From contig JAGTXO010000040.1 of NCBI GenBank assembly GCA_019448385.1, positions 248,001 to 312,000 of the forward strand: a DNA stretch of 64,000 bases, given 5' to 3'. The notes under the pieces are model-generated. The model saw only the letters and a program-made list of their open reading frames with translations, was not told the DNA's origin and did no database searches. The stretch comes from Diacronema lutheri. Taxonomy: Eukaryota > Haptophyta > Pavlovophyceae > Pavlovales > Pavlovaceae. Below, one piece after another: positions 1-64,000 of the stretch. A program made the position numbers and the translations under genes. Every line of letters starts with the position of its first letter. Positions within the stretch are counted from its first letter, which is position 1.

Positions 1-194
1 GGGCCCAGGGGGCGCCTGCCTGCACGCCGGCTTGTCGCGACATGTTGACGTCAGACACAGCGGGTCGGCACGACGGCTGCGCCCACTGCGCGGCTGCCAG
101 CGGCGCAGCGGGAACGCACAGCTTCTTCCGAATGCACGCACCGCTCGCGAGGTGCACGCAGTGCGCACCACGCGGTTACGCCTCACGGCCCCTC

Positions 195-1028
195 TCATGA
201 GCAGCCGATGAGCGAGTGTCTGCCGGCGGCGGGTTCGGCGCTGCAGGAGCGAGCCTCGCGTGCATCGCACACGTCACGCAGGTGCAGCAGCAGCGCGTGC
301 GTATGCAGTGCCCAGCTGACGCACACGGCTGTGTAATGGAAAACTCGCTGGAAGAGTCCCGAGTCGTACGCATAGCCTCTCAGCGCCAGAGTCGCGCCAG
401 CGCCGTACACGAGGCCGTACTGGAAGGCCACGAGGCCAAACACAGCGACTCCGCAGGGCAGGTGCGCCGTGTCGCGCCACCATTCGCCCCCATCCGCGGC
501 CGCACGTGCTCGCGCCACCTGCTCGGCGAGGAACAAGGCCGCGCCAGCTATCTCGCAGAGGACGAGCGCGCCTTCCGACGCGCCAAACCACATATCGCAC
601 GCCACCGCTTTGCGCATGGCGGCGCCATTGACTGCCGAGCGTGCGAGGTGCATCGCAGCGACGGTGGCGCACGCAGCGGCCGCCACGGACGCGACAGCAA
701 GCGCGGTGGCCTGTTGGAAAGCGCTCACGAGCACATCGGGCGCCAAGTCGTAGCCGAGCGTCGCACGGTACGCGCTACCCGCGTACCCCAGCGCGGACAG
801 CGCGTAAAACTGCCACTGCCCGGCGCCGCTCACCGCGCGCCTCGGGTAGTCGCGGTGCACGATCATTCCGCACAGGAAGACGACCGCGGTGCCCACGTGG
901 TGGTGCCTGTGCGTCGGCATCGACGTGAGCAACGACGAGGCGAAGAAAAGTGCCGCGACGAGGGAGGCGGTCGCGTCCGTCGCCCATCCGCCCTCGGTGG
1001 TGTCGACAATCCCGTCATTCCATCCCAT
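195..1028 (-). CDS. predicted seven-helix membrane protein, family not recognised
   Basis: This is a 277-residue open frame with no intron needed, starting ATG at 1028 (MGWNDG) and ending TGA at 195. About seven hydrophobic segments are visible, near residues 18-40, 45-60, 72-90, 98-130, 145-170, 190-212 and 228-250. They are joined by short loops, and a polar Cys/Glu/Arg-rich tail follows. The codon pattern, GC at third positions, fits a real gene, and the hydrophobic periodicity would be unlikely in a shadow frame. No catalytic or transport motif is recognisable. The start sits about 480 bp from the 3' end of the next minus-strand gene. It could be an orphan transmembrane protein or a sequence-diverged member of a 7-TM family; function is not assigned. 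Confidence 0.6.
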   Translation of the reverse strand: MGWNDGIVDTTEGGWATDATASLVAALFFASSLLTSMPTHRHHHVGTAVVFLCGMIVHRDYPRRAVSGAGQWQFYALSALGYAGSAYRATLGYDLAPDVLVSAFQQATALAVASVAAAACATVAAMHLARSAVNGAAMRKAVACDMWFGASEGALVLCEIAGAALFLAEQVARARAAADGGEWWRDTAHLPCGVAVFGLVAFQYGLVYGAGATLALRGYAYDSGLFQRVFHYTAVCVSWALHTHALLLHLRDVCDAREARSCSAEPAAGRHSLIGCS

Positions 1029-1512
1029 CCGCGTTGTCGTCCTCGTCCGCCAGCCCGGCCAATCTTAATGCCGTCGCAAAAGGAAAGGGCGGGAAGAAGA
1101 AGGTCCCTACGTAAGTAGTACATATGTTGCTATTCACATCCAAAAGGCATCAAAAAAGCGGAGGCATCGCATTAATTTTCCCCGCCTGCAGATCCGCTTC
1201 CCGCCGCTTCCACACTTCAAGCCATCGCCTCTGCTCGGGCTCGCCTTGTCGAGGGCAAGGCGAGCCCGAGCAGGTTGCGCTCGACAAGGCGATTGGTGAC
1301 TGCGCGAATCACCGCAGCAACTGGGCACTCGCGCAGGCGCGCGACGCCACGCCAGCCGGCGCATCGCACGGCGCGGCACCGGCGCTGGCAGCCGTCGAGC
1401 GGCCGATGCGGCCGATGCCGTCTTTTCTCGCAAAATTGGCCGCCGCCAAACGGGCGGCACGCCCGCTCGCCGCTCGGGCAAGCACCGGCGCGTCGGCGCG
1501 CGACACGCGCGA
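1029..1512. other. intergenic region with a perfect hairpin
   Basis: No gene is supported here. The stretch holds the upstream region of the membrane-protein gene and the 3' flank of the LRR gene. Its only clear structure is the perfect inverted repeat at 1231-1273, listed separately. Confidence 0.5.
1231..1273. repeat. perfect 18-bp inverted repeat (7-nt loop)
   Basis: The arm CTGCTCGGGCTCGCCTTG (1231-1248) is followed by a 7-base loop and its exact reverse complement (1256-1273). It lies about 240 bp beyond the stop of the minus-strand LRR gene, so it could form a stable hairpin in that gene's 3' UTR or act as a 3'-end signal. The role is inferred; the palindrome itself is exact. Confidence 0.8.
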
Positions 1513-4190
1513 TCACCTGCCCGCGGCGCCGCCCCTCCCCGTGCGCCTGCCAGCCCACGCCTCGCGCAGCCGCTCGAGCGCCTCGTCGTTCACGAGGTTG
1601 CCACTGTGGCGTGGCGCACGGGACGGACAGGGCGGCGGGAGGTGGCGAAGGGCTGAGCTGGTTTTCGGGGGGAAAGGAAGGAAAAGGTACGTCGCTCGAC
1701 CGCCCGCGCCGCCGGCCGCGCACGCCTCGCGCGCGCGCGCGCGCGCGCGGCACGCACTCGAGGTCGAGCGCGGTGAGCGCGCTGTTAGCACCGAGCGCGT
1801 ACGCGAGCGCGAGCGTGCCCTCCTCGCCCACGCGGTTTGCGGACAGATCGAGGATGGCGAGCGTGCGGTTGGCAAGGAGCGCGTCGGCGAGCGCGATCGC
1901 ACCCGCGTCGTGCACGAGGTTGTCGCGCAGGTCGATCACGCGCAGCGCGCGGTTAGTGCGTAGCGCGCGCGCGAGCGCGATCGCGCCCTCGTCGCACACG
2001 TCGTTCTCGCGCATGTTGAGCTCGCGCAGGCTGCGGTTGGCGCCGAGTGCATCGGCGAGCGCGGAGGCGCCCGCGTCGCCGATCGCGTTGCGCGCCAGCT
2101 GCAGCGAGACGAGCGCGGGCGCGTCGAGCCACACGTCGTACGCGACGCAGAGCGCGCCCGCGTCGCCGACGGCTCGCGAGACGAGGTGCGCCGTCGCGCC
2201 GTCCGCGCAGACGGCGCACAACGAGCGCACGCGCGCGCCGGCGGGCGCGGCGCGGCAGTCGGCGACGAGCGCGCCGATCGCCGCCGCGCTCGTGCCCGTG
2301 CGTAGAACACAGAGCTCGCGCAGGCCGCCGCGGCCGGCGCGGGCGACCGCGCCGAGCGCGCGCAGTGCATCGTCGCCGAGCGCGCCGCAGCCGAGAAGGT
2401 CGAGGCGCGCGAGCGCGCAGCCGTCGCGTGCGAGCGCGCGCGCGAGCGCGCAGCCGCCGCGTGTGCCCAGCTCGTTCCAGCACAGGTCGAGGCGTTCGAG
2501 CGTGCAGCGCGCGCCGGCGAGGCCCATGGCAAGCGCCTCGGCGCCCGCGTCGCCGATGGCGTTGTTGGCGAGCCGCACGCTGCGCGTGACGGCGCCGCGC
2601 GCGAGCGCGGCGCCGAGCGCGACCGCGCCGTCGTCCCCGACGCGGTTGTCGCGGAGGTCGAGGCGCTCGACGGTCGCGGGCGCGAGCGCGTCGAGAAAGG
2701 CGCGCAGCCCGTCGTCGCCGAGGCGCACGAGTTGCAGGCCGAGGTACGCGAGCGGCGCGCGGCGCGGCGGGACGCAGCCCGCGGCGAGCGCGGCGCCGAG
2801 CAACGCGGCGGAGTCGGCGGCGAGCGCGTCGTGCACGACGCGCACGGCGCGCAGGCCGCTCGGCGCCGCGCCGCGCGCGCCGGCGCGCAGCTCGTGCGCG
2901 AGGAGCGTAATGCCCGTTGCGCCCTCGTGCGAGAGCGTGACGCACGCGCGCGCGCGGTGGCCGCCCGGCGCGCGCGTGCCGACGAGGGACGCGACATGCC
3001 GGCGCGCGGGCGCGGCCTCGCGCGTGCGCGCGCGCGCCGCCGCGCCGTCGAGCCCGGCGTCGGCGTCGGCGGGGGCGACGGCGGAGACGGCGGCGGAGGC
3101 GGCGGAGGCGGCGGAGGCGGCGGAGGCGGCGGAGGCGGCGGAGACGGCGGAGGAGGCGGAGACGTCGATCGCGCACGACGCGCGCAGGCGCACGCCGACC
3201 GCCACGCGCGGCTGCGCGCCGCCGCCGCTATGCGAGCGCGCGCGCGCGCGGCGCACGCCGTCCGCCGCGCCGTCGGCGTCGGCGCCGCGGATGGCGCGCT
3301 GGCCGCCGGTCGGCGGCGGCAACGGCGGCGGCGGCGTCCAATCGGCCGCGGCCGCGTCGACGAGTGCGTGCGCCGCGCGCACGCCGAAGGCGTTGCCAAG
3401 GAGGTCGAGGACGTGTACGGCGCGTGACGCGCGGATCGCGTCGGCTATCGCGAGCGCGCCCGTGTCGCCGATCACATTATTCCGCAGCAGCAGCGTGCGC
3501 AATGCCGAGCCGGGCGCGCCGAGCGCGGCGCCGAGCGCGGCGGCACCGGCGTCGCCGATCGCACACTGCTCGAGCTGCAGCTCGGTCAGACGAAGCGCGC
3601 CGCCACCGCCGCGCGACGCGCAGATCGCCCCGCCGAGCGCGATCGCGCCCGCGTCGCCAACTGCCACGCCGCCTTCCGACCTGCAGCCGATGGGTGCCCG
3701 CAGTGCGAGCGAGCGCAACGCGCAGCCGCCGCCCGTGCCGAGCGCGGCGACGAGGGCAGCGAAGGCGGCGCGCGGCACGAGCGTGCGCGCGAGCTCGAGG
3801 CGCGCGGGCGCGCGCTCGGCACGAAGCCGCAGCATCCGCACGAGCGATGGGAGGAGCTGTGCGGCCGTGCAGCCGCGCAGCGCGAGCGCGCGCAGACCGG
3901 CGGGCAGCGCGGGCACGAGCCGGTCGGCGACGAGCTCGGACGAGGGCGAGGCGGGCGCGAAGGCGAGGTAGACGGCGGCGAGGCGCGAGCGCCTCAGCTC
4001 GGCGAGCTGCGCCTGCGCATGCGCGCGCCACTCCTCGCCCATCTGCAACAGCGCGGGCAGCGCGCTCTCCAGAAAGCGCGCGCGCACGGTCGTGTCGATC
4101 GCGGCGAGCGCGTGCGCGCGCGCGGCGGCGAGCGGCGGCGGCGACGGCGGCGGCGGCGGCGGCGGCTGGTGGACTGTGCTGGCTGTTGCG

Positions 4191-4239
<49 letters not shown>

Positions 4240-5182
4240 GCGCCATCTCGCACGCCACGCCGTACGCGAGCACGCGCGCGCGCTCCGCCTCCGACGCGCA
4301 CGCCGCTTCACTCAACGCAAAGCACGACGCGACGCCAGCGAGTTCGGCCGCGCGTCGTCCGTCGGCCACGAGCGCGTCGGCGAGCGGCTCGGCCGCGTCG
4401 AGGTCGTCGAGCGCGCCGCCGCCGGTGAGCAGGTAGATGTCGCACGGGGCACAACCGTCGGCATCGTCCGCCTCCGCCTCCGCCTCCGCCTCCGCCTCCG
4501 CCTCCGCCTCCGCCTCCGCCTCCGCCTCCGCCTCCGCCTCCGCCCCCGCCCCCGCCCCCGGCTCCACCTCCACCTCTGCCTCCGCCTCCTCCGCCTCGCC
4601 GTCGCCGCCACCGTCGCCGGCGCGGGCGCGGCCCACCGCGCCTGCCCGCACGCGGTGTGCCCGCGCGCGCAGCCTTGGGGTGCACGCGAGGTACAGTTCG
4701 AGGGCAGGCCACGCGCGCGCGAACGGCCCGCCGTCGGCGCTGACGAGCGCGAGTACCGTGCCGGCGTTCAGCAGGGCGGCGTGGAAGGCGGGCAGCTGCG
4801 CCGTCGTCGTCGTCGTCGTCATCGTCGTCGTCGGCGGCGGTGGCGGCCGTGGCGGTGGCGGTGGCGGTGGTGGAGGTGGCGGCATCGCAACCGCGCCGCA
4901 CGGCACTGCGAACGGCGCGGCGAGGTCGGCTGCGAGCTCAACCTCCGTGCACGCGCACGCGCACAACCACAGTCTGTCGCGACCGCCGCAGCACATGTCA
5001 CCGTCACCGTCACCGTGCGCGCGGTCGCGGTCGCGTGCGTGCCGCTTGAGCGCGCTGAGCAGCGCCTCGACGCTCACTGCCCACGAATGGCAGACGAAAA
5101 CATCCGCCCAGCTCCCGCCATTTGCGTGCGCCATGTGTGCCCTCTGTGCCTCCGTCTTCGTTTCCCCGTTCCCATCCTCCGA

Positions 5183-5242
<60 letters not shown>

Positions 5243-6489
5243 ACCTGCTCCCGCGCCAGCGTTCACGCCCATGCCAGAGCCCACGCCCGCGCCCGTGTTC
5301 GCGCCCACGCCCGCGCCCGAATCCGCGTCGAGATCCGCATCTGCGCCAGCGTCCGCGTCCGCTTTTACCCGCGCATCCGCGTCTTTGCCTGCCTCCGCCC
5401 TCACCCCCGCATCTGCGCCTTTGCCTGCCTCCGCCCTCACCCCCGCATCCGCGTCTTTGCCTGCCTCCGCCCTCACCCCCGCATCCGCGCCAAGCGTCCT
5501 CCGCACCGCGCCCGCAACGCCGGCAGCGGCCAACTCCGACTCCGCGCCGCCCGACGCGCGCGCGCCGGCCGGCACGTGCATCAGCAACTCGGCGAGCGAC
5601 AACCCCCCGCACGCGCGCGAGAGCGGGAAGCCGACGGTGCGCATGAACTGCGAGACGCTCACGTCCGCGGCGGACAGCACGCGCGCCTCCCACGCGCCGC
5701 CGCCGCCCTCGCGAGGCCCGGCGCGCGCCGCGCCGCCCGCCGCGCACCACCACGGCCGCCCGTCGCGGCAGCGCGCGCGGACGGTCTCCAGGACGAGCGC
5801 GAGACCCGCGATGGTGACGGTGCGCCGCTCGGCGCGCGGGACGCGTGGCGCGGCGGCGGCGGCGGCGGCGCACGACGCGTACCGCCCTGCGAGGATCGGT
5901 AAAGCCGCCAGCTCGGCCGCGTCGATGAGGTCGTGCGGCGGCGCGGGTGGTAGCTCGTCGGCGGGCGTGCGCGCGAGCGCCGGCTCGGCGCCGGGCGCGC
6001 CGTCGGCGCGAGGGGCGGCGGCGCCGGGCAGTTCGCGCAGCGCGAGCAGGCAGTCGTGCACGCGCCCAAGCTCGCGGCCCGCGTGCAGCTCGGCCGCGGC
6101 GAACCGGCGGTGCGGCGGCACGCCCTCGGTCGCGGCCGCGTGCAAGAAGCCAAGAATGTTCTCCAGCGCGAAGAACCGGTTCGACTCGGCGCCGGCGCGC
6201 GGCGGCGGGCAGCTGCCGGGGAAGAGCGTGTTGGCAAATCTGCCGTGCGTGCGCGCGCGCGCCGCGCGCCGCGCCGCATGAGGTACGCGCCGCCCGGCGC
6301 GCGCGCGCGGGAGCGGCGCGCTCGCGGCGCGACGCACCGGAGGAGAAGCGCGCCGCTGCGCAGCGCGGCGTGCAGCTGCTTCTCGGTGACGCCGTAGACG
6401 GGCTCGCCCGTCACTTCGCGCAGTAGCGCGAGCGTGCGCGCGGGCACGGCTGACGCCGCGCGCGTCGGCGCGCGCGGGCTGAACATCAT
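1513..6489 (-). CDS. CH-like / TIR-like / leucine-rich-repeat protein
   Basis: Proposed exons on the minus strand are 6489-6338, 6239-1758 and 1603-1513, giving 1574 residues. The start is MMFSPR. Removing intron 1 (98 bp, GTGCGT...CAG) joins GALLLR to FANTLFPGS and rebuilds a calponin-homology-like N-terminus, with ESNRFFALENILGFL and then VHDCLLALR. Removing intron 2 (154 bp) makes LTALDLDGNLVNDEAL, the last LRR. Residues about 430-780 resemble the TIR-like domain common in algal proteins: FVCHSW, then DRLWLCAC, LLNAGTVLALVS and RAWPALEL in place of the usual TRAWCLWE. From about 800 to the end there are ribonuclease-inhibitor-type LRRs of the LDLRDN.VGDDGA pattern. Long Gly-Ala, Glu-Ala, Pro, Ala and Ser-Ala runs come from GCC/GGC repeats and may be expanded or partly intronic. 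No NB-ARC/NACHT P-loop is visible. A sensing or scaffold role is inference. Confidence 0.65.
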
Positions 6490-6598
6490 CGCCCGTTCGG
6501 ACTGAACATCATCGCCCGCTCGAACGTTTCCCTTCCGACATCCTGAACAGCGGCCAAACCTCGATGGATTCCATGGGCTTGTGGTATTCGCCCGAAGG
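6490..6598. promoter_or_regulatory. shared divergent promoter region
   Basis: Only 109 bp separate the start codon of the minus-strand CH/TIR-like/LRR gene from that of the plus-strand ABC1 kinase, so the two must share promoter sequence. No TATA box is evident. Confidence 0.5.
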
Positions 6599-9500
6599 AT
6601 GCGCGGCATGGCGGTGCTGATTGCCCTGATCGTCGGCGCGACGGGGCTGTCGGCGCCGACAGCGCGGCTGAGCGCGCGCCGGCCGGCGCGCGGCGCGCCA
6701 GCCGCGATGGTCGTCGACGCGCCCGAGCGGCCCGCGCGCTCCGCCTCCGTCTCCGACATGTCCAAGGAGCTTGCGGACGTGCGCGCGCGTATGATGGAGG
6801 ACGAGGACACTCGCCTCATGATGCAGGCGCTGCGAGGGCAGAACCTGAACGACAACTTGCAGGCGGACGCGGGCGTGCAGATGGACGTCGTGCGCATGCG
6901 CGCCTCAACCGGCGCCGACGATCAGCTCCCCCTCCTCTTCGAGCCGCACACGCTCAAGCGCTACTTTGCAAAGCGGCCGGGCGCGGTGCTCACGCGTGTG
7001 CTGCAGATCGCGAGCAAGAGCGCCGGGCTCGCGCTCGGCGTGCTGCTCGACCTGGCGGTAGGCAACACTGAGGACATCGAGGTCCGCCGCGCCGCCGACC
7101 TGCGCCGCACGATCATCTCGCTTGGTCCGTTCTTCATTAAGCTCGGACAGGCGCTCTCGATTCGACCCGACGTCCTCTCGCCGCGAGCGATGGTGCGCGC
7201 GCAAGGGCGCGCGCGGCGCTCGCGCGCGTTGGTGTGTGCACGCGCGCCGTGCAACCTGTGCCGCTCTCACCCTCGACCCGCGACCGCTGCGCGCGCCGCG
7301 CCGCGCCGCGTGGCGACCGGCGGCCTGGCCCGCGCCGCTGCCGCGTCGTGGCGCGTGGCGCGTGGCGCGTGGCGCGCGCTCGCCCCCGCAGGTGGAGCTG
7401 CAGCAGCTGTGCGACAAGGTGCCCTCGTTCGACAACGAGCTGGCGATGCGCACGATCTGCGACGAGCTCAAGGTCGCGCAGGTCTCCGACGTCTTCTCCG
7501 AGATCACGCCCGCGCCCGTCGCGGCCGCATCGCTCGGCCAGGTCTACCGCGCGACGCTGCGCGAGTCGGGCGACATCGTCGCCGTCAAGGTGCAGCGGCC
7601 GTACGTGCTCGAGACGGTCTCGCTCGACCTGCACCTGGCGCGTGAACTTGGCCTCCTCCTCCGCCGCTTTCCCGCGCTGAGCAAGCGGCTCGATCTCGTC
7701 GAGCTCCTTGACGAATTCGGCTCGCGTTTCTACGCCGAGCTTGACTACGTTGTGCGCGCGCTGCCGCGCCGCTTGGGGCGGTTGCGCGCGTAGCCACACC
7801 GAGTGGTGTGGCTGGGCGGCGCGGGCTGATCCAAGGCGCGCGTCCGGGCTGTGCTCAAACCGCAAAGCATCCCGCCCAAACTTTCCATCCGGCTTTCCTC
7901 CCCTTCCCTCCCGATCCGGACCCGGATCTCAATCCCACCCGGATACCCCGCCCCCCCTCCTTCTACGCCCCTCCCCGCGTGTCCCCCACCACCCTCACAG
8001 GTCGAGTGCCAAAATGGCGAGCGGATCCGCCGCGAGATGGCCAAAATGCCTATGGTCGTCATCCCGACCAACTACCCCAGGCACACAACGCGGAGGGTGC
8101 ACGTCGCCGAGGTGCGCGCGGCGCGCGGCGCGCTGTCTGCCGCGCCCGCCGCGCCCGCGCCCGCCGCCATCGCCTCGCACCCTCCGCCCTCCAGCCGCCC
8201 ATGCCGTGCGCTGCTCGGGGTTGCCCGCGTCGGGCCTCTAACCTGCCCGCCTGTCTGCCTGCCTGCCCCTTCCCCCACCCCACCCCACCCCCTCCCCTTC
8301 CCGGCCCGCCTCATTTGAAAACCGCACACGCACACAACGGGCCGCGCGCGTCGCGTTGCGCGCGTGCAGTGGGTCGAGGGCGAGAAGCTCTCGCAGTCGA
8401 AGGCGGACGACGTGGGCGCGCTCGTCAACCTGGGCGTGATTGTCTACCTCTCGCAGCTCCTCGACTCCGGCTTCTTCCATGCCGACCCGCACCCCGGTGC
8501 GCGCCTGGTGGCGCGCGCGCGCCGGCCGGCGATTCGTTTGGCGCGCGCCCGCATGCCACTGCCTCCCCCTCCCCCCCCCGCCCCCCCCCCCCCCCTCTTC
8601 CCCCTCCTACCTACCCCCTCCCCTGGCGATCCGTTTGGCGTGCCCCCCCCCCCCCCCCCCCCCCCCTCCTCCCCCCTTCCCCCGGCGGCTCGCGCCCGCG
8701 TGCCCCCGGCTGCGCGCGCGGACACGTCCGCGCGCGGCCTGCGCTCACGCGCAGCGGCCGCGTGTGCGTGCATGGACTCCCCCCCCCCCCCCCCCCATCC
8801 CCGTGCACTCCCCCACCCCCCCCCTCCCCCCCCCCCCCCCCCTTTTCCTTTCTGCCCTCCACCCCGCTCCCCCCCCCCCCCCCCCACCCTTCCTTATCCT
8901 CCTGCCCTCCCCCTTCCCCTCCCCTCCTCCCCTCCCCCCCCCCCCCCCCCCCCCTTATCCTCCTGCCCTTCCCCTCCCCCCCCCCCCCCCCCCCCCTCCC
9001 CTTGGTGCGTGCAGGCAACATGTTGCGCACGCCCGACGGCCGACTCGTCATCCTCGACTTTGGCCTCATGACCGAGATCACCGACGACCAGAAGTACGGC
9101 ATGATCGAGGCGATCGCCCACCTGATCCACCGCGACTACGCGCTCATCGGGCAGGATTTCGTCAACCTCGACTTCATCCCAAAGGGCACAGACCTCGCGC
9201 CGATCATCCCCGCGCTCTCGCGCGTCTTCGATGCGGCGCTTGCCGGCGGCGGTGCCAAGTCGATCAACTTCCAGGAGCTCGCCGCTGACCTCGCGCAAAT
9301 CACCTTTGACTACCCGTGCGTGGCGGCACGCGCGGCGCACGCGCGCGGCGCACGCGCCCGACACGCGCGCCCGCTGAACGTGTGCCTCTCCCCTCCCTAC
9401 CCACCCACCCACCCTCCCCATCCCCCATCCCCTCTCTCCCGTCGAAACAGCTTCCGCATCCCGCCCTACTTCGCCCTCGTCATCCGCGCGATCGGCGTGC

Positions 9501-10725
9501 TCGAGGGTATCGCGCTCGTGGGCAACCCCAACTTCGCCATCGTTGACGAGGCCTACCCATACATTTCGAAACGGCTCCTCACTGACGAGTCACCGCGTCT
9601 GCGTGCCGCACTCAAGTACATGGTCTATGGCCGCTCCGACACCTTTGACGTGGACCGGATGATTGATTTGCTCCAGGCGCTGGAGAAATATGCGGCGGTA
9701 CGGGACAATGGCGACGGGTCCGCCTTCAAGGTGCGAGAGAGACCGCAGCGCGGCACAGCGCGCGGCGCGCAGCCCGCCGTGGCCAACGCCCCTTCCGCAC
9801 GCGCCCACCGCACGCCCACCGCGCCCACCTCCCCTTCAACGCGCCGCTGCTACTGCGAAAGGTGGACGGGAAGCGGGGCGACGTCGTCCTCGGCAGCGCG
9901 GGCTCGTTTGCGGGCACGCGCACGCTGCAGCCCCACGCTGCCCTGAGCAATGGCGGCAATAACGGCAATGGCGGCAATGGCGGCGCGCACACGGTGGCAC
10001 GCGGCGGCCTCGTGCCCACCGGCGCGAGCGGCGAGCGTGCGGACCTCGCGGCTGCGCCGACCGGCGGCGCGGCCGGCGGCTCAGCCGGCGGCTCGCTGGT
10101 CTCGGCGGCGAGCACGCGCGAGGCGCTCGACTTTTTCTTCTCGCGCGAGGGGCGCCCCTTCCGCGAGTTCTTGCTCGACGAGGTGACGCGCTCCGTCGAC
10201 ACGCTCTCGCGCGACGCGATCGCCCAGATTGGTTTCAGGGTCGGGCTGCGCGGGCAGCAGATGCCCGCGCTGCTGCGCGCGCTCGCGCCGCCCGTCACCG
10301 ACAAGGACCGCAAGGTGCGCGCGCGCGACGCCGCACCGCGCGACGCCGCACCGCGCGATGCCGCACCGCGCGCGACTCGAGGCGCGGCGTGCGCGGCGCG
10401 CGCGTGCGTGCGCGCCCGCTTGCCCGCGGCGCTCACGCGATGGCCCCAAGCGCGCCACTTGCTCCACGCGCAGGTCGTCGAGAACATCTCGCGGCTGATT
10501 GAGTTCTTGCTCGGCGACTTCAACTCGGCGGCGCCCACGTCGGGCTCGGTTGCCAACCGCTCGCGCCAGCTCGCGCAGCTGCAGGCGCTGCTGCCCGTCT
10601 TGCGCGAGTACGCGCCGTCCATGCGCGAGTTTGGGCTCCTGCTCGTCACGCGGTTGACGGAAAAGCAGGCGTCGCGCGCGTTCGCGTGGGCGAAGCAGTC
10701 GATCGAGGCGGGCGCCGCCGCGTAG
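6599..10725 (+). CDS. ABC1K: plastid ABC1/UbiB-family atypical kinase
   Basis: Eight exons: 6599-7192, 7392-7751, 8001-8111, 8370-8496, 9015-9315, 9451-9730, 9862-10314 and 10474-10725, giving 825 residues. Every junction restores family motifs. These include FIKLGQALSIRPD, the Ala-rich loop AAASLGQVYRA, the lysine strand IVAVKVQRP, FYAELDYVVE, TTRRVHVAEWVEGEKL, the catalytic FHADPHPGN and the metal-binding ILDFGLM. The family acts in prenylquinone and isoprenoid lipid metabolism in mitochondria and plastids. The N-terminus MRGMAVLIALIVG is a signal peptide followed by an Arg/Ala/Pro-rich transit region, which suggests plastid import. The C-terminal third (Gly/Asn-rich, then helical) resembles plastid ABC1K tails. 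Intron 4 (8497-9014) is unusually long and holds long C runs ahead of its acceptor. An upstream in-frame GTG was not used as the start. Confidence 0.9.
8560..9000 (+). repeat. poly-C / CT low-complexity tract inside intron 4 of the ABC1 kinase
   Basis: The intron from 8497 to 9014 is mostly C runs, several longer than 15 bases, broken by CT and CCTTATCCTCCTGCCC motifs that recur three times. It ends in the acceptor GTGCGTGCAG. The tract probably serves as an extended polypyrimidine tract and is likely to vary in length. Confidence 0.8.
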
Positions 10726-11043
10726 CGCGCGCGTCGATAGGGCCGGGTCGTCACGTGTTGATCGCCGCCCTGCAACAGACAGAGATTCACTGACAGCGAC
10801 GCACACAGACGCAGTAGAAAGGCCGCATTGCACAGGAATTCACTGACAGCGGCCTCTCGGTGGGAGCCCACCGCTCGCGAAGCACGTGCACTGCGCCCCT
10901 GCCCGACCGTGTCCGAATGCGAAATCGGCCATCACTCCACTGCGCGTGCTTTGGGTGTGCGCGCGCGTCGGTCCGCGTGCGGGGCCGAGGACGTGACGAG
11001 CTGCGCCGCGGCTCGTCCCGCGCCGCGCGCCCCGCGCGTGCGC
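10726..11043. other. convergent intergenic region
   Basis: This is the 3' flank of the ABC1 kinase (plus) and of the CreA-like gene (minus). A direct duplication of TTCACTGACAGCG occurs near 10788 and 10840. No gene or RNA is seen. Confidence 0.5.
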
Positions 11044-11649
11044 TCATCCGATGGGCACGGCGCACATGGTCGACTTGAAGCGCGACTTGTTCGAGTCGTC
11101 CTCGCGCGAGAGTCGCGACGAGTAGCTCACGTAGATGAGGGCGTTCGAGTTCTTGTCGTAGATGCGGCGCACCTTGACCGACTTGAAGAAAAGCGAGCGC
11201 GCCTGCGAGAAGACCTCCTCGCCCTCCGCCGACGTGTTGATGTCCGCCGCGAGCGCGACCGTACCCGTGCGCACGCACGTGACGCTCGCCTGCGTCGGGT
11301 CGGAGAAGAAGTTGGCCGAGAGGCGCTCGTTGATCGGGCGCTGGAAGTCAGCAACGTAGAGCTTCACGCCGCTCACCTTCGGGTCGTCGAACGACTCGAT
11401 GTTGAGCGTGTCCTTGAACAGCAGGCCCGACGTGCCGATCGACGCGACCGTCTCGGCGCGCGCCGGCGCTGCGACGGCGGCGCCGGCGGCGCCGGCCACG
11501 ACGCCGAGCGCGGCGCGGAGGAACGCGGAACGGTCGAGCCGCGCTGGCGTCGCGGGCGGCGCGCCGTGCACCGCGCGCTCCAGCCGCGGATGCACGCCCT
11601 GAGGATGGACCAATCCCAGGGCGAGCGCAAAGATCACCACGATCGCCAT
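11044..11649 (-). CDS. creA: CreA-family protein, predicted plastid-targeted
   Basis: A 201-residue uninterrupted frame. Residues 1-18 (MAIVVIFALALGLVHP) look like a signal peptide. A transit region follows, with a second hydrophobic stretch (LRAALGVVAGAAGAAVA) ending in APARAE, which suggests thylakoid-lumen delivery. The mature part matches the bacterial CreA pattern: NIESFDDPKVSGVKLYV, then VTCVRTG, then SLFFKSVKVRRIYDKNSN and ALIYVSYSSR, ending near CAVPIG. CreA is a small periplasmic protein of unknown biochemical function; algae carry plastid versions. The gene is divergent from the L2HGDH gene, with 35 bp between start codons. Confidence 0.85.
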   Translation of the reverse strand: MAIVVIFALALGLVHPQGVHPRLERAVHGAPPATPARLDRSAFLRAALGVVAGAAGAAVAAPARAETVASIGTSGLLFKDTLNIESFDDPKVSGVKLYVADFQRPINERLSANFFSDPTQASVTCVRTGTVALAADINTSAEGEEVFSQARSLFFKSVKVRRIYDKNSNALIYVSYSSRLSREDDSNKSRFKSTMCAVPIG

Positions 11650-11684
11650 CTTCCCGCCAGCGCCAGCACGGAAGGATTGGAATC
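11650..11684. promoter_or_regulatory. 35-bp divergent start-to-start region
   Basis: The start codons of the CreA-like and L-2-hydroxyglutarate dehydrogenase genes are only 35 bp apart. Promoter elements and 5' UTRs must therefore overlap the neighbouring transcription unit or be extremely short. Confidence 0.5.
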
Positions 11685-12995
11685 ATGGAGACGCAAACGC
11701 TTGTAGTCGGAGCGGGCGTCGTCGGGCTCGCGACGGCGGCGGCGCTCGCGCGGCGCGGCCGGTCGGTGCTCATCGTGGAGCGTGAGCTCGCCATTGGCAC
11801 GGGCGTCAGCTCGCGCTCGAGCGAGGTCGTGCACGCTGGCCTCTACTATGCACCGGGGAGCCTCAAGGCGCGGCTGTGCGTGCGCGGCAACGCGTTGCTC
11901 TACACGTACGCCGAGAGCCGCGGCGTGGGGCACCGGCGCGTGGGCAAGCTCATCGTTGCGGCCAATGAGCTGCAGCGGCGTGATGCCCTCCCCGCGCTAC
12001 GCCGCCGCGCTGAGGCGAACGGCGTGCCGGGCGTGCGCGCGCTCTCGCGCGCCGACGCGCGCGCGCTCGAGCCCGAGGTGGAATGCGCCGGCGCGCTGCT
12101 CAGCGAGTCGAGCGGCATTGTCGATTCACATGCGCTCATGCTCGCCCTCCTCGCAGACGCTGAGCGCGACGGCGCCACGCTCGCGCTCGGCGCCGAGGTC
12201 GTCGGCGCCGGTGTCGCGCGCGGCGGTCGCCTCGCCGTGCGGCTGCGCGTGCGACGCGCGGGCGGCCGCGAGCGCGCGCGCAGCGAGGGCGGCCCTGCTG
12301 ATTCGCCCGACGCCGTCGATCACGCCGAGCCGCCCATCGCCCTCGAGTGCGCCGAGGTCGTCAACTGCACGGGCCTCTCCGCAGTGAGGCTCGGCGCCGC
12401 GCTCGGGCACACAGTCAACGCCGACGGCGCGGACGGCGATGGCGGTGCCGGCGGTGGCGGGACGGCGGCGGCGGGCGCGTGCGCGCAGCTGGTCGGCACG
12501 TTCGCGCGCGGCTGTTACTTTGCGCTGCGTGGGCGGGCGCCTTTCTCCCACCTCGTATACCCGCTGCCCGCCGCCGATCTTGCCGGGCTCGGTGTGCACG
12601 CGACGGTCGACCTGGGCGGGCGCGTGCGCTTTGGGCCCGATGCCGAGTGGCTGGGCGAGCGCGGCGTGCCCCTCGTGCACCCGGACGACGATCCGCACAC
12701 CTTCGCCGTCGACCCGGCGCGCGCCGACGCCTTTTACGCGGCGATCCGGTCGTACTGGCCCGCGCTGCCCGACGACGCGCTCGTGCCCGATTACGCGGGC
12801 GTGCGCCCAAAGCTGAGCCGGCAGGGCGAGCCGGCGGCCGACTTTTGGATCGCGCGCGATTCGGCCGCGCGGCCGCAGCTATGGCACCTCGCTGGCATCG
12901 AGTCGCCGGGCCTGACAAGTTGCCTCGCGATCGGCGACGAAGTCGCCGCGCGCGTCACGGGCGGCGTCGAGCCGCGGCGCGCGTGGCACGAGTGA
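11685..12995 (+). CDS. L2HGDH: L-2-hydroxyglutarate dehydrogenase-like FAD oxidoreductase
   Basis: A single-exon gene of 436 residues. The Rossmann FAD motif VVGAGVVGLATAAALA is at residues 7-22. It is followed by SSRSSEVVHAGLYYAPGSLKA, typical of L-2-hydroxyglutarate oxidases (LhgO/L2HGDH), and later by ESSGIVDSHALM, NCTGLSAVRLG, LVYPLP, YAGVRPKLS and the C-terminal FAD-contacting IESPGLTSCLAIGDEVA. The enzyme oxidises L-2-hydroxyglutarate to 2-oxoglutarate as metabolite repair, usually in mitochondria. Here the protein starts almost directly at the Rossmann fold, so no presequence is visible from this ATG. An Asp/Gly/Ala-rich insert (about residues 245-265) interrupts the middle. The family is secure; the exact substrate is inferred. 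Confidence 0.88.
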   Translation: METQTLVVGAGVVGLATAAALARRGRSVLIVERELAIGTGVSSRSSEVVHAGLYYAPGSLKARLCVRGNALLYTYAESRGVGHRRVGKLIVAANELQRRDALPALRRRAEANGVPGVRALSRADARALEPEVECAGALLSESSGIVDSHALMLALLADAERDGATLALGAEVVGAGVARGGRLAVRLRVRRAGGRERARSEGGPADSPDAVDHAEPPIALECAEVVNCTGLSAVRLGAALGHTVNADGADGDGGAGGGGTAAAGACAQLVGTFARGCYFALRGRAPFSHLVYPLPAADLAGLGVHATVDLGGRVRFGPDAEWLGERGVPLVHPDDDPHTFAVDPARADAFYAAIRSYWPALPDDALVPDYAGVRPKLSRQGEPAADFWIARDSAARPQLWHLAGIESPGLTSCLAIGDEVAARVTGGVEPRRAWHE

Positions 12996-13317
12996 CGGGC
13001 GACGGCAGTCGGCAGGCCCATTCAATCGCTCCGTACGGGGCCGAGGCGTGACGAACTGAGCGAGCGAAAGGGTGCACGCAGCGTGGGTCCGAAGTCTGAG
13101 CGTCGATCCTGTGTACGCCGGCAGCTGGGACGGCCAGGACGGCAAGGACGCTGAAATGACCTACCGAAATGTCATGAGTCGTGGGCCAATGGGGTGGCGC
13201 CCTCGCAACGTGTTTGGGTCACAACGAGTCGTTGGTTTGGCAAAGGTCGTTCAGCCGGCGAAACTTGACGCGCCGGGTCCCCCAGTCGGCCGCCGAGTCC
13301 GCGCTGTGCCCAACGCG
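12996..13317. other. intergenic region without recognised genes
   Basis: A spacer of about 320 bp between two plus-strand genes. It is open in the frame of the downstream gene back to about 13072, so a longer N-terminus using a non-ATG or upstream exon cannot be excluded. Nothing else is seen. Confidence 0.4.
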
Positions 13318-14187
13318 ATGGCTGCGCCGCTCATGCTCGTCACCGGCGCGAGCGGCAACGTCGGTCGCGCCGTGCTCGACGCGCTCGTCGAGCGCGGCGT
13401 GCGTGTGCGCGCGGCCGTCTCGCGGCCCGAGCGTGCCCGCCTCCCCGCGTCGGTGCACGTCGTGCGCCTCGACTTTCACGACCGCGCGACGTTCGCGGCA
13501 ACGCTCGACGGCGTGCGCGGCGTGTTCCTCATGCGCCCGCCCGCGATCGCTGACACGACCGCGACGCTCAACGCGTTCGTGCGCGCGGCGGTCGACGCGG
13601 GCGTCGAGCACGTCGTCTTCCTCTCGGTCGAGGGCGCCGAGAAGAACAAGATGGTGCCGCACCGCGCGGTCGAGGACGAGCTCGCGCGCACGCCGGTGCG
13701 CTGGACCCTCCTTCGCCCCGGCTTCTTCGCGCAGAACCTGCTCACCGCCTACCGCGAGGACATTGCGGAGGATTCGCGCATCTACGTCCCCGCGGGCTCG
13801 GGCCGCGTCGCGTGGGTCGACACGCGCGACGTGGGCTTCGCCGCCGCGAGAATCCTCGCCGAGCCGGACGCGCATGCCAACCGGGCGTACACGCTGACGG
13901 GCGATACGACCGCCGACTTTGCCGAGGTCGCGCGCCTGCTCTCCGCGCGGCTCGGCCGACCGATCCGGTACGTTCCGGCGTCGGTCCTCGGCTACATGCA
14001 CCACCTGCGATCCCGGCGCAAGATGCCGTGGGCACAGGTCTTCGTGCTTACGGTGCTGCACACGCTCCTGCGCTACGGCTCGGCCGCGACGCCGCACGCC
14101 GACCATGCGCTCGCCGCGCTGTGCGCGCGCGCGCCGCGCGGCATCGGCGCGTTCATCGACGACCACGTCGACGAGCTGCGCTCGTAG
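13318..14187 (+). CDS. NmrA-like / atypical SDR NAD(P)-binding protein
   Basis: With the ATG at 13318 the product has 289 residues and begins at once with the dinucleotide-binding strand LMLVTGASGNVGRAVLDAL. It continues with features of NmrA/azoreductase-type atypical short-chain dehydrogenases: DGVRGVFLMRPP, VEHVVFLSVEGAEKN, WTLLRPGFFAQNLL, WVDTRDVGFAAA and AYTLTGD. The usual catalytic Tyr-x-x-x-Lys is not evident, as in regulatory NmrA-like members. It ends at the TAG at 14185. Substrate and role cannot be told from sequence. The gene converges with the next minus-strand gene, with 94 bp between their stops. Confidence 0.82.
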   Translation: MAAPLMLVTGASGNVGRAVLDALVERGVRVRAAVSRPERARLPASVHVVRLDFHDRATFAATLDGVRGVFLMRPPAIADTTATLNAFVRAAVDAGVEHVVFLSVEGAEKNKMVPHRAVEDELARTPVRWTLLRPGFFAQNLLTAYREDIAEDSRIYVPAGSGRVAWVDTRDVGFAAARILAEPDAHANRAYTLTGDTTADFAEVARLLSARLGRPIRYVPASVLGYMHHLRSRRKMPWAQVFVLTVLHTLLRYGSAATPHADHALAALCARAPRGIGAFIDDHVDELRS

Positions 14188-14281
14188 CGCGTCGGGACAG
14201 AGGCAGCGCCCGCACCTACCTGGTCGCCGTGCACGTCACACGGCGACGATTTTCACTGTCTATTTTTGGGTCCGCCACCTG

Positions 14282-17200
14282 CTAGGCCTCTGAAGATGAG
14301 CTTTCCGACCGCTCGTGTTCGTGCGCAAGCAGGTCCGTCGCGTGCGCCTCCACCGGCGCGTGCGCGCCGCGTCCCTTGCCGCCAGCGGCCGCGAGCCTGC
14401 GCGCAAACTGCGCCGCGCGCCACTCCTCCTCGCGCCAGCGTCGCGCGCCGTCGCCTTCGGGCCCGACGCGCGCGCGCATGTAGCCGGGCAGCTGCCGTCC
14501 GCTGCCCGCCGCGCCCGCGCCCGCGCCCACCGGCGTGCCCGCCGCGCTGACGACGGAAGACAAGGCGCCCGCGTGCGCCGCAGCGACGGCGACTACGTGC
14601 TCGCGCCGACGTAAACGCTCGCGGCGCCGCGCCACCGCACGTGGCGCCGCGCGCTGCTCGTCCGGGCGCGCGCCGTCGGCGCCGGCGCTGGCGCCGGCGT
14701 GCGATTTGTCGCCATCACCGCCGCCCTCGCCTCCGTCGCCGGCGCGATGCTCGCCGCCGCCAGCGCGCGCGCGCGGCTTGTTGCGCGCGCGCGGCTGCGG
14801 CGGCGACGGCTGCGGCGACGCGGCGACAGCGGCGAGCGCAGCGTCCAGCGCGGCGTCCATGCCACCGCCGCCGCCGAGCGCAGCCGCGGCCGCGCTCGCG
14901 ATGCGGCTGATGAGCGCGCGCGGCGGGGCGTGCGGCACGCGCGCGCCGCCGCCGCCGCCATCGCTATCGCCGCCGACCCCAATGCCGCCGCCATCGCCGC
15001 CGCCGCCAGTGCCGCGCGCCGGTCTGTGCGGCGGCGGCGACGGCGCGTCGGCCTCGTTGCGGCTGCCAGCGAGCAGGCCGTGCGCGAGCAGGCTCACGCC
15101 GCGCCTTCGCCTCGCCGCGCGCGCCGCATCGCGCAGCGTCGCCGCGTCCGCCGCCGCCTCCGCTGCCGCCACGTCCGCGAGCTCGCTGAGCGGGATGTGG
15201 AGCGCTGACGCAAAGGCGTTGATCTGGAGGGCGGGCACGGCGAGGAGTTGCGAGGGCACGTCGGCGGCAGCAGAGTAGGCGTGCCGCGCGCGCGCGAGCG
15301 CCGCGCTCACGCCGAGCAGCTGCGAGCGCGCGGCCGGCGGCGGCGGCTGCGGCGGCGGCTGTGCCGGCGGCGACGCGCTCGGCGCGGCGTGCGCGGGCGC
15401 GCGCGCGCGCGGCGCGGCCACGCCGCTTGGCGGCGCGGGCGGCGCGCAGTCGACCGCCGCGAGCCGCACGGGCAGCGGTGGCGAGCCGTGCCAGCCGCCG
15501 CTGCCGTCTCCGCCTTCGCCGTCGTCGGCGGCGACGACGGCGGCGACGGCGGCGGAGGCGGCATGCGGCTCGTTCGCACCGGACGCGCCGGGCGTGGCGT
15601 AACGGTGAATCGCGCCCGTGCAGAGGATCAGCATGGCGGCGGCGACTTGCCCCTGCGCAAAGAGCTGCTGGCCCGGCCGCGCCGGTACCCATTCGCACAG
15701 TGCGGCCGCGCGCGCGAGCGCCAAGGGGTCCGCGTGCCTGAGCGAAAGGGTGAGAGCGAGCAGCCGTGCGCGATCGGCGACGGCGGGATCGCCAAGCAGC
15801 ACGACCTCCTCCACGCGCGGCCACCACGCCCAGCGCGCGGCGCGCGCCGCGTCGGCGGAGAGCGTGAGCACGAGCGTCGGCTGCAGCGCGCTGATCGCAA
15901 GTCGCGTGAGCTGCGGGTGATCGCTCGAAGCGCCACTTTGCGGAAGTAACAGCGCCTCCTCGCCGTAACTGTCGCCCGGTCGCAGGATGCGCGCGCCACC
16001 GTCGGCGCCGCCGCCACCGCCGCCGTCTCCGCTCGGCTTGCCGCCGTCCGCGTCGCCGGCCGCCCTGTGCGCTGCGAGCGCGCCGACGACAACGACACCA
16101 AAATCGCGCGCGTAGTGCGCGTGACGCGTGACAACCGCGTAACGCACGTGTAGCGCGAGGCGCGTCGCTTCGGCCACGGCGAGGAGCGCGTGTAACGGCA
16201 GCCGCGCGAACGGCGGCTGCGCGCCGAGCATCGCCGCGCGAACCTCCGCCGACAGCACGATCGCGCTCGCGAGCGCGCGCGCGTCGGTGCGCGCGGCCGC
16301 GCGCGTCGCGCGCGCCGCGCGCAGCAGCTGCTGGAAGGGCGCGGAGGCGAAGATGCGCTGCCAGCCATTGACGAAGCCGCCGTGGCGCCGCACGCGCCCG
16401 ACGAAACGCCCGCCACCCGCTGCTGGCGGCGCCCGCTCGTAGTTCGAGCCGCCGCCGACCGCGCCGCGCGCGCGCGCGCGTTCGCGCAGCGCGCCGGCGG
16501 GCGTGGCGGGCGCGGCGAGCGTACTCCGCTTGCCGCCCGCCGCGAGCCCACCGGTGGCCGCGCGCGACGCGCGCAGAGGCGAACCGCATGGCAGCGGTGC
16601 AAATGTCGCGCCGCTCGCCACCGGCACGACGCGAGACGAGCCGTCCGCCCGCGCCGCACCCGCACCCGTGGCGGGCAAGGAAAGCCAATCGGCGGCGCTC
16701 AGCTGCTGCACGCCCGACGGCGCCTCCGGCGCGGCGGTGGCGTGCGGCAGTGGCTTGACCTCCGTGGCGATGGCTATGCCGGTCGATGCGGCGTGCGCGA
16801 GCGCGGCGCCGTTCCTTCCATACGCGATCGCTTTGTGTGCCTCCTCCGCCATGGCCGTTACGCCACCGACAGCCTCGCGCGCTGCCGCGCCGTGCGGCAA
16901 GCGCGACGCCGCCCACGCATCGCCCGCGCCGGCCCCATCCGGGCCGGCCCCATCCGGACCGGCCCCGTCCGGGCCGGCCCCGTCGCGCGGCGGCTGGGTG
17001 GGCATGGTGAGGACGGGCAGCGGCGGGAAGAAGATTGCGTCCTGCCTGTGCGCGCGGTGCGTTGGCTCCGCAGACAAGACGAGGACGGGCAGTGACGAAG
17101 GGAGGAAGACTGCGGCCCGCCCGTCCCCGCGCCGCGTTGGCGCCCGCGCTCCGCGCTCGCCTCGCCCGCGCGCGTCGCGACCGCCGCCGCTGCCGCCCGA

Positions 17201-17944
17201 GCCTGCGTGCTCGGACGGGGCGAGCGATCCGGCGCGCGCGCTCGCGCTCGCCGGTGTTTGCTCGCGCGCCGAGAACGGCGGGAGCGCCTCGCCTCCCGCC
17301 CAACCGATACCATCCGTAACGGCCGGATGTTGCGCGCCATTCGCCAGCGCGGCGGCGTGGCTCGCGTGCAGCGCGAGCGCGCTGACAGAGCGGCGGACGA
17401 GCGCGATGAGCGCGCGCGATGCGTGCGGTGCGTGCGCGACCGGCGCGACAGGCGGCGCGGGCGGCCCCATCGGCCGCAGCGGCTGCAGCGACGGTTTGGC
17501 GACACACGCCTGCGGCTTTGGCGGCGATGGCGGCGAGAGCGCTGGCGACGGCGGATCGCCTCGGCCCTGCGCGCGCGCCTGCGCGTGCTGCCGCGGCGGC
17601 GAGGGCGAACGCGCCGTCGCTGGTTTCGGCGCGAGCGGCCGCCCACGCGCCAAACTGTTCGCGACGCGATCTTCGATCGAGTGGCCATTGCGCCGCAGGC
17701 GTTCGCGCGAGATCAGCTGCCCGTTGGGCAGCACGACTGCGCCCGGGGCGGCCGGCGGCGGCAGCAGCGCCGCCGCGGACGCAGACGCGGCCACGCGGTC
17801 GCAGCCGCTGTCTGCGCGCGCGACTCCCTCGGCAGATGTCAGGAGGGATTGGCGCGCCTGCGCGCCGCGCTCGAGCGATGCGCGCGCGAGGGCAAGCGGC
17901 GGGCCGAGCAGCCCACTCGGCGGCTGCCCGAGCCGGTCGAGCAT
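14282..17944 (-). CDS. large protein with two cyclic-nucleotide-binding-like domains
   Basis: With ATG at 17944 (MLDRLGQ) the frame is open for 1220 residues to TAG at 14282. A first cNMP-binding-like beta-barrel lies at about residues 565-700. It includes FARLPLHALLAVAEAT, DFGVVVVGALAAH and the phosphate-binding-cassette-like LRPGDSYGEEALLL followed by TRLAISAL. A second, weaker one starts near residue 750 (RPGQQLFAQGQVAAAMLILC, TGAIHRY). The cassette is degenerate, so nucleotide binding is uncertain. The rest is low-complexity Ala/Pro/Gly/Arg-rich sequence, including four GPDGA repeats encoded near 16935-16985. The frame remains open upstream to 18712 across the opposite gene, which is treated as coincidence of GC-rich sequence. 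Introns within the low-complexity parts are possible. The promoter is shared with the JmjC gene. Confidence 0.6.
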   Translation of the reverse strand: MLDRLGQPPSGLLGPPLALARASLERGAQARQSLLTSAEGVARADSGCDRVAASASAAALLPPPAAPGAVVLPNGQLISRERLRRNGHSIEDRVANSLARGRPLAPKPATARSPSPPRQHAQARAQGRGDPPSPALSPPSPPKPQACVAKPSLQPLRPMGPPAPPVAPVAHAPHASRALIALVRRSVSALALHASHAAALANGAQHPAVTDGIGWAGGEALPPFSAREQTPASASARAGSLAPSEHAGSGGSGGGRDARGRGERGARAPTRRGDGRAAVFLPSSLPVLVLSAEPTHRAHRQDAIFFPPLPVLTMPTQPPRDGAGPDGAGPDGAGPDGAGAGDAWAASRLPHGAAAREAVGGVTAMAEEAHKAIAYGRNGAALAHAASTGIAIATEVKPLPHATAAPEAPSGVQQLSAADWLSLPATGAGAARADGSSRVVPVASGATFAPLPCGSPLRASRAATGGLAAGGKRSTLAAPATPAGALRERARARGAVGGGSNYERAPPAAGGGRFVGRVRRHGGFVNGWQRIFASAPFQQLLRAARATRAAARTDARALASAIVLSAEVRAAMLGAQPPFARLPLHALLAVAEATRLALHVRYAVVTRHAHYARDFGVVVVGALAAHRAAGDADGGKPSGDGGGGGGADGGARILRPGDSYGEEALLLPQSGASSDHPQLTRLAISALQPTLVLTLSADAARAARWAWWPRVEEVVLLGDPAVADRARLLALTLSLRHADPLALARAAALCEWVPARPGQQLFAQGQVAAAMLILCTGAIHRYATPGASGANEPHAASAAVAAVVAADDGEGGDGSGGWHGSPPLPVRLAAVDCAPPAPPSGVAAPRARAPAHAAPSASPPAQPPPQPPPPAARSQLLGVSAALARARHAYSAAADVPSQLLAVPALQINAFASALHIPLSELADVAAAEAAADAATLRDAARAARRRRGVSLLAHGLLAGSRNEADAPSPPPHRPARGTGGGGDGGGIGVGGDSDGGGGGARVPHAPPRALISRIASAAAAALGGGGGMDAALDAALAAVAASPQPSPPQPRARNKPRARAGGGEHRAGDGGEGGGDGDKSHAGASAGADGARPDEQRAAPRAVARRRERLRRREHVVAVAAAHAGALSSVVSAAGTPVGAGAGAAGSGRQLPGYMRARVGPEGDGARRWREEEWRAAQFARRLAAAGGKGRGAHAPVEAHATDLLAHEHERSESSSSEA

Positions 17945-18028
17945 CCCCGATGTGAGCCCGCAGCTCACGCGCTGCGCGTCGCCGCCTCCATCGTTCAACG
18001 TCACCGACGAAACGTTTGTTGGGCTGCC
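17945..18028. promoter_or_regulatory. shared divergent promoter region
   Basis: Eighty-four bases separate the proposed starts of the cNMP-domain gene (minus) and the JmjC/cupin gene (plus). No conserved box is recognised. Confidence 0.4.
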
Positions 18029-19615
18029 ATGCTGGCGCTCGTCGCGGCCGCGTGTTGCCCGGGCGTCATCGCGAGGCCAACGAGCGCCGAGGTGCTGCGG
18101 CGCGCGTCGGTCTCGGTGGGCGAAGCGGCGGTGGCATACACGGGCGAGGACCACGCCGAGCGGCTCGCCGCTGCGCAGCGCTGGGCCGACGGCCTCGGCA
18201 CCGTCGCGCGCGAGCTGCGCGCGCCGGCCGGCGCCGCCGGCGCGCCGTGGCAGCGCGCGCCGCTCGTGACGCGCGCGCTGGCGCCACTCGCGGACGGGTA
18301 CTTCACGGTGGCCCACCTTGCCGCGGCTGTCGAGCGCAACTTCCTCGATGCCGGCCTCGGTGTGTACGACGCGCGCGGGCGCGCAGGGTGGCAGATGGGC
18401 CGCGTCGGAACGCCGCGCGGCGCGAGCTTCGAGGAGGCCAAGCTGACGTGGGCGGAGGTGGAGGCGGCGATGGGTCGCGGCACGGTCGTCTTCAACAGCT
18501 TTGGCGCTCACGAGCCCGCGCTCGCGCAGCTCTGCCTCGGCGCTGTGCACGCATTCGGCCTGCCGGCCAATTTGAATCTGTACCTCACTCGCGCTGGCCT
18601 TACGCTCTCCGCGCCGCCGCACACGGACAAGCAGGACGTGCTTGTGATTCAGACGCAGGGCGCGAAGCACTGGCGCGTCTACGCGCCGCCCGAGCCCGCG
18701 CTCCGCCCGCACGCCGACCCGCTCTCGCGCGGCAAGGCGGACGATCGGCTCGACCTTGCCGAGCTGAGTGAAACACCATTACTCGAAGTCGACCTCCGGC
18801 CAGGCGATGCGCTCTACGTGCCCGCCGGCTTCCCTCACACGACGTCGACGTCGACGTCGACGCCGACGCCGACCATGGGCGACGACGCCGCCGCCTCGTC
18901 CGCCGCGCGCGCGCGTGCGGCGCCCGAGCCGTCTCTTCACTTGACACTCAACGTCGATACCCACATATGGGCTCTCACTTACGACAGCGCGCGCCGCGTC
19001 GCGCTCGCGCGCGCGCGCGAGGCGGACGCGGTGCGGCCGCGCGAGCTGCCGCTCGCGAACTATCTGCGCTGGCAGGACACGCTGCCCGTAGGCTTTTGCG
19101 CGCCGCCGCCCGCCGCTGAGGCGAGCGGCGGCGCGGCCCGCGGCGCAGACGTTGACGCCGCGCGCGCCCCTCTCATCGCGCAGATCTCGCGCGAGCTCGG
19201 CGCGCGTCTGTGCGAGGCGGAGCCCGAGCGATGGGGCGCCTCGGCGACCGCGGCCGCGGCCGACGACGCGCTCGCGCGCCTTGGGCTCAACGAGTGCGCC
19301 GCGCGCATGGCCGAGCACGCGGCGGCGCTCGTCGATGTGCAGCGCCGCTTGTACATCGACGGCGCGCTCGAGCTGACGCCCACGCCGCACGGCGTCTCGC
19401 TCTTCCGCGTGCGCCCCTACCTCGATGAGCTCGAGGGCGTCATGGGCGCGCTGAGCGCGTGGGCGGGCCTCGCTCCCGGCGCGCTCGCGAGCGACGGCGC
19501 GGCAGGCGCGCTGCCGGGGGCGGCGAGCGTCGGGCGCGCGTCTTCGCGCGCGCCGAGGGCGGACAAGGCCAAGGGCGGCGGCGGCAAGGCGAAGAAGGGC
19601 GGCTTTGGTAAGTGA
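18029..19615 (+). CDS. JmjC/cupin-type 2-oxoglutarate oxygenase with signal peptide
   Basis: A single exon of 528 residues. The N-terminus MLALVAAACCPGVIA is a short cleavable signal peptide. The core matches the RIOX (NO66/MINA) type of ribosomal-oxygenase or cupin-8-like JmjC proteins. LSAPPHTDKQDVLVIQTQG contains the metal pair His198-x-Asp200, followed by KHWRVY, and GDALYVPAGFPH supplies the distal His270. SLHLTLNV follows. A Ser-Thr (TSTSTSTPT) loop encoded by a GTCGAC repeat is inserted straight after His270. The C-terminal part ends in a basic GGGGKAKKGGFGK tail. Known RIOX enzymes hydroxylate ribosomal-protein histidines in the nucleolus or nucleus. A signal peptide would instead place this one in the secretory pathway or the plastid; that is inference. 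Confidence 0.82.
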   Translation: MLALVAAACCPGVIARPTSAEVLRRASVSVGEAAVAYTGEDHAERLAAAQRWADGLGTVARELRAPAGAAGAPWQRAPLVTRALAPLADGYFTVAHLAAAVERNFLDAGLGVYDARGRAGWQMGRVGTPRGASFEEAKLTWAEVEAAMGRGTVVFNSFGAHEPALAQLCLGAVHAFGLPANLNLYLTRAGLTLSAPPHTDKQDVLVIQTQGAKHWRVYAPPEPALRPHADPLSRGKADDRLDLAELSETPLLEVDLRPGDALYVPAGFPHTTSTSTSTPTPTMGDDAAASSAARARAAPEPSLHLTLNVDTHIWALTYDSARRVALARAREADAVRPRELPLANYLRWQDTLPVGFCAPPPAAEASGGAARGADVDAARAPLIAQISRELGARLCEAEPERWGASATAAAADDALARLGLNECAARMAEHAAALVDVQRRLYIDGALELTPTPHGVSLFRVRPYLDELEGVMGALSAWAGLAPGALASDGAAGALPGAASVGRASSRAPRADKAKGGGGKAKKGGFGK

Positions 19616-19668
19616 TGCGCTGCAACGCGCCTCGTCAATCTAGGCTCTAATGGCGCGCTTTCACGATG

Positions 19669-20056
19669 CGTAGCTCTGCGAGCAGAAGAGCGCAAAGAGA
19701 CCGCTTGATACAGTGCGGGCTACGGTGGCTACGAGCTAGTAGCTCAGCGAGCAGAAGAGCGGGATAGCTTGATCCAGTGCGGGCTACGGTGGCTACGAGC
19801 TAGTAGCTCAGCGAGCAGAAGAGCGCAAAGAGACCGCTTGATCCAGTGCGGGCTACGGTGCCTACGAGCTAGTAGCTCAGCGAGCAGAAGAGCGCAACGG
19901 ACCGTTTGATCCAGTGCGGGCTACGGTGCCTACGAGCTAGTAGCTCAGCGAGCAGAAGAGCGCAACGGACCGTTTGATCCAGTGCGGGCTACGGTGCCTA
20001 CGAGCTAGTAGCTCAGCGAGCAGAAGAGCGCAACGGACCGCTTGATCCAGTGCGGG
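19669..20056. repeat. tandem array of about 68-bp units derived from the dynein 3' end
   Basis: The motif GATCCAGTGCGGGC begins at 19771, 19840, 19908, 19976 and 20044, and as GATACAG at 19707, so the spacings are 64, 69, 68, 68 and 68 bp. Read on the minus strand, each unit contains the final codons of the dynein heavy chain ([17 protein letters not shown] then TAG) plus about 20 bp of 3' flank. The functional copy is the one at 20005-20056, and the others are degenerate downstream copies. The first units carry an AAGAG change or a deletion, which suggests stepwise duplication. Downstream copies would lie in the 3' UTR. Confidence 0.9.
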
Positions 20057-23000
20057 CTGAAGGTCGGCGCGTACTGCGTGTACACGCCCGAGCAGCTGTC
20101 GCGTGACGGCAGCTCGACGTACAGGACAAAATTGGTCGAGTGCCCCGTCGTCGAGAGCACGCCCGCGCGCGATAGCGTTTTATACACCGGGCAAATGTAT
20201 ATTCCTGCGCGCGTGAGGCACAGAAGCCGTGCCGCGCGCCGCCCGCGTGAGCCGGGCCGAGCAGCGCACGCGCGGCGGCGGGGGCGCGCGGCGCGCGCGC
20301 ACCGGCGTCAGGCTTGGCGCGGTCCGGCTGCGGGTTGAGCCACACCACCGGGAACGGCTCGAAGAGCACCTTCGGCCGCGACTCGGCAAGCGCTCGCAAC
20401 TCGGTGTCCCAGCGCGCCCCTTCGATGAACATGCCGTGCACGTAGCATCCGTCAGCCGGCGCCTCCGTGATGGCGTCCGGCTCGGTCGCGATGACGTCGT
20501 ACGCCCAGCTGAGCGCGTCGATCGAGATCACCTTCTTCCTCGCATAGTTTTGCATCGTCCCCGTGAGGAAGGCCTGGATAGCGTCGCGGCGCGCGGCGCG
20601 GGGCCCTCGGGCGCGGCGCGTGCCGCGTCAGCACCAGCGCGTGCGGCACCAGCGGGCGCGGGCGCGCGTGCGCTCGGCCAGCCAGCGGCGCGGCGGCGTG
20701 GGCGGCGCGAGGGTGCGTACCTGCGGGAAGAAGAAGCCCGAGATCCAGAACGCCGGCGGCGCGCCCTGCGCGATCCACCGCGAGATGAAGGCGACGCGCG
20801 CCTGCAGATCCGCGACCCACGCGGAGAGCGGCTTGAGCGAAGGGTATGCCTTGTCGACCCAGATCTTGGGCACCTGGTTGTTGAAGATGGAGGTGGCCAT
20901 CAGATCAAGCTCCTCCGACATGACCACCAGCCCCTTGAGCGCTTTGAGCAGGTCCTGCGCGCGCCGAGAACACGCGCAGGTGCACGATGCACGCGGCGTG
21001 CGCGTGAGCAGACGCGACCCCAGCGCGCGCGCGCGTCGGCGCGCACCTGCAAGCTGGAGCGAAGCAGCGTGAGGAGGCCGTTGAAGCGCTTGCACTCCTG
21101 CGAGAGCACCGTGTTCATCGACTCGTTGTACGCGAGCGGGTACTGGCGCATCACCTGCATCGCGCCCAAAGCGGGAAAAGAAGGGGGGGGGGGGGGGGGG
21201 TGGGGATTTGAAGGGGTGTTGGGGCGGTGGGGATTTGAAAAGGTGTTTGTGGGGGGAGGGGGTTGGAAGGGGTGTTTGGGGAATGCTGAGAAGTGTTGGG
21301 CCCCAGGGCGCAGGGCGCATCGGCGCGCCTCCGCGCGGCTGACGCGCAAGCGGCGCGCGCCGGCGCGCCAGCGCGCCAGCGCGCCATGCGACGCGCGCGC
21401 GCTCACCTCGTCGATGGCGAACGTGGTGAGCCCACGGTCGAGAATGTCCTTGGCCTCATCGGCGAGGATGTCGTCGCGCGACTTGCCCTTCCCGCCCGAC
21501 ACCTTCGCCTGGAGGGAGAGGAGCGTCTCGCACATGCCGGCAGTCTCGTTCTGCGCGCGCGCGATGTCGGCGTTCTCGTGCAGGCCGAAGACCGACGGGT
21601 GCGGGTTGAGCGGCAGCTTGGCGATCGCGGCGAGGTAATCGGCGTGCGAGCCGGCGGGCGGCGATCGGTACAGCTCGCCGGGCGCGAGGGCGTAGGTGTC
21701 GGAGAGGATGTCGGCGGTCATGTACGGCGCGAGCATCGCCATGACGAGGCGGCGGTCCCAGTCGTCGGTGATCCGGCCGCCATAGTTGATGTGGCCCGTC
21801 AGGTGCTCGAGGACCTGGTACGGGACGTGCTCGTACTTCTCCAAGAAGGCCTCGAGCTGCAGCGTCGAGCACTTGAGGTCGGACGTGGTGAACTCGTAAC
21901 GGATGTTGAAACCGATCGCGCCAAACTTGCGCCGGTCCTGCACGAGCGCGTGGAAGAAGCAGGTGCCGAAGAGCAGCTTTTTAAACTCGCGCGGCTTGGA
22001 CGACTTTGTGAAATACTCGTCGCCGAGCGGCGCGTACGACCCGACGAGGTTCATCTTGACGCCGGTCGGCGGCTCGTTGGTCACCTTGGCCGAGTTCTGC
22101 AGGATGGAGACGGGGAAGAAGCGCGACGGCATCGACGTGAGCCACAGCCGGTAGTCCTTGTGCATCGTCTCAGGGTCGTACTGCTCGACGATCGCCTCGA
22201 GTCGCGGCATCCACGAGATGGCGAGGTGGCAGTTCTGCAGCATCACCCACGCGCCGCGCTCCATCGACGCGTGCATCATCTTCTCGGCGATCGGGCCCTG
22301 CCCCTGCCCGAGCGAGATCGACGCAAACTTGTGCGTCATCTTCATCTCTGCCGTTAAGTCGACGACGTGCTCCATCGGATCAGCGCCCGCCGAGAGCACG
22401 AAGACGATCGGCACGAGCTCCGTCGACTCCTTGAACGAGGCGGCGAGGTTGAAGGCGGGCGGCTCGATGAAGCGCTGGCCGATCTGCTCGGCCACAAAGT
22501 CCTGGAACCCCTGCACCAGCTTGTCGCCGCGCACGCACCGTACGACGAGCAGCTTCTGGAAGGACGAGAGCTTGTCGTCCCACGGCGCGGGCAGGCTCGC
22601 ACGGTGCGCGTCGTTGTCGTCGAAGAACGCCTTCCACGCGGGCACGGCGGCGGCGAACGACTCGGCCAGCCCGACGAACGCGGGCAGCAGCGCGAGCGAG
22701 CGCACCGACGACCACACCTGCGCGGTGACCCACGCGGGCGCCGGGTTGGGCGCGTCTGCCGCGTGGCCGAGCGCTGAGCCCGAGAGGAGGAAGCGCCACT
22801 CGTCGTGGTCGATGAGCTGCTCGCCCATGAGCACCTTGATGCACACGGTGAACGAGAAGAGCAGCTTGTGCGCCTCGAAGAGCGAGCGGCAGATGTTGTC
22901 GTAGAGCGAGAAGGTGAAGAAGTCGTTCAGGCTCGCAATCCTCGCCGGCACCGTGTCGGCCGGCGCCGAGTCGGCGATGCCGCGCGCGAAGAGCGAGACG

Positions 23001-26000
23001 AACCAGGGGAGCGAGTATTGGTACATTGGGTCGACGCGCGCCATGTCGGCCACGCAGAAGAAGAGCAGCGCCGCACGGAACGCGCACGCGCGGTACCCCT
23101 CGCGCGTCGCGTCGATGAGCTTCTCCGTCGTGCGCGCCTCGGCGACCTTCGCGTTGATCTCGTCCGAGGTGACCTTGGACTGCGCGAGGGTGTTGATGAG
23201 CTGCTCGTCGTCGAGGATGTTGCCCGAGGCCTCCGAGAGCAGCCGCAGGATCTGGTCCTCGATCTCCTTGAGCTGCTTCTGCATGGCGGCGTTCGAGAGC
23301 ACGAGCGCGTTCTTGCTCTCCTCGAGGTCGGGCCGCTCCTTCGCGACGACGATGCCGAGGAGTTGGTCCTCGAGGCCCTCCTGCGTGATCGTGAAGTTGA
23401 GCAGCGTCACCTTGACCGACGTCTCGGGCGCGTAGTGCGGGTTGGCCAGCTTGGTCGTCATGTAGAAGGTGAAGTCGGAGTGGTACGGGATCGTGTTGTC
23501 GCCAATCTTGATCACCTCCGAGCCGCTCTGCTTGAACGTCTGCTTGAGCAGGATCGGCTCGAGCGCGGGGTCGAGCTCCTCGCCAATGTTCTCGAGGATC
23601 ACCGGCTTGCCGAAGCGCACCGCGTTCTCGAGCGTGCGCAAAAAGTCCTTGTCGCTCAGCTTGACGACCTCGAGCGCGCGCTCGCGCTCCATGTTCTTCG
23701 CCCACTTGTTCGCCTGGCCCTGAGGATCGACCATGAGCGGCCAGCGGCGCGCGTTGGAGAGGATCAGCGCGTTCTCCATCGAGACCGCGTCTGACGGCAG
23801 CCCGGCGATCGCCCACTGCCGCATCTGCACGCCGTCGAGCATCGTTGCCATCAGCGTGACACCCTCGGAGAAGGGCAGGCGGAGCTCGGCCATGTGCGTT
23901 CGCCACGTCGCGCACAGGTCGGCGCGGTAGCCGGCGGTGAACGGGCCGATGTACGCGACCGACGCCGCCGCGACGAGCACGTCGCCGACGAGCGACGCCT
24001 CCGACGCGGTGAGCGCCTGCACGGTCGCCTGCCAGCGCACCTTCTCGCCGCCGAGCCCACCGAGCAGCCGGCCGGCGCGATCCATCTTGACGGTCGCGTC
24101 GTCGACCTGGCGCTGCAGCGACTCCTTCTTCGCCACCGACTGGTTGAACGAGAACTCGAGCTCGGCGATCTTGTCCTCCACCTCCTTGAGCGCCGCGCGC
24201 AGCTTGGTGAGGTTCTCGGTGAGCACGTCGAGCTCCTCCTGCGCGGCCGTGAGCGCGCGCCGCTTCGGCTCGACGTTCTTGGCGACGTGGTGGTACGTGT
24301 ACATGGCGCGCACCCACTGACACATCGCCTTGCACGACTTTGAGACCGCCTCAATCTTCTTGGGCTCAAAGTTTGGGTCGTTCATGTACGGCTCGATGCG
24401 CGACACGGTCTTCTCGGGGATGTTGTCCTTGTCGAACTGGAACATGGCGTCGAGCAGGCCCTTGGCGTCGGCGAGCATCTTCTTGCCCGGCTCCCAGTAG
24501 TTGGCCGTCTTCCCCTTGCCGTCCGCCGACGCCTCCATCTTTGGCGGGATGTTGCGGATCACGCAGATCGCCTCAACGACGAGCTTGACGCCGCCCGGCG
24601 GGTTGGCGTACTTCGCGACCTCGGAGATGTCGCTGAGCTTGAGGTCGCGCAAGCACTGCACCGCCTCGTCGAGCGCGGGCAACGCCTCCGCCAGGTCCTT
24701 CTCCGCCGAGTCCTTGATCCCCTGGCACTCCTCCGCCTTGGACGACGCGATCGCCTCCTCGCGCACGACGACCGTGCGCGTCTGGTCGGCGGCCGCCTTG
24801 TCCTTCTGGATCTGCTCCATCATCTCCTCGACCTGTGCGGCGGTCTTGATGAGCACGGGCTGCATCTCGGAGAGCTGCGTCTGCAGCGTCGCCACCTCCA
24901 CCTCGGCCGACGCGAGCTTGTCGAGTCCGGTGACGAGCCGGCGCTTCGCGAGCGCCAGCTCCGTCTGCTTGCGCGCGAGGAGCGTGCGGTACGTGCGGAG
25001 CAGCTCGAGGTACGAGGTGGGCGTCACGTAGTTGTACCGGTGGAGCTCGGCGATCATCGTCGTCGACGTCTCCTTGATCGACAAGTGGATCAGCCCCGCC
25101 ATCGAGACGATCGCCGCCTTGTGCACGTCGGAGATCTCGGCGATCGGGCCGAACGTGGCGTGCGCGACCTCGCGCAGCGCGTCGTCGGGCCACGGCATGA
25201 ACCAATCGATCGTGCAGTTGTTGACGAGCGACGGGAAGTTGCGCAGGCGCGTGCGGAAGACTTCGCCCAGCGGGCTCATCGCAATCACTAGGTGCAGGCT
25301 CGCCTGCACGCGCTTGACGAACTGCGCGTACATGGCCACCTTGGTCTGCGGCAGGCCGGCCGCGGCGCAGATCGGCCGCATCGCCGCGGCGACGCGGTTC
25401 TGGTCGTTCTCATCGAAGAGGTTGGGCACCTCGCCCGTGTTGAGGATGTTGTTGATGTCCTCGAGGAAGGACTCGTGCAGGATCTGCGTGTCGGAGAAGA
25501 GGAAGATGGTCCGCGTCGCCTCCTCGCCCGCGGCGAAGAGGAGGCGCTTGACGTCGTTCCGCCACTCGGCGCGGCCGTAGTTCTTCGAGATCTCGATCTG
25601 GAAGACCTGCAGGTCTTGGATGTAGCCGGCGAGGCGCGCAAGCGACTGCCGGCCCGAGCCGCCGACGCCGAGCAGCAGCGCGTTGCCGCCCGGCTGGCGC
25701 AGCACGCGCGAGACGCGCGCGACGTGGCCGATCGCGTCGACGAACATGACGAGCGGCATCTTCTTGATGTTGGCGGCGTTGTAGTCGCCCAGGTACTCGT
25801 CGACGACGCGCACGAGCTGCGCGCGGTCGGTGACGCGCGTGTACATGCGCGGGTCCGCGCCGGGCACCATGAAGTCGACGTAGAGCAGCAGCGAGCCGTC
25901 GGGGACGAGCTGCGTGTACTCCGTGTCGAAGCGCGCGCCGACGACGCGCCGGACGAGCGCGTCGTACCACGCGCGGTCCTCGACGGAGACGAGGCGGTCG

Positions 26001-29000
26001 GCGTAGACGCGCTCGTTCTCGTGAATCCATAGAGCGTACAGGTCGGCACTGCGCAGCACCTCCTTCGGGCTGGCGCTCAGGCAGCCCTGCATGACGGACG
26101 CCATGTCGCGCATGTTGAACGTGTAGTGCGACTTGTCGGGCGTCGGCAGCAGCTCCTTGAGGATCGTCGAGTAGATGTCGATGGTGGCTGAGACGATGGG
26201 CCGGACGGCGGCCTCGAGCTGCGGCTGCAGCGCCGCGCCGACGAACGCGCCGAGGATCGTGCCGAGGATCGTCGAGACCGACTCGTCCTGCAGCTCGGGG
26301 AAGGCGACAAAGTTGAAGTGGCGCAAGAAGCGGTTCGTCACGACCTGCCGGCCGCCGCCGGGCGGGCCCATGCAGCCGGCGAAGACGATATCGATCACCT
26401 TGCGGAACTCGAGCGTCTTGCGGTCGTACCAGCCGGCCTGGTCCATCCACTGGCGCAGCAGCTCGATCGGCGGCTGCGCGCCGTACGCCTGCCGCTTGGG
26501 CATGTTGACGTCATCGACCATGACCGCAAAGCGCTTGCCGCTCGGCGGGCCGAAGATGCCCTTGCGCCGCTTCTCGAGCTTGGCGTCGAGCAGGTCCTGC
26601 GTCTGGTTGGCCGACGTCTGCGCGGAGAAGTTGACGAAGATCGGCATGAACGCCTCCGGCATCCCGCCCATCAGCTTGTCCTTCACGTTGAGCGTCTTGC
26701 CCGTGCCCGTCGGGCCGACGCACAGCACGTGGTGCCCACCGACGAGCAGCCGCTCGAGGAGCCACATGTACCGCACCGAGTCGGTCGTTGGGACAATGAT
26801 GTCGGCGAAGGGCGTCGCGGGCGAGAGCACAAACTCTGGCATCGTCTGCATCCACGGCAGCCAGGCGTTGGTGTCGAGGTCGAGCGCGTAGTCGTAGACA
26901 AGAGCACCCTCGGCGAACGCCGCGCGCTCGCCGAGCCCGTCGCTCGCGACGGTCTGGCGGAGCCAGCTGTCGAAGAGGCGGCGGCCCTCGCCGTCGCACG
27001 CGCCGCCCACGCCCCACACGAGCGCGAGAAAGAAGGCGCGCTCCGCTGCGTCCTCGAGCAGCGCGGCCTTGTCGTCGTCGACCTCGCGCGCGCCGTCGAC
27101 GGGCACCCATTCCGACAGGCAGCGCTCGAGAATGCGCAGCGTCGAGTCGACGAGGTTGTTCGCGACGGGCTGCACGTAGTGGCGCACGTTGCGCCGCACG
27201 AAGTCGAGCGCGCGGTCGAGCAGCGAGTCGCACAACTCGAGCATCCGCGGCATCACCGACTGGACGGCGGCGGGCTGCGCGGCCGCCCACGACTTGGTCT
27301 GCGCCGCCGTGCCGACGCACGAGAGCGGCTCCATGTAGATGATGCCAACGCGCGAGACGGTGGCGGGCGAGGCGACGGCGAGGTCCTCCACCTCGAAGAC
27401 GACGTTCATGCACGGCGTCATCGCGATGATCTCGCCCGAGACGAGGCAGAGCTTCTTGTTGTCGTCGAGCACCGTGTTCATCGACTCGATCCAGAGCGCG
27501 TCGACGGGCCCGTCGAAGACGAGCCACTGCCGGTCCTCCTTGCCCAGCTCGCTGTACTCCTTGACGCAGTTGCGGTACAGCGTGCACAGGATCCCGTCCG
27601 TCCACTCGTGCGTGTTCTCGTCAAACTCGCCGTACAGCTGGCCCATCGTGATTGATTTTGGATTACACTGCGAGATGCGCACGCGGTTGTACCGGTCGAG
27701 GTGGTCGAGCGAGCCGAGCGCGAGGGCGAGCGCGTCCTTGTTGCACGACTTGCCGCCGCCCGTCGGGCCGACGAGCATCAGCCCGTGGCGCAGCACCGTC
27801 ACCTCGTAGAGCTGGATGCACTTGGCGATGAACGCGTCGACGGGCTGGAGGCCGAGCTCGGCGACGGCGCGCTCGATCGCGGAAAGGAGCTCGCCGTAGC
27901 TGGGCGCGGGAAGCTCGGCGCCGGGGAAGAGGTCGGAGATGATCCCGTTGAAGAGCGCGATGTCCTCCGCGAGGAACTTTGGCCGGTTCGAGTCGCCGAG
28001 CGCGCGGAGGAGGAGCAGGTCCTCGTCCATCTCGGGGTGGTCCCGCCGCATCAGCCCCGCGGCCTGGATGACCGTGTTGACCGCGCGCATCCCAAAGTCG
28101 TAGTGGTCCTGCGACGAGAGCTGCTCCGACGAGAGGCGGAAGGTCGCCACCATCTTGCGCGCTAGCCGGCGCGCGTCGCGGTAGCCGAACGAGTAGAGGC
28201 GAATTTCGCCGATCAGCGCGTAGTCGGGTACCATGCACGCGACGGGGCGGAAGAGCGCCTTGAGGTTGTCCGGCAGCTCGGTGCGGCCGGCGTAGCCCGG
28301 GTTCATCGTGATGAAGACCGCGTTCGTCGCGTCGAGCGAGATCTCGCTCCCCTCGAACTCGAAGCGCGTCTGCTTGGCGAGCATGGCGGTGCGGATCGTC
28401 GCGAGCTGCTGCGCGATCACCGACAGCACCTCGATGTCGATCCGGTTGAACTCGTCGAAGCACGCCCACGCGCCGGACATGGCGAGGCCCTTGAAAAACT
28501 TGCCCATCGCAATGTAGTCCAGCCCCTCCTGGCAGTTGAAGACGACGCACTGCTTGGCGAGCGCCTTGGCGAGGTCCTTGGTCGTCTCGGTCTTGCCCGT
28601 CCCCGCCGGGCCGGCGGGCGCGCCGCCGAGCATCATTGAGAGCGCGCCGGTGAGCGTGAGGTAGATGCGGTCGGTGAGAGGCGTCACGACGAGGCGCAGC
28701 GTGTTGCCCAGGTACTCGTTGCCGTACTCGAACTGCGAGTCGACCTGGATGACGAGCGCGACCGAGTCGGGCGTCGCCCAGTCCTTGATCGCGTATCGCA
28801 GCTGCGAGATCCACATGAAGTCGTTGACGGACGCGACTTTATGCTCGACCATCGCGTCGAGCACGTCGCGCGCGTGCACGTCGAGCGTGATCAGCGCGCC
28901 GAGCGACATGCGCTGCAGCGGCGTGAGCTCGCCGCGCACGAGCTCCGTCAGGTCCATCAGCGACGCGTGGTACTTCTTCGCGTACTCGCTGAGCCCGCCG

Positions 29001-32000
29001 AGGCCGCCGTCGCGCAGCGCGGCGGCGGTTTCGTCGGACCAGTAGATCCCCGCGCCGGCGAGGATGATCTGGCCGGGCCAGCTCTTCACCCACTCGGTGC
29101 GCGGGCGCGCAGTGTAGTCGCGCGCGGCCGCGTAGACCTGGTGGCGGATCGTCGCCTTCATCGTCTGCTCGACGCGCGTCATCCAGTCCTCGACGGAGCC
29201 GGTCGGGAGGAGCGGCCCGGGCTTGGCCGCGTACTCGAAAGGGATGTACTCCTTCTCGCCCGAGTACATGCCCACCATCTCGAGGTCGGGCATGAACTCG
29301 ATCGCGTTGATGTTCTCGAAGCACTTTTTGAGGTGCGGCTGCACCGCGCGCGGGTCCTTGGTCTGCGAAAGGATCTCGAGGAGCTCGTCGTTGGAGAGGA
29401 AGTAGAAGCGCGAGAAGCCCTGCCGCTTCGTCTCGAGGTAGTCGGAGAGCCCCTTCTGCACCTGGTCGAGCAGCACGTTGCCCTCGCGGAACGTGGTGAG
29501 CAACTCGCGCCGCTTGCAGAACGTGAGCGCGTGGGGGTGGTCGTGCGCGTCGCCGAGCGCCTTGCGCCACTTGATGTCGACCTTCTCGAAGCGCTTGCCC
29601 TCGGCGGGCAGCTGGCGCATGATGTCCTCCGACGAGAAGATCGGCTCCAAGTACATCCACGAGCGCTGCACCTTGAGCCACTCGTCGAAGATGTCCGACA
29701 TCGCCTTCAGCGTGCCCTCCCACGCGTCGATGCGCTCGGCGTGCGCGCGCTTGTACGGCGAGAAGGCCATCGTCTGCGTCATCACAATGTGGTCGTCCAG
29801 CTGCTGCTGGATCTCGTCGAAGCCGCGCATCACGAAGGTGCCGGTCTCGCGATATGCGACGATCTCGAGATCGACGTCCGCCCACGCGCGCTCCATCGTG
29901 TCGAGCGAGTCCTCGATCTGGAACTCCTTGCCCGCCACATCGCACTCCTTGACGATCACCTCCTCGTGCTCCTCCAGCTGCATCGCGAGCATCTTGGTCA
30001 GCGTGAACGCCTCGTCCACGACGATCGTCTTGCCCGTCGCCTCGGAGATGACCGCCCAGTGCCGCTCACGCATGCCGGGGTTGCGCAGCGCCTCGACGAG
30101 CGGCATGTGCGGCACGAACGCGGCAATCTGGTCGCGGATCGTGCGCGCAACCTCGCCGAGGCCCGCCGTGTCGGCGAAGTGCCGCGCCGACTTTGCGATC
30201 GCCTTTGCGGCCGCCTCGACGTCCTTGCGCATCCGCTCGGGGTCGAGGCGCGTGAACGGGCACGTGAGCCACTCCTGGTGCGACGCGAGCCAAGAGGCGG
30301 CGGTGGACCAGAGCGTCGCGTACGGCTCGAAGCCCTTGTTCACCTTGCCCAGCTGCGCGTAGTCGGTGATCGGCCGCGAGAAGAGCGACTCGCGCGAGTT
30401 GAATTGCGTGCGCTTCGCCTCGCATGCGTGCAGCTGGTCTTGCAGCCGCAACACCTCAGCCGCCGCGTCGCGCACGCGCGAGAGGTCAGTGAAGCGCTGG
30501 CCAAACGAGTTGACGACGCGCTCGAGCGCGTCGAGCTCCTTCCCGAACGCCTCCTGGTCGCTCAGCATGGCCGCCTGCAGCTGCTCGCGCGACTCGACAC
30601 ACTGCTCGCCCGTCTGCACCAGCCGGTCCTCCACCTTGCGGTGCCACGCGACAGAAGCCCACAGCTGGCGGAAGTCGGCGTCGGGCAGCGAGACAGCGAA
30701 CTCGTCGAGCACGGCGTGGTCGCGCTGCACCGTCTCGACGAGCGCGTGCAGCTCGTCGAGCTGCACGGGCACCGCCGTCATGTAGGTCTCTAGTTCGGCG
30801 ATCTCCTCGATGTTGCGCGGCCGGCGCGACACCTGCGAATGGATCGCGTCGAACTTTGCGTGCAGCGCGAGCGTGCCCGCGCGGACGCGCGCGCCGATCG
30901 CCTGGAGCAGGCCCGCCGCCAGCTCGCGGTGCTTCTCCGTGACGAACTGGCACACCGACGACGCGCTCACGACGAAGAGGCCAAGGTCCACCTCAGCGGG
31001 GATCGCGCGCGCCGCGTCGTCAGCCGCCGCCAGCTGCTCGCGCACGGCCGCCTTCAGGTCGGCGACGGAGAACTTGTACGCGCCGTCCTCGAGCCGCTCG
31101 TCGTAGCCGTCGATGAAGGCCGCCGCGTCGAGCGCGACGAACGGCCGGTACCCGTCAAAGGTGGCCAGCAGCGCGTCGAGCGGCGGGCGCGCGCTCGCGA
31201 GCGCCGCGCGCAGCCGCGCTTCGACGGCGGGCGGCACGCCCTCGTGCTTCGAGATGGTGACGAGTGACGGTGCGTGCGCCCAGAAGAGGTTCTCCATGAT
31301 GGCCTTCTCGAGCTGTGGGATGTCCACGCACGCGTCGACCGCCTTCGCGTGCGAGGTCATCACGACGTCGACGAACGCGCTCGGCGGCTGCCGCCACGCG
31401 ATCGCGCCCTCCTTCACGACGAGGTCAAGCAGGAAGAGAGGCGGGCGGCGCAGCGGTGGCGGCGGTGCGTGCGGGCGCGGGCGCGGCGTGGCGGCGGCAT
31501 CCGCACCCGCCTGCGCGCCCGCGGCGGCGAGCGCCGTGTTGGCGGCCGTGTCTGCCGCCTCCGCCTCCGCGGCGGCACGCGGCCGCACGCGCACGTCGTT
31601 CACGGCGCGCACGTCGACGGTGAACGAGGCGTGCGCCTCGATGTACGCCGTGTACTCGACGAGCGACCTCTCCGCGAGGAAGATGATCGCGTCCTGCATC
31701 ATGAGGCGGACGACGTGCAGCAGCTTGCGCAGCTTCGAGACGGCGTACACGCGCTCGTCCTTCTCGGCCAAGTTGAACCAGCCCTTGCCCACGTCCTTTA
31801 AATTGTGGCGCACGCCCGCCTTGAGCGCGGGAAGCCACACGTCCTTGATGTGCGCCGAGACCGTGCCGAGCGCCTGCTGCTGCGCCGTGTCGAACTCCTC
31901 GAGCCGCACGCTCTTGGCGAAGGACGTGTGCAGCAGGTTGAGCGCGGCGACGCGCAGGCACTCGGCGCGCACGCGCTGGAGTGCGCCTATCGCCTCGCGC

Positions 32001-33313
32001 TGCGAGTAGAGGGTTGCAAAGGCGAAGGCGCGAGAGTGCTCGAGCACGGCCTGCCCGTCCCCCAGCCCGTCGATCGCCACGGTGCCCCTCGCCGGCACGC
32101 GCCTCCGCTCGGGCTCTGGCGGGAGCACGACGGTCGCGAGCAGGCCGCCGCCGTCACCCGCGCTGGCCGCGCCGGCCGCGCCGGCCGCGCCGCCGGCCGC
32201 GCCGCCGGCGTGCGCGCCGCCGCCGGCGGCGGCGGCGGCCGCGGCGGCGTGCGCGCGGCGCGCGAGCACATCGAAGGCGACCGAGCACATCGCGCGCGCG
32301 TAGTCGACGCCCACCTCGTCGAGCAGCGACGCGACACCCGGCGGCCGGTCGGCGCGGCCGGCGGCGCGGCCGGCGGCGGTCGGCGGGCGCGCGAGCGCGA
32401 GCATGCGGGAGAGGCGCTCCTTGTCGAGGGCGGTGATGCCTTCGGTAGGCATCGAATCGACGTACAGCTCACGTCGCAGCAGCGCGTCCACCTCGGCGCG
32501 CGCTCGGTGCGCCGCCGCGACGCGCTTGGCGAAGACGAACGGGTCCTCGGCGGCGAAGAGCAGATCAATGCGCGCCAGACGCACCTCCACCCAGTCGTCG
32601 GCCGGCTCGGCGGCGCGCGCGCGGCAGACGAAGAGGGCGGTGGGCTCGTCGTAGCGTAGCACCTCGCACTCCACCCACTGCGCCTCGCGCACCGCGCCGT
32701 CGCGCCGCAAATACTTCGCCGGTACGAAGCGACGCTCGCCCGTCGCCGGGTCGACGCCAAGGCTGACCCACTCGTCCGGCGGGCGCGACTCGAATTCGGT
32801 GTCGTCAAAGATGGCGAGCGGCAGGCCGCCGTCGGCGAGGGCGGCGGAGGGCTCAACACCCTCGTCGATGAGCAGCTGCCGGATGTCCTGCAGCGAGAAG
32901 AGCCGCTTCTGCCGCTCGATCGTGATCTGGCGCGGCGTCCGGCCCGGGCCTGGCACGTACGGCACGAGCACCTTGGGCTCGAGCGCGCGGACGGGCGCAT
33001 CGTGCCGAGGGCCGGCGCGCGCGTGCACGCTCAGCCCGAGCGCCGCCTTCCGCCGCAGCGCGTCTTCGTCCGGCGGCGCCGCCGCAAACGCCGACGCGCG
33101 CGGCGCGTTTGCTCGGCGCGCGCCCGGCCGCGCTGCGCCGAACGCCGCGCGCGCGCGCGGCGCGGGCTTGGCGGCCGACTCGAGGCCGCCGTACACCTTG
33201 GCCACGTACTCCGGGTCGAGCGTCTCGGAGTAGAAGCCACGCTGCCGGCCGGCCGCCTCGGCCGTCTGGCTCACGCCGCTCATCCCTGTCGCCGGTGGCG
33301 ACCCGAGCTCCAT
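20005..33313 (-). CDS. DHC: axonemal inner-arm dynein heavy chain
   Basis: Five exons: 33313-21407, 21154-21047, 20954-20721, 20573-20303 and 20204-20005, giving 4239 residues. The first exon alone is 11.9 kb. Splicing joins [50 protein letters not shown] and [12 protein letters not shown], all standard at dynein C-termini. P-loops are visible in AAA1 ([14 protein letters not shown], about residue 1570), AAA2 (GPTGGGKS, about 1850), AAA3 (GPTGTGKT, about 2200) and AAA4 (GVGGSGRQS, about 2550). The coiled-coil stalk and microtubule-binding region lie at about 2770-3040. The N-terminus ([23 protein letters not shown]) resembles the DNAH1 group of inner-arm chains; the subgroup is an inference. 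It is an ATP-driven minus-end motor for flagellar bending. The start is the ATG at 33313; an upstream in-frame GTG was not used. Confidence 0.93.
21183..21200. repeat. G18 homopolymer (C18 in the dynein intron)
   Basis: The run lies in the first dynein intron (21155-21406). On the coding strand it is C18 ending about 26 nt before the acceptor, so it can serve as the polypyrimidine tract. Confidence 0.8.
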
Positions 33314-33482
33314 GGTGGCCACCCCAACCAGCCCGAGTTATAACGCCTTTTTGGGCGGTGCTTTGAAAAGCGGCGCTGCTAGGGGCTGCGCCTGCCGCGG
33401 AGTGCATCCGTGACCCCGGCGGGCCGGCCTCGCTGCAACGGCGTCGCCTGGCGAATGGCGTCCGACTTCGCCGCGTGCTGCT

Positions 33483-35035
33483 TCAGAAGAACGAGCCGAC
33501 TTTCTTGGCCTTTGGCTGCACGACGCCGCTCTCGACGAGCGAGCGCGAGACGCCGCGCAGCAGCCGCAGGTCGCCATCCGTCGGCTCGGCTCGGCGGAGG
33601 GGCGTCGGGAGGAGCTTCTCGACGTCGACCGCCTTGTCCTGCAAAAAGGACCACGCGCGCAGCCACTCCGCGGGGCTCGCGCGGATCGGCGCGTTGAGGT
33701 GCGCCGGGATGATCCGCTCGAAGCGCCACCGCGCGACGCGCCGCGCGAACTCGACCGTCGGTTGCGGCTGCCTGTCCAAAATTAATTCCGTCAAGACGGG
33801 TGGCACGAACGGCCGGTCGCGGATCGCGGCGAACGAGCGCTCGGCGCTGTCCGCGTCCCAGTCCCACGGGTAGAGCCCGCCCCAGCCCAAACGGCGCATC
33901 TCGGCAGGCGTCAGCCGGCAGTCCGCAAGCGCGTCCGCCAGGCTTTTCACACGGATGCCTGTGGCGCGTCCGCGACGCAGAGAGGCGAAGCGCACGGCGC
34001 GCGCGCGCGCGCGCGCGTGGCGCGCGGCGCGATACGGCGCGTGCGCTTCAGCGCGGCGCGGCGGCGCGGTGCGCGGGCGCAAAAGCGCGCCGCGCGCGCC
34101 CGCGCGTGCGCACCCGCCGGATTGAAAAAGAGCGCAAAGAGCGCGATGCGCTGCCATCCGCGCAGCCGGACAGCCGGACTATCGGCGACGGTCTCGAAGC
34201 CCGAGTCGCGCGCGTGGAAGAGGAGCGCGTCGACGTCGTACGCCATGATTGCCGGCGGCTGCGCGCGTACGCCCACAATCGTGTCGACGACGAGCAACGA
34301 GCCGCTCGGTTTGTGCACAAAAGCCGCCTCTCCAAACGCACCGTCGCGCGAGCGGAAGGTTCCGAGCAGCGTGTGCTCGAGCTGGCGCTGCCAGGGAAGG
34401 CCGGCGGAGCTCTCGGGGAGCTTGCGCACATCCGCGCCCGCGAAGCCGAGCCAGCTCAGTGGCAAGTTGAGCGGGAACGCGTACTGGCCTGGCAGAACCC
34501 ACAGCGCGGCGCCACGCCCGACCGCGCGCGCAAACGGTCCAGCAAACACCTTGTGCTCGACGCCGAGGGTGGGGAGCACGACGTGCCGCACGCGGCCGTG
34601 CTCGGCCTCAAGCTCGCGCACCAGCCGCATGCACTCGCGCGTCGGCGCCACCGGGCAGAAGGCGAGGAGCGCGTCCTCGCCCGCCTGCTCGTCGGCGTAT
34701 TTCACGATCGTCATACGGACGGGGACGTGCACGTACAGAGCGCCCTGGAGCTGGTCAAAAGTCCAGACCTGGCCCTTGACCACTTCGGTACGCAGCGTCT
34801 TGCGCTGACCGAACGGGAAGATCGGTAGCGCCGGCCACAGCTGCCACGCTTGGTCGGCGGCCGATGACGCGCGCGGAACGCCGCGTGCGCGCGCCGGCGC
34901 GCGCGCGCGCGGCGCCGCTCGCGCCACGCTCGGCGCGCGTGCGGCGAGCACGTGCGCAGCGGGCGCGCGCGCCGGCGACGCGCGGTGCCAGCCCGTCGCC
35001 ACGCCGACGACGAGCGCCGCGAGCCCGACGTGCAT
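33483..35035 (-). CDS. DUF4336 protein, plastid-targeted
   Basis: Two exons, 35035-34114 and 33958-33483, give 465 residues. Removing the 155-bp intron (GTGCGC...CACAG) joins FALFFNPAG to IRVKSLADAL within the family's C-terminal region. Diagnostic DUF4336 stretches are VAPTRECMRLVRELEAEHG, VRHVVLPTLGVEHKVFAGPF, WVLPGQYAFPLNLPLSWLG, LLFHARDSG, GWGGLYPWDWDADS and RWRFERIIPAHLNAPI. The family is restricted to photosynthetic lineages and a few bacteria and has a metallo-beta-lactamase-like look, but its function is unknown. MHVGLAALVVGVATGWHRAS is a signal peptide followed by a long Ala/Arg/Pro transit region, so a plastid site is likely. The ATG at 35035 was chosen because the frame upstream offers only GTG. 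Confidence 0.88.
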
Positions 35036-35188
35036 CCTCACTTCCCCCACGCCCCAGACGCGCACCTGGGCTGCAGCAGGGCAAGCTTTTCCCTTTTTAA
35101 AAAGGAGCCCGAGTAGGATATCGCCATCGAAACCATCGCCCGTCGCCCGGCGGTCGCCCGGGAGCTCGCTGGTCGGCCCTCCAAGCCG
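35036..35188. promoter_or_regulatory. divergent promoter between DUF4336 and SLC35-type genes
   Basis: A spacer of 153 bp that contains CTTTTTAAAAAGG at about 35090-35104, one of few A/T-rich motifs in the area and a candidate core-promoter element for one of the two genes. Confidence 0.45.
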
Positions 35189-36445
35189 ATGGCGCCGTGG
35201 GGCGCGGGCGGGCTACCGGTCCGCGCGCGCCTCGAGCGGCGCGTGGTGCTCGCGATTCTCTCCTGGTGGTGCTGCTCGATCACGATCATCTTTTATAACA
35301 AGTGGATGATGCGCTCCCTTTCCTTCTCCTTTCCCCTCTCCATCACGGCGATCTACATGGCCGTCAAACTGCCGCTTGGCTTCGCCGCGACGCGCTGTGG
35401 TGAAACCGACATCGACGTGAGCTGGCGTACGACGGTGCGTTGGATCATCCCGCTCGCGCTCGTGACGAGCGTGGAGATTGGGCTGAGTATGTCCGCCTAC
35501 CTTTTCGTCTCGGTCACGCGGATCACGCTCGTCAAGAGCTCCGCGCCCGCGTGGCAGCTCGTGTGGGGCCTGCTGCTCGGCACGGAGCGCGCGTCCGCGC
35601 GGCTGATCGGCGTCGTCTGCCTCGCGACCGGTGGCCTCATCCTCGCCACGTACGCGCGCAACCCGGCGACCAACCCGGCGCGGACGGAGGGCATCGTGCT
35701 CCTTGTCCTCGCCACCTGCCTGCAGGGCCTGCGCGGCTGCATGGTGCAGCTCACCCTCCGCCCGACGCCCGGATGGCTCGACTTGAGGTGCAGCGAGCCA
35801 GACTCCGCCGCGGACTCGGCCACCGAGCCGATGGCCGCGCCGGTTGCCGCTGAGCGCTCATCGTCGGTCGACGTGTCGCACGAGGAGCTCGCGCTCATCC
35901 CGCTCGCCGCGCCCGGCGCCGCGCGCGACAATCCTCCCGCGCACGCCTCTAGCGACTGCTGCGCCGCGTACAAGGCAAGAGAGGGCACGGTCATGAAGCC
36001 GCGCGCCGGCGCGTTCGCCGGCCCGCTCGAATGCCAGCAGATCGAACCGATCGCGCTCGTCTACCTGATGGCGCCGTGGACAACGCTCTTCTCTCTCGTC
36101 CTCATGCTCGCGCTCGAGGGCGCCAAGTTGCGCGACGCGCTGCTCGCGCCGCGCACGGCCGATGGCGGTGGCGCGGCGGGCGCGCACCTCGGCGCGAGCA
36201 CGTTTGCGCTGCTGTTCGGCGCGGGCTCGCTCGTCTTCTGCCTCGTGCTGATCGAGCTGAAGATCGTGCAGCTCACGTCCGCCCTCACCCTCTCCGTCGC
36301 CGGCGCGCTCAAGGAGTGCGTTACGATCATCGGCGGCCACGCGCTGCTCCACGACCGCATGTCGACGTACAACGCCGTCGGGCTGTGCTGCACGATGCTC
36401 GGCGTGCACTTGTATCGATTAGACCGCACAGGGCGCGTGCACTGA
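35189..36445 (+). CDS. SLC35/TPT-family nucleotide-sugar or triose-phosphate transporter
   Basis: A single-exon, 418-residue polytopic protein of the drug/metabolite transporter superfamily. Typical TPT-family features are SWWCCSITIIFYNKWM at the first helix, PLSITAIYMAVK, LVTSVEIGLSMSAYLFVSVT, ITLVKSSAPAWQLVWGLLLG and, at the C-terminus, SALTLSVAGALKECVTIIGG with YNAVGLCCTMLGVHLY. About ten hydrophobic segments are present. A polar insert of roughly 100 residues (about 190-290, Ser/Glu/Ala-rich) splits the two halves, longer than usual and probably a cytosolic loop. Closest in look to SLC35C2-like Golgi/ER carriers. Substrate is not predictable from sequence. Confidence 0.85.
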   Translation: MAPWGAGGLPVRARLERRVVLAILSWWCCSITIIFYNKWMMRSLSFSFPLSITAIYMAVKLPLGFAATRCGETDIDVSWRTTVRWIIPLALVTSVEIGLSMSAYLFVSVTRITLVKSSAPAWQLVWGLLLGTERASARLIGVVCLATGGLILATYARNPATNPARTEGIVLLVLATCLQGLRGCMVQLTLRPTPGWLDLRCSEPDSAADSATEPMAAPVAAERSSSVDVSHEELALIPLAAPGAARDNPPAHASSDCCAAYKAREGTVMKPRAGAFAGPLECQQIEPIALVYLMAPWTTLFSLVLMLALEGAKLRDALLAPRTADGGGAAGAHLGASTFALLFGAGSLVFCLVLIELKIVQLTSALTLSVAGALKECVTIIGGHALLHDRMSTYNAVGLCCTMLGVHLYRLDRTGRVH

Positions 36446-36536
36446 CGCCTCGGCATATTGTGGACATGCTTCTGCTGGCGACTCAAAATTTTTAGGCTGA
36501 GTGGTCAATATCATGGCTGGGCCGCCAGGACGCAGC

Positions 36537-38172
36537 TCAAAATCCGCGCACTGCGCCATCGCCGCGCGCGCCGCGCTCGCGCGCGGCTGAGAACTGGCCG
36601 AGCTGGACAACGCCGGCCTGCGCGGCGGCGAGCGCGCCCTCGAGCGTGCCGCGCCGGAGGTAGAGGCGGCAGTCGAGCGACACGCACTCGACGGGCGCGC
36701 GCTCGCACGCGACGCAGCGCGCGCACGCGTCGTCGAGCTCGAGCAGCGCGCGCTCGGCCGCGCGCGCGCGCGTCGCGAGCGCGAGCGCGGCCGCCTGCGG
36801 CTCGCGCGCGCACGCGGCGCAGAGCGCGCCGTCGGCCGGCTCGGCGCACGCGACGCAGTGCCGGCTCGCCCAAAAGCGCTCAAGCGTCGCGCGCAGCGCT
36901 GCGCCGCCGCGCGCCGCCGAAGGCGGCGGTGGTGGCGGCGGCGGCGGCGCGCGCGCGCCGCGGCGGACGTCAACGAGCCATGCCTCGACGTCGGCGCCGG
37001 CGAGGCCGAGGACGCGCTGCAGCGCGGGCACGAGCTGCTTCGTCACGTAGTACGTTGCGTGCAGCCGCAGCGCGCCGCGAGCGCGCACAAAGTCGCGCGG
37101 CGAGACGACGAGCTCGTGCAGCTTGGCGCGCGGCTCGCCGGCGACGACGACGTACGGCACGCGCTCGCCGTGCTGCGGCGCGGCCATCGGGTCGGCCGCG
37201 AGGGCGCGCGCGGCGACGAGCGCACTCGGCGGCGGCAGCCCGCGGTACGAGCCGAGTCGCACCTCCTTCGCGAAGACGAAGTCGCTCACGGGCGCGTCAG
37301 CCGCGGCCGCGCGCCGGAGCGCCCTGCGCACGGCGAGCTTTGCGGCGGAGAGGTCGCCCGCCGTGTCGAAGAGCGCGCGGAGCGAGCGGTCCATCGCCTT
37401 GGCGACGGCAGCGCACGAGTCGCGCCGCACCGACTCGAGCCCCTTCACCTCGTACGTTGGCGCCGTCTGCGCATCGTGCGCCCACGCGTAGCCCGCATAG
37501 CGCTTCTTTGCGACCAGCACGCACGGGTCGTAAACCTGTTCAAACTCGAGCTCGACGGGGTGCGGCTCGGCGGCCGTGACGGCGGCGGCGATCGCGCGGC
37601 CGACGGCGAAGGCCTCGGCGCGGCTCGCGCCGGGCAGCTCGATGAAGAGCGAGTCCGTGTCACCGTACACGACGCGCGCACCGAGGTAGGCGCGCGCGCC
37701 GCCGTGTGCGCCGTCGGCCTCGACGAGCGCGATCGCGCGGCGGAGCGTCTGCGCGCCGAGTGAGACAATCGCGTCAGCGAGCGGCGCGCAGGGCATCCGG
37801 CCGGAGAAGGAGGCGGACGTGTAGCCGTACGTTACGTTGGCGAGCAGCTTGAGCCCGATCTGGCGCGCGTCGAGCGAGCGCCGCAGCCGGCGCAGGCCCG
37901 CCTCGTCGGCCGTGCCGCCGCCACCGCCGCCGTCCGCGCCGCCGTCCGCGCCGCCCGCGCGCAGCGCGCGCTTGAGCGCGGCCTTGACCATGAGCCGCGT
38001 GTCGAGGATCTCGCGCACCATCCGCGGCAGCACGCCCTCGCGCACCGCCGCGCTCACGAACGCCGTGCCGTTCGGCGCAACGAGCAGCTGGCCGCGCGAG
38101 GCGAGCATGGCGGCGTCGGCGACGCGCGCGCGCATGTCCGCGACGCCCACGCGGCACGGCGGGCCGACCGCC

Positions 38173-38217
<45 letters not shown>

Positions 38218-41200
38218 GCGTCGGCGGACAGCGGCGAGCCCGCGCGGCGCTCGTCGTCGGCGTTCACGCCGGTGCGCTCGATCGTCGACTCGGTCGCCGT
38301 CGTCACCGCGGCGGCTGCGGCGGCGGCGGCGGCGGCACGCGCGGTGTCGATGGCCGACTCGATCGTGGGCGCGTCGCCGAGCAGCGTGGAGAAGCACAGG
38401 TTGTACGCGGCCATAAGCGACGGGTAAAGCGCGCGAAAGTCCAGCACGATCACCGGACTCTCATAGTACCGCCCTTCCGGCTCAAGCAGCAGCGGGATGT
38501 GCAGCAGCGGGCGTTGGCCGGCAACCGCTGCCTTTGGCGGCGAGAGGAGTGCAAAACCGCGCGCGCGCGCGAGGCGAAGGAGGACTGACTCGACGCGCAG
38601 TTGCGAGCCGCGCGTGCACACCGAAATTAAATCGAGCCCGAAGACGCGCGCCAGCTCGCACATGCGGCCGATCGCCTCGAGCGCCTCCAGCACGCCCGCA
38701 AGGAGAAGCAGCCTTGTGCTCAAATAGGCGCTCGCCTCGCGCCGGCCGCGCGCGCCGCCGCGCAGCCAGCGCGACGAGAGCGCGCGCGCGGGCAGCAGCG
38801 GCGATCGCACACCAAGGGTGTGCCGCACGACGCTCTCGAAGGTATAGTCGCGCAACTTGAGCTCCTCGCGCGCGAGCCGCCAGCCGTTCACGACGACGCG
38901 CCCGGCGAATGGCACGCCGTACCCGCCGCGCTCCGCCCAGCCGGCCGAGCCGCGCGCGCCCGTCGATCGCCCGCCGCGTTCGCCGCCGCGCTCGCCGCCG
39001 CCACCCGGCGGCGGTGGCGCGCGCCGAGCGCCCGCTCCGCCGCCGCCATGCCCACCGCAGCAGCCCACGCCGGCTCCCGCCGACGGCGGCGGGGCGAACA
39101 AGCCGCCGCGCGCGCACGCCGCAGCCACCAACCCGGTGTCGAACGCGCGCGTTCTCAAAGCGCGCGCTGCCTTGTCGTCAGCGGCGTGCGCTCCGCCGGC
39201 ACCCTCAGCGTCGCCCTCGTTTTCGTCGTCGTCGTCGTCGCTGGGCGCGCGCCCGCATTCGAGCGCGTCGTGCCGCGCTTCGTCCTCGGCCGCACCGTCC
39301 TCGTCAAGCTCGCCCGCCAGCGCCGTCGCCGCCACGCCGACTACGCCGCCGGTCGCGTCGCGCGCACGTGCGCCGCCCGCGCCCGGCGGCGCGCGCGCGG
39401 TGCGCTCGGGCGATGCCGCACCCAGCATGGCGGCTGGTGCGGCGATGGCGGCCGCAGAGGTGGCGGTACGCGCTGGCGCGCACGCGCCGCTGGCCCGCTC
39501 CACGCCTGCACAGGCCGCTTCGCCCGCTTCCGCACCAGCCCTGGCCGTGGCAGACGCAGCCGCCACCGCCGCCGCCGCCGCGACCGCGACGCCCGCGACG
39601 ATGAGCGCGTCGGCCGCGCGCAGCCGCAGCCTGCCGAGCAGCTCGCACATGGGCAAGCCGAGGGTCTCGCCCCGCTGCACGACGTAACCGACGGAGCTGC
39701 GCACCGAATCGTAACCGACAATAACGTCACTGTCCAACCGACGCACCAGCATGGTGGCAAACGCGACGAGCAGCGCGCGCTCCCCGCCGCGCACGAGCAG
39801 CACGTCGTCGAACGCCTCGACGCCACACGCGCGCGCCGACGCACTCGCACTCGCGCGCGCCACCGGCGCGTCGGCCAACGCGCCGGCGCCGTCCGAGCCG
39901 AGCGCGCTGCGCGCGTCGGCCGCGGCGAGGATTCGCGCGCCGTCCGCGCCGCCCGTCGCGGCGGCCAGCGCATCGGCGTCGACGAGCAGGCAGTTCGACA
40001 CGCCAATGGCCGCGGTGCAACGGCCGGAGCACCGCGCACCGCAGCTGGCGCACCCGGCGGCGTTGGCTTCACCGCCACGGCCGCCGGCGCCGCAACTGCC
40101 GCCATCGGCGCGCGCACGAGCCTGCCCGCTCGCGGCGGCCGCGATCGCCGCGCCGTCGGCCGAATCGTCCCACCACGCAATGGCGACCGCAAGCAGAGCG
40201 TCGTACGCCGGGTTGGGCAGCAGCTCGCCGCGCGTGTCCGCGAGGATTTCGATGGCGAGCGTGCGCACGCCGAGCGCGGCGGGCGCGCCGTCGGCGACGC
40301 GAGCGCGCGCCGGCGCTGGCGGCGGCAGCGGTGGCGGCGGGCGCGGCTCGTGCTGGGGCCGTGGTGGCAGCGCGTGCGGCGTGGGCGATGGCGGCGAAAC
40401 GCCCGTCAAGCCGCGCGCCACCGGCTGCGTCGCTGCGCCGAGCGGCGGCAAAGGCGGCGCTGGTGCGCGGTGTACACGAGCCGCGGGCGCGATCGCGGCA
40501 CCGCCCTCGTGGTCGCTGCCGTGCGGCCATGTGTGAGCGCTGAGCCACGCGAGGGTGTCGCGCACCGTCGGCGGGTGAGGCGCGTACCGCACCGCCACGC
40601 GCGCGCCCGCGCGCGCGCGCCGCCGGCCGGCGGCGAGCGCGACCGCCGCTGCCGAGCGGTGCGCAAAGTCGCCGTCCATGGCGCGCAGAGAGGGCAGGAT
40701 GGCTGGCCGCAGTTCAAAGGGCCGGTTGGCGCGCACGACGACGCGACCCGGCGGCGCGTCGGCGAGCCGCCGGTAGTGCGGCGCGCGCACGTCGACGCGC
40801 GTCACGCCGTGCGCGCGCAAAGTCGCACACAGCTCGGCCGCGCATGGCGGTGGTGCGCCAAGCCACCACGCGCGGCCGGCGCGCGCGCGCGGCGGAGGCG
40901 CGGCTCTCTGCCCGGGTGGAGGCGTGATGCGCTCGTCGCCACGCGGATCGGCCGTGCCGTGCTGCGGCGCAGCCGTTGGGCGCGTGCTCTCGACCCAGCC
41001 CGTCGCAGTCAGCACCGAGCGGAAAGGCGCGCGACGCTCCGATGCGCGCCGCGCGCCACGCGCGCGGCCAACGCCGCGCAGCGCGCCGCGCGCGCTGTCG
41101 GACTCGTCCGACGAGCTCGCGTCGGCCGTCGCGTCAGCGCCCACGGGCTCGCCACCCGCCGCGTCGGCAGCCCAGCCGTTGAAGCGCGTGGCGTCGTCGT

Positions 41201-42890
41201 ACTTGGGCGATGCCACGCGCCGGCGCGCCGCGGGCGGGCTGGCGCGCGCGGGTGGCAACCGCACGGCCGGCTGCGGTGGCGGTGGCGTGGCCGACGCGAG
41301 AATGCGCACGTCGTCGCTGCCCTCAAGCTCGGAGCGTGTCGTGCCGTGCGGTTGCGAGGCGGGCCCGTCCGTCGACGTCGGCGTGCGCTCCGCCCGCGCA
41401 GTTGGGCGCGGGCTGGTGGTGGTCGCACTCGCTGCCAAGCTCTCGCGCCCGTGCAGCTCCGACGCAGGTGGCGGCACGAGCGGCGTGTGCTGTGCGGGCG
41501 GCTGCGCCGGATGCGGCGGCGGTGGCGTCGAGCGCGGGCTGGCGGGCGACGGCGAGGGCTGCGCCACGAGCGCTCGGGCTGCCGGCGGCGGTAACGGCCA
41601 AGCGTAACGGTCGATGCCACCGTGACGCTTGGCCGTTACGCTTAGGCGCGGCGCATGCACCGCCGCCGCGGAGCTCGCCGCTGCCGCATCTGCGCGCGTG
41701 GGCGCAGCAGCCGCGCCGCGCACGCCGCCGCTCTCGTCCTCGTCGTCGACGGGCAAGAGCGCGGCCATTCCCGCAGCAGCGGCCGCAGCAGCGGGCACTC
41801 CAGCGCAGCGCGGCGGGCGCGCGCCGACGGTGGGCGGCGAGGACGTGCGCGCGGTGCTCGCGCCGAGCAACGCCATGCGCAGAGCGCGGGCCGAGCAGCC
41901 TCGCGCGCCAGCGGTGAGCGCAACGCCGACCACGCAGCCGGCGCTCGGCGCGAGACCGCCGCCGCGCACAGCGCGCGGCGGCTCGCGGCTGACGGCACAC
42001 TGCGATGCACACACACACGGCGCGCAGCACGCGTCAGCGCCCGCCGCCGGCGCATCCGCGCCGCCGCTTGCGCCGCGCGCGCGCCTCGCGGCGTGCGCGC
42101 CCGCGCCGTCCGTGTCGGCCGCGTCCAACACGTGCGCGCGGCCGTCACGCGGCCGCTTGCGCGGCGACGGCGAGCCCAGCTGTCCGGCGGGCGCGCCGTG
42201 CGGCGCATCGGCCGTGGCAGCGTCAATAGTGGGCGCATGCCACGCACTGCCGGGCATCGAAAGGGATGGAGGCATCGGAAGCGATGGCGGCGGCACGCGC
42301 TCCGCGGTTGGCGGCGCGGCTCGGCGTGCAGCGAACGCAGACGGAGGCCATATTGGCGTGCTGACTGGAGGACGGCAGCCATCGTGCAAGCCGGGCTCGT
42401 CAGGCGCGGGCGGCGGCGCGGGCCGCGCGGGCTCGGTGGGTGGCGCGGCTGACGCCTGGCGCGGCGAACAGCGCTCGCCACTGCGCTGTGCGAGCACAGA
42501 TCCATTCGCCGGCGCTCGCGCGCCTGCGCCCGCGCGCGCGCGCGCGCGCGCGTCGATATCGTTTGAATTGCGGCGGCCCGCGCCGAGGGCATCGTCGTCC
42601 AGCACGCACTGTGCGTGTGTGTCTGCTTGCCACGCGCACGGAGGCGGCGCGCCATGCGGCGACTGCGCCTCCCATCGCCTCATGCGCGCGCGGTGTCCAT
42701 CGCTGAGGGCGCCATGCGCGCCGGCCGCGCCCTGCGCGCGGTCCGCGCCGCCCGCGCCGCACGCGCCGCGCGCGTCTTTGCCCGCGCCGCGCCCGACGCG
42801 CCACACCCATTCGCCACCGTCGCCCCCGCAGCTGTTGAGCCCGCCATCGTCACTCCCGCCGCCATCGCTCTCATCCTCCACCCCCTCGCC

Positions 42891-42922
<32 letters not shown>

Positions 42923-43334
42923 TGAGCGCGGCCACGCGCGGCGCGGGCGCGTCCGCCTGCGTCGCGCTAAGAATTTCGTCGACCGCAGCGGCCTCGCGCG
43001 CGGCGGCGCGCTCGGCGGCGCGCGCGCGCACTTCGCGCTGCGAGAGCGCGGGCGGCAGTTGACTCAGCTCGATACCGAGCTGCTCACACTGCGACGCGCC
43101 CCCGTCGCCGTCGGACGCACGAGCGCCAGCCGCCTCGCCCACCGGATGCTCGCCCACCGGACAGTCCGGTCGGTCGCGCACCGGATTGTCGCGCGCCGCC
43201 GGGCGCTCCGCCGGGCCGCATGCGTCCGCGAGAACGGCGGGCAATCCTGAGGCAGCAGGCGGGCACACGCGTAGCTCGTCGCTTTGCCCATGCTGCGCGA
43301 TGTCGCGCAGGCGCTCGACATCGCGGCCATCGTA

Positions 43335-43372
<38 letters not shown>

Positions 43373-45347
43373 GCGAGGCGGAATCGGCGCCAGACGGGGA
43401 GGAGCCGGGCGGCGAGGGTGGCAATGGCGCCCTTACGGATGCAGCTGCGAAGTCGCGACCATTCGCCCAGCCGCACGGCGAAAGTGCGCCGGTTGCTTCG
43501 GGCTGCTGGGAGGCGCTCGCCGCTTGCGCGAGAAGCGCCGCGACGAGGGCGCCATCCTGCGATAAGGAACAAAAATGGGGGCTTGCCTTCTCATCGACTC
43601 CAAGCTGCGATGGAGGCGGCGAGCGCGCGCCTGGCAAGGGCGCGCCGTGGAGCTGCTCGCGCCGCTTGCGCCGAGCGTGCTCCTTGGCACTGCTCGCGTC
43701 GTGTGCAGGCCCGCCCGGCTGCCGCCCCGCCCCCGCCGCCTCGTCGCCCGAGCCGCCGTCGCCCGAGCCGCCGTCGCCGCCGTCCACACCGCACCCATCT
43801 GCGCCGCCGCCATTCGCGCCGTCGTCGTCCGCCCCGCCGCCTGCGTCGACGCGCAGCGCCACGCCCAACGGCTGCTCGCCAGGCCTGTCACCTGCCGAGC
43901 CGAGCAGGGCGCACAGCAGTTGCGACGAGGGCGTGGCGTGCGCATCCAGCTGCTGCGACCACGGGGTACCCTGCGGCGCGCTCGGCAGCGGTGCACGCGG
44001 CGTGGGCGTGCCCTGGGCGAGCGGCTCGGACGTTGGCCGCGCTGACGATGGCGTCATTCCAACCCCGTCCTCCGCCACGCCGACGGGCGCGCCGACCGCG
44101 GGCGAGATGCAGGGTGCGGGCGTAGGCGCGGGCGAGGGCGCAACCGCCGAGTGCGCGCACAGGGCGACCGCCTCGGCGAGCGCCGCGGCCATGCGCGCGG
44201 ACGCAACGGTCGGCGCGTGCGGCGCGGGCTTGCGCGCGCTCCCGAGCTGAGAGTCCGTCGTCAGGCCACCGAGCTCGATCGACGGTTCGTCCGTGCCGCC
44301 ACCGCCGCCACCGCCGCGGCCGCCATCACTCACGCTGCCGCCCGCGCCCGCGCCGCCCTCCGCCGCCGCCGCCGCCGCAGCGCGCCTGCGCGCATCCGCA
44401 GAGCGCGCCGCGTCGGAGCGCGCGCGCGCCGCCTCCTCCTCCCACAGCGTTCGGAGCGAGCCTACTTGGAGGCTCGCCCAGCGCTCGGCGGCCGCGCCAG
44501 GCGGCGACGCTCGCTCGCACGCGTTTGCGATCTGCTCCGCCACGCAGTCGAGCTCAAGCTCGCACGTGCCCATTGGCCGCGCGCCCGCCGGCGACGGCGG
44601 CCCCAGCGGCGCGTCGCCCGCCGCCCACGCGCGCCGCCACCGCTCGGCGGCGGGCGCGCCTGCGGCGGGCGGTGTGCGAGCGGGTGGGAGGGCGCCTCGG
44701 TAGCTCGCGCCCGTGAGCCTGAGTTCGCCCATCCCGACGAGGTTAAAATCGGCGAAGAAGCGCAGCCAGAAGGGCACGTGGGCCTCGTAGACTTCCCAAC
44801 GGCGGCCGAGGATGCAGCCCGCGTGCAGCAGCGCCGTTACGCGTGGCACGGCGGCCGGGTCGACGAGGCAGAGCTTGAGCAAGCTGCACGGCGTAGCGTG
44901 GTACCCGTAGATCGGCGTGCCGCTCCGCAGTTTGGCCGCAAAGACGTGCTCGCGCTCGCGCGCGCCGAGCGCGCCGCCGCCGCCGGCGCCGCCGCCATCG
45001 CCGCCGGCCGCGGCCGGCGCGGACGCGGCGAGCGCCGCATTGACGCTGCGCGCGAGCTGAATGATGAACGCAGCCACCTTGCCGCTGTCGGCCAGGTTGA
45101 CCTGATCCGGCTCGAGCCGGATCAGCACGTACGGGAACACGCGGTGCACGTGCACTAGCGCGCGCTGGCCGGCGGCGGTCGCACCGTAGATGCGGAAGAC
45201 AGGCACGCGCGCGAGCGGCGCGCCGCTGACCTGCGAGTTAGAGAGGTCGAGTCCGGCGACGGGCGCGCCCAGGTAATGGTCGATCACCACGATGCGCACG
45301 CGCGCCACGTCCTCGTCGGCCGGCGACGACTCGCGTGTCTCGCCCAT
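36537..45347 (-). CDS. REV3: DNA polymerase zeta catalytic subunit REV3
   Basis: One uninterrupted frame of 2936 residues. It catalyses error-prone extension past DNA lesions as the B-family polymerase of the zeta complex. The N-terminal domain is recognisable: RIVVIDHYLGAP, RVPVFRIYGA, HRVFPYVLIRL, GTPIYGYHATPCSLLKLCL and VPFWLRFFADFNLVGM. A very long disordered centre (about residues 250-1500) is Ala/Pro/Ser/Asp-rich. Polymerase motif A is DFRALYPSLMAAYN (about 2303), then ARQIGLKLLANVTYGYTSAS, motif C VVYGDTDSLFIELPG (about 2560), and KKRYAGYAW. The C-terminus has the two cysteine clusters expected for a Zn site and a 4Fe-4S site: CVACAEPADGALCAAC, then CVACERAPVECVSLDC, followed by LGQFSAAR. 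The exonuclease motifs look degenerate, as usual in REV3. Small introns in the disordered part cannot be excluded. Confidence 0.93.
41591..41639. repeat. 15-bp perfect inverted repeat inside REV3
   Basis: GTAACGGCCAAGCGT (41591-41605) and its exact reverse complement (41625-41639) are separated by 19 nt. It lies in the disordered centre of REV3 and encodes the VTAKRHGG...RYAWPL region. Such a hairpin is unconstrained by the protein and may be an insertion remnant. Confidence 0.75.
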
Positions 45348-45398
45348 CGACGCATGCCGGCCGGGGCGGGTGCATCAACATTAGAAAGTGAGCGGCGC
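45348..45398. promoter_or_regulatory. divergent start region REV3 / glycosyltransferase
   Basis: There are 51 bp between start codons, or only 6 bp if the glycosyltransferase starts at the in-frame ATG at 45354. It contains ATCAACATTAGAAAGTGAGC, an A-rich patch just before the 45399 start. Confidence 0.4.
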
Positions 45399-47003
45399 AT
45401 GGCGCCGTGGTGTGCGGCGCCGATCCCTCGGCAGCTCGTTGAGCCGCGGGCGGACGCGGCGGCGCCGCTGGCCGAGGCGCTCGGCGAGGCGGGGCGCTTC
45501 CTCGACGCACGCTGCGCGATTGCGCCTGCTGCGCTCGGCGCGCTGCGCGCGGCTGAGCGCTGCGACGGGCGCGGCGTGCACGACGGCGACGAGCCGCGCC
45601 TCAACGCGAGCGCGTGGGGCCTGCCAGCCGCGGGGTGCCCCGCACCGTCGGCCGAGCTGGTCGGTGCGTACTCGCGCCGGCACGCGTGGCTCAAGGCTCA
45701 GGGCCGCGTCCTCCAGTACTGCTATCACGCACCGCTCGGCAACTACCTCGAGGCGCTGCCTGCGGCCCTGCTCATCTCGATCCTCGTCGACCTCGCGCTC
45801 GTGCTGCACTGCGATGTGCGGCCGGGCGACCACATGGCGCAGTTCCGAACCAAGGTGGCGAGCGTCCTTCCCCGCTACTTTCACGGCCCGCATATTGACT
45901 GGTCAGGCCGCGCGGCGCTCCCGCTCAACGCGACGGACCTGCGGCAACGCGCGGGCGCGTTTGGCGTGCTCGCGCGCGCGCGCGCAGGCATGCGCGCGCA
46001 GTTGAATATCCGCGCGCAGCCTAGCGCGGTGCTCGCGAACGCGCGCAACCGCGCGCGCCTTCGCGCCGCGCTCGGCGCGCCCCTCGCCGACCATCCCAAC
46101 CTCGCCGGCTGCCTGCTTCGCTTCCTCCTCGCGCCAACCGCGCGCCTCGGCGCGCTCGTCGGCGCCGTGCAGCACGCGCCGGCGGCGACGGCGGACGGGC
46201 GCGCGCTGCGCGCGGTCGCTATGCACGTGCGGCTGGGCGACCACTTCTTGGGCGCGACTCGTGGCAAGGACGCCGACTCGCGCTCCGTCGCATACCAGCG
46301 CGACCCGCTCCGCGCCATGCGCTGCCTGCTGCGCGCGGCCGCCGAGCGCGCAGGCGGTGGCGGTGGCGGCGGCAATGGCGGCGGCTGCCTGCAGGCAGTG
46401 GTCGTCTCCGACTCGGGCTGGGTCGAGGCGTGCGCACGCCGCGTCCTGCGCGCCGTCGCGATCACACCCGGAGTGGCCCTTCACCCGCACAAAAGTGCCG
46501 GGCGCGCGCTCGGCGACGGCGCCGTGGACAAGCTGGTCACCGACTGGTGGCTGCTCGCGCAGAGCCGCGGGCTCGTCATGTACGTCGACGGCAGCTCGTT
46601 CTCGCGCATGGCGCGCGCTTTCCGCGACGCGAGCGACCCGCTTGGCTGGAGCCTTGTTATCGGCCATGCGCTCGCCGCCGAGCCGGCGGCGTGCGAGCAG
46701 CCGCGCGCGGCCGAGACGGCGGTCGCCGACTGGTCACGCGCGCCGTTTCGCCTTTCCTTCTGCGCCGCGGCCATGCCGCTCGGCTGCGCGACGCGCGGCA
46801 TGTGCGCGCTCGCGCGCGCGCCGCTCTCCGGCGAGGGCGCGCTCGCCGCGCTCGTCGCCGCACTCGCCGCCACCGCGGCCGTCGCGCTCGCGCGCACTGT
46901 CCGGCGCGCGCTCGCGTGGCGCGCGCGCGGCCGCGCGCAACACGAGAGCGAGCTCGCGCCTTTCCTGCGGCCGAGCGGCGATGCCGCGGACGCGGACGGA
47001 TGA
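45399..47003 (+). CDS. fucosyltransferase-like glycosyltransferase with C-terminal membrane segment
   Basis: With ATG at 45399 (MAPWCAAP) the product has 534 residues; the ATG at 45354 would add 15. The middle contains AVAMHVRLGDHFLG, the basic GDP-sugar-contacting motif of FUT8/NodZ/O-fucosyltransferase-type folds. It is followed by LQAVVVSDSGWVEAC and VDKLVTDWWLLAQS, then RGLVMYVDGSSFSRMARAF, the conserved C-terminal acceptor/donor loop of these enzymes. Near the C-terminus an Ala/Leu-rich helix (ALAALVAALAATAAVALA) may anchor the protein, which is unusual because Golgi enzymes of this type normally have an N-terminal anchor. Donor and acceptor sugars are not predictable. Alternative: another GT-B enzyme with a similar HxRxGD loop. 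Confidence 0.72.
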   Translation: MAPWCAAPIPRQLVEPRADAAAPLAEALGEAGRFLDARCAIAPAALGALRAAERCDGRGVHDGDEPRLNASAWGLPAAGCPAPSAELVGAYSRRHAWLKAQGRVLQYCYHAPLGNYLEALPAALLISILVDLALVLHCDVRPGDHMAQFRTKVASVLPRYFHGPHIDWSGRAALPLNATDLRQRAGAFGVLARARAGMRAQLNIRAQPSAVLANARNRARLRAALGAPLADHPNLAGCLLRFLLAPTARLGALVGAVQHAPAATADGRALRAVAMHVRLGDHFLGATRGKDADSRSVAYQRDPLRAMRCLLRAAAERAGGGGGGGNGGGCLQAVVVSDSGWVEACARRVLRAVAITPGVALHPHKSAGRALGDGAVDKLVTDWWLLAQSRGLVMYVDGSSFSRMARAFRDASDPLGWSLVIGHALAAEPAACEQPRAAETAVADWSRAPFRLSFCAAAMPLGCATRGMCALARAPLSGEGALAALVAALAATAAVALARTVRRALAWRARGRAQHESELAPFLRPSGDAADADG

Positions 47004-47120
47004 CCGGTGCGGCATGATCCGCATGAGCGAGCTTCCCGCCGGCATGAATGAATCCGGAAAATGTTCCGCCAGCGTCCTGCACCAGTCCGGGCTGCTCGAA
47101 GTAATTTACTTTCAGCTGCG

Positions 47121-47575
47121 ATGTCGCGCTTCATTCTTCGCGTGCTCTTCGCGGCGATGTGCCTGGCGGCGGTTGCGAACGCCTTCCAGGGCCCGATGCT
47201 GAAGGGCAGCCGCCTGGGTGAGCGCGACGCACACGCCACACTGCGTGCCCGCCGCGCGCGCCTCGGCTCGCCTCGTCGGCGTGCCCGCACGCGCAGCGCC
47301 GCCGGCCCTCGTCACTCATGTGCGCGCGCGCCGTGCGCAATTGCGCCAACCCTCGCGTGTGAGCAGCGCGTTCTGCCGTCGCGCAGACGGCGCAGCCGAC
47401 GATGGTCCTCGAGTCCGCGCCGAGCCAGCTCGTTGAGGTGACCAACGCGCTCCTCGCCGCGAAGGAGACCGACTTTGGTGGCTACACCGGCCCGGCGGTC
47501 GGCCTCGTCATCCTCGGCGTGCTGCTCGCCGCGCTGACCAACCCGTACGATGAGCTCAAGCCGCCGGGCAAGTAG
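47121..47575 (+). CDS. small plastid-targeted single-pass membrane protein
   Basis: Two exons, 47121-47217 and 47367-47575, give 101 residues. The N-terminus MSRFILRVLFAAMCLAAVANAF is a strong signal peptide. A short basic transit segment (QGPMLKGSRLG, joined by splicing to ARSAVAQTAQP) follows, with the haptophyte-like Ala-Asn-Ala/Phe boundary. The mature part is about 55 residues. It has an amphipathic stretch (SAPSQLVEVTNALLAAKE), then DFGGYTGPAVGLVILGVLLA as the single membrane helix, and ends NPYDELKPPGK. Size and topology are like low-molecular-mass photosystem or cytochrome b6f subunits (PsbW-type), but I do not recognise the family. The acceptor at 47366 was chosen because it restores frame; an alternative AG three bases upstream adds one Ala. 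Confidence 0.7.
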
Positions 47576-48048
47576 GTGCCACGCTGACGGTGACGCCTAG
47601 GGCGCGTGCGGCAGAGCACTTGCCCAGTGGGTCATGCGGCAGAGGCGCAGAGCACCCGGTGGGTCATGCGGCAGAGCACCCGGTGGGTCCGCCGCGCGCG
47701 ATGCGGACGCGGACGAAGCGCCTGCGCACTCTCGGCTGGCCCTTGCCTCGCTCCGTGCGCATGGGCTGGTGGCGGCGATGCACCCGTTCTGTGGCGCGAG
47801 CTGCCGCCCTACTGCACGGTGGGTCCGCGCGCGCGCTCTGCTCTCACCGTGGCCAGCGGCTTGGCCCACAGAGTGTCGCGAGCAGCGGTAGCACGCACTT
47901 GTTGATCCAGCACTCGGCCTCGCGGGCAGGGCGACCACGCGGATCGTCAGAGTGCACTGGCAGATCGTCAAGACTTGATCAAAGAGTGCGCGTCTTGCAC
48001 TCTTCGAGCACAGTCCCCCGACGTCCCAATGTTTAAAATCAGCGCGAC
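47576..48048. other. intergenic region with short tandem repeats
   Basis: A gene-free spacer of about 470 bp. It holds three imperfect GCGGCAGAGCAC...GTGGGTC units at 47608-47690. A short palindromic AAGAGTGC...GCACTCTT lies near 47983-48003, and GTTTAAAAT near 48031 may be a core-promoter element of the exonuclease gene. No ORF with support is present. Confidence 0.55.
47608..47690. repeat. three imperfect 23-32 bp tandem repeats
   Basis: The units begin at 47608, 47636 and 47668 with GCGGCAGAG and end with GTGGGTCAT or GTGGGTCC. The middle unit has a duplicated AGAGGCGC segment. Confidence 0.8.
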
Positions 48049-49809
48049 ATGGCCTCCCTCGTGGGCGCGATCCGCGTGGTGCGCGCCATCTCAGGCCGAT
48101 CAGTCGTGCGCCGGCTGCCGCACGCGTGGCGCGAGCGCGGCGCCATGTGTGCGCTAGCTAATGCAGGGCGCGCACACTCGCTCGCTGCGTGGCCCGCGAT
48201 CGACGAGGCCCACGGCTATGCGGACGCGCCGCGGCTCGACGCCAAATCGGCGGATGCGGCGCGCTCGCCACCGCATGGCTCTATCGATGCAATTGCCAGC
48301 GACACCGAGGCACCGCCGCACGACGTGCGACCCAGGCCTGCGCGCGGGCGCGCGCGAGCGCCCGCCGCAAGGCCGCGGGTATCCAGAGCAGAGACGGCGC
48401 CGGGCTCGGTGGTCGACTTGGCGGGCGGCGCGGCGCACGGCGCGCTGCGCGGCGCGCGGCGCACGCTCTCGCCCGTCCGCTTCGCCGCGCTCGACGCCGA
48501 GCAGCAGTACGCGCTTCTCGCCGACGCGTACGCCCATTTCCGCTCGGAGCTCTTCGACGACGCGCCGCTCGCCGCACTCCGGCACGCGACGGACGAGCAG
48601 CTGCGGCGCGGGGATGGGGATGCGGACGGATCGGCCTCGCCGCCATCGTCGCGCCGCGCCGCAAGCGCCGAGCCGCTGCCCGCGCGCCTCCTTTCGTACT
48701 CCGCGGTCGCACAGCTAGGCATTGCGCGCCTCGCGGCTGAGCTGCGTGCGCGTGGCGCGCACAAGGTCGCCGCCCTACCAGCGACGCTCGGGACGGGCGA
48801 GGCGGTGCGCGTGCGCCTCGCCGCGTCGCTCATCAGCCGCCTCGAGCGAGAGCACGCCGCTGCCGAGGCGCTGCTCTGCGCCGGCGCGCCGCGCCGACCG
48901 CCACCATCGGACTATTCCGACGCCACGCGCCACGATGTATTGGACTTGTCCGACATGTCCGGCGCATCGAGCGCAGGCAAATCGAAGGCCGCGAGACGGC
49001 GCGCACGCGCGGCGCTCGCGCAGCGCGACTCGCTCGGCGCGGCCGCCGGCATCGAGGCCGCTGCGCGCGCTGACCTACGCGGCTACGCGGCCCCATACTT
49101 GCGTTCCGACGTCCATGCGCACGCGCGCCTGCTCGCGCTGCAGGCACGCGGCCGCGGCGGTGGCGGCGGCGGCGGAGGCAGCGGCGGTGGCGAGCAAGGC
49201 GTGGCGGCGAGCGGCACGCGCCCGACGGCGGCGCACGGCGCGCTGCGCGCACGCCCACGCCCGCACGAACGCGCACGCGCCGCAGCCGGCGCGGTCAACA
49301 CGGTCGGCGAGGAGGCGGTGACCGGCGCGCCCAGCGCGCGCCCAGCGCGCCTCCTCGTGACCATTGGCAAGCTGCTTGAGATGCACTCGCACGTGGCGGC
49401 GCCGCGGCGCGGCTCGACACCAGGCAGCGTGCCCGCCATCCCGCGCCTCGGCGCCGACGCGCAGTTGCTCGCGCCGCCCATCGCGTTTGGCGGGCGCGCG
49501 ATCGTCGCGGAGACCTTGGAGGACGCGGACGAGGCGCTCGACGCGCTCGCCGGCGAGGCGTTGCTTGGCGTCGACACGGAGTGGCCGCCGAACTACGTGC
49601 GCGGCGGCGGGAACCAGCGCACTGCGCTCATCCAGCTGGCCTCCGCCTCTCGCTGCGTCCTGCTGCGCCTGAACAAGCTCGACGCGCTCCCGCCAAAACT
49701 CGTCGACATCATCGCGTCGCGCGCGATTTTGAAAGTGGGCGTCGGCATCCGCGCGGACATGAGCAAGCTGCTGCGCGACTTTCCGCACGCGTTCGCGCCC
49801 GCCGAAGCG

Positions 49810-49877
<68 letters not shown>

Positions 49878-51507
49878 GGCGCTCGTGCCGCGCGCCATCA
49901 TCGACCTCCAGTCACTCGTTCGGCACGTTGACGGTCAGTCAGTCGGGCTGCAGACACTGAGCCTCGCCTACCTGGGCGCGCGGATCGACAAGAGCGCGCA
50001 GATGTCCAACTGGGCGGCGTCGCGCCTCACGCTCGAGCAGGTCGACTACGCCGCGACCGACGCGTGGGCATCGCGTCAAATCTTCGCCGCCATCGTGCGC
50101 GCTCACGGCCCGCCGACGGACGGCGTGGCAATGGCCGCGATCGCCGCCGCGCGCCGCGCGACCGGCGCGGCCATGACCGTCGCCGACGGCGCTGCACGCA
50201 TTGAGAGAAACGGTCACGGTAACGGCAATGAGAAGGCTGGCTTCGACCTGCGCGCCACGGAGTCGAGCGCGTGCGAGGAGGAGGACGACCACGCGGCGGA
50301 CGACGCGCTCGACGAGGCGGAGGGCGGCGATGGGGCGTGGCGGCATGCTCGCACGCGCGCGCGCGCCGACAACTACGACGACGACGGCAGCGACGACGAC
50401 GACGCAGGCGCGGAGGGTGCACGCGACGAGCAGCGCGTGCGGCACGATTGGGACGACGCGGACGGCGGCGCGGGCGCGAGCGCGGGCGGCGAGTTCGACA
50501 TGAGCGCGCTTGACTTTGAGCCCGACAGCGATGGTGGCCGCGGCTATATCGAGCGCGCCGGCGTTGGCGCAGGCGATGGCGATGTCGGCCGCGCGGTTGG
50601 GGGCACCAGCGGCGAGGCGGAGGGCGCGTGGCAGGCGTACGTGCGCAAATATGGTGCCGACCTTGCGGGGCTCGGCGCGCAGCACGGCACGCACGCCACG
50701 CGCGACTGGCCGGCTGAGCTCGCAGCGCGCGACGCGGTGGGCGTGGCGAACGCGCGCGGGTCAAGCTTTGCCCGGCGAACGGACGAAGGCGATGTGCAGC
50801 CTGCAGACGAGGCGCTCGCCGCTGAAGCCACGGGCCCGGCGCGCGCTGCCGTCGGCGAGCGCGACGTCGACGGTGCGGAGGGCGAGGCGGAGGCGGAGGC
50901 GACGGTGGGCGTGGGCGCCGATCGGCGAGGCGTGTCCGCGCCGCGCGGGAGCCGGCACGAGCCGAACGATGCGCGCCGCACTGCGGAGCCACCCGCTCCG
51001 GCCAGCGCGCGCGCGCCTCCCCGCGCGCGCGTGCAGCCTCGGGTGCCCCTCGCACGCTGGGAGGCGGCTGAAAGTGAGATCCTTGCGGCCATGGTGCCGA
51101 CCGAGGCTGGGGTCGCGGGTCTCGCCGCAGCCGGCAACGCGTCGGCAACGCGCAGCCGCACGCGCCCGCGGCGTGAGACTGACGCGACGCACCGCGCCGG
51201 CGTCAAGGGTGGCGCAGCCCAGAGTGACGCCTCCCATGTCAACGGCGCGGCGCTCCTCGAGGTCGGCGAGCCGCCCGTCAACGCGGCGAGCGACGGCGCT
51301 ACCGACGGGCGCGTTGCGGTGGGCAGCGGCGCGGGTTCAGATCCCTCCACTGCCGCCGACGCGCGGCACGACGTTGACCTGCCGGCCGAGGACCCGCAGC
51401 CCGCCTCCGCCGCAGCCGCGCCCGTCCAAGAGGTTGCGCCCGTGTCCATCAGCATGGCGGATCTCTACAACGTCGCGCCCGGCCGCGCAGCGAGCGGGGA
51501 GTCCTGA
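48049..51507 (+). CDS. DEDDy 3'-5' exonuclease-domain protein
   Basis: A single frame of 1152 residues. The exonuclease domain spans about residues 485-690. Exo I is LLGVDTEWPP (Asp509, Glu511). Exo II is GVGIRADMSKLL. Exo III is VDYAATDAWASRQIF, whose Tyr marks the DEDDy class shared by WRN-type exonucleases, RNase D and Rrp6. NQRTALIQLAS and DLQSLVRHVDGQSVGLQTLSLAYLG also fit. A Gly run of about 23 residues, encoded by pure GGC repeats at 49812-49875, is inserted between Exo II and Exo III. The flanks are long, acidic and Ala-rich, with an Asp cluster (YDDDGSDDDDAG), and no helicase or HRDC domain is seen. The N-terminus (SLVGAIRVVRAISGRSVVRRLPH) is amphipathic and basic, so it may be a mitochondrial presequence. 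The substrate, DNA or RNA, is unknown. Confidence 0.82.
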
Positions 51508-51531
51508 GAAAGTCGTCACGAAGGGGGGGAC

Positions 51532-51553
51532 GGGGGGGGGGGGGGGGGGGGGG
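51532..51553. repeat. G22 homopolymer between convergent genes
   Basis: An uninterrupted run of 22 G starts 24 bp after the exonuclease stop and ends 32 bp before the stop of the opposing PDZ-like gene. It would lie in a 3' UTR or at the termination zone and can form a G-quadruplex. Confidence 0.85.
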
Positions 51554-51585
51554 ATTTACGCAAGCGCCCTTGTTCCGGCCCAAAC

Positions 51586-52545
51586 TCACGCGAGACTGAC
51601 GAGCGGCACGTCGTCGATGCGCGGCAGCGGCTTTGCCTCGTGCCTCGGCGGCCAGAGCAGCGCCGCGCCCGGCGGCCGCGCGCGGTCGCCATGCCCGCTG
51701 TCCGGCGACGTGCCTAGCCGGGCGGCCCAGTCGCACCGCGCGATGCGCACGAGCAGCTCACCGACGACGGGGCGTTGCTCGGGCGGCCGCGCTCGGGCGA
51801 AGAGCGGCAGCCAGCCGACAAACGGCTCCGCGCATTCGCCAAGCGCGTCCAGGTCGAGCATGGCCTCGCCGACGAGCGACGGGCGGAGGACGCCCTCGCA
51901 CATGAGCTGGAGCGTGAGCTCGTGGCGGTGGGTGGGCGAGAGCGTCACAATCGAGCTCGCCTTCCACGCCGCCTTGCGGCTGGAGCAAAGCCCCGACTCG
52001 ACGCGGTCGAGCTGGCGCGTGTTGCGCACGCCGGAGGCATCGCCACCCGCGTGCGCGACGGTCTCGAGCACGACGAAGACGTCCCACGCGGGAGCGTCGG
52101 TGCCGGGCGGCCAGCGAATGATGTCGACGGGGAATGTGCACACCTCGCGCGGCACCTGCCGCATCGCCGTGACGATGTTGCCGTCGGCGAGCGCGACGCC
52201 GCCGACGGTCCGAATCTGATCACTCACGTGAAGGTTGAGCTGCTTCGCGTTGGTTACCTCGACGATGCGGTCGCACGGGTCGAGGCCGATGCCGATTGTG
52301 CCGTCGGTGTCGCGCTCCACCTCTACGCGCATCAGCCGCCCGCCTGCCCACCCCAAGTTGCGCCCGCGCTCGAGCTGCACGCACAGCGTGCGCACGCCCG
52401 CGCGTGGCGCCGCGTCGCGCGTCGCGCCAACGCCGCCAACGTGCGAGCGCGGCGGGACGGGCGCGTCGGCGAGCAATGGCGACTGGTCGATCGTGTACGC
52501 GTGCACCGCGCCCCCTTTTGCGCGGTCGAGCATCCGCTCGGCCAT
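51586..52545 (-). CDS. PDZ-like domain protein, otherwise unrecognised
   Basis: With ATG at 52545 (MAERMLDRAKGG) the product has 319 residues. Residues about 68-140 look like a PDZ-type fold. They include MRVEVERDTDGTIGIGLDP, then RIVEVTNAKQLNLHVSDQI, then TVGGVALADGNIVTAMRQ, which mimics the carboxylate loop, middle strand and GD.I..VNG signature. Beta-rich segments follow (DVFVVLETV, ELTLQLMCEG, GELLVRIARCDW) that could be a C2-like sandwich. No catalytic residues are recognised. The frame continues upstream past 52545 but without an ATG and across the Aurora start. It converges with the exonuclease gene (78 bp) and diverges from the Aurora kinase. Confidence 0.6.
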   Translation of the reverse strand: MAERMLDRAKGGAVHAYTIDQSPLLADAPVPPRSHVGGVGATRDAAPRAGVRTLCVQLERGRNLGWAGGRLMRVEVERDTDGTIGIGLDPCDRIVEVTNAKQLNLHVSDQIRTVGGVALADGNIVTAMRQVPREVCTFPVDIIRWPPGTDAPAWDVFVVLETVAHAGGDASGVRNTRQLDRVESGLCSSRKAAWKASSIVTLSPTHRHELTLQLMCEGVLRPSLVGEAMLDLDALGECAEPFVGWLPLFARARPPEQRPVVGELLVRIARCDWAARLGTSPDSGHGDRARPPGAALLWPPRHEAKPLPRIDDVPLVSLA

Positions 52546-52664
52546 CCGGCGCTTCGCGCTCAAGCCGCCGGCCCTGAGCCGCCCATTTTCAAAGCGCGCA
52601 AAACGGTCCCGGTGAAAAACGCGGGGCGAGGATTTTGAAGTGCTGCGCGCACCGCGAGGACGAG
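52546..52664. promoter_or_regulatory. divergent promoter PDZ-like gene / Aurora kinase
   Basis: The 119-bp spacer contains CCCATTTTCAAAGCGCGCAAAA, an A/T patch with E2F-like GCGCGCAAAA character at about 52585-52606. An E2F-type site would suit a mitotic kinase; the match is by eye only. Confidence 0.35.
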
Positions 52665-54491
52665 ATGGCGTCACGCACGCTCGCCTCGCACATGAGCGGC
52701 CTCAGCATCGCGGCGGCGAAGGAGAACGTCTCGCCGAACAGCAAGGTGCGCGCGCTCCTTGTCGCTCTGCACCACCGCCCCCGCGCCATCGCGCTTACCC
52801 ACACCGTTGCGCGCCGGCCTGACGGCCGCCAAACACGCGGTCGCGCGCGACACAGGCGCGCGACGGCGAGCCACGCGCGGCGGGCGCAGAGGGCAAGGAT
52901 GCGGGCGCGCACGACGTCAAGAGAGCGTGCGCGCGCCTCACCGCGCGCCGCGGGCGCCGACACCCCAAGCGACTCGCCGCGCGCTCAGCGTCCCACCTCG
53001 GGGCGCACCGAGCTGCGGCCGAACGCGCGCGCGCGGCCGCAGCGCTGAGCCTGGTCGTGCGCGCACGCGTCGCGCCTGCTGTGCGTGTGCAGAGCGCCGA
53101 GCGAAGTGCCGTCGCAGAAGCCGCGCGTCTTCTCGCTCGGCGACTTTGACATTGGTAAGCCGCTCGGCCGTGGGAAGTTTGGGAACGTCTACCTCGCGCG
53201 CGAGAAGCGATCGCAGTACGTCGTCGCGCTCAAGGTGCTCTTCAAGTCGCAGCTGCAGAAAGCTGGCGTCGAGCACCAGCTCCGCCGCGAGATTGAGATC
53301 CAGGCGCACCTGCGGTACGCGCGCACGCGCACGCCCTGCGGCCCTCCGGCGGGCGGGCGTGAGGCACGCGCAGCGTTTGGCGGGGACCTGGACGTGCCGA
53401 CGTGCAGTGGGCGGGAGCCACATGCGCGCAGCTTGCGTGGTCGACGAGCCACGTCGCGACGGCATTCGCGCACGATGCCACCGCGGCGAGGCGCTGCTCG
53501 CCTCGCCGCGCACGCCGCGCCGCGCCGCGCCGACCGCTCGCGCGTTTTGGCGCCACCGCCGGCCGTGCGCGCACCGCGCAGACACCCGAACATTCTGCGG
53601 CTGCACGGCTATTTTTACGACGCGAACCGCGTCTACCTCATCCTCGAGTACGCCGCTAAGGGCGAGCTGTACAAGGAGCTCCAAAAGTGCGGCCGTTTCG
53701 ACGAGAAACGGTCAGCACGTTACGTCCTCCAGCTCACGCGCGCGCTGCGGTACTGCCACACGAAGCACGTGATTCACCGCGACATCAAGCCGGAAAACCT
53801 GCTGCTCGACCTGAAGGGCGAGCTCAAGATCGCCGACTTTGGCTGGTCCGTCCACGCGCCGCACGCGCGGCGCACGACGCTGTGCGGCACGATGGACTAC
53901 CTGCCGCCCGAGATGATCGAGGGGCAGGACCACGACGACCTCGTCGACGTCTGGTCGCTCGGCGTACTCATGTACGAGTTCCTCGTGGGCACGCCACCGT
54001 TTGAGGCGTCCGGCGCGCACGAGACCTACCGGCGAATCACCAAGGTGTGCGCGCGTGCATTCGGCGCGGCGCGAGCGAGCAAGCGTGCGCGCGCGCGCGC
54101 GCCACAGCGGCGCACGCACGCGCCTCGCGCCAACGGTTTTTCTGTGCGCCGCTTCGCGCCGCGCGGCGGCTCGCGCGCAGGTCGATTTGCGGATTCCTTC
54201 CTTCGTGTCGCCCGAGGCGACCGAGCTGTTGCGCAAGGTGACGCACCGCGCCCGCCCGCGCTCGCGGCGTCCCTGCGGCGTGGGTGTGCGGTCAGTTGCG
54301 CCGGCGTCCGGGCTGCTGCGTTCGCCAGCTCACACGGTTGCGCCCTCTTTGCTTCGCCCTCTCGCTCCGGCGCCGTGCGTTCCGCGCGCGCACAGCTGCT
54401 CGTCAAGGATGCTAAGGCGCGGCTTTCGCTCGAGGCGATGGAGCAGCAGCCATGGATCCGCAAGCACTGCGGCTCGATGCTCAGTCAGTGA
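52665..54491 (+). CDS. AURK: Aurora-type mitotic serine/threonine kinase
   Basis: Five exons: 52665-52745, 53118-53314, 53582-54044, 54181-54237 and 54396-54491, giving 297 residues. Splicing produces a complete kinase. It has the Gly loop [16 protein letters not shown], Lys in [29 protein letters not shown] across intron 2, catalytic [11 protein letters not shown] and DFGWSVHAP. The Aurora activation loop is [19 protein letters not shown], and [21 protein letters not shown] and [14 protein letters not shown] follow. The last exon, [21 protein letters not shown], matches the usual HPW/RL..V..HPWI end. The N-terminal extension is short (about 35 residues) and carries KENVSPNSK, a possible KEN degradation signal. 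The family controls centrosome, spindle and cytokinesis events. The first splice acceptor (53117) was chosen as the one that keeps frame. Exon 4 is only 57 bp. Confidence 0.9.
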
Positions 54492-54568
54492 ATTATTGCC
54501 GTTGGACTTCGGAGTCACATTCTGAGGAGCGACCGTGACAGTTTCGCGTCATCGTGAGACGAAGCAAG

Positions 54569-57163
54569 ATGGCGCCAAGATCGAAGCGCGGCCGGACGCG
54601 TCACGCGGTGTCTCACGAGGATGACGACGGCGCATGGCGTGACGACGACGCCTGCGCACTGCGCGCCGACGAGGCGCGCGAGGGCGAGGCCGCATTTACG
54701 CGCTATTACCGCGACGCGCAGCGCATCTGCCGCGACGCTGAGGATTGGCGCGCGCTGCTCGCGAGCCTGCGGACGCCGCTGCCCGTCTCCTTCCGAGTGA
54801 GCCGCGTGGCAGCGCGCCAGCCGGAGGTGGCCGCCGCGCTGTCGATCGCTGAGCCGCTCCTCCGCACCTCGCACCCGCTTGGCGCGCGCGGCTCGCGCAC
54901 GGCGCCGCCGGCGCGCCGCTTTGCAAGCGTGCATGGGTTGGACGCGTGGCAGCTCGGCTGCGATGCGCGCGCGCTGCGGCAGGCGGCCAAGCACGCGCCC
55001 GAGTCGGCGCTCGCGGCGCTCGGGCGTTGGATCATCGAGCACAACGCCTCGGGCGTGCTCACGCGCCAGGAGCTCGTCTCCATGGTGCGGCGCGCCGCCG
55101 CGCGTAACGCCGCGCGCCGCTCCGCGCAGTGCTCCGCCCTTCACGCCGCGCGCCACCGCGCGCCGCGCGCCGCGCGCCGCGACAGATACCGGTGGCGTTG
55201 CTTGAGGTGCAACCGGGGCAGGCCGTGCTCGACTTGTGCGCCGCTCCCGGATCCAAGTCAACCCAAGCGCTCGAGGCGCTTCTGTCGCCGCCGCCGCCGG
55301 CCGCGCGCCTCAGCCGCGGCGCCGGCGGCGCGCACGCGGGCGTGCAGCCGGCCGACGGCTCGGCGCAGCCGAGGTCGGAGCTGGCGCTCGCGCGCGGTGG
55401 GTTGCTCGTCGCCAACGAGCTCGACGGCGAGCGAAGCCACACGCTCGCGAATCGTTGCGCAGCGCTCGGCGCGGCGTGCGCGGCGCTCGTCGTGACCGCA
55501 CAGCGCGCACAGACGATGCCGCTCGCGAACGGCTGCGGCCAATTTGACCGCGTGATCTGCGACGTGCCGTGCTCGGGCGATGGCACCTTCCGCAAGTGCG
55601 TGCCGCGCGCCATGCCGCTGCGCGCTCGCGACCGCCTGGCGACGTCGCACTGTGGTGCAGTGGGAGGCCTTTCGACTGTATATACGTCGTGCGCGCGCGC
55701 CGCGGCCGACGACGCGCCCTGTTTCCGCGCCACGGCGCGCGCGCCTCGGTGCGCAGGTACCCGGACAAGTGGTCGCACTACGAGCCATATATTGGGCGTA
55801 CGCTCCACGCTCTTCAGCTCCAGATTGCGCTGCGCGGCGCGGCGTCGCTCGCTCCCGGCGGTCTCATCGCCTACTCGACGTGCTCCCTCAACCCCCTCGA
55901 GAACGAGGCGGTCGTCGGCGCGCTTGTGAGGCGCGCACGCGCCGCGCCGCCTTCGCGCGCGCGCGCGCGCGCGTTGCGCATGCGCGCACCATCGTGGCGC
56001 TCGCCGCGCGCCTCGCTCCGCGCAGATCCGAGCGACGGGCGGCGCGCTCGAGCTCTTGGACGCGGCGAGGCGCCTCGACGGGCAGCTGGTCACGCGGCCG
56101 GGTCTGACGAGCTGGAAGGTTCTCGACGACGCGGACCAGCCTCTGCAGAGCCACGCGCTCGTGCGCGCTGCCGCCAGGCGCACGGGCTGCGCGCACGGCG
56201 CGCGCTACCGCGCGTCCATGTGGCCCGCGGACGCTGCTGGAAACGACCTCCGGCGGTGCGCGCGCACCGGGCGCGCGACACGCGACACTCGCGCGCGCGT
56301 GCGCCGCGACACACGCCTGCGCGCGATGCGCGCCCGCGCGTGCCGCGACACGTGCCTGCGCCCTCGAGCCGCCGCACACGCGGGCGCCCTCGGCCATGCG
56401 CGCATGTGCGTGCGCCTACCGCCAACTTTCTGCCTCAAGCCCACCCACCCACCCACCACCCGCCTTGGGCGGCTGACACATGTGGCGCTCTAATCCGAAC
56501 CCTAACCCTAACCCTAACCCTAACCCTAACCCCTCGCGCAGATGCGTACGGCTACTGCCGCACGACAATGACACTGGCGGGTTTTTTGTCGCGCTGCTGC
56601 GCAAGCGCGCGCCATGGCCGCCGCCTCGCGTCGCGCGGCGAGTGGTGCCGTCGTCGCCACCCTCACTGGAGCCGCATGTTCAGTCAGCGCTCCTTGTCGA
56701 GGGCGGCGCGGCGGTGCGCGCGCTTTCTCAGGCACAGCTCACTGACCTCCGGCTCGAGGCGCCCGCGCTCCGGCTGCTGCTCGACGCGCTGGGCGGGGGT
56801 GCGCTGGGCGAGCGCGGCTGGCTCGTGCTCTGTGAGCGGTCGTTGCGCGCCGTGGGCGCCGGGGCGCGTAGCGAGCGCGAGCACGCGCCGCGCAGGCTTT
56901 TCCTGTGCACCGCGCGGGCGGCGAGCATCGTCGGCGCGGCCCCCGAGCTGGCCGGTGGCGAGCGCCCTGCCGGCGTCGATCGGCCGCTACGTGCCGTTGC
57001 GATTGGCGCGTGCGTCGCCGTCCGCCGGCGCGTGCGCGCCCGGCCGCGGCGTGCGGGCGCAGCCAATGCTGGCGGTGGCGTTAAAGGGGGAAGCGCGCCG
57101 ACCTCGGAGTGGCTGCTGACGCCTCTCGGCGCGCGCGTCGCCAGGGCTGAGCCTCCAGGCTGA
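54569..57163 (+). CDS. NSUN2: NSUN2/Trm4-type RNA cytosine-5 methyltransferase
   Basis: Five exons: 54569-55084, 55186-55595, 55757-55925, 56026-56255 and 56542-57163, giving 648 residues. Junctions rebuild conserved stretches: LVSM/IPVALLEVQPGQ, DGTFRK/YPDKWSHYE and LRR/CVRLLPHDNDTGGFFVALL. The SAM motif is VLDLCAAPGSKSTQ. The release cysteine is in CDVPCSGDGTFRK, and the catalytic Cys is in YSTCSLNPLENEAVV. WKVLDDADQPLQSH matches the PUA-adjacent NSUN2 segment. The enzyme makes m5C in tRNAs, using SAM, in nucleus or nucleolus. Intron 4 (56256-56541) ends in a run of CCCTAA telomere-type repeats directly before its acceptor. The C-terminal half of exon 5 is Ala/Arg-rich and less conserved. 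An upstream in-frame GTG was not used. Confidence 0.9.
56498..56533 (+). repeat. CCCTAA telomere-type array at the 3' end of an NSUN2 intron
   Basis: Five perfect CCCTAA units (56500-56529) followed by CCCC lie inside intron 4 and end 8 nt before the CAG acceptor (56539-56541). The array supplies several CTAAC branch-point matches and the pyrimidine tract. It is identical to the TTAGGG-type telomere repeat on the other strand. Confidence 0.9.
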
Positions 57164-57248
57164 GACCTTTTCAGCTTTTTCTAATTATTCCTATTTCTTG
57201 AAATACGTTTTGCCTACCTTGATAGCTTGAATCTTCGACGTCCGCAGG

Positions 57249-57566
57249 ATGGCCGCGTCCGCACCTGCCGGCGGCCAAGCGGCAGCCGAACATCACAATG
57301 CTTGACCGTGCGACGACGACTTGCCAATGCTCGGTTTGGACGCGGACGCCGAAGCCGGGCAAGCGGCCTCACAGACGTGCGCTTCGTCCGTCGCTGGCTT
57401 TTGGAAGCGGTCGGCGCCCTCCGCGCTAAACCCCAAAGGCGGGCGTGGGCGCGGGCAGAGCACGCTCGAGTACGTCGTGGCGGAGTGCAGGTGATACGCG
57501 AATTACATCGTGCCCGTCGTCGCGATCAACGCGCTTGTCATCGTCTTGCTCATCCTTCTGCTCTGA
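57249..57566 (+). CDS. small tail-anchored selenoprotein (in-frame UGA, downstream SECIS)
   Basis: Frame starting at 57249 or 57327 and ending TGA at 57564-57566. From ATG 57327 the product has 79 residues with Sec at position 56, encoded by TGA at 57492: GQSTLEYVVAECR-Sec-YANY. An uncharged helix (IVPVVAINALVIVLLILL) then runs to the stop, so the TGA sits just before a C-terminal membrane anchor. The motif is Cys-Arg-Sec. The codons after the TGA keep the high-GC third-position bias of genes here and give a clean hydrophobic helix, which argues for real coding. The ATG at 57249 has a better context (A at -3, G at +4) and is in the same frame. It would include a second in-frame TGA at 57303 (NA-Sec-PC) and give 105 residues. 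No intron can skip the 57492 TGA, since no AG lies between it and the helix. A form-II SECIS begins 42 nt downstream. The family is not recognised. Confidence 0.72.
57492..57494 (+). other. in-frame TGA predicted to encode selenocysteine
   Basis: This TGA keeps frame with the open sequence on both sides. It lies 72 nt before the terminating TGA and about 115 nt before the SECIS quartet, which meets the spacing needed for recoding in eukaryotes. Confidence 0.75.
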
Positions 57567-57594
57567 CGTGCGCATGTGCTGCACGGCTGTAGCG

Positions 57595-57675
57595 CGCTGA
57601 TGCGCCCGTGACCGTGCGCCTGCAAAAGCTGAGGTTCCGCTCAGAGCGGGCGCCCGTGATTGCGCGTCCGTGTGC
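57595..57675 (+). promoter_or_regulatory. SECIS element (form II)
   Basis: All core features can be paired by eye. The 5' quartet is GTGAC (TGAC at 57609-57612) facing TGAT at 57657-57660. Helix II is CGTGCGCCTGC (57613-57623) paired with GCGGGCGCCCG (57646-57656), with one U/C mismatch and one G-U pair. Exactly 11 nt after the quartet comes the unpaired AAAA (57624-57627). An apical mini-stem CTGAG/CTCAG (57629-57633 with 57640-57644) closes a GTTCCG loop, the form-II arrangement. A lower helix can form between GCGC at 57602-57605 and GCGC at 57662-57665 with a small internal loop. SECIS elements recruit SBP2 and the Sec-specific elongation factor to recode UGA. Confidence 0.9.
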
Positions 57676-57728
57676 ATGCATTGTAGTTTCACTAGTCATC
57701 CGTGCCAGACGCAACGGCGCCAGTTTCA

Positions 57729-57757
<29 letters not shown>
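57729..57757. repeat. G29 homopolymer
   Basis: An uninterrupted run of 29 G lies between the SECIS and the 3' end of the minus-strand kinase gene. It is a likely replication-slippage site and a G-quadruplex former. Confidence 0.85.
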
Positions 57758-57759
<2 letters not shown>

Positions 57760-57768
57760 GCGAGTCAC

Positions 57769-59211
57769 TCACGCTGTCGCGCACGAGAGACCCTCCCTCT
57801 CCCCTTCCCTCCCCTCCCCGAGGAGCTCGGCCAGGAGCTCGGCCAGTCGCTCGGAGACGCGCCGAGCGTCCGGTCGCTCGCGCGCGTCGAAGGCGAGGCA
57901 GTCGCGCATGAGCGCACTGAGTGGCGCGGGCGTGTCGGCGGGCAGTGGCGCATGATCGAGCGGGCTCGTGCCCGAGGCGGCCGCGCGCATCATCTCCGCC
58001 TCGGCCAGGTTGGCGTACGGGAGGGCGCCGGCGGCGAGCTCGTACAGCAGCGCGCCGAAGCTGTACACGTCCGCCGCGCACCCGCAATGCACCGCCCCGT
58101 CCGCGCCAAGCAGCTCGGGCGCCATCCAGCCGGGCGTGCCGATGCCGAGAGAGTCTGACTCATTGGCGGGAAGCACGCACGCGCTTCCAAAGTCACACAG
58201 GAGCGCGGAGGCGGCGGGCGCGGCGCGGCCGGTGGCGGGGTCCGCCGCGCTGAGCAACACGTTGGACGCCTTCACGTCGCGATGCAGCACCGGTGGCTGC
58301 AGGCTGTGCATGTGCTCGAGCGCGGCGCACACGTTGAGCGCGCGCCGCACGTCGCGCGCCCATCGGCTGCGCGCGGGCTGCGCGGCCGGCACCGCTGGAG
58401 CTCGGCGCGCGTCGATGCGCTCGTCGCGGCCGACGCCGACGTCTCCGCCCGTGCCCACCGCGCGCCCCGCGTTGTGCACGTCGTCGTGGAGCGAGCCTCC
58501 GGCCGCCCACTGCAGCACGAGCATCCGCGGCGCGCGCGCGGTCGCGCCAAGGAAGCGAACAATGGAGCGGTGCGCGCCAAGCGAGCTGAGCATCAGCGCC
58601 TCCGCCGCGTGCGTCGCCTCGCCCTCCGCGTCCTCCGGAAACACCTTTGCGACGGCCTCCATGCCGCGCCAGGTTGCGCGCGCGCACCGCGCGTACGACG
58701 CGCGCGCGCGCAGCGGCTCGCCGAGCGTGACTTTGAGCGGGTCGATCAGGTGGCCACGAGCGGCGAGGGACTCGACGAGAGACGAGGCGGGCGGCGGCGC
58801 GCCGCCGCGCGCGCGGCCGTCCGCGCTGGCGGCCGGCACTGCGTGCCGAACGCTCCACGGCGCGCGACGCGCGAGCGCGAGCGCGAGCGAGCGCGCAGCG
58901 CCGTACGACGCGTAGACGGCGGAGACGATTGCATACCGAGCACGCACCGACACCGAGCACCTCGCGCGCATCGCCTCGGCGCTCCGCCGCGCGTACACCT
59001 CTCGTGCGCGCGCGCCGAGCCAGCACGCCGTGGTGCGTGAGGCGCTCAGCCCGCGCCGGAGCCCGACGCCTGCCTTGGCCGTAATGCGCGGCGCATGACC
59101 CACGAGCGATGGCCTGGCCGATCGCACAGGCGAGCGCGGGACGCGCGAGATCGCCGGTGAGCGCACCGGCGAGGACTGCCCGTCTCCCTGTCGTTCACGA
59201 GCGGTCTTCAT
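57769..59211 (-). CDS. TKL-like serine/threonine protein kinase
   Basis: A single frame with ATG at 59211 (MKTARERQGD) gives 480 residues. The kinase domain is in the C-terminal two thirds. The conserved Lys is in EAVAKVFPED, then VLQWAAGGSLHDDV, the catalytic loop VLHRDVKASNVLL, CDFGSA, and GIGTPGWMAPELLG, followed by AADVYSFGALLYELAAGALPY and ERPDARRVSERL. The Gly-rich loop is poor (VTLGEPLRARASYARC), so ATP binding may be atypical although Lys, Asp and DFG are intact. The pattern GTPGWMAPE plus DVYSFG is typical of tyrosine-kinase-like kinases. The first 130 residues are Ala/Arg/Ser-rich and hold a weak hydrophobic patch. Substrate unknown. Confidence 0.85.
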   Translation of the reverse strand: MKTARERQGDGQSSPVRSPAISRVPRSPVRSARPSLVGHAPRITAKAGVGLRRGLSASRTTACWLGARAREVYARRSAEAMRARCSVSVRARYAIVSAVYASYGAARSLALALARRAPWSVRHAVPAASADGRARGGAPPPASSLVESLAARGHLIDPLKVTLGEPLRARASYARCARATWRGMEAVAKVFPEDAEGEATHAAEALMLSSLGAHRSIVRFLGATARAPRMLVLQWAAGGSLHDDVHNAGRAVGTGGDVGVGRDERIDARRAPAVPAAQPARSRWARDVRRALNVCAALEHMHSLQPPVLHRDVKASNVLLSAADPATGRAAPAASALLCDFGSACVLPANESDSLGIGTPGWMAPELLGADGAVHCGCAADVYSFGALLYELAAGALPYANLAEAEMMRAAASGTSPLDHAPLPADTPAPLSALMRDCLAFDARERPDARRVSERLAELLAELLGEGREGEREGLSCATA

Positions 59212-59257
59212 CGATGACGACGTGAAACGGCAATGGCGTGAGGTGGAGCAGCGCAAA
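59212..59257. promoter_or_regulatory. 46-bp divergent start region
   Basis: The start codons of the TKL-like kinase (minus) and the alpha/beta hydrolase (plus) are separated by 46 bp, so transcription units must overlap or share a minimal promoter. Confidence 0.45.
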
Positions 59258-60460
59258 ATGCTGTCGCACGCGGCGAACGAGCTAGTGTGGCTCGCCCTCT
59301 ACCTGGCGCTCAGCGCCGTCCTAGGCATCTTCGCCCTACCCGTCTGCCTGGCGCTCATGGCGCTCGCCTTTTTCGTCGCGTGGGCGTGGCTGCTCGCCGG
59401 CCGGCTGTCGACAAGGCTCGACGCGCCGCGGCTGCGCGAGCCGGCGATCCCAGAGTTCGAGCAGCGCACGTGCACGAGCCACGACGGGCTGGTGCTCTCA
59501 TACGCCGTCTCCCGTCCGCGTGCGCCCGACGGCGCGCCGGCCGCCGCCGCGGCCGGCGTCGAGCCGCGCAAGTGCGTGCTGCTGTGCGAGCCCCTCGGCC
59601 AGTCCGGCCCGCTCGTCTTCGCGCCGCTGCTTGCGACGCTCGGTCCAGAATACGTGTTCGTCACGTGGGACTATCGCGGCTTCTTTAAGAGCGCGCTCCC
59701 GCAGCGCAAGCGCCGCATCTCCATCTCCGCGCACGCCGACGACGCCGCGACCGTGCTACGCGCCGCCGGCTTTTCGCGCGCGTCCATCTGCGTCGGCCAC
59801 TCGCTGGGCGTGCAGGTGGCGCTCGAGCTGACGCTCTTGTGGCCGGAGCGCGTCGAGCGCCTCGTCTTGCTCAACGGTTGCGCGGGCCAGGCCTTCCAGA
59901 CCGCCTTCCAGCCCGTCGTGAGGCTGCCGCTGATCGGGACGGCGACGCGCGAATTCGTGCGCGCGCTGCAGCGCAGACCCGAACGCTTCTACGCGGCGCA
60001 GCCGCTGCTCGCGCCGCTGCTGCGGCACGTGATTAGCCCCGTGTTCTGCGCGCTCTTCGGCTCGCCGCTGCTGCGCCGCGTGCTCGGACCAAACTACCTG
60101 TACGCCTTTTGGCGAGATTACATGGCGGGGCTCGACGCCTCGCGCGGCCCGCACAACCTCGAGCACTTCCTCCTCTCGTTCCTCGAGATCGACGCGCACT
60201 CGGCGGCGCATCTGCTCGACAAGATCGACCAGCCCGCGCTCGTCATCTCGGGCATGCTCGACCTGCTCGTCCCAGCGCTCGTCTCGGCCGAGATGGTCGC
60301 GCGGATGCGCCGCGCCGAGCACCGGTGCGACCCCCTCTCGACGCACTCGACGCTGCTCGAGAGCCCCGAGTGGGCGCTGCACCACATCCACCGCTTCCTC
60401 GCGCGCACGTCGAGCCTGGATCTCGACGTCGCAAGCCAGATGCAACGCAAGTCGCTTTGA
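59258..60460 (+). CDS. membrane-anchored alpha/beta hydrolase
   Basis: ATG at 59258 gives 400 residues. One or two hydrophobic segments lie at residues 10-55 (ELVWLALYLALSAVLGIFAL and ALMALAFFVAWAWLLAG), a membrane anchor before the catalytic fold. The fold shows LLCEPLGQSGPLVF, VTWDYRGFFKSALP, the nucleophile elbow VGHSLGVQVALE (Ser), LVLLNGCAGQAF, VISGMLDLLVP with the likely acid Asp, and HSTLLESPEWALHHIHRFL with the likely catalytic His. This is the layout of epoxide-hydrolase/lipase-like ABHD proteins. No lid signature identifies a substrate; lipid or ester hydrolysis at a membrane is a fair inference. An upstream in-frame GTG was not used. Confidence 0.85.
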   Translation: MLSHAANELVWLALYLALSAVLGIFALPVCLALMALAFFVAWAWLLAGRLSTRLDAPRLREPAIPEFEQRTCTSHDGLVLSYAVSRPRAPDGAPAAAAAGVEPRKCVLLCEPLGQSGPLVFAPLLATLGPEYVFVTWDYRGFFKSALPQRKRRISISAHADDAATVLRAAGFSRASICVGHSLGVQVALELTLLWPERVERLVLLNGCAGQAFQTAFQPVVRLPLIGTATREFVRALQRRPERFYAAQPLLAPLLRHVISPVFCALFGSPLLRRVLGPNYLYAFWRDYMAGLDASRGPHNLEHFLLSFLEIDAHSAAHLLDKIDQPALVISGMLDLLVPALVSAEMVARMRRAEHRCDPLSTHSTLLESPEWALHHIHRFLARTSSLDLDVASQMQRKSL

Positions 60461-60511
60461 GAGAGTGGAGGGGTTGGGCGGGGATTGAGAGCTATGCGAA
60501 CATTCTCGAGT

Positions 60512-61732
60512 TCACCTCGACGCAGTCAGCAACATCCTCGAGAAGCCGAGTGCCCGCCTCGACCCCGAGATCTGCAAGAGCACCTGTTCCCGGTTGGCCG
60601 CGAGGGCCTCCTGGCGGTGCGCAATCTCCGCTGCGCTCATAGCGCGCAGGAACTCGAGCAGACCAGCCGGCCGGTTGACAAAGTCGGCTGTCGGGTACTT
60701 GATCCAAAACGACTCGTATGGGTACGGCACGGGCAGAAGGTGCGAGCCTGCGCGCGACCCGAACGGCCCTTGGAGCTTGTCGCATATCACCACAGGAATG
60801 CAGCCAGCCGCAATTGTCGTGACAAAGCGCGAGGTCGTGCAGATGTCGCCCGCAGGGCAGAGGCAAAAGATCGACGCGGCCATCATCCTACCCATCGCTT
60901 CGTACTTGCTTGAGTTCGCGTCGTCGTGCCCGCCCGCCGCCTTGAGTGAGCCGACCAGGTCGCGCAGCTGCTGCGAGCGCTTGCGCGCGAGCAGCTCGAG
61001 CGCTTTCATCGTACACGGCTGCGCGGGCAAGCTCGCGCCTGCGCTTAGGCTGCGCAGCACGTCACCGCGGAGGCCGACGTCAACATGCACATCGTCGGCG
61101 GATTCGAGCAGCAGCTGGCCGACCTCGCAGCGGATCCGCCTGCCCGTGCAGCACACGTCGAGCCCGCCTGCAAAGAAGAGGAAGATCGGACGCGGCGCGT
61201 GCGGCGAGAAGGCGCGAAGCGCCACCTGGTTGGGCTGGTGGCCCGTGTCGAACGTGCACCGGCCTACGGCGCTTGAGCGCGGTGTGGGCCAGATGCGGCC
61301 AGAGGATTTCATCCGTCCGACGGTCGTCCGTGCGAGGAGCGTGTTGAGTGGAAAAATGCGCTGCGCGAGGGATGCGCTGATCAGGCGCATGCCCGCTGGC
61401 GCTGGGCCGCGCTTGTCAACGTAGCCGAGCACGCGCTGCGGAGTGGCGTACGTCACCTGGAACGACTTTGATGACACCCAAAAGTGGCGCTCAGGCGCGC
61501 GCCGAAAGTGCGGCGAGCGCTGGAGCGCCTTGTGCGCCGACTTGATCCGCTCGGCTTGGCGTATGCCTTTGCACGTCCCAAGCATGGAAGCTCGAGGATT
61601 CCCACAGCGGCGCGTAGAAGAGCGCAGCCTCGCTTGCGTTGAGCCTCGCTTGCGTTGCGCGTGCGGCACGGGTGCGCGCGGAACGTTCTGAGTGAGTATA
61701 TGCAGCAAGCTCCTGGTCGTAGCACGGGTCAT
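60512..61732 (-). CDS. exostosin-type (GT47) glycosyltransferase
   Basis: ATG at 61732 (MTRATTRSLLHIL) gives 406 residues. The C-terminal half carries the exostosin pattern: RPIFLFFAGGLDV, SSKYEAMGRMMAASIFCLCPAGDICTTSRF, then TIAAGCIPVVICDKLQGPFGS and PTADFVNRP with LLEFLRAMS. These correspond to the ...L..S+FCL.P.G......R..+AI..GCIPV+..D.. region of GT47 proteins, which build heparan-like or cell-wall polysaccharides in the Golgi. The N-terminal 120 residues are basic and lack a clear type-II signal anchor, so a further 5' exon may exist; the frame stays open upstream to 61903. The base composition is slightly less GC-rich than its neighbours. Confidence 0.78.
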   Translation of the reverse strand: MTRATTRSLLHILTQNVPRAPVPHAQRKRGSTQARLRSSTRRCGNPRASMLGTCKGIRQAERIKSAHKALQRSPHFRRAPERHFWVSSKSFQVTYATPQRVLGYVDKRGPAPAGMRLISASLAQRIFPLNTLLARTTVGRMKSSGRIWPTPRSSAVGRCTFDTGHQPNQVALRAFSPHAPRPIFLFFAGGLDVCCTGRRIRCEVGQLLLESADDVHVDVGLRGDVLRSLSAGASLPAQPCTMKALELLARKRSQQLRDLVGSLKAAGGHDDANSSKYEAMGRMMAASIFCLCPAGDICTTSRFVTTIAAGCIPVVICDKLQGPFGSRAGSHLLPVPYPYESFWIKYPTADFVNRPAGLLEFLRAMSAAEIAHRQEALAANREQVLLQISGSRRALGFSRMLLTASR

Positions 61733-61896
61733 CCGCGCCAGACCGACCCCCCTTCTTGTACAGAGCGTGCGTTCTCGTCGCGCCGAACGTCCGTCGTCAT
61801 TCGTTGGTCGTTGGTGGCTACTCGGTCCCCCTGAACACAGCGTCGTTGGACTCGGAGCCACTGGATTTTGAACACGGCCGTTTCCCGCGCTTTCCG
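61733..61896. promoter_or_regulatory. divergent region, exostosin / RING gene
   Basis: A 164-bp spacer between opposite starts. Both flanking frames are open through it, so either protein could be N-terminally longer if a non-annotated exon is used. No clear core-promoter motif. Confidence 0.35.
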
Positions 61897-62667
61897 ATGG
61901 CACACGCCTGCACGATGGCGTGCAGCCAGGCGGATGAGGGGAACAACTGCTCGATCTGCGTGGAGCCGCTCGCGGACGGGCTCGTGATCATCTCGTGCGG
62001 GCACGTCTTCCACCAGCGGTGCATTGCGCGCTGTGAGAAGAGGGAGTGCCCGCTCTGCCGCACGAGCCTGTGCGCAAAGGGGCCCCCGCGCAAGCTCCTT
62101 CCGCACCTCGTGTGCGACGACCGCGTCGCGCCGGCGAAGGGGTCCGATCCTGCGGCGGGCGGCGAGACAGTCGCAGACCTTCTGGCCCATATCAACGAGG
62201 CGAGCGAGCGGAAGGTCCGGCTGCGCGCGGCCATCTCCGATTCAGCCGCTCAGTTCGAACGACTGCGCGCGCGCAAGCGCGAGCTGGAGAGCAAGACGGT
62301 GCGCGTGCACGGCGACGTGGAGCGGCTGCTGCGGTTGCACGCGCGCAGCATGCCAGTGGACGAGCCGCTGCTCAGTCACGCGCGCATCGAACCGAGCCGC
62401 GCCGCCCTCGAGCCCGCCGCGCTGGAGCGGCAGCGTGCGCGGCTCGCGTCGCGCTGCAGGGAGCTGCTGCGCGGCAAGCTCGAGCTGAAAAAGGAGCTGA
62501 GGGCGAGCGCGCTCAAGGAGCAGGAGGAGGCGCGGCTACTCGCCACGATTGCGCAGCTTAAAACCGAGCTCGAGGGCGCGCAGCAAGAGCTCGAGAGGGA
62601 GCAGCGTGCGTCGACATCGTGCGACTGGTCGCGTGGGGGAGGGGGGAGTGGGGGGGCTCTGGTCTGA
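61897..62667 (+). CDS. RING-finger / coiled-coil protein, probable E3 ubiquitin ligase
   Basis: ATG at 61897 gives 256 residues. A RING finger fills residues about 14-58. It reads CSICVEPLADGLVIISCGH, then FHQRCIARC and ECPLCR, a complete C3HC4-type set. A helical region with heptad-like repeats follows from about 100 to 245 (SDSAAQFERLRARKRELESK, KLELKKELRASALKEQEEAR, LKTELEGAQQELEREQ), predicting a coiled coil. N-terminal RING plus long coiled coil resembles TRAIP-type ligases, but no PIP box is seen, so that assignment is tentative. A Gly run encoded by GGGGGAGGGGGGAG lies at the C-terminus. It converges with the phosphatase gene, with only 20 bp between stops. Confidence 0.82.
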   Translation: MAHACTMACSQADEGNNCSICVEPLADGLVIISCGHVFHQRCIARCEKRECPLCRTSLCAKGPPRKLLPHLVCDDRVAPAKGSDPAAGGETVADLLAHINEASERKVRLRAAISDSAAQFERLRARKRELESKTVRVHGDVERLLRLHARSMPVDEPLLSHARIEPSRAALEPAALERQRARLASRCRELLRGKLELKKELRASALKEQEEARLLATIAQLKTELEGAQQELEREQRASTSCDWSRGGGGSGGALV

Positions 62668-62687
62668 ATTGAATCTCAAACGCACAA

Positions 62688-64000
62688 TTACAGGGCATCG
62701 GGCACTGCGAGCGACGTGGGCGCAGAGCGAGGCCGGCGCATGCCCTGCGGGATGGTTAAGCTACGGTCGGGCCCGTAATGCAGCGGCGATTCAATCATCT
62801 CGAGCGACTGTGTGCGCGCGCTCCGCGGCCGCGCGGAGGGCGTGAGGCGCGGCAAGAAGGCGGGCGGCGCGCGAACACGCCGCGCGCGCACGCGCACGCA
62901 CGCTCCGGCCGCATGCGCTGTGCGCGCGACACGCCCGTCCGTGCCTGCCTGCCCAGCGGGCAAATGGCGCGCAGATGGTGCGCTCGGCTCTGCACGCGCG
63001 GTCCGCCGCCGGCGCCGCGCGCACGCGCGCGCGCACCCCGTCCGGCCCCTCCACCGGGTAGTACGCGGCGGTGAGGTGGTAGCGGCCGTCGGGCCGGCGC
63101 TCGAGAACCCACGTCTCGCAATTGCGGGGGTTCCAGACCTGCTCGAACTGCGCGACCTGCCAGCCGAGGTAGCGCATGCAAAGCAGTCGAATGAAGAGAC
63201 CGTGCGCGAGGATAATGTAGTGAGGCGCGCGCTTGCTTGACAGGTCCATCTGATGACGCGGAAAAGGCGCGGCGAAGGCGCCGGTGTGGCGCGGCGCGCG
63301 GCGGTCGACGGCGCGCGAGGCGGAGAATGAGGTGCGACGCGGTGTCGCGGCGGTCAGCCACAGCAGCAAGAGAGGGGCGGGGGGCGGCATGCGAAGCTGC
63401 CGGGCGTGTGTCCGAGCAGGCGAGCGCCGCGCGCGCGGCACGTGCGGGCGGGGCGCGAGCGGAGGGCGCGGGGCGCACCTGCCGGAAGAGGGTGGACAAG
63501 AAATCCGCGGCTCTGTTATGGACGTCCGCTCCACTCTCGCCGTTCTGGAAGCGGTACCAGAAGCGGCCGTAGCGCCTGCGCTCGGCTTTGGAGCGGCGGA
63601 TCAGCTCAACGTCCTGAAAATTGCCAAACTCCTGCTCGCGCAGCAGCACCTCCTCGCGCGTCGCGACCTTGGCCGGGTCAAAGTCGCCGATGATCTCCGC
63701 GAGCGTCTGCGACGCGCGCCGGTACGGTGAATGGAAGCAGTGGACGGGACCGTCGCCCGTGATGGCGCGGAGGAAGCGGCCCGCGCAGCGCGCCTGCTCA
63801 CGCCCCAGCTCCGTCAGCTCCATGTCGTGGTCGGCGATCACCGAGTAGAGCGTCTCGTCCACGTTGCCGCGACTCTGGCCATGCCGTACCAGGAAGATCT
63901 TGGCGGGGCGCGAGGACTTTCGGATCTCCTCGATGCCCTTCGCGACGCGCGAGCACAGCCCCAACCACAGCGCGTAGAACGCTCCCTGCACCACGCGCAG
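62688..64000 (-). CDS. AT74-like histidine phosphatase (phosphoglycerate-mutase fold), 5' end beyond window
   Basis: Three exons are visible: before the window edge to 63479, 63249-63037 and 62807-62688, 285 codons including the stop. Removing two introns of 229 bp each joins STLFRQ to MDLSSKRAPHY and EGPDG to SLEMIESPLHY. The phosphohistidine motif is IFLVRHGQSRGNVDE. CFHSPYRRASQTL, LREQEFGNFQD, YGRFWYRFQNGESGADV, the second His in IILAHGLFIRLL and FEQVWNPRNCETWVLER match the plant AT74/AT74H branch of the histidine phosphatase superfamily. Sequence upstream of the motif (GAFYALWLGLCSRVAKG) is open to position 64000 without an ATG, so the start is missing. The substrate is unknown in this branch. 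Confidence 0.88.

Follow-up and report, generated by a model that had tools for sequence, protein, structure and literature searches.

Does a TGA within an open frame of Diacronema lutheri encode selenocysteine (Sec), and if so, what kind of protein would the gene produce? The frame contains, in order, ATG 57249, TGA 57303, ATG 57327, TGA 57492 and a stop TGA at 57564-57566, all on the plus strand and numbered within the window, which is the whole stretch of 64,000 nucleotides that was analysed. The window has a GC content of 72.5% and is localised on contig C17 of the genome that we searched (43,492,796 bases in 103 contigs); the assembly of Diacronema (Pavlova) lutheri NIVA-4/92, sequenced with PacBio and polished with Illumina data, is described as having 103 contigs, 43,502,671 bp and 73.25% GC (PMC8379373). 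Upstream, on the same strand, is an ORF (55548-57119) matching the RsmB/F-type RNA methyltransferases (28.1 bits; cut-off 27), in whose region an interstitial telomere-like repeat of five CCCTAA units was found (56500-56531); downstream is a protein kinase ORF (57769-59298) on the opposite strand. An AT-rich stretch on the plus strand (57165-57248), probably a promoter or 5' UTR, directly precedes the first ATG, and the 100 bases 5' of ATG 57249 have 43% GC, compared with 55-76% before five control genes. The 3' end of this stretch (CCGCAG/G) resembles a splice acceptor. Our analysis indicates that the candidate is probably a real and working orphan gene for a tail-anchored selenoprotein, with a predicted Cys-Arg-Sec motif at the membrane surface and an anchor that would depend on Sec insertion.

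Form-II SECIS elements are defined by an RTGA/GA quartet, a helix II, an unpaired AA some 11-12 nt further on and an apical mini-stem. By this definition, the plus-strand segment 57608-57660 is a form-II SECIS. Its core reads GTGAC CGTGCGCCTGC AAAAG CTGAG GTTCCG CTCAG A GCGGGCGCCCG TGAT, with a GTGAC...TGAT quartet, a helix II of 10/11 pairs interrupted by one U.C mismatch, AAAA 12 nt after GTGA, and an apical mini-stem of 5 bp (5/5 pairs) with a 6-nt loop. The hairpin had originally been predicted at 57609-57660 with AAAA 11 nt after the quartet, a distance that agrees with ours when counted from GTGAC. Around the core, a helix I of 7 bp (GATGCGC / GCGCGTC) extends the fold to 57599-57668. 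The core begins 116 nt 3' of TGA 57492 and 44 nt 3' of the predicted stop, which would place it in the 3' UTR. The region 57597-57672 folded with -36.0 kcal/mol and a shuffle z of -3.28, none of 200 shuffles being as good; the longer stretch of 134 nt (57567-57700) gave a weaker z of -1.73, with 12/200 shuffles as good. In the unconstrained minimum-energy fold some quartet bases were also paired, as is usual when folding programs deal with non-Watson-Crick quartets.

No SECIS match was obtained with Rfam at the candidate, either at the gathering threshold or at E<=10. The SECIS_1 model (RF00031) gave zero matches in the whole genome, the control selenoprotein genes included, so that its failure at this locus says nothing about the hairpin; annotation relying on Rfam would hence overlook the SECIS elements of this genome, in which there are ten or more selenoprotein genes. 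A run of about 29 G closely 3' of the SECIS (57729-57757) attracts many spurious Rfam microRNA matches.

A covariance model (R1) was built from five SECIS cores of control genes (SelM L047, GPxB L004, Rdx L010, SelW-like L009 and Sep15 L048), with the candidate excluded, using a five-row alignment (A4) in which the loops were padded with N by hand; a four-row version (A3) was left unused. A MAFFT alignment of the elements (A1) had been rejected as misaligned, and an N-padded alignment of seven cores (A2, 54 columns) left no row free of gaps; GPxA and SelT were therefore taken out and served as held-out tests. When 207,505 bases from 45 sources were searched with R1, the candidate scored 29.9 bits (E 8.7e-6 for that search space), below the training elements (35.2-57.4 bits) and above the held-out control elements GPxA (26.3), SelK-like (22.9) and SelT (19.1). 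The top false match, antisense in L044, reached 19.6 bits and the next best within the window 14.9; the SelT element thus lies at noise level and the candidate 10 bits over it. Scaled to 43.5 Mb, about 0.002 matches of the candidate's score would be expected, by a rough calibration. For L044 and L045, among the ten control genes, R1 gave no match in the 3' flank. Rejection by a covariance model had been named in advance as a result that would speak against the SECIS, and R1 did not reject it.

The geometry of the element was also examined by means of a strict pattern (RTGA, AA 12 nt on, at least 10/11 helix pairs, 5/5 mini-stem pairs and a terminal YGA), which was defined after the SelM and candidate elements were both known. 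In the real sequence examined (197,827 bases, both strands) it occurred at two places, namely the SelM SECIS and the candidate. Random sequence contained no instance, either in 82 Mb generated by a first-order Markov model and read on both strands or in 4,060 Mb read on one strand, where relaxing the helix to 9/11 pairs gave three places; since random sequence is devoid of real inverted repeats, these counts bound only the chance arising from composition. The simpler motif RTGA-N12-AAAA, which represents just the 5' part of the element, had 237 + 237 places in the genome against 119 + 151 in the reversed control, a count that was given no weight as evidence. The SECIS of the SelM-type gene L047 (PF08806) and that of the candidate share a 53-nt core and have equal helix II, loop, mini-stem and 3' quartet positions, whereas L047 begins with ATGA rather than GTGA and has a helix II of 11/11 rather than 10/11 pairs; the two proteins show no relatedness, the candidate being without a Pfam match. 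ATGA starts the quartet in 7/8 control elements, while the Sep15 element of L048 has GTGA, as does the candidate, and in Ostreococcus tauri a G at this position is described for all but one of the SECIS elements (PMC2375036). The distance of 116 nt from TGA to SECIS is longer than that of the SelK-like gene (72 nt) and shorter than those of four other controls (393-633 nt).

The use of selenium by the host, which the original prediction had taken from general knowledge of haptophytes, is borne out by the gene content of its genome. The Rfam tRNA-Sec model and ARAGORN agreed on nine tandem tRNA-Sec(tca) genes, arranged on the minus strand of L011 at 1009-2684 (G000:C19, ~158964-160639) with a period of 184 bp and 96% matches between copies. 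Since most eukaryotes carry just one or two tRNA-Sec genes, the array looks like an amplification of this gene, or else an assembly effect. Profile searches detected a TGA inside 2/5 GPx matches (of the other three, one is the second exon of a gene counted among the two), inside 3/4 Rdx matches and inside 4/5 Sep15/SelM matches, the fifth again being a second exon. The SelK-like gene L051 (G000:C9) has an in-frame TGA at 1678 with two codons between it and the stop, so that the protein ends in GGUGS, and a SECIS at 1750-1797 that was found by R1; its PF10961 score of 19.9 bits is below the cut-off of 23.3. In total, an in-frame TGA was counted in ten genes belonging to known selenoprotein families, the locus names SelT, SelW-like and SelK-like being assigned from the domain match plus the motif, and none of 53 thioredoxin-domain matches had an internal stop. 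That the host decodes Sec is supported by the tRNA-Sec array together with these ten genes. One of the SelM-type genes (L044, G000:C76, minus strand) combines an in-frame TGA with a C-terminal extension that is long and includes a hydrophobic stretch; no SECIS was recognised within the 3' flank that was examined.

Coding potential on both sides of TGA 57492-57494 was evaluated by codon log-odds, for which 30 thioredoxin-domain matches of the genome and the dynein ORF 20900-33337 served as the training set; an earlier training set of five long ORFs was discarded, as four of them had a position-wise GC unlike that of the dynein gene. The 23 codons of the tail (57495-57566 with the stop, plus strand; YANYIVPVVAINALVIVLLILLL) scored +20.7 bits, the top value of the six frames, and an 18-codon window spanning the TGA scored +12.3 bits, showing that the coding signal crosses this codon. 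The frame runs from 57327 to 57566 through the TGA into a hydrophobic C-terminal helix, as had been proposed. The preceding segment (57327-57491, plus strand), which would form the soluble N-terminal part of a 79-residue product, is an open frame of low complexity ending in ...LEYVVAECR. Its third-position GC (GC3) is 0.82, and 17/18 over the codons directly 5' of the TGA (57438-57491); its codon log-odds of -7.3 bits, with a synonymous part of -11.2, counts against coding. With the discarded training set the same segment and the tail scored -3.6 and +16.7, respectively. Among small genes of this genome, the SelK-like gene is also low, with 7.6 bits over 84 codons, compared with 63.7 over 80 codons for the SelW-like control.

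In the 105-residue form, 19-residue windows with a hydropathy above 1.6 started only at residues 81-87, with a maximum of 3.17. When we surveyed 2,704 TGAs in the six frames of 30 loci and the window (two pairs of loci overlap, so a few TGAs were counted twice), 1,178 led into a run of at least 20 open codons that ended in a stop within 100, and among these only TGA 57492 had a 19-residue window with a hydropathy of at least 3.17. As in tail-anchored proteins in general, a single hydrophobic helix lies at the extreme C-terminus and no other membrane segment is present, so that the tail anchor of the original prediction is supported as a feature of the sequence; unlike in those proteins, the predicted anchor would be translated only if the UGA is decoded as Sec. 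The 30 residues before the tail include six positive and two negative ones, which fits a cytosolic N-terminal side.

The weak codon signal before TGA 57492, together with the absence of a homologue within the collections searched (prokaryotes, viruses and the genome itself), would agree with a chance or decayed ORF beside a SECIS-like hairpin, any translation of which ends at 57492. We consider such a non-functional locus improbable, because the strict SECIS geometry was absent from the random sequence, within the bound that this sets on compositional chance, and because a tail that was the only one of its kind among 1,178 is accompanied by a SECIS in the right order and at a normal spacing.

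Splicing was considered as another way of disposing of the TGA. There is no AG dinucleotide between 57495 and 57590, and hence a GT-AG intron cannot excise TGA 57492 while retaining the tail; the possibility of the TGA being spliced out with the tail kept was therefore rejected, and the earlier claim that no AG could serve this end holds in that sense. The sequence CAG/GTGATA at the TGA is donor-like, and with AGs available at 57591, 57627 and further on, an intron starting at GT 57490-57491 could delete both the TGA and the tail, giving a product with neither Sec nor anchor. This seems very unlikely, as it leaves the hydrophobic coding tail and the SECIS without explanation. Reading of TGA 57492 as Sec, on the other hand, is supported by a SECIS whose geometry and score match the genome's own elements, by a host with tRNA-Sec and selenoprotein genes, by coding across the TGA and by the lack of any splice event that would rescue the tail.

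The position of the start codon affects how many Sec residues the protein may contain. Initiation at ATG 57327 would give 79 residues with one Sec, whereas initiation at ATG 57249 would give 105 residues and needs TGA 57303 to be decoded as a second Sec. The original prediction had allowed for both lengths: the shorter stands as proposed, and the longer carries this additional requirement, which had gone unmentioned. Accordingly, the stretch 57249-57326 (plus strand) may be an N-terminal extension containing U-P-C, if TGA 57303 is Sec, or a 5' UTR with a short upstream ORF. A start at ATG 57249 with both TGAs read as Sec, yielding a U-P-C near the N-terminus and a C-R-U at the membrane, is favoured by the shared open frame and by the Cys that stands two residues away from either TGA; the context of this ATG, with A at -3 and G at +4, is also suitable by the Kozak rule, and algal proteins with several Sec residues have been described, such as MSP (two) and PDI_e (three). 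We regard this two-Sec protein as rather unlikely, the first 18 codons from 57249 being non-coding-like (GC3 10/18, -11.3 bits). The N-terminus may thus belong to a product of 79 residues with one Sec, to one of 105 with two, or to an upstream exon beyond view.

The candidate protein had no family match in Pfam up to E 10 and none in NCBIfam or PDB, which bears out the statement that it does not match SelK, SelS, SelT/W, SelM or Sep15. No relatives were found in its own genome or in phages, and none was confirmed among 56 pattern matches in viral contigs and 594 in contigs of prokaryote genomes; given that the sets searched were prokaryotes, viruses and the genome itself, in addition to the general Pfam and PDB, this absence says little about other haptophytes. 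Membership of the SelK and SelS families was rejected for lack of a match to PF10961 or PF06936, the genome having a separate SelK-like gene at L051, and that of the thioredoxin-fold families (GPx, SelT/W, Sep15/SelM) for lack of a match to PF00255, PF10262 or PF08806, the genome's members being elsewhere. In SelK (SELENOK) and SelS (SELENOS), the membrane helix precedes a C-terminal Sec. Like them, the candidate would be a small single-pass membrane selenoprotein with a soluble part, but its Sec precedes the only helix, so that truncation at Sec, which leaves the anchor of SelK and SelS in place, would remove it here. The protein looks like one with no recognised relative and an unusual order of parts, as predicted from its frame: Sec, the only membrane helix, and the end.

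By description, the candidate also has a likeness to MSP of Ostreococcus, Chlamydomonas, Volvox and Dictyostelium, which is predicted to be a membrane protein containing two Sec residues, in an account that also gives three hypothetical selenoprotein families (PMC2375036). MSP, which we compare by its description alone, would resemble the 105-residue form in both respects, and the candidate frame, with its two TGAs and a membrane helix, might accordingly come from a diverged member of MSP or of one of the algal 'hypothetical' families, likewise compared by description; we hold this to be unlikely. No tail-anchored CxU protein is among the three entries as described in PMC7539508, which reports 96 selenoprotein genes in Emiliania huxleyi. 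The titles and abstract openings among the literature matches listed contained no tail-anchored selenoprotein of the candidate's kind.

Taken as a tail-anchored selenoprotein gene, the locus suggests how its product could be made and act. The SECIS in the 3' UTR would recruit the eukaryotic Sec machinery, UGA 57492 would be read as selenocysteine, and translation would continue into the 23-residue tail, giving a protein of at least 79 residues that may insert by its tail into a membrane, probably that of the ER, given the high hydrophobicity of the anchor. The presumably cytosolic part would bear Cys-Arg-Sec at the membrane boundary, where Cys and Sec most likely pair in a reversible selenenylsulfide and so provide the membrane surface with a redox or peroxide-reactive site. 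As the UGA lies before the only anchor, failed Sec insertion would leave a short soluble fragment; Sec insertion would be coupled to anchoring, and the supply of selenium should control the membrane form, no such form being predicted from this anatomy when selenium is missing. More speculatively, the candidate could represent a new family with a selenium-gated tail anchor, in which a Sec codon borders the only helix and selenium switches the product between a soluble fragment and a membrane redox protein, possibly with a second Sec (U-P-C) at the N-terminus, an idea that we put forward with considerable reserve.

With the candidate, a lineage of large selenoproteomes would gain one more probable selenoprotein, for which no relative has been recognised. 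Small genes of this type are readily overlooked, since gene finders end the frame at the TGA and searches led by homology depend on relatives. Finally, R1 also scored the SECIS of the SelK-like gene, which lies below the Pfam cut-off, suggesting that a genome-specific model could help to find further selenoproteins.
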